Origin: Acetobacteraceae bacterium
GTDB taxonomy: Bacteria; Pseudomonadota; Alphaproteobacteria; Acetobacterales; Acetobacteraceae
DNA length: 37,597 bases
Direction: 5' to 3'
Assembly (NCBI GenBank): GCA_031291795.1
Contig: JARLIJ010000026.1
Coordinates: 1 to 37,597 of the forward strand
Shown here: piece by piece, positions 1-37,597 of the stretch
Position numbering within the stretch: position 1 is the stretch's first letter
Layout of the letters: the number at the start of each line of letters is the position of its first letter
Notes under the pieces: model-generated
The model's input: the letters and a program-made list of their open reading frames with translations, nothing else
The model's database searches: none
What the model was told of the DNA's origin: nothing
Made by a program: the position numbers and the translations under genes

Positions 1-61
1 CCGCTGCCAGCGCCACCTTCGCCTTGAAGTCTGCCCCGTGCTTTTTGCGAACATTCGCCAT
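1..61 (-). CDS. IS3-family transposase OrfA, N-terminal fragment
   Basis: This is the first 20 codons of a transposase OrfA that continues beyond the window. The peptide begins MANVRKKHGADFKAKVALAA, with the basic start and the 'DFKxKVALAA' segment that opens the helix-turn-helix domain of IS3-family OrfA proteins (recognition from family knowledge). In complete elements OrfA is joined to the DDE-domain OrfB by programmed -1 frameshifting. The identical fragment is present in the opposite orientation at the other end of the window. Confidence 0.75.
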   Translation of the reverse strand, partial: MANVRKKHGADFKAKVALAA

Positions 62-140
62 CGGTAACCCCTGGCCATCAGGCCGGTTTAGGGGCGAAAC
101 TCTCTCTTAGCTACCTGTCCAGGATCCGGGGACCACCTCA
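1..140 (-). mobile_element. IS3-family insertion sequence, left end of one copy (partial)
   Basis: These 140 bases are the exact reverse complement of the last 140 bases of the window. Both copies stop matching at the same terminal TGA, which marks the outer end of the element. The terminal sequence begins TGAGGTGGTCCCCGGATCC when read outward to inward, and an OrfA reading frame starts about 80 bases in, the usual layout of an IS3-family element. Only the orfA-proximal end is present; the rest runs out of the window. Immediately inside the element the trbL reading frame is already open, so the insertion hit the trbL 5' region. Confidence 0.85.
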
Positions 141-185
141 CTCACGCCGTTCGCAGACTGCTCTCGATGGATTGTCGGCACGGCC

Positions 186-1397
186 GTGGGGCTGTGGGTC
201 GCGCTTGCTAGTAGTCAGGCGATGGCGGCGGACATGGTCAGCCCCATCATGAAGGCGTACCATGATGCGGCGCTCACGTGGGTTGGTCCTCTGCAAGCCG
301 ATGCGCAGCGCCTATTCATGCTCCTCTTTACGATACAGCTGTGCTGGGGTCTCGGATCGCTTGCGCTTAGAGGCGCCGACTTGAGCGAATTCCTCGCCGA
401 GCTTGTCAATCAGATCATGCACTATGGAATCTTTTTCTACTTGGTTACCAAGTCCAGCGAACTGGCCGGGCAGATTATTAAGTCGTTCACCGATGCTGCG
501 GCACAGGTGAGCGGCGCCCCCCCGACCCCCACGGGGGTCCTGAATGCCGGCGTGAATATGGCCAGCACCCTTCTGTCGAACATGTCGGCCAACCCATTGA
601 ATTACGGGATTGATCTGGTTCTTGTGTTGTGTGGACTTATCTGCCTCGTGTGTATGGCGTACATCGCCGCGTTGATGGTGATGATCAATGTCGAAACATA
701 CATTGTCGTCTCCGCGCTGACCCTATTCACCGGATTTGGCGGAAGCCGGTGGACCAAGGACTATGCGCTGCGGTCGTTGACGTACGCGATGTCGGCCGGC
801 GGCAAGCTCTTTATGCTGAATCTTGTGGTGGCTGCCGGGTCACAGATAATCACCGATATGAACAGCGGCCTGTCGTCTATTGGTACAGCCGGGGGCGTGG
901 GCAGCGGAGCGTACTATCAGACTTTGTTAACGCTGGCCGGATCTGTATTCGTACTGGTCGGTGTTTGTAAGTCGCTACCGGATATGATTGGCAGCCTCCT
1001 ATCTGGCGCCTCGATCGGCAGCAATGCTGCGCTTGCGGGAATGGGGAGAGGCGCTGCAGCGACTGCGGCGGCTGGCGGCGTCGGGGCCGTGATGGCTGGG
1101 GCGGCCGCCTCGAGTCTCGCAAGCGCTCAGGTCGGCGCCGCGCCAGGTGTGTCCCGTCTTGGCAACGCTGCGCGGATGGTCGGGTTGGCAGGCAGGAATT
1201 TGGCTGGCGCAGCTGTGTCGGACGTCGGAAACCGCTTGTCGGGCAAGCCCGGGGCTAACCACGGCGTCATGGGCGGGCGAATGGCTGCGAGCATGAACAA
1301 GGAGCGCGACGATTTGCGCAGTCCACCCCCGAAGCCGCCTGCGGGGTCGGGCGATAAAGCACCGCCCGACCCCGGCAACACCATCCGTTCGAGCTGA
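186..1397 (+). CDS. trbL: TrbL/VirB6-family conjugal transfer membrane protein, 5' end disrupted by IS
   Basis: TrbL is the polytopic inner-membrane protein of P-type type IV secretion systems, the VirB6 counterpart that forms part of the mating channel. The protein has a signal-like N-terminus ending near 'SSQAMAAD', several hydrophobic segments between residues 38 and 265, and a Gly/Ala-rich then Pro-rich hydrophilic tail, as usual for TrbL. It is followed by trbF, trbG and trbI in the standard order. The frame is open upstream to a stop at 108-110 inside the insertion sequence. The listed GTG is therefore only a possible start; the native start may have been removed by the IS. No good ribosome-binding site is seen before it. 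The length of about 400 aa is normal, so only a short N-terminal piece is likely missing. Confidence 0.8.
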   Translation: MGLWVALASSQAMAADMVSPIMKAYHDAALTWVGPLQADAQRLFMLLFTIQLCWGLGSLALRGADLSEFLAELVNQIMHYGIFFYLVTKSSELAGQIIKSFTDAAAQVSGAPPTPTGVLNAGVNMASTLLSNMSANPLNYGIDLVLVLCGLICLVCMAYIAALMVMINVETYIVVSALTLFTGFGGSRWTKDYALRSLTYAMSAGGKLFMLNLVVAAGSQIITDMNSGLSSIGTAGGVGSGAYYQTLLTLAGSVFVLVGVCKSLPDMIGSLLSGASIGSNAALAGMGRGAAATAAAGGVGAVMAGAAASSLASAQVGAAPGVSRLGNAARMVGLAGRNLAGAAVSDVGNRLSGKPGANHGVMGGRMAASMNKERDDLRSPPPKPPAGSGDKAPPDPGNTIRSS

Positions 1398-1462
1398 CGC
1401 GGGCGATGCGGAAGGCCACCCGAATGCCCGCATCATGCCCCGTGTGATAGGAAAGAAGATAT

Positions 1463-2170
1463 ATGTCCCGCCGGTTTAGGGCGAAACTGCCAGCTCCGAC
1501 GATAACCGGGTCACCGGTCGGACAGGGCAATCAGACGTACCTGGACGCCCGCGCCGAATGGAACGAGCGCTATGGGAGTTACATCGCTCAGGCGCGGGCC
1601 TGGCGGTATGCGGCGCTGCTATCGATGTGCGTGGCGGGCGTCTCTGTGGCGGGGTTGGCCTATGTGGGCGCTCAGACGCATCTCGTTCCGTTCGTCGTCG
1701 AGGTCAATCAGCTTGGCGATGCTCTTGCTGCCAAGCGCGCTGACGTTGCGGCGACGCCCGACACGAGACTGATCCGCGCGCAGCTCGCGCGCTGGATCGA
1801 CGACGTGAGGACGGTTTACATGGACGTGGCGGCTGAGCGCACGGTCATCACCGAAGCGTACGGCATGGTCGATCGCTCCAGCCCGGCATTTGAAGCGCTG
1901 AACAAGCACTTCAGGACGCAAGACCCGTTCAATCGGGCGAAGGATGAGACTGTGATCGTCCATGTCTCGTCGGTGCTGCCGATCTCGCAAAACACGTGGC
2001 GTATCGAGTGGTCGGAGGAGGCCCGGGCGCGCGACGGATCGGTCGGGACGGTCTCGAACTGGCGGGGGACCATCACCGTCATGATCCACCCGCCCAGTGA
2101 TTCCAACACGATTCTGGTGAACCCGACCGGGCTGTACCTGCAGGACTTCTCGTGGTCGAAGGCACAATGA
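1463..2170 (+). CDS. trbF: TrbF/VirB8-family conjugal transfer protein
   Basis: TrbF is the bitopic inner-membrane assembly factor of the mating channel, equivalent to VirB8. The 235-aa protein has the typical TrbF segment 'ARAEWNERYGSYIAQARAWR' around residues 29-48. One transmembrane helix follows (about 50-68), then a periplasmic VirB8-like domain. AGGAAAG lies about 10 bases before the ATG and supports this start. The stop overlaps the start of trbG as ATGA, implying translational coupling. No frameshift or missing segment is visible. Confidence 0.93.
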   Translation: MSRRFRAKLPAPTITGSPVGQGNQTYLDARAEWNERYGSYIAQARAWRYAALLSMCVAGVSVAGLAYVGAQTHLVPFVVEVNQLGDALAAKRADVAATPDTRLIRAQLARWIDDVRTVYMDVAAERTVITEAYGMVDRSSPAFEALNKHFRTQDPFNRAKDETVIVHVSSVLPISQNTWRIEWSEEARARDGSVGTVSNWRGTITVMIHPPSDSNTILVNPTGLYLQDFSWSKAQ

Positions 2171-3345
2171 ACATGCAGGTCCCGACTGTGAGATGCGTGG
2201 TTTTGGTACTGGCGGCCTTTTGCGCCTCGCGTCCGGCTGTCGCAGGCGGGTCGATCGTGCCGGCGATCATCCCATCTGCGTTTGCGCAAGGGACTGACCC
2301 ACGGCCGGCATCGCCGCCTGTGGACCTGGCGCCGCCCGCGGCAGCACCTGCGCCTGCGGCGTCGGGTATGCCGGGTATTGCGCCTGGTGGCGCGGCGGGC
2401 GCCGCCGCGGGTGTTGGGGCCGGCGCCGCGGCGGGTCCGGCGCCGGCTGCGGCAGCGACAACCCAGGCGCGGCCGACCGATCAGGTCACAGGTCCGAACG
2501 GTAAAGCGGTTGCGGTGCCAAGGTCATCGCCGCCGGCGCTGTCGCTTCTGTCGCCGAGCGCGAAGCTGTCGACCAAGGAGGGTCGCTCGGCTGCGATAGC
2601 GCGCGACTGGCGGGCTCGGCCGGCTGCGTCGGCTGAAGGCGCGGCCGGCAGTGTGAATTACATGTTCGGTGCATCGATACCGTCGGTCGTCTGCGCACCG
2701 CTGTATGTGTGCTCGATCTCCCTCCAGCCTGGGGAGGTGGTGAACGACATCAAGGCAGGGGACGCCGTCAGGTGGCTGATCACGCCCAGCATCGTGGGTT
2801 CCGGCGCGGACCGGGTGACGGTCGTGTCAGTGAAACCGACCGATGCCGGACTGCGGACCGACCTGGCGATTGCGACGACGCGCCGGCTGTATCAGGTCCA
2901 ATTGGTGAGCACGCAAACTCAGTGGATGGGGAACGTGACGTTCACCTATCCGGAGGATGCGCAAGCGAGCTGGCAAAAGTATCAGGCGCAGCAACAGAAG
3001 GAGGCGGCGGATACGACGCTGCCCAATGGCAGAAACATTGCGGCGTTGGATTTCAACTACGCTGTGAGCGGCGACGTCTCGTGGAAGCCGTTGCGGGTCT
3101 ACAGCGATGGCGTCAAGACGTACATCCAGTTCCCGAGGGCGATGTTGTCAGGCGATGCGCCATCGCTTGTCGCCCTCGGGAACGACGGCGGCCTGTTCTC
3201 AAGCCCCACAAAGCAGATCGTCAACTACCGCGTTGAGGGCGACACGTACGTCGTCGACAAAGTGCTTGACCGCGCGGCGTTGCTTTCCGGCGTGGGTGGC
3301 AGTCAGGAAGAAATCAAGATTGCGCATACCGGAGCGCGCCGATGA
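2167..3345 (+). CDS. trbG: TrbG/VirB9-family conjugal transfer protein
   Basis: TrbG is the periplasmic/outer-membrane core protein corresponding to VirB9, and with TrbI and TrbH builds the outer part of the mating channel. The 392-aa product has a signal peptide ending near 'SRPAVAGG', then an unusually long Ala/Pro/Gly-rich spacer to about residue 110. The conserved TrbG domain follows, with 'QPGEVVNDIKAGDAVRW' and a C-terminal segment containing 'NGRNIAALDFNYAVSG' and 'YIQFPRAM'. I chose the ATG that overlaps the trbF stop (ATGA); a GTG 15 bases upstream is in frame. Its own stop overlaps the trbI start. Confidence 0.93.
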   Translation: MNMQVPTVRCVVLVLAAFCASRPAVAGGSIVPAIIPSAFAQGTDPRPASPPVDLAPPAAAPAPAASGMPGIAPGGAAGAAAGVGAGAAAGPAPAAAATTQARPTDQVTGPNGKAVAVPRSSPPALSLLSPSAKLSTKEGRSAAIARDWRARPAASAEGAAGSVNYMFGASIPSVVCAPLYVCSISLQPGEVVNDIKAGDAVRWLITPSIVGSGADRVTVVSVKPTDAGLRTDLAIATTRRLYQVQLVSTQTQWMGNVTFTYPEDAQASWQKYQAQQQKEAADTTLPNGRNIAALDFNYAVSGDVSWKPLRVYSDGVKTYIQFPRAMLSGDAPSLVALGNDGGLFSSPTKQIVNYRVEGDTYVVDKVLDRAALLSGVGGSQEEIKIAHTGARR

Positions 3346-4679
3346 GCGACATGATGGCGCCGGCTCGATCGCCGGGAGCGGCCGAGGCGCGTCCGGGTGG
3401 CGGCGTGCGGCGCATGAACGCGAGGCCGGTGATCCTCGCCCTCGGCTTAGCCGCACTCGCGGGCGGCGTGATTATCTATACGTTCCATCAGCGGACGTCG
3501 GAGAACGAGCTGCAGCGGCAAGACCAGCTGTTGTCGAAGGCGGTCCCCAAAACCGGCACGCCTGATGTACTCGCCAATCATCCGGATGCCGGAGCGATCG
3601 AACAGAACCGGCACTCGATGCCGGCCAGGGGAGAGACCAGTTCGTCGGAGGCACCTCGGGCAATGAGTGCCGGCGATCAGGCGAACGTTGACGCATGGGA
3701 CGACTATGACCGGCGGAAGCGGGCGCTTGAGCGGGCGCGCTTCGAGGCTGAAGCAAATGCGTATGGGGCTGCGCCGGATGTGAGGCTCAGTCAGGGTCCG
3801 CAGATCGCGGCGGACGCGATGTCGCAAACTGCCGTTAGGGCGGCCACGTCGGGCCAGGTTGTGCCGAGCCTGGACACCATGCAGGCAGGGCCTTCTGCTC
3901 CGGCCACTCCGGTGTTTGGCGGGATGGGTGGCGGCCTTTTCGGCGGCGGCGGTGCGGCGATGCCGCCGGCTAATCCCAATGCGAACGACCAGACAGGCAA
4001 GCGGAACTTTCTCGCACAGCCGGGGTCTTCCGCCGACGCCGACTACGTGGCGGCTCGCGTGACCGCGCCGATATCGCCGTACGAGGTCAAAGCTGGCTCG
4101 GTGATTCCGGCAACGATGATTGGCGGCATCAACTCAGACCTGCCCGGCGAGGTCATCGGCCAGGTGCGCGAGAACGTCTACGACACGGCGACCGGCGATC
4201 ATCTGCTCATTCCACAAGGGTCACGCCTGGTGGGCGTGTACCACAGCGGCGTGACGTACGGGCAGACGCGGGTCTTGGTTGCTTGGAACCGGATCATCTA
4301 TCCGAACGGCAACAGCTTCGACCTTGGCACCATGCCGGGAGCTGACGAGGGCGCGTACAGCGGGTTCGAAGATCAGGTGGACAACCACTATCTCCGGATC
4401 TTCGGGTCGGCACTGCTGGCAAGCGTGTTCAGCGCGAGCGCGCAGTTGAGCCAGCCCCAGGCCACCAATGGTGAGGGCATCAGCGCGCAGTCGACGATGA
4501 CGGCGGCGGTCGGCCAGCAGGCGAGTCAGGTCGGATCGCAGATGATCGCGCGTGGGCTGGACATCCAACCCACTATCGAAATCCGCAACGGCTACCTGTT
4601 CAACATCATGGTCACCAAGGACCTGGTCCTCACCCCGTGGCAGGGCATGCAGCCGCTTCCTTACGGCGCGGAGCGGTAA
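3342..4679 (+). CDS. trbI: TrbI/VirB10-family conjugal transfer protein
   Basis: TrbI is the VirB10 counterpart that spans from the inner membrane to the outer membrane and gates the channel. The 445-aa protein has an N-terminal cytoplasmic part, one membrane helix around residues 29-48, and a Pro/Gly-rich periplasmic region. The C-terminal beta-barrel domain carries hallmark motifs 'VIPATMIGGINSDLPG', 'LLIPQGSRLVG' and 'NSFDLGTMPGADEGAYSGF'. It overlaps trbG by ATGA and is followed after four bases by the TrbH/TcpQ-like gene. Nothing appears truncated. Confidence 0.95.
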   Translation: MSDMMAPARSPGAAEARPGGGVRRMNARPVILALGLAALAGGVIIYTFHQRTSENELQRQDQLLSKAVPKTGTPDVLANHPDAGAIEQNRHSMPARGETSSSEAPRAMSAGDQANVDAWDDYDRRKRALERARFEAEANAYGAAPDVRLSQGPQIAADAMSQTAVRAATSGQVVPSLDTMQAGPSAPATPVFGGMGGGLFGGGGAAMPPANPNANDQTGKRNFLAQPGSSADADYVAARVTAPISPYEVKAGSVIPATMIGGINSDLPGEVIGQVRENVYDTATGDHLLIPQGSRLVGVYHSGVTYGQTRVLVAWNRIIYPNGNSFDLGTMPGADEGAYSGFEDQVDNHYLRIFGSALLASVFSASAQLSQPQATNGEGISAQSTMTAAVGQQASQVGSQMIARGLDIQPTIEIRNGYLFNIMVTKDLVLTPWQGMQPLPYGAER

Positions 4680-4683
4680 GCCG

Positions 4684-6000
4684 ATGGGCGGGGAACGAGA
4701 AGGCGGGAAGCCGATGCATGCGCTTATTGGTTCTGATCTGCGAATGGTCGTGGTCGGCATCTGCGCAATCGGCAGCCTCAGCGCATGTTCGTTGCCTGGG
4801 GCGCAGCCGGGGCAGTCGTGGGCGGCGGGCGTGTCATCGGCGGATGTGTCGCGGCTGTCTGGTGCGATTGGCGACACGATAGCGGCAAGCCTGCCGCGCG
4901 CGGCGTCCACGTTGGTCGTGCGGCCAGCCGGAGGACCTGCCGGCGGGGAGAGCGGGCAGATCATAACCGCGACCCTGCGTGAGCGCGGGTTCGCGCTTGC
5001 GCCCGACAAGGGCGAGTACCCGGGGGGGCACGTCGTCACGTACAACATTGCGCCGGTCGAACAGCAGAGCGTCCTGCTGAGGCTCGACGTCGACCAGGCC
5101 GAGATGACTTGCCTCTTCGGGCGTGACGTGGGTGGGAATCTGAGCGGCGCCGGCTCGTGTTCTGTTCGCAACAGCGCGGCGCTGACCTTGGCCGCTCGTG
5201 CCGACCTGGCGCCGGCCGCGATCGCCGCTGGCCCGATGCCGGCGAGTCTGACATCGCCTACGCCCCTTGCGCCGCAACCTACGCCGGCCGATCAGCCGCG
5301 GTCTGTCGTGACCGCCGGCGATGACCGTGAACGTGACGGCGTGTCGCCCTCTCGGGCCGAAGCCCCTGCGTCAGTGCGCGCTGCGCTGTCGCGCGCCTCG
5401 GCAATGGCACACACGCGGCAAACAGCCGCAAGGTCGTCTGCTGCGATGAAGCCCGCCACGGCGAGGGTCGCTGAGAACGAGGCGAGGCCACGACCCGTCG
5501 TGACGGCGGCAGCGGCGTTGCCCACCACGGCAGCCTCTGGCAGCTCGACGCCGACGTCCCTGACCGCATCGACCCCCGCAGCGAAGGTGGGGGAGACGGC
5601 ATCGCCAGAACCGGTGAAATCCGTGGCGGCGAACGTCGCGGTCCCAGCCACTCCGGCGGTTTCGACCGCACCTGGTGCGGCCAAGGTCACGGCGGAGCCG
5701 ATCGCGCCTGTGGCACAACCGGCGCCGGAGCCGCGCTGGAGTTTGCGTGCTGGCGATCTTGTCGGCGCGACATTGAAGACCTGGGGCCGAACAGCCGGAT
5801 GGACGGTGCTGTGGAATGCGCCGCTCGATTGGCCAACACCGACGGGCACCGAGTTCACCGGGTCGTTCCTGAAGGTCGCGGAAGCAATGATCACCGCCCT
5901 GCGCGCAGATGGCGCCGACATCCGCGCGATTGCCTACACCCCGAACACAACGCTTGTCGTCAGTGCCGGCAGCGACGTCCAACATGGAGGCCAGCATTGA
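4684..6000 (+). CDS. TrbH-like lipoprotein fused to a TcpQ/PilL C-terminal domain
   Basis: The N-terminus has a lipoprotein signal with lipobox 'LSAC'. Residues roughly 45-190 resemble TrbH, the small lipoprotein encoded beside trbG/trbI: a 'SxLPxAxSTLVV' strand, 'LRERGFAL', then a beta-rich domain. A low-complexity Ala/Pro/Thr linker of about 150 residues follows. The last about 90 residues start 'RWSLRAGDLVGATLKTWGR' and match the TcpQ/PilL C-terminal domain known from type IVb pilus operons. The gene sits exactly at the junction of trb and pil genes. I chose the ATG four bases after the trbI stop; an ATG at 4714 gives a more typical 25-residue signal peptide. The TcpQ part is fairly sure from family knowledge; the TrbH part is a weaker reading by eye. 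It may physically link the mating channel with the pilus secretin. Confidence 0.72.
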   Translation: MGGEREGGKPMHALIGSDLRMVVVGICAIGSLSACSLPGAQPGQSWAAGVSSADVSRLSGAIGDTIAASLPRAASTLVVRPAGGPAGGESGQIITATLRERGFALAPDKGEYPGGHVVTYNIAPVEQQSVLLRLDVDQAEMTCLFGRDVGGNLSGAGSCSVRNSAALTLAARADLAPAAIAAGPMPASLTSPTPLAPQPTPADQPRSVVTAGDDRERDGVSPSRAEAPASVRAALSRASAMAHTRQTAARSSAAMKPATARVAENEARPRPVVTAAAALPTTAASGSSTPTSLTASTPAAKVGETASPEPVKSVAANVAVPATPAVSTAPGAAKVTAEPIAPVAQPAPEPRWSLRAGDLVGATLKTWGRTAGWTVLWNAPLDWPTPTGTEFTGSFLKVAEAMITALRADGADIRAIAYTPNTTLVVSAGSDVQHGGQH

Positions 6001-7637
6001 TGCGGACGACCCTTTTATCGGCGTGCGCCGCCGTTGTACTGAGCGTGGGCGGCTGCTCCACCTTCGACAAGGCAGGCGCCCTCGACAAGACGACCCTGGA
6101 TGCGATCAACGGCAGTGCTGCTCCGCAGTCGGCGGCGTTCCAGACTGTTGACAGGCCCTATCTTCTGGGCACGCCGGTCGAGGTGAGGGCGCAACCGCCC
6201 GAGGCTCTACGGCGCGACATCGTCCTGGTCATTGCATCACCACGGCCGCTGCGCGAAATCGCGTCGCTCGTCTCGGCGAAGATCGGCATTCCGATCGACG
6301 TGGAAATCGGGGGTGGCGCTGGCGGAGCGCTCGGCGGGGGCGGGGCAAACGCGATTCCGACGCCGATCAGCGTTGGCGGGATGTCGATCCCACCTCCACC
6401 GGCATCGCTGTTCAATGCGACGGCGACTGGCCCGATGGCCGCGGCGACAGCGATTGGCGCGTCATCCGGACGCAGCGTAGCCGTCAGCTATCACGGCTCT
6501 TGCTCGGGTCTGCTGGACTACATTGCGGCAAGGGCCGGGGTGTCCTGGAAGTATGACGACGGCCGCATCGTCTTGTACGACGTGGAGTCGAAGACGTTTG
6601 AGATCCCCGCGCTTGCGTGGAAGGTTGCAAGCAAAGGGTCGATCGTTGCGAGCGCTGGCCCGTCGAGCTCGGGCGGCAGTGGCGGCAGCTCGGCGGGCGG
6701 GAGTTCCGGCAGCACGGGAGGATCGTCGATCGGCAGCACTGAGATCGATAACTCCGGCGAGGCGGATGTCTGGAAGAATATCCAGAAGGTGGCGGAGACG
6801 GTCACCGGGGGAGCCCGCGTTCTGGCCGATCCGTCACTCGGGTCGATCACCGTCACCGGTACGCCCGCTCAGATACACAGGGCTGAGGTTTGGGTGCGGG
6901 ACTTGTCCGCGTCGCTGACCAAAGAAGTGGCCATCGAGGTGCATGTCTACACCATAAAGTTGAACGAGGAGCAGAACTATGGCTTTAGCCCGACCATCAA
7001 GTTCAACGATGGGCGGTTCAGCCTGACGGGCGGCGGCGCGTCGATCCCGGTTGTGCAAGGCAGCGCCTCACCGCTGACATTTGGCGGAACGATTCTGACA
7101 GGGCCATTCAATGGAACTAGTGCGATGGTGCAAGCTCTCGCAACGCTTGGGACAGTTACTCAGAATTACGAGCAAACGGCGGTGACGCTGAATGGCCAGC
7201 CGGTGCCGATCCAAGTTGGACAGCAGACCGGATACCTTGCGTCCACGTCCACGACGCAGTCGGCGAATGTGGGCAGCACGGAATCGTTGACGCCAGGGTT
7301 CGTGACAACCGGGTTCACCGGGCTTTTCGTTCCGCGGGTTGCTCAGAAGCGCATTCTGTTGGGCATGAATATCACGATCAGCTCGCTGCTCGCGCTGACG
7401 ACAGAATCGAACGGCAACGAAAGTATTCAGGTCCCGACGACAGCGAACAGCACGTTCCAGCAGAGCGTTTCGCTGGAATCAGGTTCTACGCTGCTGTTGA
7501 CCGGCTTCAAGAACAACAACGCCAGCACCACCCACAACGGTGTGTTCTCGTCGCTGTTCGCCGGGTTGGGCGGGGGCGCGGACACCACTTTCAACCGCCA
7601 GCTCATCGCAATCGTGATCAATGCGAGGACGCTATGA
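6000..7637 (+). CDS. pilN: PilN-type type IVb pilus secretin (lipoprotein)
   Basis: This is the outer-membrane secretin through which the thin conjugative pilus is extruded. The 545-aa protein has a lipoprotein signal with lipobox near 'LSVGGC' and periplasmic N domains, including 'RPLREIASLVSAKIGIPIDV'. A Gly/Ser-rich insertion sits at about residues 219-245. The C-terminal secretin domain contains 'TVTQNYEQTAVTLNGQPVPIQVGQQTGYL' as a split motif and 'LLLTGF' near the end. The start overlaps the preceding stop as TGATG, and the 3' end overlaps pilP by four bases. The order TcpQ-protein then secretin matches R64 pilL-pilN except that pilM lies elsewhere (13683). Confidence 0.92.
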   Translation: MRTTLLSACAAVVLSVGGCSTFDKAGALDKTTLDAINGSAAPQSAAFQTVDRPYLLGTPVEVRAQPPEALRRDIVLVIASPRPLREIASLVSAKIGIPIDVEIGGGAGGALGGGGANAIPTPISVGGMSIPPPPASLFNATATGPMAAATAIGASSGRSVAVSYHGSCSGLLDYIAARAGVSWKYDDGRIVLYDVESKTFEIPALAWKVASKGSIVASAGPSSSGGSGGSSAGGSSGSTGGSSIGSTEIDNSGEADVWKNIQKVAETVTGGARVLADPSLGSITVTGTPAQIHRAEVWVRDLSASLTKEVAIEVHVYTIKLNEEQNYGFSPTIKFNDGRFSLTGGGASIPVVQGSASPLTFGGTILTGPFNGTSAMVQALATLGTVTQNYEQTAVTLNGQPVPIQVGQQTGYLASTSTTQSANVGSTESLTPGFVTTGFTGLFVPRVAQKRILLGMNITISSLLALTTESNGNESIQVPTTANSTFQQSVSLESGSTLLLTGFKNNNASTTHNGVFSSLFAGLGGGADTTFNRQLIAIVINARTL

Positions 7638-8227
7638 CCGCCCGGATTTTGTGCGCGGCCTGGGTGTGCCTTTCGGTGCTTCCGATCGCCGGGTATGCGG
7701 CGGATGGCGCGACGGACGCACAGCCGTCCGACGCACAGCCGTCCAATGAGACGACCGCGCAGACATTGGAACGGCTGAATGGCCAGGCCGCGATCCTGGA
7801 GGTGCAAGCCCGTATCGCTAAAGCGCGGCGGGAGATCGCCGAGGCCGAGAAAGGGGCCGGCGGCGGCGAAAGAGTGGGGGGTGCGCTTCAAGCCGCGCCG
7901 GCAGCCACGCCCGAACGGGCGGCGCCGGTCGTACTGCCGATCGTGCAGATGATCCTTGGCGGCGGCCGGGACCTCACGGCCGAGCTGGCGTTGCCGGATG
8001 GAGGCATCGCGGTCGTGGCGGCTGGGTCCACTATCCGCGGCCTGGGACGGGTGCTGACGATCTCGGAGAGGGGGGTGGTGGTGGACGCCAGCGGCGAGCA
8101 CCTGACCCTGCCGTTCGGCTCTGAGGGCGACGCGCGGGCGAGCCAGACGGGCAGGGGCCAGGTGGCGCCGGCCGGAACCCGGCCGATGGTCCAGCTGCCA
8201 CCCTCCCCACTGCCCGGGGCACGGTGA
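7634..8227 (+). CDS. pilP: PilP-like type IVb pilus biogenesis protein
   Basis: PilP is a small periplasmic pilus assembly protein. The 197-aa product has a signal peptide (cleavage near 'IAGYAADG') and a short coiled-coil-like stretch 'ILEVQARIAKARREIAEAEK' at about residues 54-73. A C-terminal domain follows with 'AELALPDGGIAVVAAGSTIRGLGRVLTIS', the pattern of R64-type PilP (split here as recognised pieces). It is translationally coupled on both sides, ATGA with pilN and TGATG with pilO. In R64 the order is pilO then pilP; here the two are inverted. The assignment rests on position and general pattern. Confidence 0.72.
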   Translation: MTARILCAAWVCLSVLPIAGYAADGATDAQPSDAQPSNETTAQTLERLNGQAAILEVQARIAKARREIAEAEKGAGGGERVGGALQAAPAATPERAAPVVLPIVQMILGGGRDLTAELALPDGGIAVVAAGSTIRGLGRVLTISERGVVVDASGEHLTLPFGSEGDARASQTGRGQVAPAGTRPMVQLPPSPLPGAR

Positions 8228-9402
8228 TGGCCATCACGATCGTTGAGATCGGCGGACGCAAGTGGGCCGCGGGCTTCACGTGGCGAATCTACAATGAGCG
8301 GCCAACAAACCAGTCAATCCAGGATGAGGGACAGACACTTGAAGCCGACTGGGTCGCAATAAGACGCGGCCCCGAGGCGATTCAGGTCGGGTTTGGCGCA
8401 AAGCCGGATGGCGTAAGCTCGACGCGAGGCATTTGTTCTTTAGCGGCAGCCGCCGCAGAACAACAGGAGCAGCCTTGGCTCGGCATCTACCAGATCACCG
8501 AGGATCTGTGGTGGTTCTTGGCGGTGCGCGACGGCCACGCGGTTCTACCGGATGGTGATCTGGTGGGCACCAAGGCCGAAGTCGAGGCGGCGCGGGACCG
8601 GAAGGCCGGGTTTCTAAACGACTGGAATTATGTCGCGGGCGACGCCAACGATCTTGCGGTGTTGGTCGCAGCAGCTGGCAGGAAGCGCACAAGGGTCGAG
8701 GCGCTGAACGCCCCTCCGCGCTGGCTTGCGCCGGCGTTGGCGGGCTTGGCTGCTGTCGTCATCCTGGGCGCCGGGGCGGCGCTGTGGAGCCATCTTGAGG
8801 CGCGCTGGGCCGAACAGGCGAGGCAGGAGCAGCTCGCCCGTGACGCGGCGGCTCGCGCCCGGCAGGCGGCTGTCAGGCAGGCCTCGATCCTGGAGACTAT
8901 GCCGGCGCCGGCAGGATGGCTGGCGGCCTGTCGGGATACTGTGAGCCGGCTGCCGCTTTCAGTCGGAGGGTGGCAGCTCGGGCCGTACGACTGCAGCGGG
9001 AATGCCGTGCATGTGGCATGGCGTCGGGGACCTGGCGCGACGCCGGCTGCGGCGCCACCTGGGGACATCGAGTCGGGCGGAGGCGCGATCAAGGAGTTGA
9101 TCTCCCTGCCGGGCAGCCCGGTTGGGCAAAACAATGCGGTGCCTCTGCAGGAGGCCGAGGCAAGGCTGTACAGCCTCCTCCTGCCGATCGGGGCGCGTGT
9201 GGCCGTCACGAAAGCGGCGGCCGGTCAGAACCTGCCAGGTTCGCCGACCGTGCATCTCATGCCGCGCGAAACATTCCAGGCCGAACTGCCGATCGCGCCG
9301 TTCTCGGTGCGATGGGACACCATTCCCGGGCTGGTTTTGGAAAGTGCCAGCTCGACCGGCAACGGCGCGTGGATCTTGAAAGGATCTCTCTATGGACGTT
9401 GA
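8227..9402 (+). CDS. pilO: PilO-like type IVb pilus assembly protein
   Basis: This is a bitopic inner-membrane protein of the type IVb pilus platform. The 391-aa protein has a long cytoplasmic N-terminal domain (about 1-160), one transmembrane helix near residues 165-183 ('WLAPALAGLAAVVILGAG'), and an Ala/Arg/Gln-rich coiled-coil stretch just after it. A periplasmic domain rich in beta strands follows. This layout and the position before pilQ match PilO of R64-like operons. I chose the ATG that overlaps the pilP stop (TGATG); a GTG one codon upstream is also in frame. The 3' end overlaps pilQ by 11 bases. Confidence 0.78.
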   Translation: MAITIVEIGGRKWAAGFTWRIYNERPTNQSIQDEGQTLEADWVAIRRGPEAIQVGFGAKPDGVSSTRGICSLAAAAAEQQEQPWLGIYQITEDLWWFLAVRDGHAVLPDGDLVGTKAEVEAARDRKAGFLNDWNYVAGDANDLAVLVAAAGRKRTRVEALNAPPRWLAPALAGLAAVVILGAGAALWSHLEARWAEQARQEQLARDAAARARQAAVRQASILETMPAPAGWLAACRDTVSRLPLSVGGWQLGPYDCSGNAVHVAWRRGPGATPAAAPPGDIESGGGAIKELISLPGSPVGQNNAVPLQEAEARLYSLLLPIGARVAVTKAAAGQNLPGSPTVHLMPRETFQAELPIAPFSVRWDTIPGLVLESASSTGNGAWILKGSLYGR

Positions 9403-11008
9403 AGCGCCAGTCATCTCCCGACCGATCCTTGCCAGCAACGTACCAGTGGAAATGCCAGCGATCCCGGACCGTATCCGGGACTTCGTCGCGGTCGATCTGC
9501 CCGCTCGCATCTTGCACGTGGAGCGACGGATATTGGGTGACCCCCATCTGATGACGTGGGTGTCGCGCTGTGAGGGGGCGGGTCTCAGGCTGACGATGAA
9601 GCCCGCCGACATGGATGAACTCGCCAGGTTGCGCGAGAAAGAGTCACAGGCCGTACGGCCTGGCGACGAGGACTTACACAACCGCTTGGCGGCGCTTGAG
9701 TTGGTGCGCCGCGCTGCCGAATTACGGGCATCTGATATTCATCTGCTGATGCCCGCGACACACGCCGAGATCCAGGTCCGGATCAAAGGCGACCTGAAGG
9801 TGCTTGACCGGCTGACTTACGCCGAGGGCGAAGCGCTCGCTCGTTCCTTGTATCAGAGCATCGCGACGGCGCGCGATGCTTCATACAACCCGCTTGAGCT
9901 TCAGAACGCCCAGATCAGCGGACGGGAGCTTGCCGACACCGGCCTGACGTCGGTTCGGATCGTGCGCGGACCGGCTTTTCCAGTGGAGGAGAACGGGTCC
10001 TTCATGATCCTCCGCCTGCAATATGCGAGCACCGCAGCTGCGCGTGGTACGACCAGATCCGCCGGCGGTCTGGTGCGTGTCGCACTGGTGGCACCGCGCC
10101 GCCCTGAAGGCGAGTTGCGCCTCCGCGAAATGGGATTCACACCAAAACAGGAAAAGGCGATGCGGTTGATGGCCGAAGCGCCGAATGGGGTGGTGATCCT
10201 CACTGGTCCGACAGGCAGCGGGAAGACGTCCACCATTTTCGAGTGCATGTCGCATCTCGCACGGGAATATCCGGGCAGACGTCAGATCTCGATTGAGGAC
10301 CCGGTCGAGTATCCGATGCCCTGGGCCATTCAGCTTGAAGTGACGAATGCCACAACCGAGACCGAGACAGGTCTGGCTTTCGCCCATCGCCTGCGGGCCG
10401 CCCTTCGCATGGACCCTGACATCATCATGTCCGGAGAGGTCCGGGGTGCGGACGTGGGGGTGGCAACGATCAATGCGGCCCTGACAGGACATCTCGTCTA
10501 CACGACGCTGCATGTGACTGATCCATTTCTGGCGATCGATCGGCTGGAAATGATGGATCGCGAGCGGCTGCATCGGCAAATGATCTGCGATCATACCATC
10601 ATCCGAGGCCTGGTGGCGCAGCGCCTGGTGCCGCGGCTGTGCGACGCCTGTGCTGTCGATCTGGCGAAGGATCGATCCCGGCTGCCCCCCGAAATATATG
10701 AGGCGCTGGAGACGTACGGGGACCTGTCCAAGGTCAGGGTGCGAGGTGAGGGCTGCAAGAATTGTGGCGGCGATGCGATTTCGGGCCGCGTCGCGGTCGC
10801 CGAGGTGGTCGTCACGACGCCGGAGCTGATGCGTGACTTCGTCGACAACGGCACTGAGGCAGCCCGGCGCAATCATCGGCGCCGCAAAGGCGCGGATGGC
10901 TCGTTGCTGGAGAACGTCGTCGATCGTGTGCTGGCAGGGCTGATCGACCCGAATGACATCGGCCGGTTCGTGGACCGCCTGGTCCCCCGCGAGAGTCAGC
11001 CGGCATGA
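9392..11008 (+). CDS. pilQ: PilQ, GspE/PilB-type pilus assembly ATPase
   Basis: This is the hexameric cytoplasmic motor that powers pilus extension. The 538-aa protein has a Walker A 'GPTGSGKT' at residues 272-279, an Asp box 'SIEDPVEYPMP', and a Walker B region 'DPDIIMSGEVRGADV' near residue 342. It also has a His box 'TGHLVYTTLHV'. Two CxxC pairs at Cys417/420 and Cys455/458 probably bind zinc, a GspE-family trait. It starts inside the end of pilO and its stop overlaps pilR (ATGA). All key residues are present, so it should be active. Confidence 0.95.
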   Translation: MDVEAPVISRPILASNVPVEMPAIPDRIRDFVAVDLPARILHVERRILGDPHLMTWVSRCEGAGLRLTMKPADMDELARLREKESQAVRPGDEDLHNRLAALELVRRAAELRASDIHLLMPATHAEIQVRIKGDLKVLDRLTYAEGEALARSLYQSIATARDASYNPLELQNAQISGRELADTGLTSVRIVRGPAFPVEENGSFMILRLQYASTAAARGTTRSAGGLVRVALVAPRRPEGELRLREMGFTPKQEKAMRLMAEAPNGVVILTGPTGSGKTSTIFECMSHLAREYPGRRQISIEDPVEYPMPWAIQLEVTNATTETETGLAFAHRLRAALRMDPDIIMSGEVRGADVGVATINAALTGHLVYTTLHVTDPFLAIDRLEMMDRERLHRQMICDHTIIRGLVAQRLVPRLCDACAVDLAKDRSRLPPEIYEALETYGDLSKVRVRGEGCKNCGGDAISGRVAVAEVVVTTPELMRDFVDNGTEAARRNHRRRKGADGSLLENVVDRVLAGLIDPNDIGRFVDRLVPRESQPA

Positions 11009-12153
11009 AAATGCCGGCGATCGACCTGGGCGGTCTGTTCTGGTGGCGAAAGCCGCGGTCTCTGAAGAGAACCGGCGGCGGAGGCGGGCTCACGTCTGCG
11101 GCCGAAATCGCGTTTGGCCGGTTTGCGTTGAGTTGGTCAGTGCGCGAGCGCCTCTATCGCCATCTCGCTGTACAGGTTTCGAACGAGGTTACGTGGCTGT
11201 CCGCGTTCGAGTCCTTCCAGGCCCGTCTGCGGCGGAAGCGCCGCCGTGTAACCGCGCGGGTGATCGGCGAAGTGGTGCGGGGCATCAAGAATGGCCGGAG
11301 CTTGGCTGCGGCCCTTGCGCCGTGGATTCCGGCTGACGAAGCCATGATGATCGCGAGCGGCGAGCAGTCGGGAAACCTGCCCGCTGTCCTCGACGCGCTT
11401 TTGAACGCGAAGGGGAAGATCGGCAAAGTCAAGCGCACAGTCCTTGCGGCAGCCGCCGCCCCCGCGGTGTATCTGGTCGCCCTTTACGGCCTGGTGTGGT
11501 CGATCGGGGAATTCTTCCTTCCGTCGATCGAGGAATCAATCCCGCGGGGCCGCATAAGCGGCATTGGCGCCTCGCTTTATGTGCTGGGGGACGCCGCAAC
11601 CAGTCCCTTTGCCATTGTTCCCCTGATTATCCTGGCTGCCTGCGGCGTGCTCGTCGCATGGTCTCTGCCGCGATGGACGGGGCCGGCGCGGGTGCTGGCC
11701 GAGCGGGTATTTCCGTATTCGTTCTATCGCGACATCAACGGGTACCTTTGGCTTCTCAGTTTCTCGACGCTGCTGTCGGCCGGACAGCCGGACGTCAAGG
11801 TTCTTGGTGTTCAGGCAAAGCGCGGATCGCCGTGGCTGCGGGAACGGGTTCTCGCCTTCCGGCGTCGCATGGAAAATGGTGCGAGTCTGCCCGAGGCGTT
11901 GCTGAAATCTCGGTTCGATTTTCCGAACCCGGACATGATCGATGACATCGCATCGACTGCCGGCTTTCGGGATTTTCCAGCAAGGATCGCGAAGGTCGCA
12001 GATCAGTGGGCGACCGAACTTGAATGGAGAACAACGACCCGTGTGAAAACGATCGCGCTGGCCTTCGACATCCTGGTTTACGGCCTCATGGGTTACGTCC
12101 TGATCGCCATCAATAGCATGTCGTCGCAAATGGGCAGCGCGCCGACTTACTAG
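11005..12153 (+). CDS. pilR: PilR, GspF/T2SF-type inner-membrane platform protein
   Basis: PilR is the polytopic platform protein that partners with PilQ. The 382-aa product has two repeats of the T2SF domain. The first is around residues 50-145, with 'GRSLAAALAPWIPADEAMMIASGEQSGNL'; the second is around 240-340, with 'NGASLPEALLKSRFDFPNPDMIDDIASTAGF' (given here as recognised pieces). Membrane helices lie near 148-172, 195-222 and at the C-terminus (about 350-370). Overlap with pilQ indicates coupling. A 39-base gap containing a possible small hairpin (CAAT-CGAAA-ATTG) precedes pilS. Confidence 0.93.
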   Translation: MKMPAIDLGGLFWWRKPRSLKRTGGGGGLTSAAEIAFGRFALSWSVRERLYRHLAVQVSNEVTWLSAFESFQARLRRKRRRVTARVIGEVVRGIKNGRSLAAALAPWIPADEAMMIASGEQSGNLPAVLDALLNAKGKIGKVKRTVLAAAAAPAVYLVALYGLVWSIGEFFLPSIEESIPRGRISGIGASLYVLGDAATSPFAIVPLIILAACGVLVAWSLPRWTGPARVLAERVFPYSFYRDINGYLWLLSFSTLLSAGQPDVKVLGVQAKRGSPWLRERVLAFRRRMENGASLPEALLKSRFDFPNPDMIDDIASTAGFRDFPARIAKVADQWATELEWRTTTRVKTIALAFDILVYGLMGYVLIAINSMSSQMGSAPTY

Positions 12154-12192
12154 ACAATCGAAAATTGGGCTCAACACGAGAAAGGCCACGCC

Positions 12193-12684
12193 ATGTCCGA
12201 AATGCTCGGAACTCTGTTCAAATACCTCTTTGCGATCCTTGGCATCGGGGCAGTCCTCGGCGTTATGTACTCGGTCGTGGGCGACAACAAGACGGCCAAT
12301 GCCGTTACCCAAGTGAGCCAGCTGGCAGCCAACGTGCAGCAGCTCTATGCCGGCCAGAACAACTTCACGTCCGTCACGAACAACGCTCTCATCACCGCGA
12401 AGGCTGTTCCGAACGGGATGTGGTCGGGAACGGCATTGATCACCGACCCCTGGGCGGGTGCCGTGACCGTTTCTGTGAACGACAACAGCGCGGCGATGTT
12501 CGATATTTCGATGGCTGGGGTTCCGGCTGGGAACTGCGCGAAGATCTCGACCTCGATCACTGCCTACTCTCAATTAACGATCAACGGGGGCACGGTCATC
12601 ACGCCGCCGGCCGATGCCGCGGCCATCACCAGTCAGTGTACCTCTACGGCGAACACCATCGTCTTCACGTTCTCTGGTTCGTAG
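12193..12684 (+). CDS. pilS: PilS-like major type IVb pilin with atypical N-terminus
   Basis: This is the candidate main subunit of the thin pilus. The 163-aa protein has an N-terminal hydrophobic helix (about residues 8-28) followed by 'NAVTQVSQLAANVQQLYAGQ'. The rest is globular, with 'ALITAKAVPNGMW' and 'DPWAGAVTVSV', close to the PilS family pattern. Two cysteines near the C-terminus (about 115 and 152) could form the pilin disulfide. The leader is only 'MSEMLG', with no basic residue before the glycine and no Glu at +5, unlike a normal prepilin peptidase site. GAGAAAGG lies about 10 bases before the ATG. The gene is set off by small gaps on both sides, which may allow its high expression. 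Confidence 0.85.
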   Translation: MSEMLGTLFKYLFAILGIGAVLGVMYSVVGDNKTANAVTQVSQLAANVQQLYAGQNNFTSVTNNALITAKAVPNGMWSGTALITDPWAGAVTVSVNDNSAAMFDISMAGVPAGNCAKISTSITAYSQLTINGGTVITPPADAAAITSQCTSTANTIVFTFSGS

Positions 12685-12699
12685 GCCGGAGCGGGAGGG

Positions 12700-13683
12700 A
12701 TGGCGCTTTATAGCCTCACGTTCTCGGACCTGTTCCTGCCCGCGGACATCTCGGGGTGTTGGTACAAGGAGACGGCGGGCGCCCGGGACGGAAGGTCCGT
12801 CCCGGACGATTGCCGAGAAGAGGTCGCGGCATTGCGCGCCCTGCTCGTTCGCCAGGGGGCGGTCGGTGGCAGCAAGGTCGATTGGGAGTGGAAAGGGGAG
12901 GCTCCCAGTCTCCGCCTCAGAATCCAGCAGTTGGACACTGTGGCGGATGGTCCGGTATTCGTGTGTGCGCGGCCCTTGGTCAACGCTGCGACACTGGCTG
13001 AACTCGGGTTCCCGCAATCGATTGCCGCCCGTCTCCTGAGTGAGGAGGTGCAGGACGGTTTGGTCCTGTTCATGGGCCAGACGCGGGCGGGCAAGTCGAC
13101 TGCTTGCGCAGCCTACGCGGTCGAGCGCGTTACGAGACACGGAGGGGTGTGCTGGACGGCCGAGGCGCCGGTAGAGCTGCCGATTCATGGCCCGCACGGC
13201 CGTGGCCAAGTCTACCAATGCGAGGTGGGGTCGGAGGCGGAGTTCGGTGCGTCCATCCGCAAGTTTCTTCGAGCCTCAACAGATTTTATGCTGATCGGAG
13301 AAGTTCTCGACGATGACGCGGCGGCGGCGGCGGTTCGCGCCAGCGCGACAGGTCACCTGGTGACCACAACGTTCCACGCGGCGAGCCTCACCGGCGGCCT
13401 GGAGAGATTTGCGGGCATGTGCGGCAGCGCCGCTAATTTTGCCTCGGCATTACGTGCCGCTTTTCACTTGCAACTGCGTACCGTCGGGGAAAACCCAGCA
13501 GCGCAGTTATCGTCTATCGTGCCAGGAAAGGCCGCACCGCCGAAGCGCGTCCTATCGGTGACGCCGCTGATCGTGCCCGGAGAAAATGCAGAGGCCATTC
13601 GCTCGCATATCCGCGCCGGCCAGTTTCACCAGCTCGCAAGCGAGGTCGACCGCCAGCGGCGGACGTTCATGGGGGCCGGGTGA
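12700..13683 (+). CDS. PilT/GspE-family second pilus ATPase, degenerate motifs
   Basis: This is a second secretion ATPase in the operon, shorter (327 aa) than PilQ and without its zinc motif. Walker A is 'GQTRAGKS' at residues 126-133, where PilT normally has G(P/E)TGSGKS. The Asp box reads 'AEAPVEL' instead of 'IEDPVEY', so the conserved Asp is replaced. Walker B is 'DFMLIGEVLDDD' and the His box 'TGHLVTTTFHA' is kept. The size suggests a PilT-like retraction motor or a TraJ/DotB-like ATPase. R64 has no such gene between pilS and pilV. GGGAGG lies almost against the ATG, an unusually short spacing. The 3' end overlaps pilM as TGATG. Activity is uncertain because of the changed residues. Confidence 0.8.
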   Translation: MALYSLTFSDLFLPADISGCWYKETAGARDGRSVPDDCREEVAALRALLVRQGAVGGSKVDWEWKGEAPSLRLRIQQLDTVADGPVFVCARPLVNAATLAELGFPQSIAARLLSEEVQDGLVLFMGQTRAGKSTACAAYAVERVTRHGGVCWTAEAPVELPIHGPHGRGQVYQCEVGSEAEFGASIRKFLRASTDFMLIGEVLDDDAAAAAVRASATGHLVTTTFHAASLTGGLERFAGMCGSAANFASALRAAFHLQLRTVGENPAAQLSSIVPGKAAPPKRVLSVTPLIVPGENAEAIRSHIRAGQFHQLASEVDRQRRTFMGAG

Positions 13684-14153
13684 TGTATGTGCTGCTGCCC
13701 GTCGTCGTTCTGGCGGCCTTGATGGGTCTGTACAGCATGGCGCGTGTCCCGGCAGCGCATGTGGTGCAGCCAAGGGCGGAGCTGATGATGCAGGCGCAGG
13801 CGGCGCTCTTCGTTTCCTACCGGAACGCCGTCGTCGCCTACGTGACCGCCAACCCGGCATTTGTGGGCGCCGTCCCGGTCTCCGCCCTGGTGAGGCCAGC
13901 CACGGTCGCCGCGCTGCCAGGGCAGGGGAACCAGGTTGTAGCCACGCCGAGCGGGCAGGGACGGGTCATCTACGTCTGGGCGGCGCTCCCGGCCGGGACA
14001 GCCAGTCAGGCCGCCAGGGCGACGAGTGGCGACCTGTCCTACGGGGTGGTCTCGGGCAATGCCTGGGTGTCGCCGGTCGCCGGCGCCATGGGCGCACTCG
14101 GCGTTGCTGTGCCGGCCGGCGACGTCGTGTCCATCTGCCAGATAGGAGTCTAG
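13683..14153 (+). CDS. pilM: PilM-like type IVb pilus protein
   Basis: This 156-aa protein has one N-terminal membrane anchor ('YVLLPVVVLAALMGLYSM') and a small periplasmic domain. Size and pattern, including 'QAALFVSYRNAVVAYV' and a C-terminal 'GDVVSICQIGV', resemble the PilM family of R64 thin-pilus operons. The start is the ATG overlapping the preceding ATPase stop (TGATG); a GTG one codon upstream is possible. In R64 pilM sits between pilL and pilN, so its position before pilV is a rearrangement. The family call is moderately sure. Confidence 0.68.
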   Translation: MYVLLPVVVLAALMGLYSMARVPAAHVVQPRAELMMQAQAALFVSYRNAVVAYVTANPAFVGAVPVSALVRPATVAALPGQGNQVVATPSGQGRVIYVWAALPAGTASQAARATSGDLSYGVVSGNAWVSPVAGAMGALGVAVPAGDVVSICQIGV

Positions 14154-14154
14154 C

Positions 14155-15561
14155 ATGGGACCAATTCTCGGCGTTCTGTTCGCGGCATTGCTGACGCTGG
14201 GAGGCGTCAGCACGCTGATGGGGATCCAGGAGCACGGCGTGGCGAACCAGCGGGGGGCGGTTACCGCAGGGCAGCTCCAGACGATCACGAGTGCCGCGCA
14301 AGCCTACATCCAGGCATACGGGCCGCAGATCGAGGCCGTTGCCACAGCTAGCTCGCCAGCGACGATTACTGTTCCGATGCTGCAGTTGCAGGGCTTCCTT
14401 TCGACGAACACCAGTGCGGTCAACGCCTACGGGCAAACCTGGCAGGTCCAGGTGTTGCAGCCACAACCCGGTGTCCTCCAGGCGCTCGTGCTGTCGCAAG
14501 GAGGCACACCGGTCCCCACGCAGATCGCGCCGGCGATCGCCGCGATGGCGGGCGCCGAAGGTGGGTTCGTCCCGGCGGCGGGGCAATATGGCTCGTTGAA
14601 CAGCACCGTCGCGCAGGGGGCCTATGGCGGCTGGCAGGTGCCGTTGACCGGCTATACAAACCCCGGTCCCGGCCACCTGGTCGCGCTGGTACAGTTCAAC
14701 AATGGGAACCTGACCAACGACTATCTCTATCGGGTGGCGGTGCCGGGGCAACCGGCGCTCAACACCATGCAGACAAACCTGAGCATGGGCGGCAATTCGA
14801 TAACGAACGCCAACAATATAGCAGCACAGACGGTGACGCTGCCGGACGGAGACTCGCTGAAGATTGGCGCGGGGTATTATTATGGCGACAGTTCCAACAC
14901 CGCGGTGAGACAACCCGGTGCGTTCTTTGTGCAGCACGTTGATGGCTCAATAGCGGACATATACGTCGGCAATTCGACCGCTTACCGCGATTCAGCAGTG
15001 GGAGGAAGTCTGTCGGTCGGAGGCAATGCAGCCGTGACCGGGAATGTGACGGCAAACTATATCCATCTTCCGAGCGGGAGTAACTACGGGGTCGGGTCGT
15101 CCATGTTTGCCGGTAACGACGTTGACTCGGCAATATACCAAAATGGGACTCTGTATATTGAGAACGCTCAGGGCAGTCCCAGGCCGATTAATACAAGTTG
15201 GGTCCAATTGGCGCCCACAGCCTGGCTCGGCAATGGGTGTGGGCCAAACGGGACCATCACCGGCGACGAGGATGGCTCTGGCCGCCTGATGGTGTGCGTC
15301 AGTGGTGTGTGGCGGTACGGAAACTCAAGCAGCACGACAACGTATTGGCTGCCATCCGGCTATCCTAGTGACACCCTTTACGATGTCGGCCGTCACATAT
15401 ATTGCGCGACCGCGAACACCAGTGAAGTCTCGCAGAGCTGGGAGGTAGGAAATGCCTTCCGGATATACACCGACTACGACTTCGGTGACGGGACGTACGA
15501 GTGGTACATGTCGCGCGGCGCCTATTCGGCCGACGGCGGCGCTGCCAGCTGTATGAACTGA
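14155..15561 (+). CDS. pilV: PilV-like minor pilin / tip adhesin
   Basis: PilV is the minor pilin at the thin-pilus tip that selects recipients during mating. The 468-aa protein has a pilin-like hydrophobic N-terminus and a family-typical N-terminal half to about residue 200. A 'LNTMQTNLSMGGNSITNANNI'-type linker (split motif) follows, as in shufflon-type PilV. The C-terminal receptor-binding part contains 'GNGCGPNG', 'LMVCVSGVWR' and a final 'AASCMN', with cysteines for disulfides. AGGAG six bases before the ATG supports the start. The linker and early tip region (about 14780-15220) are visibly richer in A/T than the rest of the operon, suggesting an exchanged tip domain. I saw no shufflon repeats or alternative C-termini downstream. 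Confidence 0.88.
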   Translation: MGPILGVLFAALLTLGGVSTLMGIQEHGVANQRGAVTAGQLQTITSAAQAYIQAYGPQIEAVATASSPATITVPMLQLQGFLSTNTSAVNAYGQTWQVQVLQPQPGVLQALVLSQGGTPVPTQIAPAIAAMAGAEGGFVPAAGQYGSLNSTVAQGAYGGWQVPLTGYTNPGPGHLVALVQFNNGNLTNDYLYRVAVPGQPALNTMQTNLSMGGNSITNANNIAAQTVTLPDGDSLKIGAGYYYGDSSNTAVRQPGAFFVQHVDGSIADIYVGNSTAYRDSAVGGSLSVGGNAAVTGNVTANYIHLPSGSNYGVGSSMFAGNDVDSAIYQNGTLYIENAQGSPRPINTSWVQLAPTAWLGNGCGPNGTITGDEDGSGRLMVCVSGVWRYGNSSSTTTYWLPSGYPSDTLYDVGRHIYCATANTSEVSQSWEVGNAFRIYTDYDFGDGTYEWYMSRGAYSADGGAASCMN

Positions 15562-15600
15562 GACATCTATCGGTTTCACCCATATCCTTTTGAGGAAGCG

Positions 15601-16299
15601 ATGGTATCCGCTGCATGTGTCAGCACGGCTTCGACTGCGTATGACGTGCCACAGCCTGCCATTTATAGGCAGATTGATGCAGCATCGGGCGGCGTAGGGG
15701 TGATGCACGTGCCTACGGACTGGCTTCCGGTCCTCGCGCGCGTCGGATTCTCGGCCGACGAGGTGACGGCGGACGAATGCAAGGGCATTCTGGCCGGTGC
15801 CTGGGTGATGGCGTTTGAGCGGATGGGCGAGAAGGCGAAGCCGCAAACGCCGGCCGTGCCGCCAAGTTCTGCCGCCCCATCGGTCGCCCGACTGGCGGCG
15901 CACGGGGGCGCAGCTCCGGAATGTATCACTGGCGCCGCGCAGTATTATCATCTGCCGGTGTCGCTGTTGGTGGGCGTCCTGGCGACGGAGTACGGGCAGA
16001 ACGGGCAGGTGTCCCACAACGCGAATGGCACCTACGATATGGGTCCGGCCCAGATCAACTCGTCTTGGCTCCCGCGGCTGGAGGGGGCGGGTATCACCAG
16101 GTCAATGCTGCTGTCGAATGCCTGCCTGAATATCGCGGTCGGCGCATGGATCTTGGCGCAGGCGATGGACGGGGCATCACCGGCCGATCCGGCCGAGTTT
16201 TGGCGGCACATCGGCAACTACAATTCGCACACACCGCAGTTCAATTTGACGTACCAGCGCAGGGTTTGGCAGAAGCTACAGCAGCAGAACGGCGACTGA
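15601..16299 (+). CDS. Lytic transglycosylase (PilT of R64 / VirB1-like)
   Basis: This is a peptidoglycan hydrolase that opens the cell wall for the pilus or mating channel. The 232-aa protein has a non-catalytic N-terminal part and an SLT-type domain from about residue 105. The expected catalytic Glu is in 'VLATEYGQNG', followed by the family pattern 'NGTYDMGPAQINSSWL' and a C-terminal 'IGNYNSH' motif. No obvious cleavable signal peptide is seen, as in some plasmid-encoded members. GAGGAAG lies six bases upstream. It is the last gene of the co-directional trb-pil block. The R64 homologue is called pilT, but the name is left empty to avoid confusion with the ATPase PilT. Confidence 0.85.
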   Translation: MVSAACVSTASTAYDVPQPAIYRQIDAASGGVGVMHVPTDWLPVLARVGFSADEVTADECKGILAGAWVMAFERMGEKAKPQTPAVPPSSAAPSVARLAAHGGAAPECITGAAQYYHLPVSLLVGVLATEYGQNGQVSHNANGTYDMGPAQINSSWLPRLEGAGITRSMLLSNACLNIAVGAWILAQAMDGASPADPAEFWRHIGNYNSHTPQFNLTYQRRVWQKLQQQNGD

Positions 16300-16320
16300 G
16301 CGTCTGGTTCTGAAAAGAGC

Positions 16321-16337
16321 GGACGCCCCTTTCGTCC
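16321..16337 (+). terminator. Weak hairpin after the pilus operon
   Basis: GGACG and CGTCC form a 5-bp stem with a 7-base loop just after the last pilus gene. There is no clear T-run, so it is only a possible weak terminator. Confidence 0.25.
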
Positions 16338-16358
16338 AAGTTGTGGGAGGCCCAAGGC

Positions 16359-17075
16359 ATGTGTGGTCGCTATGCCTCCTTTCTGTCGCCGCAAGCTGTG
16401 CGGGTGCTGTTCCGCACGGCAAACCCGCTCGTGAATCTGGCGCCCTCCTGGAACGTGGCACCGAGCCAGGCAGCCATGGTCGTCCGGCATCACCCTGAGA
16501 CCGGTGATCGGCATCTCGACCTGTTGCGATGGGGGTTGATCCCGCATTTCACCAAGGATTTGAAGACCGCCCGCAAGCCGATCAATGCCCGGTCGGAAAC
16601 CGCAGGCTCATCCGGTATGTTCCGGGGCGCGCTTGCCTCCAGACGCTGCCTGGTGCCGGCCGACGCGTTCTACGAATGGCGGGCGATGGCGAATGGCAAG
16701 CAGCCCTACGCGATTGCCAGACGGGACGGTGCGCCTCTGGCCTTCGCCGGCTTATGGGAGGGGTGGCGGGCGCCGGATGGCGAGATCCTTCGCACGTTCG
16801 CGATCCTCACGACGGCGGCCAACGCGACGATGTCGGAACTGCACGATCGGATGCCGGTGATCGTGGAGGAGCCGGACTGGCCGGTTTGGTTGGGAGAGGT
16901 CGACGGCTCGCCGACCGAGATCATGCGACCTGCTGGCGATGACGTGCTCCATCTATGGGCCGTCAGCCGTGCTGTGAACAATGTGCGGAGCAACGGGCCG
17001 AGACTGCTGGACGCTATCGATGGCCCTGTCGCGGCGCCAGCCGACGATGCGGCAGGGGGCGTTAACCCGGCATAA
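16359..17075 (+). CDS. yedK: SRAP/YedK (HMCES-like) abasic-site protein
   Basis: SRAP proteins covalently cap abasic sites in single-stranded DNA through Cys2. The protein begins MCGRY, which fixes the start at this ATG even though an in-frame GTG lies 18 bases upstream; that upstream stretch contains the ribosome-binding site GGGAGG. Other family residues are 'NARSET' (about 86-91), 'FYEW' with the catalytic Glu (about 107) and 'LHDRMPVI' with the catalytic His near residue 164. The 238-aa length is normal. It stands alone downstream of the pilus operon. On a conjugative plasmid it may protect single-stranded DNA during transfer; that role is inference. Confidence 0.95.
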   Translation: MCGRYASFLSPQAVRVLFRTANPLVNLAPSWNVAPSQAAMVVRHHPETGDRHLDLLRWGLIPHFTKDLKTARKPINARSETAGSSGMFRGALASRRCLVPADAFYEWRAMANGKQPYAIARRDGAPLAFAGLWEGWRAPDGEILRTFAILTTAANATMSELHDRMPVIVEEPDWPVWLGEVDGSPTEIMRPAGDDVLHLWAVSRAVNNVRSNGPRLLDAIDGPVAAPADDAAGGVNPA

Positions 17076-17094
17076 CCTCGCTTTGGCGACGTTC

Positions 17095-17123
17095 TTGATA
17101 CGTTCCTGGCAACCAGCTATCAT
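17095..17123 (+). promoter_or_regulatory. Sigma70-type promoter for the next gene, predicted leaderless
   Basis: TTGATA (17095-17100) and TATCAT (17118-17123) are separated by exactly 17 bases, close to the sigma70 consensus. A start seven bases after the -10 box would fall on the A of the ATG at 17130, and no ribosome-binding site is visible, so the transcript may lack a leader. Confidence 0.6.
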
Positions 17124-17129
17124 CCGCGC

Positions 17130-17363
17130 ATGAACGAGACGCCCCAGCTCCGCCCCGCTACTCCGGACGAGATAGCCGAAACGTTGTCGTTCGCGCTCCT
17201 CTTTGAGGGGCGGAGGCGGGTTCGCGACGCGGAACGCACTTTGGCGCGGATAACCGCTGTCCGGCTTGTGCGCCACCTGGAGCTGTGCGGCTTCGTGCTG
17301 ATGAAGGGGCCGCCAGCAGTAGGGGCGACGGCGACAGCTATGCCAGATAGGCGGCGAGAGTGA
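17130..17363 (+). CDS. Small conserved-looking hypothetical protein (77 aa)
   Basis: I do not recognise a named family. The protein is charged, with a helical middle ('RRRVRDAERTLARITAVRLVRHLELCGFVLMKGPP') that looks like a compact helical domain (quoted here in two joined pieces of normal coding character). Codon use resembles the neighbours. The ATG is chosen because it is the first in frame and is placed at the expected transcription start of a good promoter. Similar small proteins beginning with a Met-Asn-Glu-Thr-Pro stretch occur on alphaproteobacterial plasmids as far as I recall, but I cannot verify this. Confidence 0.6.
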   Translation: MNETPQLRPATPDEIAETLSFALLFEGRRRVRDAERTLARITAVRLVRHLELCGFVLMKGPPAVGATATAMPDRRRE

Positions 17364-17399
17364 TCCTACGAAAGGGCTGTTGTGGCTGAACGGTTATTT

Positions 17400-17525
17400 T
17401 CACGCTGCGCCGCCTTCGAGAAGCGCCCAGGCGACACATCGCTCCAGATCGCCCAGCTCCATCAAGCGCTCGGGCGCTAAATGTCCATGGATCCCGGATC
17501 GGACAATCTCGTAAGGACCCTTCAC
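17400..17525 (-). CDS. Possible small ORF (about 41 aa), hypothetical
   Basis: The frame encodes a peptide including 'GPYEIVRSGIHGHLAPERLM' and 'LERCVAWALLEGGAA', which looks protein-like rather than random. There is no ATG in a sensible place; a GTG at 17525-17523 is the best start, or the peptide may be the tail of a longer decayed gene. It lies downstream of the minus-strand membrane protein. Low confidence. Confidence 0.25.
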   Translation of the reverse strand: MKGPYEIVRSGIHGHLAPERLMELGDLERCVAWALLEGGAA

Positions 17526-17638
17526 GATTTGGCGCTGACTGACCCTCAGTCGTGACTCGTTGGTGTCATCCCGTGCCTCTTCTCCAGCTTGATGCTGGCC
17601 GCCTGGAGGCGGCGTTGGCGGTATCCTGACGGGCAATC

Positions 17639-17989
17639 CTATTGGATAACCCCCCGCCGCTGCCGCCGAGCCGTCAGCTCGCCGCCCACGAAGCCCACCA
17701 GGCCGGCGATGAGCATCGGCGGTATGCCGCACTCGATCATGATGCCGAAGGCGCGCAGGAACACGTACTGGTGGGTGCATAGCCACATGAAGAAGCAGAA
17801 CACCGACCCCAGCAGCGCCAGGCCGCTCCATAGGAAGAACAGGAACAGGAACGGCGAGAGGATCAGCACGATGGTCAAGAGCAGCTGCACGCCGACTGCC
17901 GCCGCCATACAAATTAAAGCCCGCCCGCACATGGCCACCGCATTTCCGAGAGCGCGCGGCCGTGAGGACGTGATCTGGGGCTGTGTCAT
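17639..17989 (-). CDS. Small membrane protein, hypothetical
   Basis: This is a 116-aa protein with three to four hydrophobic stretches: about residues 17-35, 36-55, 57-75 and 83-103. The tail is basic ('TARRQRRG'). The ATG is preceded by AAGGAT at about seven bases. It resembles the small membrane proteins common on conjugative plasmids, but I cannot assign a family. It lies downstream of the DUF736 gene, separated from it by a strong terminator hairpin, so it probably has its own promoter in 17990-18035. Confidence 0.6.
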   Translation of the reverse strand: MTQPQITSSRPRALGNAVAMCGRALICMAAAVGVQLLLTIVLILSPFLFLFFLWSGLALLGSVFCFFMWLCTHQYVFLRAFGIMIECGIPPMLIAGLVGFVGGELTARRQRRGVIQ

Positions 17990-18035
17990 CTGAGCGATCC
18001 TTGGTCCGTCTTATGTTGGTGTATCTATGAGAAGC

Positions 18036-18059
18036 CCCCGCCCGGCGGACCGGGCGGGG
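18036..18059 (-). terminator. Strong GC hairpin terminator after the DUF736 gene
   Basis: CCCCGCCCGG and CCGGGCGGGG form a perfect 10-bp stem with a 4-base loop. On the minus strand it lies just after the DUF736 stop and is followed by a short pyrimidine run (GCTTCTC), consistent with an intrinsic terminator. Confidence 0.7.
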
Positions 18060-18060
18060 T

Positions 18061-18105
18061 GGCAGGCACTGATCAGTTGTCGTGCCGGGCGCGCGGGCGA
18101 GACCA
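18061..18105. repeat. Left arm of a 45-bp perfect inverted repeat (partner 18950-18994)
   Basis: This stretch is the exact reverse complement of 18950-18994. It covers the last codons of DUF736 and the bases just after its stop. It is the outer edge of a head-to-head inverted duplication whose interior has mostly diverged. Confidence 0.9.
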
Positions 18106-18396
18106 AATCAGGCTGTGGGTGGTCCCGTTCTCGTCGGCGAACAGGTTGGCGAAGATCGGCGCGTCGAAGCTCGGGTCGTCGAGCTTGAGCGAGAGATAAT
18201 CGCGGCCCTCGTTGGACGTTTTCGACCAGGCGGCACCGATTTCGGCGGACCCGATGTAGATCCGATGGCTTGGCGCATTGTCGTTGGTCTGGCCGGTCAC
18301 GGGGACGAGGCGGACGTTCTTGGCTTGGATGGTGAGTGTGCTGATCGTGCCGCTGAACTCGTTGCCGACTTTCTTGAAGGAACCGATGTTGGCCAT
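18073..18396 (-). CDS. DUF736 family protein
   Basis: The 107-aa protein starts 'MANIGSFKKVGNEFSGTIST' and continues with 'APSHRIYIGSAEIGAAWSK' and 'YLSLKLDDPSFDAPIFANL', the standard DUF736 pattern. The family is widespread on alphaproteobacterial plasmids and integrative elements; its biochemical role is not established. I chose the MANIG start by family comparison rather than an upstream in-frame start. A long structured leader precedes it, and a degraded inverted copy of the gene faces it on the other strand. Family knowledge and sequence agree well; function remains unknown. Confidence 0.93.
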   Translation of the reverse strand: MANIGSFKKVGNEFSGTISTLTIQAKNVRLVPVTGQTNDNAPSHRIYIGSAEIGAAWSKTSNEGRDYLSLKLDDPSFDAPIFANLFADENGTTHSLIWSRPRARHDN

Positions 18397-18637
18397 GACA
18401 CTTTTCCTGAGCTGTTTCGAGCCCGCGACCACCGCGGCCTCGATGGCGATCGGGAAGCCGGAGGCGATCGACGCCGCACCCGCTTTGGGCCGGAGCGTCA
18501 GCGGAGGACGGCGGCGGAGAGACTTTCTTGTTTCGCGAGGAATGGGCTTGCCCAGGGGAAGAAAGTCTCTCCGCTGCCGTTGCGGTTCAGGCGATCGAGG
18601 CGAAGCCGGCCTTCGGCCAGATCAAGCCAGGGAGAGG
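18397..18637 (-). promoter_or_regulatory. Structured leader, family A copy 1 (upstream of DUF736)
   Basis: In plus-strand order it holds GGACGGCG (18506-18513), a perfect 16-bp stem (18514-18529 with 18559-18574), and a 29-nt loop with TTCGCGA and the small palindrome TGGGCTTGCCCA. After the stem come AGGCGAAGCCGGCC (18598-18611) and AGATCAAGCCA (18619-18629). The same blocks in the same order, with a stem of different sequence, lie upstream of the gene ending at 33998. The stem edge is 118 bases from the DUF736 ATG. It may act as RNA on the minus strand or as folded single-stranded DNA. Confidence 0.75.
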
Positions 18638-18677
18638 ACGTGTGGTTTGCGGACTGAGACCGCTCAGGAAAAGTGTC

Positions 18678-18982
18678 ATGGCCAATATCGGTTGCTCTAC
18701 ACAAGGGGGTTCAGCATTCAACGCGCGATATTGATGCACGACCAGACAGAATGTCCAGCGTGGCTCTCCATGGGCGGCTCGGGTTGGCACATGCGCGGCG
18801 GGAGGACTCTGAATTTGGACTCGTGCGAAACCGGTGCTGCCTGGTCGAAAGCGTCCAATGAGGGATGTGCCGTCTTCGATGCCGCCGTTCGGCCAGTCGC
18901 CACAGCATCGTCCAAGTGGTTGCCGATGAAGCGAGCGCCCGGGCTTGATTGGTCTCGCCCGCGCGCCCGGCACGACAACTGA
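18678..18982 (+). pseudogene. Degraded head-to-head copy of the DUF736 gene
   Basis: It begins with the same start region, ATGGCCAATATCGGTT against ATGGCCAACATCGGTT in the intact gene, and ends with 45 identical bases including the stop. In between it has lost the frame (a stop occurs within 20 codons) and retains only patches, such as the 'GAAWSKxSNEG' segment. The 22 bases at 18391-18412 reappear inverted at about 18663-18684. The intact and broken copies are divergent, with the structured hairpin near the centre. Confidence 0.8.
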
Positions 18983-18994
18983 TCAGTGCCTGCC
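18950..18994. repeat. Right arm of the 45-bp inverted repeat (partner 18061-18105)
   Basis: It is an exact reverse complement of the left arm, ending the broken DUF736 copy. The following 180 bases (18995-19174) hold no feature I can support. Confidence 0.9.
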
Positions 18995-19174
18995 GCTACG
19001 CCCCTGCGCCATTCGGGGGCGGACGCTGATACGCTGAAGTGCTACGGCCAGTGAGACGGACACGGCCATGGGCGTACGTGCGACACGCGCCTCGCGGCGA
19101 GTAATCGCGGCACCACGATTGGCGCGAGAGTTGCGGCGGAGCCGGACCCTGTCTGGAGCCGGCCCGCCGGAAGG

Positions 19175-19351
19175 TCAGAACGGCAGTTCAGCTTCCGTGA
19201 TTGCGTCCGGTCCATCCTGCCTTCCCCAGAGGATTGTGGTTTCGTCGCCTTGTTCGAGGTGCAGCGTCTCGATTGCCAGCAGCTCGTAGCGGCGGCGGAG
19301 ACGGCGGACGTCGTAGCGCGTCAGGGTCTCGGTTGTGCGGATGATTGTCAT
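19175..19351 (-). CDS. Small hypothetical protein (58 aa)
   Basis: The protein starts 'MTIIRTTETLTRYDVRRLRR' and is strongly charged, with many Arg in the first half and an acidic second half ending 'AITEAELPF'. I do not recognise a family. I chose this ATG because the segment upstream has a different, non-protein-like composition. It lies alone between the broken DUF736 copy and a GC-rich non-coding stretch. The size and compact charge pattern resemble small plasmid regulators, but no fold can be assigned. Confidence 0.55.
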   Translation of the reverse strand: MTIIRTTETLTRYDVRRLRRRYELLAIETLHLEQGDETTILWGRQDGPDAITEAELPF

Positions 19352-19707
19352 GATGTCGTGCTCCACTGTTCTCCCAGCCAATCGCTGGTGATCAGCGGGC
19401 CCGCCGGCCTTCGTGACGGGTCAACACCGAAGGTCTGCGAGCTAGCGGTGCCTGGTTGCGCGGGACGCGAGGCCCCTATGCCTTGCGTCCAAGCGGCCTG
19501 GCGCCGTGCAGCCGAGCGGACCGCAGCCGCGCAATGCGCGGCACAGAGCGCAGCGGCGTGGTGTTGACGCGGCTCGACCTTGGCCGGCGGTACAATTGCA
19601 AGATCAGCAAAGAGGCTTTTACTTGCCCCTTGCTTCACGTCCGGTAGTCCGGACCGATGGGTGAGGGCGGGGGAGGGGACCCGCGCGCAGCTTTTGCCGT
19701 CGCGAAA
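19352..19707. other. Non-coding stretch with a perfect 8-bp-arm palindrome
   Basis: No convincing gene lies here. GCCGCGCA-A-TGCGCGGC at 19526-19542 is a palindrome with 8-bp arms around a single base, in a GC-rich tract. By position the stretch is the 5' region of the 58-aa gene, and it may carry its promoter and regulatory structure. I could not align it convincingly with the two leader families described elsewhere. Confidence 0.45.
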
Positions 19708-19731
19708 GGCGGAACCCCGAGAGGTTCCGCC
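19708..19731 (-). terminator. Hairpin terminator after the 196-aa gene
   Basis: GGCGGAACC and GGTTCCGCC form a perfect 9-bp stem with a 6-base loop just beyond the stop of the minus-strand gene. It is followed on that strand by TTTCGCG, a weak T-tract. Confidence 0.6.
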
Positions 19732-19742
19732 CCGGCGGGTCG

Positions 19743-20333
19743 TCAGGCCGCCTCGAAAGCTGCCATCTGGGCTGCGGCTGACTTGTGGGTCACGCTGGCC
19801 GCGGCCGGTGTAGCGGCTTCGTAGGGCTTCCAGGTTTCCCCGGTGACCTCGGCGTAGGCGGAGATGGCGCCCTCGGCGGCGGCCATGAGAGCGAAGGACT
19901 GGAGGGCCATTTCAGCGGCAAACTGGCGGGCGCGCTCGGCTTTGCTTTCGTATCCGGACGGGCCATCACGGTCTTCGTCGCGCTCGTCATTGAGCAGCTT
20001 GCTGGTGAGTTCCAGTGCTGTCGACTTCTTCGCACCGTAGAACTGTGCGGCGCCAAATGCGGACATGACGTAGGCGCCGGTGATCCGTTGCAGGTGGATC
20101 TGCAGGGCCTTGTCGTTCAAGGCCGTCTCGAAGGCTTTGGCGGCGAGGGTGAGATGCTGTTCCGTGGCGTCCCGGATACCTTCGTAGTCAACGGGTTCGA
20201 GGCCGAATGTGCGGACCAGGTTGTCGGTCAGAGCCTGATGCGGGGCGAGGCGGGCGACCAGCTCAAAGGTGATGGACTGACGATCGCGGGACGTGGCGGG
20301 CTTCGCGGTTGCCTGGGCGGGCTTGTTGATCAT
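19743..20333 (-). CDS. Plasmid-type hypothetical protein (196 aa)
   Basis: The protein begins 'MINKPAQATAKPATSRDRQS' and appears mostly alpha-helical, with an Ala-rich C-terminal third ('AEMALQSFALMAAAEGAISAY' in split form). It also has a segment 'KLLNDERDEDRDGPSG' that is highly charged. I do not recognise a named domain. The start is supported by the inverted partial copy, which begins with the same first 25 bases. Proteins of this kind sit near DUF736 and ParB genes on alphaproteobacterial plasmids as far as I recall. Function unknown. Confidence 0.75.
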   Translation of the reverse strand: MINKPAQATAKPATSRDRQSITFELVARLAPHQALTDNLVRTFGLEPVDYEGIRDATEQHLTLAAKAFETALNDKALQIHLQRITGAYVMSAFGAAQFYGAKKSTALELTSKLLNDERDEDRDGPSGYESKAERARQFAAEMALQSFALMAAAEGAISAYAEVTGETWKPYEAATPAAASVTHKSAAAQMAAFEAA

Positions 20334-20603
20334 GGTCTCGATCCTGTCTCTCTGCCGGGAGGTCCCGCCGGCGTTGTGCCGGCGTCCGCCCCCTCGGGTG
20401 CGGTTCCCTTGGGCGGGCCCAGGCGATCGGAGAGAAAGGCGCGTGCTTACGCGGGACCAGAGCCACGCACAGCGCTCTTGCGCGAGCATGGGGAGGACCC
20501 ACCCTTTCGCGGAGAGCGACGCCCGCCCCAAACCGCACGCATCCGAGGGGGTGACGCCGACACCGGACACTGGCGATCCAGGTAGGCAGAGAATCTGAGC
20601 GCC
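20334..20603. other. Non-coding centre between the 196-aa gene and its broken copy
   Basis: This 270-base GC-rich stretch separates two head-to-head copies of the same 5' end. It contains several short self-complementary runs, e.g. GCCGGC repeats near 20371-20389 and an AAAGG/CCTTT pair around 20437-20507. By position it parallels the structured leaders upstream of DUF736, ParB and ardC, and it may be a diverged leader, but I could not align it securely. Confidence 0.4.
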
Positions 20604-20964
20604 ATGATCAACAAGCCCGCCCAGGCGACGTCGCTACATGGCTTCCTGCTCCTCCATCGTCAGGCCATCACCTTTGAGCTGGTTGCTCCCGTCGGCGTCA
20701 TGCCGTTGACGCTGAGATGGTCGGTCTCGGCCTCTTCCTTTGGTCGGCTCACCGGCACGCGCGATGATTGCGCTGCTCGCGCCATGGCTTGGAATGGTCT
20801 GACGCGGCTTGCGGACCTTCCTCGCGGAATCAATGGGCCTTTCCGAACCCGCCGGCCCGCCCGGCGAGCAACAAGAAGGGGCAAGGCACACCAACAAGCT
20901 GCTCAATGACGAGCGCGACGAGGACCCTGTGGCATCGCGGATGGAGTCACGACAATGCGCCGGC
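20604..20964 (+). pseudogene. Degraded head-to-head copy of the 196-aa gene
   Basis: The first 20 or so bases from the ATG match the start of the intact minus-strand gene. Later patches also match, notably 'ITFELVA' near the start and a run encoding 'KLLNDERDED' near 20900-20930. Between the patches the sequence has diverged or been deleted, and the frame is not maintained. It faces the intact gene across a non-coding centre, the same geometry as the DUF736 pair, and its end approaches the higA stop. Confidence 0.75.
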
Positions 20965-20981
20965 CACACCGCTGAAAATGT

Positions 20982-21365
20982 TCAGGCGTATTGCCGCTCC
21001 AGGGCGTAGTCCTGCAAAAGGCAGTGCTCTGACAAGCCCAAACCTGCCGTCAGCTTGCGGATCATATCGATAGTCAACGGCCGGCGTCGGTTCAATATTT
21101 CCGAGACCCGACCACTCGGTGCGCCAAGGAGAACCCCGAGATCCGCACGAGACATTCCGAGATCGTTCATGCGTTCAAGGATCGCGTCAATCGGCGAGGG
21201 CGGACTGATCGCCTGATGCTCGTCCTCGTAAGCGCTAACCAGGATCAGAAGGAGATCGAGACGATCACCGTCTTCCGTTCCTTCTTTCGCGCCCCAGAGT
21301 CGGCGCACATCTGCCATTGCATCCGCATAGTCGGCATCGTTCCGGAGTGGCCGGGCACTTCTCAT
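20982..21365 (-). CDS. higA: HigA-type antitoxin, XRE helix-turn-helix
   Basis: HigA is the DNA-binding antitoxin that neutralises HigB and represses the operon. The 127-aa protein has an acidic N-terminal half with 'LLLILVSAYEDEHQAI'. The C-terminal XRE-type helix-turn-helix has 'MSRADLGVLLGAPSGRVSEILNRRRPLT' (two joined pieces). AAGGAAA lies about six bases before the ATG. It follows the toxin gene by 12 bases, and toxin-first order is the hallmark of higBA. Confidence 0.92.
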   Translation of the reverse strand: MRSARPLRNDADYADAMADVRRLWGAKEGTEDGDRLDLLLILVSAYEDEHQAISPPSPIDAILERMNDLGMSRADLGVLLGAPSGRVSEILNRRRPLTIDMIRKLTAGLGLSEHCLLQDYALERQYA

Positions 21366-21377
21366 CGCCGTTTCCTT

Positions 21378-21695
21378 TCAAAGCTGCTGCAGCCGTTTTC
21401 CGCCGTTGGCGCACAAGTCGTCGTATTCAGCATGCGTGCCAACCCATAGTGTAAGAACTCCATGCCGCGCGAAATCGATCTTACAGATTAGCCTGTGTTT
21501 GTTGCCGCCAACGTCGAAGACGTAATATCCGTAAGCAATGTCTACATTCGCCCCATAGGATGCTTTCACATCATTATGTGAACTCCATCTGGCAGACCTT
21601 GCAATGTTGAACCACGTTCTTAGCGGGGTTTCGCTGTCTTGCCTTCCGGGCCTCTCCCAGTAATCCCGAAGGCAGCTTCTCGCTACGATCCTCAT
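21378..21695 (-). CDS. higB: HigB-type mRNA interferase toxin
   Basis: HigB belongs to the RelE-like superfamily and cuts mRNA on the ribosome. The 105-aa protein starts 'MRIVARSCLRDYWERPG' and has 'TPLRTWFNIARSARW', 'NVDIAYGYYVFDVGGNKHRL' and the ending 'VLTLWVGTHAEYD', all typical of the HigB family. GGAGG lies upstream on the minus strand within a short palindrome that may be the HigA operator. The pair probably stabilises the element in its host. Confidence 0.93.
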   Translation of the reverse strand: MRIVARSCLRDYWERPGRQDSETPLRTWFNIARSARWSSHNDVKASYGANVDIAYGYYVFDVGGNKHRLICKIDFARHGVLTLWVGTHAEYDDLCANGGKRLQQL

Positions 21696-21711
21696 ACCAA
21701 CCGGCCCTCTC

Positions 21712-21726
21712 CTCCCAAAATGGGAG
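21712..21726. promoter_or_regulatory. Palindrome upstream of higBA, candidate operator
   Basis: CTCCCA-AAA-TGGGAG has perfect 6-bp arms. It sits about 17 bases before the higB start and includes the likely ribosome-binding site, a place where HigA could repress the operon. Confidence 0.5.
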
Positions 21727-21847
21727 AACTTGGTTCACGCGTCAATGGAAAAGAAGCGGCCGATCTGGCTGATCGCGCACCCGTGGCTGGAGGCCGCGGA
21801 ATTTCTAGGCGTCCGTGGCCAATGGCTGGACACCCGAGCGCGCTCCC

Positions 21848-22174
21848 TTACGCCGCGATCGGAAGGTCCATCAGCCGTTCGAGATGGGCGATCTCCTGGC
21901 GGAGGCGGCGCATGGCCGGGCCGAACGTCGCTTCCAGCCGCATGGCGGCGGTGAGATAGCGCAGCTCGGTCGTGCGATCCCAGGGTTCACGGTCGAGACC
22001 CGAGCTTGCCTGGCGACGACTGCGTAGCGCCGCTGTTTCGCAAGCTGCAATCATGCTGGCCTCAAGGTCGGCCAGATGCGCGCGGCGGCGGGCAGCTTCA
22101 CCATCCAGTGCCGTGCGGCTGAGCTTTGCTGGTGGCCCGCATGGGGTTCTGCCAGGGGCAAATAGACAGGTCAT
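21848..22174 (-). CDS. Hypothetical helical protein (108 aa)
   Basis: The protein is Ala/Arg-rich and apparently alpha-helical with coiled-coil character: 'RRRAHLADLEASMIAACET', and 'FGPAMRRLRQEIAHLERLMD' at the C-terminal end. No family is recognised. GAGGAG about eight bases before the ATG strongly supports the start. It lies downstream of the ParB-like gene behind a strong hairpin, so it may be expressed separately or by readthrough. Confidence 0.62.
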   Translation of the reverse strand: MTCLFAPGRTPCGPPAKLSRTALDGEAARRRAHLADLEASMIAACETAALRSRRQASSGLDREPWDRTTELRYLTAAMRLEATFGPAMRRLRQEIAHLERLMDLPIAA

Positions 22175-22200
22175 GGCGATCTCCTCGGCGAGAAGAGCAA

Positions 22201-22226
22201 CCGCCCTGGCGGGCTCACCAGGGCGG
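22201..22226 (-). terminator. Hairpin between the ParB-like gene and the 108-aa gene
   Basis: CCGCCCTGG and CCAGGGCGG make a perfect 9-bp stem with an 8-base loop, located 12 bases after the ParB-like stop. No long T-run follows, so termination may be partial. Confidence 0.55.
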
Positions 22227-22237
22227 CGCGGGTGATG

Positions 22238-23908
22238 TCAGGCGGCCTTCGCCAGATTGTCGTTGTCGAACTCGCCGGCGTCGGCTTGACCGTCGCCGTC
22301 GTCTTCGTCACCGTCATCGGACGATCCAGGTCGGCCGACGGCGCTTTTCGCCTCGAATTCCAGCTCATTCGAGGTCAGTTGGAAGAGTGCGCCAGGATAG
22401 ACGAAGCTGCGCCCGTTGAACTGGGCCACCATACGCGCCCGCGTATCCTTGACGCGGGTGGCGATGTTCACGCCCTCGGCGTGGGCGACGGTCTCCAGTG
22501 CGCCACGCGACAGGCATGAGAGGAACTCCTCGGTCGCCATGTTGGGCAGCCGGAGCGAGGCGCCGATCGCCTCGCCGGCGATGCGGGCGACGACGCCGCT
22601 CTGTGTGCGATTCTCCTGGCAGGACAGCACGCCGATCAGCATCTGCCGGGCTGCCTGGCGCAACTTGTCGCGGTCGGCCGTCAGCACGCCCCCTTCGGTG
22701 ATCTCGCGGCAAACGGCCATTCGGTCAGCGCGGGATTTCCCGCTGACGTTGTCGACGGACACGTTGGTGCCGGCGAATGCGAGGATCAGCATGCCCAGCA
22801 AGGTGTCGTCCTCGATCGGCGCGTCGGCCAAGGCTGCATGCAGCGCATCGGTGCGCAGATCGCCAATCATCGCGCAACCCGCCTGGGTCACATCCGGCCG
22901 GGACTGCCGCGGTTCCGTGGCGTCGGCGTCGTTGTTTGCTACTCCGGCGGTCGCGGTTCTCGCGGCTTTGTCGGCTTTCTTCGGCACCGGCATCCGATAG
23001 GCGACGGTCTTGATTTCACCCGTGTGGGGGTCGAGATGTTGCCCGACGACGTCGCCTTTGCCGGGTTTCCCGTATACCCGCTCGGCGTGTTTCGGCAGCT
23101 TTGCGCGGCCGTATTCGTCGACCTGAAGGATCGTGGCGCGCGGCGGTAGGTTGTTCTGCATCCATTCCTGCTGTGCGCCGAAAAACCCATCGACGTTCGT
23201 GGTATAGCGGCTGTCCTCGTCGGCCGGCGCGAACAGATCGTCCTCCCAGACGACGCCGTACGCCTTCGCCAGGTCGTCGCCGAATCTGGCGACCGATGCT
23301 GGCATGCTGCGCTTGGCCAGGGCGCGGGCGATCTCCCACCATGCCGGCTCGGTCTGGCCCTTCTTCGGCTTATGCTTTTTCCAGACCTGGGCCTGTTCCT
23401 CGGGCGTTGCTGCGGCGATTGTGCGCAACTGCTCCTCGCTCGGCATGCTGCCGAGTGCCATCGCGTCAAGCATGGCAGGGTGCAGATTTGCCAGCAGCTT
23501 CAGACGCAGGACGGTGCGGACCGGCAAGGCGAGGGCGTCCGCGATGGCCTGCGGGTTCCAACCGTGGGCTTCGAGCCGCTCGATCGCACGCCAGGTGTCG
23601 ACGGAGGACATGGAGGCCCGGACCGAATTCTCGGCGATAGAACGCATCGCACTGGTGGAGTCGTCAGTATCGCTTACCAGCACGTCGATCACCTGCAAAC
23701 CAGCCTTGATCGCGGCCTTTACCCGGCGGCTGCCGACTTCAATCAGGAGCCCGTCAGGCGTCTGCTTGACGCTCGGCGGATGAATGATACCTACCGCGAT
23801 GATCGAAGCGGCCAGTTGCTCATCCATTGCCGGAGAAGCGAGTGTACGGCGCGGGTTGTTCGGATTCTTCAGAAGAGTGCGGGGATCGACGCTGCGGAGT
23901 TCGGCCAT
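22238..23908 (-). CDS. Large ParB/Spo0J-like DNA-binding protein
   Basis: The N-terminal about 110 residues form a ParB/Srx domain: 'NPNNPRRTLASPAMDEQLAASI', 'LIEVGSRRVKAAIKAG', 'MRSIAENSVRASMSSVDTWRAI' (split pieces). A KorB-like helix-turn-helix follows ('GWNPQAIADALALPVRTVLRLKLL'). The remaining about 350 residues are a conserved-looking extension with an acidic tail ('SSDDGDEDDGDGQADAGEF'). At 556 aa it is much longer than partition ParB and has no parA neighbour. It is therefore more likely the plasmid/ICE 'ParB-like' type found near ArdC in leading regions. It is preceded by a structured family B leader. Whether it is a CTPase or nuclease cannot be judged by eye. Confidence 0.88.
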   Translation of the reverse strand: MAELRSVDPRTLLKNPNNPRRTLASPAMDEQLAASIIAVGIIHPPSVKQTPDGLLIEVGSRRVKAAIKAGLQVIDVLVSDTDDSTSAMRSIAENSVRASMSSVDTWRAIERLEAHGWNPQAIADALALPVRTVLRLKLLANLHPAMLDAMALGSMPSEEQLRTIAAATPEEQAQVWKKHKPKKGQTEPAWWEIARALAKRSMPASVARFGDDLAKAYGVVWEDDLFAPADEDSRYTTNVDGFFGAQQEWMQNNLPPRATILQVDEYGRAKLPKHAERVYGKPGKGDVVGQHLDPHTGEIKTVAYRMPVPKKADKAARTATAGVANNDADATEPRQSRPDVTQAGCAMIGDLRTDALHAALADAPIEDDTLLGMLILAFAGTNVSVDNVSGKSRADRMAVCREITEGGVLTADRDKLRQAARQMLIGVLSCQENRTQSGVVARIAGEAIGASLRLPNMATEEFLSCLSRGALETVAHAEGVNIATRVKDTRARMVAQFNGRSFVYPGALFQLTSNELEFEAKSAVGRPGSSDDGDEDDGDGQADAGEFDNDNLAKAA

Positions 23909-23946
23909 GATCGGCTCCTATATTGCGGGTTTCATCATCTCTATTT

Positions 23947-24102
23947 TTCTGGATGACCCCTTCCGCGCGCTGCATCGCTGGCTGGCGGGGCAAGGGCGTG
24001 CGCAGCACGGGAGCGCTTTGCGCGACGAACCCTTGCGCCGGCGGACAGAGATGCGGCAGCCACTTCTGATTTTGCATCTCCGTCCCCATTTATCTCATTC
24101 TG
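23947..24102 (-). promoter_or_regulatory. Structured leader, family B copy 1 (upstream of the ParB-like gene)
   Basis: About 155 bases align with 30441-30591 upstream of ardC. The best-conserved core (about 23987-24040) reads, on the minus strand, GCAAGGG then GCGC-AAGC-like arms then CCCTTGCCCCG. GCAAGGG and CCCTTGC pair as an outer stem. The inner stem is perfect in the ardC copy and partly mismatched here. Matching ends near TTCTGGA and near CATTT-CTCATT define the element. It lies about 38 bases from the ParB-like ATG. Confidence 0.75.
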
Positions 24103-24142
24103 TATTCGTTCCGTTATATCCACCTTGCGGACGAGCGCGGTC

Positions 24143-27100
24143 TCAGGCCGCCATTGGACATTGCGCCGGTTCGTCGTCGTTGACGGCCGTATCCGTGCGG
24201 GCCAGGTCGGCCTCGATTTCGGCAAGCTGAGCGAGCTTCAAATCCAGCTCGGCCTGCAGCGGGAATACGTCTCCCAGGCGCGGCTCATACCCGGCGAGGT
24301 GGCGCGTGGCATCGACAGTGCGGCGGCGCTGCTCATCGACCTCGATCTCCATCCGGTCGAGCGCGTGTTCCAGCCGGGCGACGAGGCCGAGTGCCGTGGT
24401 CTCGCTGCCGACATCGATCACCTGAGCGTAGTCGGTGCGTTGCAGCACCAGGTCCAGTTCCAGCCGGCGGCCACGGCCAAACGCTGTGTTGCAGACCAGG
24501 TCGAAGCCGCCGATGCGGCCGATCGTCCGGCGCCCGGCAACGGGGTCGCGTTGGGCCAGCCTGACCTTGGTCAGCAGCGAGCCGCCGGCGGCCTTCCGTT
24601 GCGTGAATGCGCGGCCTTGCACCGTCATCGTGAAAGCATCCCCGCGGGTCAGTGTGCGGCGGGTCAGGTCGTGGGTGATCGCGATGATGCGCGCCTTGGC
24701 CGACGTCAGGTCGGTCCTTGCGTCCCTGATCTGCCGGCGGATGGCATGCTGGTCATCCACGTGCGCCGCGTGTTGACGCTGCAGCCGGGCGATCTCACTC
24801 TCAAGCCCCGCCTTCTGCATCAGACGCCCGTCGCCAGAGGCAATCGCCTTCGCCATCGCGAACTGGTTCGCCTGGCTGCCGGCATCCTCGATCCGGCGGA
24901 TCGTGGGGTCGCCCGACAGCGCGGCTTCGACGAAGCGCGCCTTGCGCTCGTTGTTTTGCCACATCGTCGCGTCCATCGAGCCGAGCGTGGCATAGGCGTA
25001 GATCGCGATCTCGTCGTTCTGGTTGCCCTGTCGCTCGATGCGGCCCTCGCGCTGCTCGATCTGGCTGGGCAGCCACGGCACGTCCAGATGGTGCAGTGCT
25101 GCCAGACGCAGCTGTCCGTTGGCGCCCGTGCCCATCTTGGCCGAGGAGCCAAGCGCAACGCGCACGCGCCCCGCCCGGAGATCCGCGAACAACCGCTGTT
25201 TGTCAGCGGTTCGCTTGTAGTCATGGACGAAGGCAATTTCCCCGGCAGGAACGCCGCGGGCGACGAGCTGCTGTTTGATCCATCGATACGCGGAGAAGCC
25301 GCGCACCGCCTCGGCCGCCGGCGTGCCCAGATCGCAGAAAATCATCTGGCAGCCGCCCCGGATTGGCGCGTCCGTGCCGTCTGGCAGGCGATAGACGTTA
25401 TTCGCGGTCTCGCACCAGATGCGATGGACGTTGTCGATCAGCTTGTTGAGCTTGTTCGCCGGCTCGTTCTCGCCGCCGCGCCAGGCCAACCGCATGTCGA
25501 TTGCGGCGTGCCGCCCGTCGGTGATGACGGCGAGCAGGATGTCGTCGCCCTTCTTGGTCCGCCCGGTGCGGTTCTCGATCGCTTCGATGCGCTGCGCCAG
25601 GTGGCGCTGATACGCCTTGAAGGCGGGGCTCGGCTCGGCGGTGACGAGCTGGCGCTCGCCGCCCCGGATGCGCGGGAGCTTCAGATAGCCGCGCAGGTCG
25701 GATTTCTGCACCACGTCCGCGACCGAGCGGAACATCATCATCAGGTCAGCGACGTTGATGAAGGACGCGAAACGCGTCACCGGCTTGTAGGCGCCGCTCG
25801 GCTGCAGCTCCAGCTCGGTCGTGGTGTCGCCGAAGGTCGACGCCCAGGCATCGAAGCCGTGCAGCCCGCGCTCGCGCAACGCGTCCGGCGCCATGAAGCG
25901 CTGCAGGGTGTACATCTCCCCGAGCGTGTTGGTGATCGGCGTGCCGGATGCCAGCACCAGGTTCCGGCCGGGATGCTTGCTGGCGAGGTAGTTCGCTTTG
26001 ACGAACAGGTCCCAGGCGCGCTGCGAGCCCTCCGGGTCAACGCCTTTCAGGTTCACCTGGTTGGTGGTGAAGCTGAGCTTGCGGAATTCGTGCGCCTCGT
26101 CGACGATGATCTGGTCGACGCCGATCTCCTCCAGCGTCACCATGTCGTCCCGGCGCGACCGCAGCGTCGCCAGTTTCTCCCCCAGCTTTTCTTTCATTGC
26201 CTCGACGCGCTTGCGGGTGACGCGATCGTCGGCGTCGATGCCCACCATGATGTCCTCATGGGCGTCGATCTCCTCCGCGACCATCCGCTGCTCGAAATCG
26301 GCGGGCACCGGGATGAAGCGGAACGCCGAATGAGTGATGATGATCGCGTCCCAGGACGCCGTCGCCGCGCGGGCCAGGAACTGCGCGCGCTTCTCCTTGA
26401 CGAAATTGCTCTCGTCGGCGACCAGGATGCGCGCGGTCGGGTAGAGTTGCAGAAACTCGCGCGCGACCTGCGCCAGGCAGTGGCCGGGCACCACCAGCAT
26501 GGCCTTGTTGATCAGGCCGAGCCGCTTCTGCTCCATGATCGCGCCGGCGATGGCATAGGATTTCCCGGCGCCGACCGAATGGGCGATGTAGGTCGAACCC
26601 GCCGACACGATGCGCCAGATCACCCGCTTCTGGTGGTCGTAGAGGCGGATGATGCTGCTGGCGCCGGGCAGGGTGAGGTGGCGCCCATCGAAATGCCGCG
26701 GCACCAGGTTGTTGAAGCGGTCGTTGTAGATGCGCGCCAGCCGGTCGGTGCGGTCCGGGTCGGTCCAGATCCAGGCGCTGAAGGCAGCCTTGATCCGCGC
26801 CAGCTTCTCCTTCGCGGCCTCGGTCGCCTCGCTGTTGAGGACGCGTTTCTCGGAGCCGTCTTCGATGATCGTGTCGAAAATCTGCGGCGTGGCGCTGTTC
26901 AGCGCGTCATGCAGCAGCAAGCCGGCGTTGCGGCGAGACGTGCCCCATTCCGAGGTGCCGGAGGCGGTGCTGGCGAACGGCTTGGTATCAACGGACCAGG
27001 CGGCGATCTCCACGGTGTGGCGGACCCGCGTGCGGGCGCCCATCACTTCGGCGGCGAAGGCCTCTATGTCCGCGACCGGTATCCAGGGGGCGCCCAGGCG

Positions 27101-29269
27101 CGCGGCAATGTCCGACGGCCGGAGGTCCTCGGGCTGCACCGCGCGCAAGGCCGCGACGTTGCGCACATACTGCGGGTCGAGGGCGGAAGCGGCTTCGGCG
27201 ATGGCGAACTTGGTGCGGACGGGGCCGGACAGGTAGGCGTCAGCCGTCTCCCAGGCCTCGGTCTGGGAGTTGCGGAACACCGCGCTGCCCAACTCGGTCA
27301 GGGCCACCTCGGGGTCGCGGTCGAGCAGCTCGGCCAGGTGGTCGATGTCGACGCAGCCGGTCTCGTTGAGGGTGACGGCGAGGGCGTCGGCCGCGGTCGC
27401 GATGATCGGCGCGGGCGGCGGGGCGATCACGCGCTCGCGGAAGATCGCGCCCATGCGGGCCAGGCCGCTCTCGATGTCGTGGTCCTCGATGCTGGCGACC
27501 AGCCAGCAATCGGGGTCGTCGGCGAACGGGGCGAGGTTCGGCCGGCGATGCGCCTCCCGCTCCTCGCCCGTCGCGGGATCGGTCGTGGTGGTGATGACGG
27601 TGCGGTTGATCGGCCCGAAGCCGCGCACGAAGGTGCTGTAGGCGATGCGCAGGCGGACCTGCGCGGCGGTCCAGGGCAGGTCGGCGGCCTGTGCGCGCAA
27701 CAGGTCACGCACGGCGTCGCGGATCGGCAGCAGGGCGCGGATGATCTTGGCGTCACGGGCCAGGATGCCGCTGCTGGCCTTGCCGGACTTGATCGCCACG
27801 GGGCGGGCGGTGCCGCCGGCGATCTGCATCAGGCGGTCGCCTGTGCCGACCAGGAACGAGCCTTCCTTGATCGTGGCGCCGTCGGCGGCGGTGCCGGCGC
27901 GGATCGCCTCGTCGTCGTCGGGCGCGGCGTCGGGATGGGACTCTGCTGACGCGGGGACGATGCCGGCGGGCAGCCGGTCGAGCGCTTCGGCCAAGAGCGC
28001 ATCCAGGTCCTGGGCGCCGGCGCGGGGCCGGCAGGTGTAGGTCAGGTCTGGTCCGTAGATCCCGCGCCGCAGTGCGTGGGTGCCCAGCACCATCTCCGGA
28101 TGCCCCACGAAATACTGGTTCACCGCGATGCCGGCCGATGGCTCAGTCTCGGCTTCCTCTGCCTCGTCCCCGTCGTCGTCGGCGACTGGGCTGACCGCGG
28201 CCAGGTCAATCCACGGAGCGCCTGCCGGCGGCTGGTCGGCCGCGCGTCGTTGAAACACCAGGATGTCGATCACGACGTCGGTGCCGGCAGCCGCACGCAT
28301 GGTGCCTTCCGGTAGGCGCACGGCGCCGACCAGGTCGGCCAGGGAAGCGATATGCTGGCGCGCCGTGGTGGCGGCCTTGTCCATCGTGCCGGTGCTGGTG
28401 ACGAACAGGGCGATGCCGCCGGGACGCAGGCGGGCGATCGAGCGGGCGATGAAGTAGTCGTGCAGCCGCAGTCCCAAGGCGCGCGTGGCCGGGTCGGCCC
28501 GCACGATGCGGTCGGCGAAGGGCGGGTTGCCGATCGCCAGGTCGAACTTTCCGGGGACGGTGCTGCGCGTGTAATCCTCGCATCGGACCCGGGCCGCCGG
28601 ATGCACCAGGCGGGCGATGCGGGCGGTGATCGGGTCGTATTCAATGCCGGTGAGCTGGCAGGAAGCGCGGAGCGCGGCGGGCAGCAGGGCGAAGAACAGG
28701 CCGGTGCCCATGCCGGGCTCCAGCACCCTGCCACCTGTGAAGCCCAGCCGCTCGGTCGCGCGCCACAGGGCACGGATCACAGTCTCGGGCGTGTAATGCG
28801 CGTATTGGGTTGCGCGCTGCAGGGCAGCGTATTCCGCCGGGGTGACGGCGGCTTCAAGCGCTGTGGCAATCTCCTGCCAGGCCGGCCGGAAATCCGCCTC
28901 GCCGGGGCGACGGAAACAGTTCTGTGCCAACTCGGAGGCGCCGAACCCGACGAAGCGGAGGAGTTGCGCCTGTTCGTCCGGGGTCGGTGTGCGGCCCGAT
29001 TTCTCCAGGTCCTTCGCCAGGACGATGGCGGCGACATTGTCGCGCGCGCGGGCGGCCCATCCCCGGGCGAGGTCGCGATCACCGGCGAGCTGGTAGTTGC
29101 AGCCGGGCGAGACCTGCACCGCTGGCGCCGGTTGGGGGTCGGCTTCTTCCTCAGTGTCGTCCTCATCCGGCGTGGCCGGCGTCGCGGCGGCTTGCGCCGG
29201 GTGAATGCTCCAGCCCGGGAGGGCAGTGCTGTCGAACAGGCCGAGGGTGAAGGGATCGAGCATGGACAT
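24143..29269 (-). CDS. Giant N6-adenine methylase / SNF2-type helicase fusion, DarB-like
   Basis: The 1708-aa protein has an N-terminal low-complexity acidic region and then a methyltransferase domain with 'VLEPGMGTGLFF' (SAM loop) and catalytic 'NPPF' at residues 248-251. A long middle region follows. The SF2 helicase has Walker A 'GAGKS' near 900-904 and 'DEAH' at 1057-1060; its motif V/VI segment is 'QIEQREGRIERQGNQNDEI'. The C-terminus is coiled-coil-rich. This architecture matches the large methylase-helicase proteins of plasmids and phage P1 DarB, which protects incoming DNA from restriction; that function here is inference. The start MSMLDPF has GGAG at good spacing; an earlier in-frame ATG gives a low-complexity, non-coding-like extension. 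It lies downstream of ardC. Confidence 0.88.
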   Translation of the reverse strand: MSMLDPFTLGLFDSTALPGWSIHPAQAAATPATPDEDDTEEEADPQPAPAVQVSPGCNYQLAGDRDLARGWAARARDNVAAIVLAKDLEKSGRTPTPDEQAQLLRFVGFGASELAQNCFRRPGEADFRPAWQEIATALEAAVTPAEYAALQRATQYAHYTPETVIRALWRATERLGFTGGRVLEPGMGTGLFFALLPAALRASCQLTGIEYDPITARIARLVHPAARVRCEDYTRSTVPGKFDLAIGNPPFADRIVRADPATRALGLRLHDYFIARSIARLRPGGIALFVTSTGTMDKAATTARQHIASLADLVGAVRLPEGTMRAAAGTDVVIDILVFQRRAADQPPAGAPWIDLAAVSPVADDDGDEAEEAETEPSAGIAVNQYFVGHPEMVLGTHALRRGIYGPDLTYTCRPRAGAQDLDALLAEALDRLPAGIVPASAESHPDAAPDDDEAIRAGTAADGATIKEGSFLVGTGDRLMQIAGGTARPVAIKSGKASSGILARDAKIIRALLPIRDAVRDLLRAQAADLPWTAAQVRLRIAYSTFVRGFGPINRTVITTTTDPATGEEREAHRRPNLAPFADDPDCWLVASIEDHDIESGLARMGAIFRERVIAPPPAPIIATAADALAVTLNETGCVDIDHLAELLDRDPEVALTELGSAVFRNSQTEAWETADAYLSGPVRTKFAIAEAASALDPQYVRNVAALRAVQPEDLRPSDIAARLGAPWIPVADIEAFAAEVMGARTRVRHTVEIAAWSVDTKPFASTASGTSEWGTSRRNAGLLLHDALNSATPQIFDTIIEDGSEKRVLNSEATEAAKEKLARIKAAFSAWIWTDPDRTDRLARIYNDRFNNLVPRHFDGRHLTLPGASSIIRLYDHQKRVIWRIVSAGSTYIAHSVGAGKSYAIAGAIMEQKRLGLINKAMLVVPGHCLAQVAREFLQLYPTARILVADESNFVKEKRAQFLARAATASWDAIIITHSAFRFIPVPADFEQRMVAEEIDAHEDIMVGIDADDRVTRKRVEAMKEKLGEKLATLRSRRDDMVTLEEIGVDQIIVDEAHEFRKLSFTTNQVNLKGVDPEGSQRAWDLFVKANYLASKHPGRNLVLASGTPITNTLGEMYTLQRFMAPDALRERGLHGFDAWASTFGDTTTELELQPSGAYKPVTRFASFINVADLMMMFRSVADVVQKSDLRGYLKLPRIRGGERQLVTAEPSPAFKAYQRHLAQRIEAIENRTGRTKKGDDILLAVITDGRHAAIDMRLAWRGGENEPANKLNKLIDNVHRIWCETANNVYRLPDGTDAPIRGGCQMIFCDLGTPAAEAVRGFSAYRWIKQQLVARGVPAGEIAFVHDYKRTADKQRLFADLRAGRVRVALGSSAKMGTGANGQLRLAALHHLDVPWLPSQIEQREGRIERQGNQNDEIAIYAYATLGSMDATMWQNNERKARFVEAALSGDPTIRRIEDAGSQANQFAMAKAIASGDGRLMQKAGLESEIARLQRQHAAHVDDQHAIRRQIRDARTDLTSAKARIIAITHDLTRRTLTRGDAFTMTVQGRAFTQRKAAGGSLLTKVRLAQRDPVAGRRTIGRIGGFDLVCNTAFGRGRRLELDLVLQRTDYAQVIDVGSETTALGLVARLEHALDRMEIEVDEQRRRTVDATRHLAGYEPRLGDVFPLQAELDLKLAQLAEIEADLARTDTAVNDDEPAQCPMAA

Positions 29270-29396
29270 GTGGGGGGCTCCAGGTCGCAGGCAGGCGTGC
29301 AGCCGCGCCAGGGCGGCCGCCTGGTGGCGGTCGGGGCGATCGGCTGCGTCTTGGGTCGGGGGATGGCGGGGGCGGCTGTAGCCCCCTGGTGCAGCG

Positions 29397-30416
29397 CTAC
29401 GCCGCGAGCGGTAGCGGGTCGGCGTCGGGCACGGGCTCGCCGGCGCCGGCGGCCCCCTCGTCGGGGACGTCGGCCTGGCTGGTGGCGTAGTCGGGATGGA
29501 AGGCCAGCAGGTAGTCAGCGATGCGTTGCGCATCCGCCGCCGCGCGGAAGATCTCCTTGCGGTCGGAACGCAGCGCGTCGAGCCAGTGGGCGACGTAGGC
29601 GGCGCCGTTGCTGAACTCGGTCGTCGCAATCCCCAGCTCGGCGCAGACCATCATCTGCCCAATCTCGGCGCGCAGCTCCTCGCGGGCGCGGTCGTGCGAG
29701 CTGGGACGCTTGAGCAGGTCGCGGTCCAGGCGGTCTGGGCCACCCGTCCAGTGCGACATCTCGTGAATCAGGGTCGAGCAGTACCCATCGGATGTGGCGA
29801 AGGCCACATCGGGCGGCATCTGAATGTGGTCGGTCGTCGGCGAGTAGAACGCCTGTTCGCCGCCGATCCGGAGCACGGCCCGGCTGTTGGCCAGGATGAT
29901 CGATGTCGCCTCTGGTGCGCGCCACGGCGCTTCGGCGATCGTCGGCGGCACGTAGTCGGGAATGCCGTCGATCTGGCTGGCATGGAACAGGGTGAACGCG
30001 CGCAGCAGCGGAATCCGCCTGACCGCATCATCGTCGCCCTCGGGCTTCGAATCGTCGCGAATTTCCAGGCGCTTGAAGAAATAGCCGGTTGTGCCGCGCT
30101 CGCCGCGGCGAACCTGCCAACCCCGTTCCTCGGCCTGCTTGTAGGTCGCCCAGCGCGGATCGCCGCTGGCAAAGGCGAGGGTGGACATGCCGAGCGTCAG
30201 CACGTTGATGCCCCGATAGCGCCGCCCGGTCGTCGCGTTACGCGGCATCGCCGGGCCGCCGGTCTTGTCGGGGTCCCACGGCTTGCGCCAGGGCGGGGTG
30301 CCGGCTTCCAGCGCCGCGATGATCCGGTCAGTCACTTCCTGGTAGTGGTCAGGTGCCTCATGACGGGTCTTGCCGCCACGGGTTTCATGCCTGGACCTGG
30401 TCGTCGTGATGCTCAT
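29397..30416 (-). CDS. ardC: ArdC-type antirestriction protein (ssDNA-binding zincin)
   Basis: ArdC binds single-stranded DNA and protects incoming plasmid DNA from restriction. The 339-aa protein has the N-terminal ssDNA-binding domain with 'YQEVTDRIIAALEAGTPPWRKPW' and 'YRGINVLTLGM' (split). The C-terminal metallopeptidase-like domain has 'HEMSH' at residues 218-222 and downstream 'REELRAEIGQMMVCAELGI' with a third metal ligand. I chose the start MSITTTRS, since the upstream in-frame extension overlaps the structured leader. 127 bases separate it from the methylase-helicase gene downstream; a GGGGGC/GCCCCC hairpin lies just after the stop. Confidence 0.95.
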   Translation of the reverse strand: MSITTTRSRHETRGGKTRHEAPDHYQEVTDRIIAALEAGTPPWRKPWDPDKTGGPAMPRNATTGRRYRGINVLTLGMSTLAFASGDPRWATYKQAEERGWQVRRGERGTTGYFFKRLEIRDDSKPEGDDDAVRRIPLLRAFTLFHASQIDGIPDYVPPTIAEAPWRAPEATSIILANSRAVLRIGGEQAFYSPTTDHIQMPPDVAFATSDGYCSTLIHEMSHWTGGPDRLDRDLLKRPSSHDRAREELRAEIGQMMVCAELGIATTEFSNGAAYVAHWLDALRSDRKEIFRAAADAQRIADYLLAFHPDYATSQADVPDEGAAGAGEPVPDADPLPLAA

Positions 30417-30440
30417 CTGGGTGCCCTTTCCATCATGGAT

Positions 30441-30591
30441 TTCTGGAACACCCATTCCGCCCCGCATGCCGGCAGACCGGGGCAAGGGCGTGCGAAGCAC
30501 GGGAGCGCTTCGCGCGACAAACCCTTGCGGCGGGCTGGCGGTGATGCGGTAGCCGTTCTCAGTTCATTGGTTTTCCCATTTCCTCATTTTC
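30441..30591 (-). promoter_or_regulatory. Structured leader, family B copy 2 (upstream of ardC)
   Basis: It aligns over its whole length with 23947-24102. On the minus strand the core has GCAAGGG ... GCGAAGC ... GCTTCGC ... CCCTTGC, two nested perfect 7-bp stems. A second hairpin CCCCG ... CGGGG follows toward the gene. It ends about 24 bases before the ardC ATG and slightly overlaps the stop of the upstream gene. Conservation in non-coding DNA between two unrelated genes argues for a shared regulatory function. Confidence 0.78.
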
Positions 30592-31006
30592 AGGTCTTTG
30601 GGACGAAGTCCGCGCGAAGGATCGTTTCCCGGAGGGCCGAGACGCGTAGCGGCTCGGTGAGGGCATTGTTTGCCCGAGAAGAGCCTGGCCTGAAAGGGCG
30701 CGCCCGCCTTTCCCATTCTGCCTGTGCCTGAAGACTTACGGCATGCGCCGTTGCGCTCCAGGGCCATGGTTTGACAACGGCCATCAGAGCGGATTTCGGT
30801 GGATCGTCGTCTGTGCGCGGGAACTGAGCCCAATGGCGCTCAATTGCCGCGTTATGCGCTTCGGCTGCCCTGTTCGCGGTTTCTCTGTCCGGCTGGGCGA
30901 TGACGTCGTCCGGACCGGGAATATGGATACACCAAAGGGTTTGATGATCAGGCGTCGTGTCATTCGTGCAGGTCGGAAAGGGATCGTCGCGCATGATGGC
31001 TATCAT
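30590..31006 (-). CDS. Plasmid-type hypothetical protein (138 aa)
   Basis: The protein contains 'LWCIHIPGPDDVIAQPDRET' and 'ANRAAEAHNAAIERHW' followed by 'VKPWPWSATAHA', a pattern I have seen in small proteins beside ArdC on alphaproteobacterial plasmids. No function is known to me. The start overlaps the stop of the preceding gene by three bases, indicating coupling. GGAGG lies four bases upstream; an internal ATG 12 bases later is less well placed. Confidence 0.7.
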   Translation of the reverse strand: MIAIMRDDPFPTCTNDTTPDHQTLWCIHIPGPDDVIAQPDRETANRAAEAHNAAIERHWAQFPRTDDDPPKSALMAVVKPWPWSATAHAVSLQAQAEWERRARPFRPGSSRANNALTEPLRVSALRETILRADFVPKT

Positions 31007-31482
31007 TCTTCCTCCCAGCAGAATGTTGGTCCGGCACTGTCTGTCACCTTGAAGACGTAAGGACCCTTGTCCCAGGCTTTAGGGTTATCGAAGGGGAGCT
31101 TTTGGCTACTGATCTTCGTCTTGATGCGATCGGCGGCATCCCGGCCGGTACGGGCGTAGACGGTGACGGTTGCTTTGTAGTGCAGTCGCTCTTGGTACTC
31201 GACGGACACGTTGAACGGACGCAGAGGGTCTTCGTGCGGCTGAGCGAGGGTCTTCCTGCGGCCCTGCTGTTCCTGCCATCTGCGGACCATGGCCATTGCG
31301 TCCGTGGGTCCGAATTCGGCGAGGATCTGTTGCAGCACTCGCTGCAGCTCTGCCTCCGTCTCGATCGGCTTCAGGCTGGAGGAGTGGCTCGTCAGATCAG
31401 CGGGTTCCGCCATGATCAGCTCCGACCTCTGATCGAGCACGTCAGGAACCACTGCGATATCATCGTTTTCGATGGCAGTCAT
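31003..31482 (-). CDS. Hypothetical protein (159 aa) coupled to the next gene
   Basis: The N-terminal half is acidic and probably disordered. The middle has a helix 'ELQRVLQQILAEFGPTDAMA'. The C-terminal half looks like a small alpha/beta domain, 'RLHYKATVTVYARTGRDAAD' to 'YVFKVTDSAGPTFCWEEE'. No family is recognised. It is the first gene of a minus-strand run leading to ardC and the methylase-helicase. It diverges from a ribbon-helix-helix gene across a promoter region full of palindromes, so it may be controlled by that regulator. Confidence 0.65.
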   Translation of the reverse strand: MTAIENDDIAVVPDVLDQRSELIMAEPADLTSHSSSLKPIETEAELQRVLQQILAEFGPTDAMAMVRRWQEQQGRRKTLAQPHEDPLRPFNVSVEYQERLHYKATVTVYARTGRDAADRIKTKISSQKLPFDNPKAWDKGPYVFKVTDSAGPTFCWEEE

Positions 31483-31523
31483 GACCGGTCATCACCTCGC
31501 ATTCAATCGGGATGCACGAGCTA

Positions 31524-31604
31524 ATAAGCGATACCGGTTATCGTGTCCATAAGCGATTGCGCTTATCGGAGGCTTTTGACTCGGTTTCCGATAGCGTTTA
31601 TGTC
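31524..31604 (+). promoter_or_regulatory. Divergent promoter with clustered palindromic operators
   Basis: ATAAGCG-ATTG-CGCTTAT (31549-31566) is a perfect inverted repeat. A related imperfect copy around CGATACCGGTTATCG (31529-31543) lies upstream and a half-like CCGATAGCGTTTATG downstream. TTGACT (31576-31581) and TATGTC (31599-31604) with a 17-base spacer form a likely promoter. Its start would coincide with the ATG at 31611. The operators flank and overlap the promoter, as expected for autoregulation by the ribbon-helix-helix protein. Confidence 0.6.
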
Positions 31605-31610
31605 CGCACT

Positions 31611-31823
31611 ATGGGACGCCCTCCTTTGAACGTGAAACCGACAATGGTGCGACTGGCGGACGACGTCCGGCAGCGCATCGAGGCCTTGGTTGGGGCCAGG
31701 AGGATGGCGATCTTTATCCGAGAGGCCATCGAGAACGAGCTGAAGCGTCGTGAGCGTCGTGGCACGACGGCACGGTCGTCTAACCCAGCCGAGCTACCGG
31801 GGAACGACGCCAAGGATCATTAG
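31611..31823 (+). CDS. Ribbon-helix-helix regulator
   Basis: The 70-aa protein has 'VKPTMVRLADDVRQRIEALV' then 'MAIFIREAIENELKRRE', the beta-strand/helix/helix pattern of CopG/Arc-like regulators or antitoxins. A basic, disordered tail follows. I chose MGRPPLNV because the longer in-frame reading starts inside the operator cluster and codes for unlikely sequence. No ribosome-binding site is visible; the transcript is predicted to start at the ATG. It probably represses its own and the divergent gene. No matching toxin is seen next to it. Confidence 0.75.
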   Translation: MGRPPLNVKPTMVRLADDVRQRIEALVGARRMAIFIREAIENELKRRERRGTTARSSNPAELPGNDAKDH

Positions 31824-31828
31824 CGAGT

Positions 31829-31849
31829 CGGGGCGCTGCCAACGCCCCG
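31829..31849. terminator. Bidirectional hairpin between convergent genes
   Basis: CGGGGCG and CGCCCCG form a 7-bp stem with a 7-base loop between the stops of two convergent genes, as expected for a shared terminator. Confidence 0.6.
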
Positions 31850-31864
31850 CTGCGTGATGACCCG

Positions 31865-32134
31865 TCACGTGCCGAAATCGATTCGTGCCCAACCTATGCT
31901 AGAGGGTGTTAATGTCACCGTATCGTTGGGCGCACCCAGCTCATATTCGCCATCCGAGCCTGTAACTTTTACACCATTCTCTCGAAGAAACTCGGCCAAC
32001 CCTTTAATACCATCAATTATAATGTTAGTGTTAACGAGAACCGAATTAGGTTCTACTTCATATTCGCCACCTGACTCTTTCATCTTGACCAGAGCCGCCA
32101 TTATTCCGTTCTTCGTGCGGGTCGTAACTGACAT
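31865..32134 (-). CDS. Hypothetical protein (89 aa) of lower GC content
   Basis: The protein reads from 'MSVTTRTKNGIMAALVKMKE' through 'NSVLVNTNIIIDGIKGLAEF' to 'VTLTPSSIGWARIDFGT', with normal protein composition. GAGG lies about nine bases before the ATG. The gene is clearly richer in A/T than everything around it, with codons such as AAT, ATA and TTA that are rare in the window, suggesting recent arrival from another source. I do not recognise the family. Confidence 0.65.
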   Translation of the reverse strand: MSVTTRTKNGIMAALVKMKESGGEYEVEPNSVLVNTNIIIDGIKGLAEFLRENGVKVTGSDGEYELGAPNDTVTLTPSSIGWARIDFGT

Positions 32135-32334
32135 TTTTGCAACCTCATGAGCGTTGAAAGACCGCGCAGATGAGAATCTCTCCCGGACGCTGGACATTAA
32201 GCAAGCCCAAAACTGCCCCAGAGAAAGGGGAGGGATCGGTACGTGTAGCCGCTCGCAATCGCCGCCGAGCTTCGTGGAGGCCATCAGGTTCGACGCGGAC
32301 GGCCTGGTCCGGCCATGCGGGCGACCGGACCCAT

Positions 32335-32349
32335 CGGATATCCGGATAT
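32335..32349. repeat. Overlapping palindromes CGGATATCCG / ATATCCGGATAT
   Basis: Two overlapping perfect palindromes sit right at the stop of the Fic gene. The core is shared with the tandem CCGGATATCCGG pair at 34599-34626. The rest of 32135-32348 holds no gene I can support. Confidence 0.5.
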
Positions 32350-33698
32350 TACCGCTCCATGCCGCGGTCGTTGTCGTCAGCAATATCGCGCTCATTGACG
32401 GCTCGCGCCGCGTAGGCCTGCACCTGCTCCTCGATCACCTCGCGGGCGAGAGCTGCGCGCTCCTGCAGGTCGGCAAGCAGTCGCTCGGCTTCCGGCCGTG
32501 CTTTCTCTAATGCCTCCGCCTCGGCCGACAAGGCGGCCGGCAGCTCTGCGGCGAGTTCATCCCGGCGCTTTTCTGCCGGCCCAAGATTGTCGACAGCGAG
32601 CCTTTCGAGCTGCTGGTGGCGGATCAGTTCGTCGTCTGGGCGCAGGCCGGTTTTGTGCCCGGCTTGGCGCACGGCGCCCAAGCCGTGCCAACGCTCCCCG
32701 GCCTGCGCCTGACGGTAGTCGCGAATGCCCGTGTAGTGCTGAATGACCTTGTCCGTTTCGGCGGATTCGCGCCGAAGCGCGTCGGCTTGGTCCGCCAGGC
32801 CGGCATAGGTCGGCGACACCAGCCGTGCCGTGTCCGTCACGGTCATCGGGCGGCGGAAGGGACCGCCGCCGTCCAGCATTTCGGCCCCTTTGGCGGCCTG
32901 GTCGAGACGCCGGCTATCCATGCCGCGCAGCTCCTGCCTGACGGCCTCGCGTTGCGCCTCGTGGGTGGCGGCGCCGATGGTCTCCTGGCCGCGGTCCATG
33001 GACTGCTGCGGCGTCAACCCGGCGCGGATGACCGCCTCAAGCGATTGCGAACCCATGGCGCGGCGCAGTCCGGGAAGGGCCAGCGAGGCCTCGTATTCGA
33101 GACGGTCGTTGGTCTCCATGCCGCGCTCGGGGGTGAGGCCAGGGAACGCGCGTTCCAGGACGGCGACATCGCGGGCAACATACAGCGTGTTGCGCTCGTT
33201 CTGGCCGACGCCGGTCCGGGTCCAATCCAAGGTGTAACCGGCGGCCGATGCCAGCTCCCTGGTGAATTCGCGCAGGGTACGGCTGTTGCCTTCGTAGAAC
33301 CCATGGGCATGGTCGAGGTCGCCATAGAGTTTGGCGAGACGACTGGCGGCGTCGTCTGGCTGCAAGCCTGCGAGCGAGCCAGGGCCGCCAAACTCTTGCA
33401 GAATGCCGGTTATCCGCGCTTCAACGTTCTCGTGCGCGTAGTGGACGGCATAAACGCTTGATTGCCCTTCAAGCGCGCGGAATTTCGTCCAACGCTCGTA
33501 GGTGTCGTCACGGACGACGCCCGGCCTATGGTGCGGAAGATCCTGAAATATCCGCGCATGAACAGCCTTCAGATGTTCAACATCGAAGTTGCCTTGGACG
33601 GGGGTTTGACGAAGCTCGGCCAGCCGAACGCGGACAAAGTCGGCTTCCAGCTCCTGTTGTGCAGTCTGTCCGGGAGACCGCTCCGGGCGGTCGCTCAC
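32349..33698 (-). CDS. Fic-domain toxin of the VbhT type
   Basis: Fic enzymes transfer AMP or similar groups onto target proteins. The 449-aa protein has an N-terminal Fic domain with 'LKAVHARIFQDL' and the catalytic motif HGFYEGNSRTLR at residues 132-143, including the catalytic His and the EGN-R anchor. After about residue 240 comes a long helical, charged C-terminal region. Class I Fic toxins such as VbhT carry a BID secretion domain there; I cannot confirm BID by eye. It starts with GTG overlapping the antitoxin stop (GTGA), so the two are coupled. Palindromes lie at its stop. Confidence 0.88.
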   Translation of the reverse strand: MSDRPERSPGQTAQQELEADFVRVRLAELRQTPVQGNFDVEHLKAVHARIFQDLPHHRPGVVRDDTYERWTKFRALEGQSSVYAVHYAHENVEARITGILQEFGGPGSLAGLQPDDAASRLAKLYGDLDHAHGFYEGNSRTLREFTRELASAAGYTLDWTRTGVGQNERNTLYVARDVAVLERAFPGLTPERGMETNDRLEYEASLALPGLRRAMGSQSLEAVIRAGLTPQQSMDRGQETIGAATHEAQREAVRQELRGMDSRRLDQAAKGAEMLDGGGPFRRPMTVTDTARLVSPTYAGLADQADALRRESAETDKVIQHYTGIRDYRQAQAGERWHGLGAVRQAGHKTGLRPDDELIRHQQLERLAVDNLGPAEKRRDELAAELPAALSAEAEALEKARPEAERLLADLQERAALAREVIEEQVQAYAARAVNERDIADDNDRGMER

Positions 33699-33916
33699 AG
33701 GCCGTGATGAGCCCGGAGAGCGTCGAGAAGTGCCTCGCGCGTCATCTCGCCGGCGATGAAGCGGCGCGTCAATTCATCGGAGTACTTACTTGGCGTAAAA
33801 CCTTCGAGCCGCAGGCTGCCACGTGCGTAATCGTCAGCGGCTTGCCGCCGGGCGCGCTCCTCGGGCGTGATCTTGGCCGCAGCGGTCGGATTGGGGGATG
33901 TCGACACGTCGTTCAT
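33695..33916 (-). CDS. VbhA-type antitoxin for the Fic toxin
   Basis: Class I Fic antitoxins insert a helix with motif (S/T)xxxE(G/N) into the Fic active site and block ATP positioning. This 73-aa protein has exactly that motif, 'SLRLEG' at residues 34-39, followed by 'ELTRRFIAGEMTREALLDAL', typical of the VbhA family. AGGAGA lies a few bases before the ATG. Its stop overlaps the toxin start, the antitoxin-first order expected for vbhA-vbhT. Confidence 0.9.
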   Translation of the reverse strand: MNDVSTSPNPTAAAKITPEERARRQAADDYARGSLRLEGFTPSKYSDELTRRFIAGEMTREALLDALRAHHGL

Positions 33917-33997
33917 GCAATTCTCCTGGCCTGTATTATAGCGGTTTGCCGTGTAGATTCAAAGCGATAACGGGCATGATGGCCGAATGCACGGCAC

Positions 33998-34261
33998 TCA
34001 GGACACCGCCCGTTCGAGACGGACGGCGGTGCGGGCCATGTATTCGTCGAGCGCGGCGAGCCGGTCATTGAAGATACGGCCATAGAAGCAGGGCTGCCCT
34101 TTCGGCTGGGAGCGAACGATCCAGGCTTCGGCCACGACGTTGGTTCCGGAGCCGGCAGCCGTGATGCCGGCGGTGCGGTGGATCAGGGATGTCGTGGAGG
34201 TAATGCCGTAGTCGTTCGTGATCTCGGCTGAGAACAAGGTGGTAAAAGTTGCGCTGCCCAT
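33998..34261 (-). CDS. Small plasmid-type hypothetical protein (87 aa)
   Basis: The protein starts 'MGSATFTTLFSAEITNDYG' and has 'SGTNVVAEAWIVRSQPKGQP' then 'CFYGRIFNDRLAALDEYM', which looks like a small single-domain protein. I do not recognise the family. AGGAT precedes the ATG by about eight bases. It is preceded by a family A structured leader at the same distance as in DUF736, so the two genes are probably controlled the same way. Confidence 0.65.
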   Translation of the reverse strand: MGSATFTTLFSAEITNDYGITSTTSLIHRTAGITAAGSGTNVVAEAWIVRSQPKGQPCFYGRIFNDRLAALDEYMARTAVRLERAVS

Positions 34262-34500
34262 GTGCGTATCCTGTTCGCCCTCGGATCGCGCCCATCGCGT
34301 CCTCGATGGCGATCGACAGCCCGGGGGGAGGCTGGACCTGCACCGCGCAGCGGCCGCAGCGGAGCGAAGGACGGCGACGGCCGGCTTTTTTGGTTCGCGA
34401 TGCAAAGCCGCAGGCGGCGGAAAAAAGCCGGGCGGCGCTGTTGCAGGAAGGCCAGCCAGGCGTAGCCGGCCCCTGGGCTAGATCAAGCCATGAGAGGCGG
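34262..34500 (-). promoter_or_regulatory. Structured leader, family A copy 2 (upstream of the 87-aa gene)
   Basis: In plus-strand order it has GGACGGCG (34369-34376) and a perfect 11-bp stem CCGGCTTTTTT/AAAAAAGCCGG (34381-34391 with 34421-34431) around a 29-nt loop containing TTCGCGA. Then come AGGCGTAGCCGGCC (34458-34471) and AGATCAAGCCA (34480-34490). The stem sequence differs from copy 1 but pairing, loop length and flanking blocks are kept. The stem edge is 120 bases from the ATG, against 118 in copy 1. The remaining part of this gene-free stretch, to 34659, holds the palindrome pair listed next. Confidence 0.77.
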
Positions 34501-34598
34501 CGACGCGCGGTGCGTGGGCGAACGTCGTGGACCGGCAGGGCAAGGCGCATCAGGTCGTCGCGATGGCGGCGGTTTAGTGACGTCGGTTTCATAACTTA

Positions 34599-34626
34599 CC
34601 GGATATCCGGGACTCCGGATATCCGG
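34599..34626. repeat. Tandem perfect palindromes CCGGATATCCGG separated by 4 bases
   Basis: Two identical 12-bp palindromes flank GACT. They lie between the stop of the RHE_PE00001-like gene and the family A leader. A related palindrome is at 32335-32349. They look like operators for a dimeric regulator or a recombinase/partition site. Confidence 0.65.
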
Positions 34627-34659
34627 ACTATCGAATTGCCGTCCGCGCAGACCAGCTCA

Positions 34660-35808
34660 TCAGCAGCCGGCCCGCGTGATCAGACATTCGTAGCCCCCAA
34701 CCCCTCGGGCAAAGCTGTCGAGGGTCCGCCTGGTGTCCCGGATCACGCGGTCGGCGTTCTCCATCCAAAGTTGCAGGTCGGCGTAGTCGATCGGCTGCCG
34801 GTCCACCGGCACCGGCGGCGTTGTGGGAGGCGCCGGGCACGGCGGCACGTCCTGCGGCAACACCGTTCGGGGCCGTCCGGGACCGCGGCCGGGTTCCGGG
34901 TGGCGCGGCGGCGCGACCTGGTCGCGGAGCGGGGCGAGGCCGCTCAGGCCGAACAGCCGCCGCTTGGCGCGGTGCGTCACTTCCACGGCGATGCCGGCGG
35001 TAACGAATGCTTCGAGCAAGGCGGTCGCGTTCTTGACGGCCATGCCGAGCCCGCCGGCGAGGGTGGTGGGCGAGGCGAGCGGGGCGGCGGCCAGCAGGTC
35101 GATCGCCATCGCGGCGCGCGAGCTGCGCCGCCGGCCGGACGCCGCACCGTGGGCCGCGCGCCAGGTGCGCTCCATGTCTGTGAGGAGATGCAAGCTGTCG
35201 GCGGCCTCGTCGGCCAGAGCATCGAGGAAGATCGGCACCCAGAGGTCACGGGCGAACGGCACCGCGGCGCCGAGCGCCCGCGGCCCGGTCAACGGTACCG
35301 GTGCTCGCAGCAGGCCGTGCCGGGTCCAGTGCCGGACCAGCGCCGCGCGGATCGGCGGCCGGCTGCCGCCCTGCTGGAGCCAGTGATGCATGCCGAGGGC
35401 CGCCGCCAGCAGCGGCGATGCCGCCGCAAGCGGCTGGTCGAGCGCGCGCGCCGCGGCTTGCACGTCGCGTTCCTGATCGAAATCCGGCGCTACGAGCCAC
35501 TGATGCAGGCCCAGCGCATGGCGGGCCGCGGCGAAGATGGCGCCGCGGTCGACGATGCGCAGGGCCCCGTCCATGCGCAGGCGCAGGCCTTCGAGCATGG
35601 CGGCGAGGTGCCACGGGTCGATGGCCAGGCCGTCGACCGCGGCCTGGCGGCGGACGGCATCGAGCCGGGCGCGGTAGAGGAAGGCCGGCAGGAGGGGGTG
35701 GCCGGCGAGCGCCTGGTCGAGCCGCGCGATGGCTGCGGCGGCGCGTTCGAGCGCCCCGGTGACGGCGGGCGCGCCGAGCGGCGGCGCGCGGGCGGGTTGG
35801 TCGAACAT
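34660..35808 (-). CDS. RHE_PE00001-like (DUF1612/HTH) plasmid protein
   Basis: The 382-aa protein has 'LARLDQALAGHPLLPAFLYR' and 'LDGLAIDPWHLAAMLEGLRL'-type motifs ('VDGLAIDPWHLAAMLEGLRL' here), then 'RHALGLHQWLVAPDFDQE'. A C-terminal helix-turn-helix-like part ('ASPTTLAGGLGMAVKNATAL') follows, and a Pro-rich linker near the end. These match the RHE_PE00001 family found on rhizobial and other alphaproteobacterial plasmids; the molecular function is not established. It is transcribed divergently from a tyrosine recombinase, with an inverted repeat in the shared promoter region. Confidence 0.78.
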   Translation of the reverse strand: MFDQPARAPPLGAPAVTGALERAAAAIARLDQALAGHPLLPAFLYRARLDAVRRQAAVDGLAIDPWHLAAMLEGLRLRMDGALRIVDRGAIFAAARHALGLHQWLVAPDFDQERDVQAAARALDQPLAAASPLLAAALGMHHWLQQGGSRPPIRAALVRHWTRHGLLRAPVPLTGPRALGAAVPFARDLWVPIFLDALADEAADSLHLLTDMERTWRAAHGAASGRRRSSRAAMAIDLLAAAPLASPTTLAGGLGMAVKNATALLEAFVTAGIAVEVTHRAKRRLFGLSGLAPLRDQVAPPRHPEPGRGPGRPRTVLPQDVPPCPAPPTTPPVPVDRQPIDYADLQLWMENADRVIRDTRRTLDSFARGVGGYECLITRAGC

Positions 35809-35840
35809 GGCGACCGCACTTCAAGGGGTTGCACGTCAGA

Positions 35841-35865
35841 TTACCTGATCCGGCATTTCAGGTAA
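35841..35865. promoter_or_regulatory. Inverted repeat TTACCTGA-N9-TCAGGTAA, candidate operator
   Basis: Perfect 8-bp arms with a 9-base spacer lie 33 bases upstream of the RHE_PE00001-like ATG and between two divergent genes. A helix-turn-helix regulator, possibly that protein itself, could bind here. Confidence 0.55.
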
Positions 35866-35994
35866 AACAGACCTCTTATTCGCGCGAACGGCCCCTCCCC
35901 CGCCCCCAATGACCGATAATGTGCCTTGTCGACCATAGTATATTCGGCCAGAATCCCACCCGAACGGCCGCTTTCCGGCCCGCCCGAGGACGCC

Positions 35995-37137
35995 ATGCCC
36001 GCCGAAACCGACCGCAAAACCGCGCCGCCGGGCGACCCGGCCGACCTGCTGGCGCCGGCCCGGCCGGCGGTGCCCGCACCGATCGGCGGCGACGCCGTCA
36101 GCGTGCGCACCTGGTTCGACACCACGGTCGAGACCCTGGACCCCGCCAGCGACGGCAGCCTGGCCGGCGACCGCGACGCCGCCGACACCTATCGCCGGAT
36201 GGCCAAGGCGGCGAACACCAGGCGCGCCTACCGCGCCGCGGTGCGCGCCTGGTGCATCTGGTGCGCGCGCCACGACGTGGTGCCGCTGCCCGCCGCCAGC
36301 GCCGATGTCGCCGCCTTCCTCGGCGGCGAGCGCGCCGGGCGGCAGCTCGCGCCGAACACCATCGATCTCCGGCGCGCCGCCATCCGCTATCTGCATCGCG
36401 CCGCCGGCTGCCCCGTTCCGACCGACGATGCCTGCGTGGCGGAGACCGTCGCCGGCATCCGCCGCGATGCCGCACGCCGGGGCCACTTGCCCAAGAAGAA
36501 GGTCGCAGCGACCGCGACCATCGTGCGCCGCCTGCTGGCGCCCATCCCCGATACCGAGCTAGCTGCCGGCGGGCTGGTCGGGTTGCGCGACCGCGCGCTC
36601 ATCCTGGTCGGCTTCGCCGGCGCGCTGCGGCGGGCGGAGCTGGCTGCCATCCGCGTCGAACATCTAGAGAAAACCGAGCGCGGCATCCGGCTCACTTTGC
36701 CGCAGACCAAGGGCGCGCAGACCGCGGCGGTGACCGTCCCCCTGCCCTATGGCGACACCGCACTCTGTCCCGTGCATGCGCTGCTGGCGTGGCTGTCTGC
36801 CGCCGGCATTACCGGGGGGGCGGTATTCCGGCGGGTCTGGCTGCCGAGGCGAGCGGCGCCAGGCCAGCCGTCCCCCCTGCCCCAGATCGGCGCCGACGCG
36901 ATCACGCCGCAGACCGTCGCGCGGATCATCCAGGCCCGCGCTCTGGCGGCCGGGTTCGGCCGGCGGGATCTCGGGGGGCACAGCCTCAAGCGCGGCGCGG
37001 TGACCACGGGCATGGATCTGGGCATCCATCCGACCCGGCTGAAGCGGCTCGGCCGCCACAAGAGCTATGACACGCTTGGCGAGTATCTTGAGCTGGGCGA
37101 CCTGTTCGACGGCCATCCGCTCAGTGGCGTCCTCTGA
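35995..37137 (+). CDS. Tyrosine recombinase / site-specific integrase
   Basis: The 380-aa protein has an N-terminal SAM-like core-binding domain ('SPNTxxxYRxAVRAWxxWC'-like: 'NTRRAYRAAVRAWCIWCARH') and a C-terminal catalytic domain. Catalytic residues are Arg in 'GALRRAEL', His-x-x-Lys/Arg in 'HSLKRGAVTTG', His in 'LGRHKS' and Tyr in 'TLGEYLEL'. I chose the ATG at 35995 over an upstream TTG because the extra 23 residues look non-coding. It could serve element integration, dimer resolution or inversion; no attachment site is evident next to it. Confidence 0.85.
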   Translation: MPAETDRKTAPPGDPADLLAPARPAVPAPIGGDAVSVRTWFDTTVETLDPASDGSLAGDRDAADTYRRMAKAANTRRAYRAAVRAWCIWCARHDVVPLPAASADVAAFLGGERAGRQLAPNTIDLRRAAIRYLHRAAGCPVPTDDACVAETVAGIRRDAARRGHLPKKKVAATATIVRRLLAPIPDTELAAGGLVGLRDRALILVGFAGALRRAELAAIRVEHLEKTERGIRLTLPQTKGAQTAAVTVPLPYGDTALCPVHALLAWLSAAGITGGAVFRRVWLPRRAAPGQPSPLPQIGADAITPQTVARIIQARALAAGFGRRDLGGHSLKRGAVTTGMDLGIHPTRLKRLGRHKSYDTLGEYLELGDLFDGHPLSGVL

Positions 37138-37174
37138 GCGCATTGACCACACCTTGTGGTGGGTTTTGGGTAGA

Positions 37175-37393
37175 TCACCTCGAAATGATCAGAACCTTTA
37201 TGAGGAAAGCAAAGGCGACGAGGACGAAGCTCAAGACGAGCATCTCCGTATTGACCGCCGCTCCGATCGTTCGCCAAGAGGTACCGTTACGTCGGCTTAT
37301 CATGAGCGCGGTTACGCCCTTGAAGAGTAAAAAAGACAGCCCGACAAAAGCGAGAGTCCCAAGGATAGCCACAAAGACGGTTTGCCTCGACAC
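37175..37393 (-). CDS. Small membrane protein (72 aa), hypothetical
   Basis: Two hydrophobic segments, about residues 6-30 and 50-70, flank a short basic loop ('SRRNGTSWR'). It starts with GTG, preceded by GGAA at about nine bases. The gene is less GC-rich than its neighbours. It lies between the recombinase and the insertion sequence and could be a chromosomal or plasmid backbone gene. No family recognised. Confidence 0.5.
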   Translation of the reverse strand: MSRQTVFVAILGTLAFVGLSFLLFKGVTALMISRRNGTSWRTIGAAVNTEMLVLSFVLVAFAFLIKVLIISR

Positions 37394-37457
37394 GGCAGTG
37401 TTTTCCTTTCGGGGAGCTTAGGTCGTTGTCCGTGGCAAAATCGCCATGCGGCAGCTC

Positions 37458-37597
37458 TGAGGTGGTCCCCGGATCCTGGACAGGTAGCTAAGAGAGAGTT
37501 TCGCCCCTAAACCGGCCTGATGGCCAGGGGTTACCGATGGCGAATGTTCGCAAAAAGCACGGGGCAGACTTCAAGGCGAAGGTGGCGCTGGCAGCGG
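37458..37597 (+). mobile_element. IS3-family insertion sequence, left end of second copy (partial)
   Basis: It is identical (reverse complement) to positions 1-140. It starts at the terminal TGA and continues beyond the window. The two copies point outward from the window. Confidence 0.85.
37537..37597 (+). CDS. IS3-family transposase OrfA, N-terminal fragment
   Basis: The same first 20 codons as at the left end, reading out of the window. See the left copy for the reasoning. Confidence 0.75.
   Translation, partial: MANVRKKHGADFKAKVALAA

Follow-up and report, generated by a model that had tools for sequence, protein, structure and literature searches.

A covarying hairpin upstream of unrelated genes in alphaproteobacterial conjugative elements, a candidate single-strand DNA element of early transfer

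What kind of element places the same ordered blocks, with stems of different sequence, in front of two unrelated genes of one contig, and on which strand does it fold? An earlier note on this DNA had raised the question, proposing either a cis-acting RNA or a folded single-strand DNA promoter of the Frpo type. The stretch analyzed here, hereafter the window, is one contig of 37,597 nucleotides from an Acetobacteraceae genome that is incomplete (68.8% complete). The contig is described as plasmid-like, and both leader-bearing genes sit on it. It carries the conjugation genes TrbL, VirB8, CagX, and TrbI, together with a minus-strand block of DUF736, HigB, ParB_N, an SNF2-type helicase, ArdC, and Fic. 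Positions 5799-16299, beyond the trb genes, hold a type IV pilus block that encodes a secretin, PilO, T2SSE, and T2SSF and includes the constant region of a shufflon-type pilin.

The two leaders of the window

The gene behind the first leader, copy A, lies at 18073-18396 on the minus strand and encodes a protein of 107 aa, predicted to be all-beta, whose identification as DUF736 was confirmed (PF05284, E 7.4e-36). Copy B precedes a gene for an 87-aa protein (33998-34261), which is likewise on the minus strand, as had been reported, and for which no family was found; the protein had no Pfam match, and no relatives of it were found in plasmids. The ordered blocks described for the two leaders are in place, with GGACGGCG at 18506 and 34369, TTCGCGA at 18532 and 34394, AGCCGGCC at 18604 and 34464, and AGATCAAGCCA at 18619 and 34480. 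The stems also have the sizes given for them, 16 bp in copy A (18514-18529 with 18559-18574) and 11 bp in copy B (34381-34391 with 34421-34431), each enclosing a 29-nt loop. The stem-to-ATG distances of 118 and 120 hold as differences between positions, but the intervening nucleotides number 117 and 119.

Both leaders share a common 88-nt core with covarying stems, and each folds as one hairpin of ~230-250 nt. On the presumed T-strand, which is the template of DUF736, the whole hairpin of copy A spans 18423-18652 of the plus strand (230 nt, 87 pairs in a single-strand DNA fold), and its covarying core spans 18502-18586 of the same strand (E 7.9e-14 with the covariance model R1, in which this copy is itself included). 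The predicted hairpin of copy B covers 34275-34521 of the plus strand (247 nt, 91 pairs), with the core at 34365-34447, also on the plus strand (R1 E 1.8e-15, this copy again being in the model). The fold of 18410-18660 around copy A reached -69.4 kcal/mol (z -4.8), with none of 200 shuffles equally stable, and the other (mRNA) strand folded about equally well (z -4.8). For copy B, the fold of 34275-34590 reached -93.8 kcal/mol (z -3.2; none of 100 shuffles equally stable), and the other strand gave z -1.5. The base of the copy A hairpin is 26 nt from the start codon; the lower end of the copy B hairpin is the cut point of the folded stretch, 13 nt from the ATG, and the true hairpin may extend nearer to the ATG. 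The structured leader that had been proposed is real, but the proposed unit was too small, as the upstream and downstream flanks also pair together.

Covariation and the strand that folds

Of 26 sites, 2 from the window and the other 24 from 13 annotated loci, 24 went into model R1; L010_17700 and L003_27190 were left out. The core consists of two helices of 6 and 8 pairs. Across 91 distinct R1-aligned rows, including two reverse-strand self-matches, 94.3% of 1270 cells were paired, a figure that leans toward R1 because the rows were found and aligned with it; when the 24 training rows were aligned without R1, 96.7% of 336 cells were paired. In the 91 rows, 190 cells were changed on both sides, and none of 500 shuffles scored as high on pairing or on double changes. 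The covariation score was 0.451 compared with 0.159 in shuffles, and sliding the core partner by 1 to 3 columns lowered pairing to 38-58%. Pairing is thus kept across homologues, and the claim that the stems differ in sequence yet keep their pairing was borne out, with covariation above that of all 500 column shuffles. In the window's own genome, R1 found only copies A and B at E up to 0.1 (150 candidates scored). Because R1 matches nothing else there and stem pairing exceeds all 500 column shuffles, the shared leaders are confirmed as real, well beyond chance.

A sequence-only profile run on 130 fetched loci yielded 202 distinct copies (206 less identical rows), a set dominated by copies from one order. 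Consensus folds of 75 DUF736 and 49 DUF2493 leaders, kept from 105 and 62 after removal of near-duplicates, gave one long hairpin. In single folds with DNA parameters, at least 25 flank-flank pairs formed in 172 of 181 sites, compared with 54 of 181 when the upstream flank was shuffled; the flank analyses leave out 21 of the 202 sites (start outside 85-125 nt or short flanks).

We assessed which strand folds from the wobble pairs, as a wobble tolerated by one strand is a mismatch on the other. With the structure-free profile, the mRNA-strand alignment of 13 pairs in the 202 distinct sites contained 96 A.C combinations, which are G.T on the template, versus 8 G.U, with column-shuffle means of 244 A.C and 152 G.U. 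A single edge pair gives 55 of the 96, and without it the counts were 41 versus 8; when 55 clusters at 80% identity were each counted once, they were 23 versus 1. A fourteenth core pair, which is nearly always A.C, was excluded. The protein-anchored (DUF736) set, reduced from 151 rows to 129 distinct ones and sharing some genomes with the 202-site set, gave 31 A.C versus 1 G.U, and the weakest subset (60 sites, from an earlier run) gave 14 versus 4. The flanking arms held 756 template-type wobbles versus 481, with a null that leans the opposite way (780 versus 888); per site, 125 favored the template strand and 29 were against it, with 27 ties.

The wobble bias in the core, in the protein-anchored set, and in the flanking arms indicates that it is chiefly the template strand, and not the mRNA, whose base pairs have been preserved. 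Part of the G.T excess could come from mutation bias where single strands are exposed; the change inferred for pair 5/80 (template A to G, 13 cells) is not one that cytosine loss on this strand would produce. Folding energy was also considered as strand evidence and was rejected: 88 of 91 sequences favor the template orientation, but shuffles give a near-equal gap (mean strand difference -7.9 observed versus -7.0 shuffled, with the two reverse-strand self-matches and one identical row left out), so that the difference is mostly base composition.

Spread of the element and the genes behind it

The element is widespread among alphaproteobacterial plasmids and genomes. When 72,556 plasmid records were searched with blastn, copy A matched 675 of them and copy B 262; the 10 genera listed for each copy are all alphaproteobacterial, and there were 28 (copy B) and 42 (copy A) further genera. 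R1 matched 30 of 385 genomes of the alphaproteobacterial class at E <= 0.001 and 29 of 299 genomes of the phylum, the window's own genome being counted in both, and within one order it matched 101 of 397 genomes at E <= 1e-4. Matched genomes held 1 to 8 matches each (11-14 candidates scored per genome). Three of the 29 phylum matches fell outside the class, and one of these, L156, was also found by the sequence-only profile; its core copy lies 104 nt before a 69-aa gene with no family assigned. Among 50,697 phage records, one matched a query taken from the L013 locus (MT837770.1, 5242-5417), a 6.2-kb record named "Bacteriophage sp." from human feces that may be a mislabeled plasmid.

Element-bearing loci reached through the DUF736 protein came from Bradyrhizobium, Methylocystis, Afipia, Komagataeibacter, Sphingomonas, Ruegeria, Phenylobacterium, and Mesorhizobium. 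In Mesorhizobium loti CJ3sym, the element precedes both DUF2493 and DUF736. This strain is described as having received ICEMlSymR7A, and the element locus presumably lies within that island.

The genes behind the 202 distinct sites comprise 111 DUF736, 68 DUF2493 (Pfam YAcAr, SLOG-like), 4 ArdC, 4 members of a 76-aa family, and 15 single cases, of which some are mis-picked reading frames, as are some start picks elsewhere. In 182 of 202 sites, between 85 and 125 nt separate the end of the core from the chosen start, a count helped by a start-choice rule that prefers distances near 105 nt. With starts set by protein homology, the element was 95-142 nt upstream in 79 of the 80 closest DUF736 relatives (the best 80 of 554 confirmed relatives, with a range of 60-220 nt examined), and all 151 elements in those loci lie on the strand of the gene.

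The association is with certain gene positions and not with one protein. Six loci contain DUF736 paralogues adjoining transglycosylase genes with no element nearby, the element also stands before DUF2493 and ArdC genes, and two genomes (G060 and G077) have the element and lack DUF736. These observations show that the module tracks gene positions. Among 96 genomes searched for both, 7 had DUF736, and 6 of these had an R1 match; G095 has three DUF736 genes and no R1 match.

No DUF736 was found in viral contigs, and the domain is mentioned in PMC8627217. AlphaFold2 returned an all-beta protein as the best DUF736 model (pLDDT 81.5; the five models range from 40.0 to 81.5). A role for DUF736 as a single-strand DNA binding protein was considered and dropped, there being no PDB fold match at E <= 0.001 (best 0.13) and a best sequence match of E 0.17.

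Transfer polarity, readings of the element, and further repeats in the window

To place the element relative to transfer, nic-like motifs were sought in 15 loci, three of which had none. A first oriT pattern matched nothing and was replaced by two patterns read off the same loci on which they were then used, namely from the traC-traA gaps and from the gaps before relaxase genes. The Ti-type motif TGCGCCCTTGG was found between traC and traA in 6 of 8 Ti-type loci, and the IncP-like motif TTTATC[CT][TAC]G[CT]C before the relaxase gene in 6 of 7 other loci; three of these six read ATCCTGC exactly, and three differ by one or two bases. PMC4814116 gives nic sequences of this type for RSF1010 and RP4.

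In each of the 12 plasmid loci where such a motif was found, it lies on the strand that serves as template for the elements (17 of 17). The nicked strand enters the recipient led by its 5' end at nic, and all 17 elements lie on the leading side, 2.5-14.2 kb from the motif. Leading-region placement with a gene read from the T-strand was thus found in 12 of 12 loci. One of the three elements of locus L010, which has no nic motif, is reversed, and copies occur on both strands in 6 of the 66 loci that have more than one. The window itself yielded no oriT, and its T-strand was therefore assigned by analogy.

The template-strand wobbles and the T-strand polarity in 12 loci argue against a simple mRNA-leader switch and for a T-strand element like Frpo. 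Single-strand promoters of the Frpo/ssi kind are known from F and ColIb-P9 (Masai and Arai 1997 and other work cited in PMC9849209, PMC11541004, and PMC7736820). According to PMC9849209, PMC11541004, and PMC12826799, these two plasmids are the ones with experimental support, and surveys seek further cases by known Frpo sequences or by -35/-10 boxes. In F, the best predicted T-strand hairpin before ssb has 181 nt and lies ~130 nt from ssb. Judging by PMC9849209, we equate Frpo1 and Frpo2 with the two F copies that precede the gene at 64032 and ssb. Like Frpo, the element described here is predicted to form a long, imperfect hairpin on the T-strand, whose stem is rich in A+T toward the tip, and it lies upstream of an establishment gene (ssb in F); as described for Frpo, a plasmid can carry several copies, each before a different gene read from the T-strand. 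Five Frpo homologues, used as a small control, gave 23 G.T versus 5 A.C, a bias that arises partly by construction because their structure was predicted on the T-strand.

No sequence homology was detected with F: R1 had no match in F 48000-67500 up to E 10, and F Frpo matched one of 398 phylum genomes, which is outside this class. The 5000 best plasmid records for F Frpo were, among the matches listed, from enterobacterial genera except for one Pseudomonas and four uncultured sources. A further difference from Frpo is that the base of the copy A hairpin is 26 nt from the ATG. The Frpo hairpin rebuilds canonical -35/-10 boxes according to the literature, but none were found in the two window leaders. 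Across sites, a -35/-10 pair occurred in 1 of 202 versus 2 of 202 shuffled, and the alpha consensus in 24 versus 23, neither being above shuffles. Thus, the suggestion of a Frpo-type promoter agrees with the wobble bias, the oriT polarity in 12 of 15 loci, the ATG spacing, and the neighboring genes, but found no counterpart in promoter boxes or in an oriT within the window. The element works like Frpo in its anatomy and placement; we make no claim that it belongs to Frpo/ssi.

Other known systems were compared as well. RNAs such as radC and the other plasmid leader RNAs of Rfam are structured leaders of mobile-element genes; unlike these, neither window leader matched any Rfam 15 family at E up to 10, so the element is not one already described there. 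At the gathering thresholds, no such family was found in the window, nor any match in six further loci. In three more loci, searched at a looser threshold, the sole matches were Atu_Ti1 and a weak P17, which both fall in L006 at some distance from the element there. Integron attC sites are imperfect single-strand DNA hairpins with variable stems, and they lie 3' of cassette genes, whereas the element here lies 5' of its gene at a near-constant distance; this separation draws on the general description of attC. No published description of the element was recognized in a search of the journal literature.

With moderate confidence, we favor the reading in which the leader acts as single-stranded DNA, folded on the T-strand of conjugative plasmids and ICEs, and switches on early genes in the recipient. 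From the predicted and covarying fold, its spread and placement, the strand bias, and the polarity to nic-like motifs, we infer a promoter role, action in the recipient, and a reader of the hairpin. Once the T-strand enters the recipient, some 70-90 pairs would form in the leader, giving an imperfect hairpin that resembles a duplex, ends near the start codon, and would be recognized by RNA polymerase or by a dedicated factor. Transcription would then begin and run through the downstream gene in the direction of oriT, allowing proteins such as DUF736, the DUF2493/SLOG protein, and ArdC to be made before second-strand synthesis, which the transcript may also prime. Conversion to duplex would remove the hairpin and turn the element off.

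The wobble bias and nic polarity also fit a site for single-strand initiation (priming) only, at which the hairpin would load primase or RNA polymerase and gene expression would be incidental. Toprim proteins are annotated nearby in six loci, and Frpo itself is described as both promoter and priming site in PMC7736820. A priming site would not need what is seen here, a ribosome site and a nearly fixed distance from the ATG of unrelated genes, and we regard this reading as unlikely. A cis-acting RNA leader, with an mRNA fold that controls translation or transcript stability, would account for the 5' leader position, the covariation, and the ATG spacing, and copy A does fold equally well on the mRNA strand. 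However, G.U pairs on the mRNA strand are rare (8 versus 96 A.C, and 1 versus 31 in the protein-anchored set), the reverse of what an mRNA fold tolerates, and no Rfam family corresponds to the leader; the wobbles thus disfavor this half of the earlier proposal and leave it quite improbable. The G.T bias of a T-strand fold would equally be produced by an antisense RNA with the template-strand sequence that regulates the gene behind it. Antisense-direction promoters were found in 1 of 202 sites versus 2 shuffled (6 versus 23 for the alpha consensus), and such an RNA leaves the relation to the nic motifs unexplained, making it very improbable.

A regulatory site in duplex DNA, where a plasmid regulator (perhaps DUF736 itself) binds a dyad, would match the palindromic form and the short conserved blocks such as TCGCGA and CCGCGATGGTCGCGG. 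Such a site would not account for compensatory changes that keep the pairing while the sequence varies, nor for the strand bias, and the six DUF736 paralogues by transglycosylase genes lack the element while DUF2493 and ArdC genes carry it; we see very little likelihood in this explanation. A repeated or mobile palindromic element of the REP/RIME type with no role in expression would also be repeated, palindromic, and intergenic. Copies are few, however, from 1 to 8 per genome with 11-14 candidates scored in each and 2 among 150 in the window's genome. They stand at a set distance before a small set of genes, and only 1 of 50,697 phage records contains one. This origin is the most improbable of all, the distinction from REP/RIME being one of copy number and placement.

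If the T-strand reading holds, the element could tentatively be placed in a second, sequence-unrelated class of single-strand DNA promoters, possibly widespread in alphaproteobacterial conjugative elements, which would lack sigma-70 boxes and be read in another way by RNA polymerase or by a dedicated factor. Such a class would define an early-entry gene set of DUF736, SLOG-type DUF2493, ArdC, and small unknown proteins, and, lacking the -35/-10 boxes, it would escape existing surveys. As a portable module in 101 of 397 genomes of one order, it would bring Ti-type plasmids and the symbiosis islands of rhizobia within the range of early-entry expression, and it would mark which genes of unknown role act at entry.

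The window contains other repeats. A second repeated structured leader of 56 nt (23986-24041 and 30478-30533, 93% identical) stands before ParB_N and near the ArdC start, with strong hairpins on both strands; its identity with the element was considered and rejected, as blastn of this leader against 251 fetched loci gave no match. Across copy A from the DUF736 gene, at 18656-19003, inverted repeats of gene parts show a second, inverted DUF736 copy that is apparently broken, with 2 stop codons in the segment checked. Beside the HTH/HigB pair (19967-20929), inverted repeats of 41, 44, and 28 nt suggest another inverted duplication. Finally, the contig ends (1-140 and 37458-37597) form a perfect 140-nt inverted repeat, which may be an effect of assembly.
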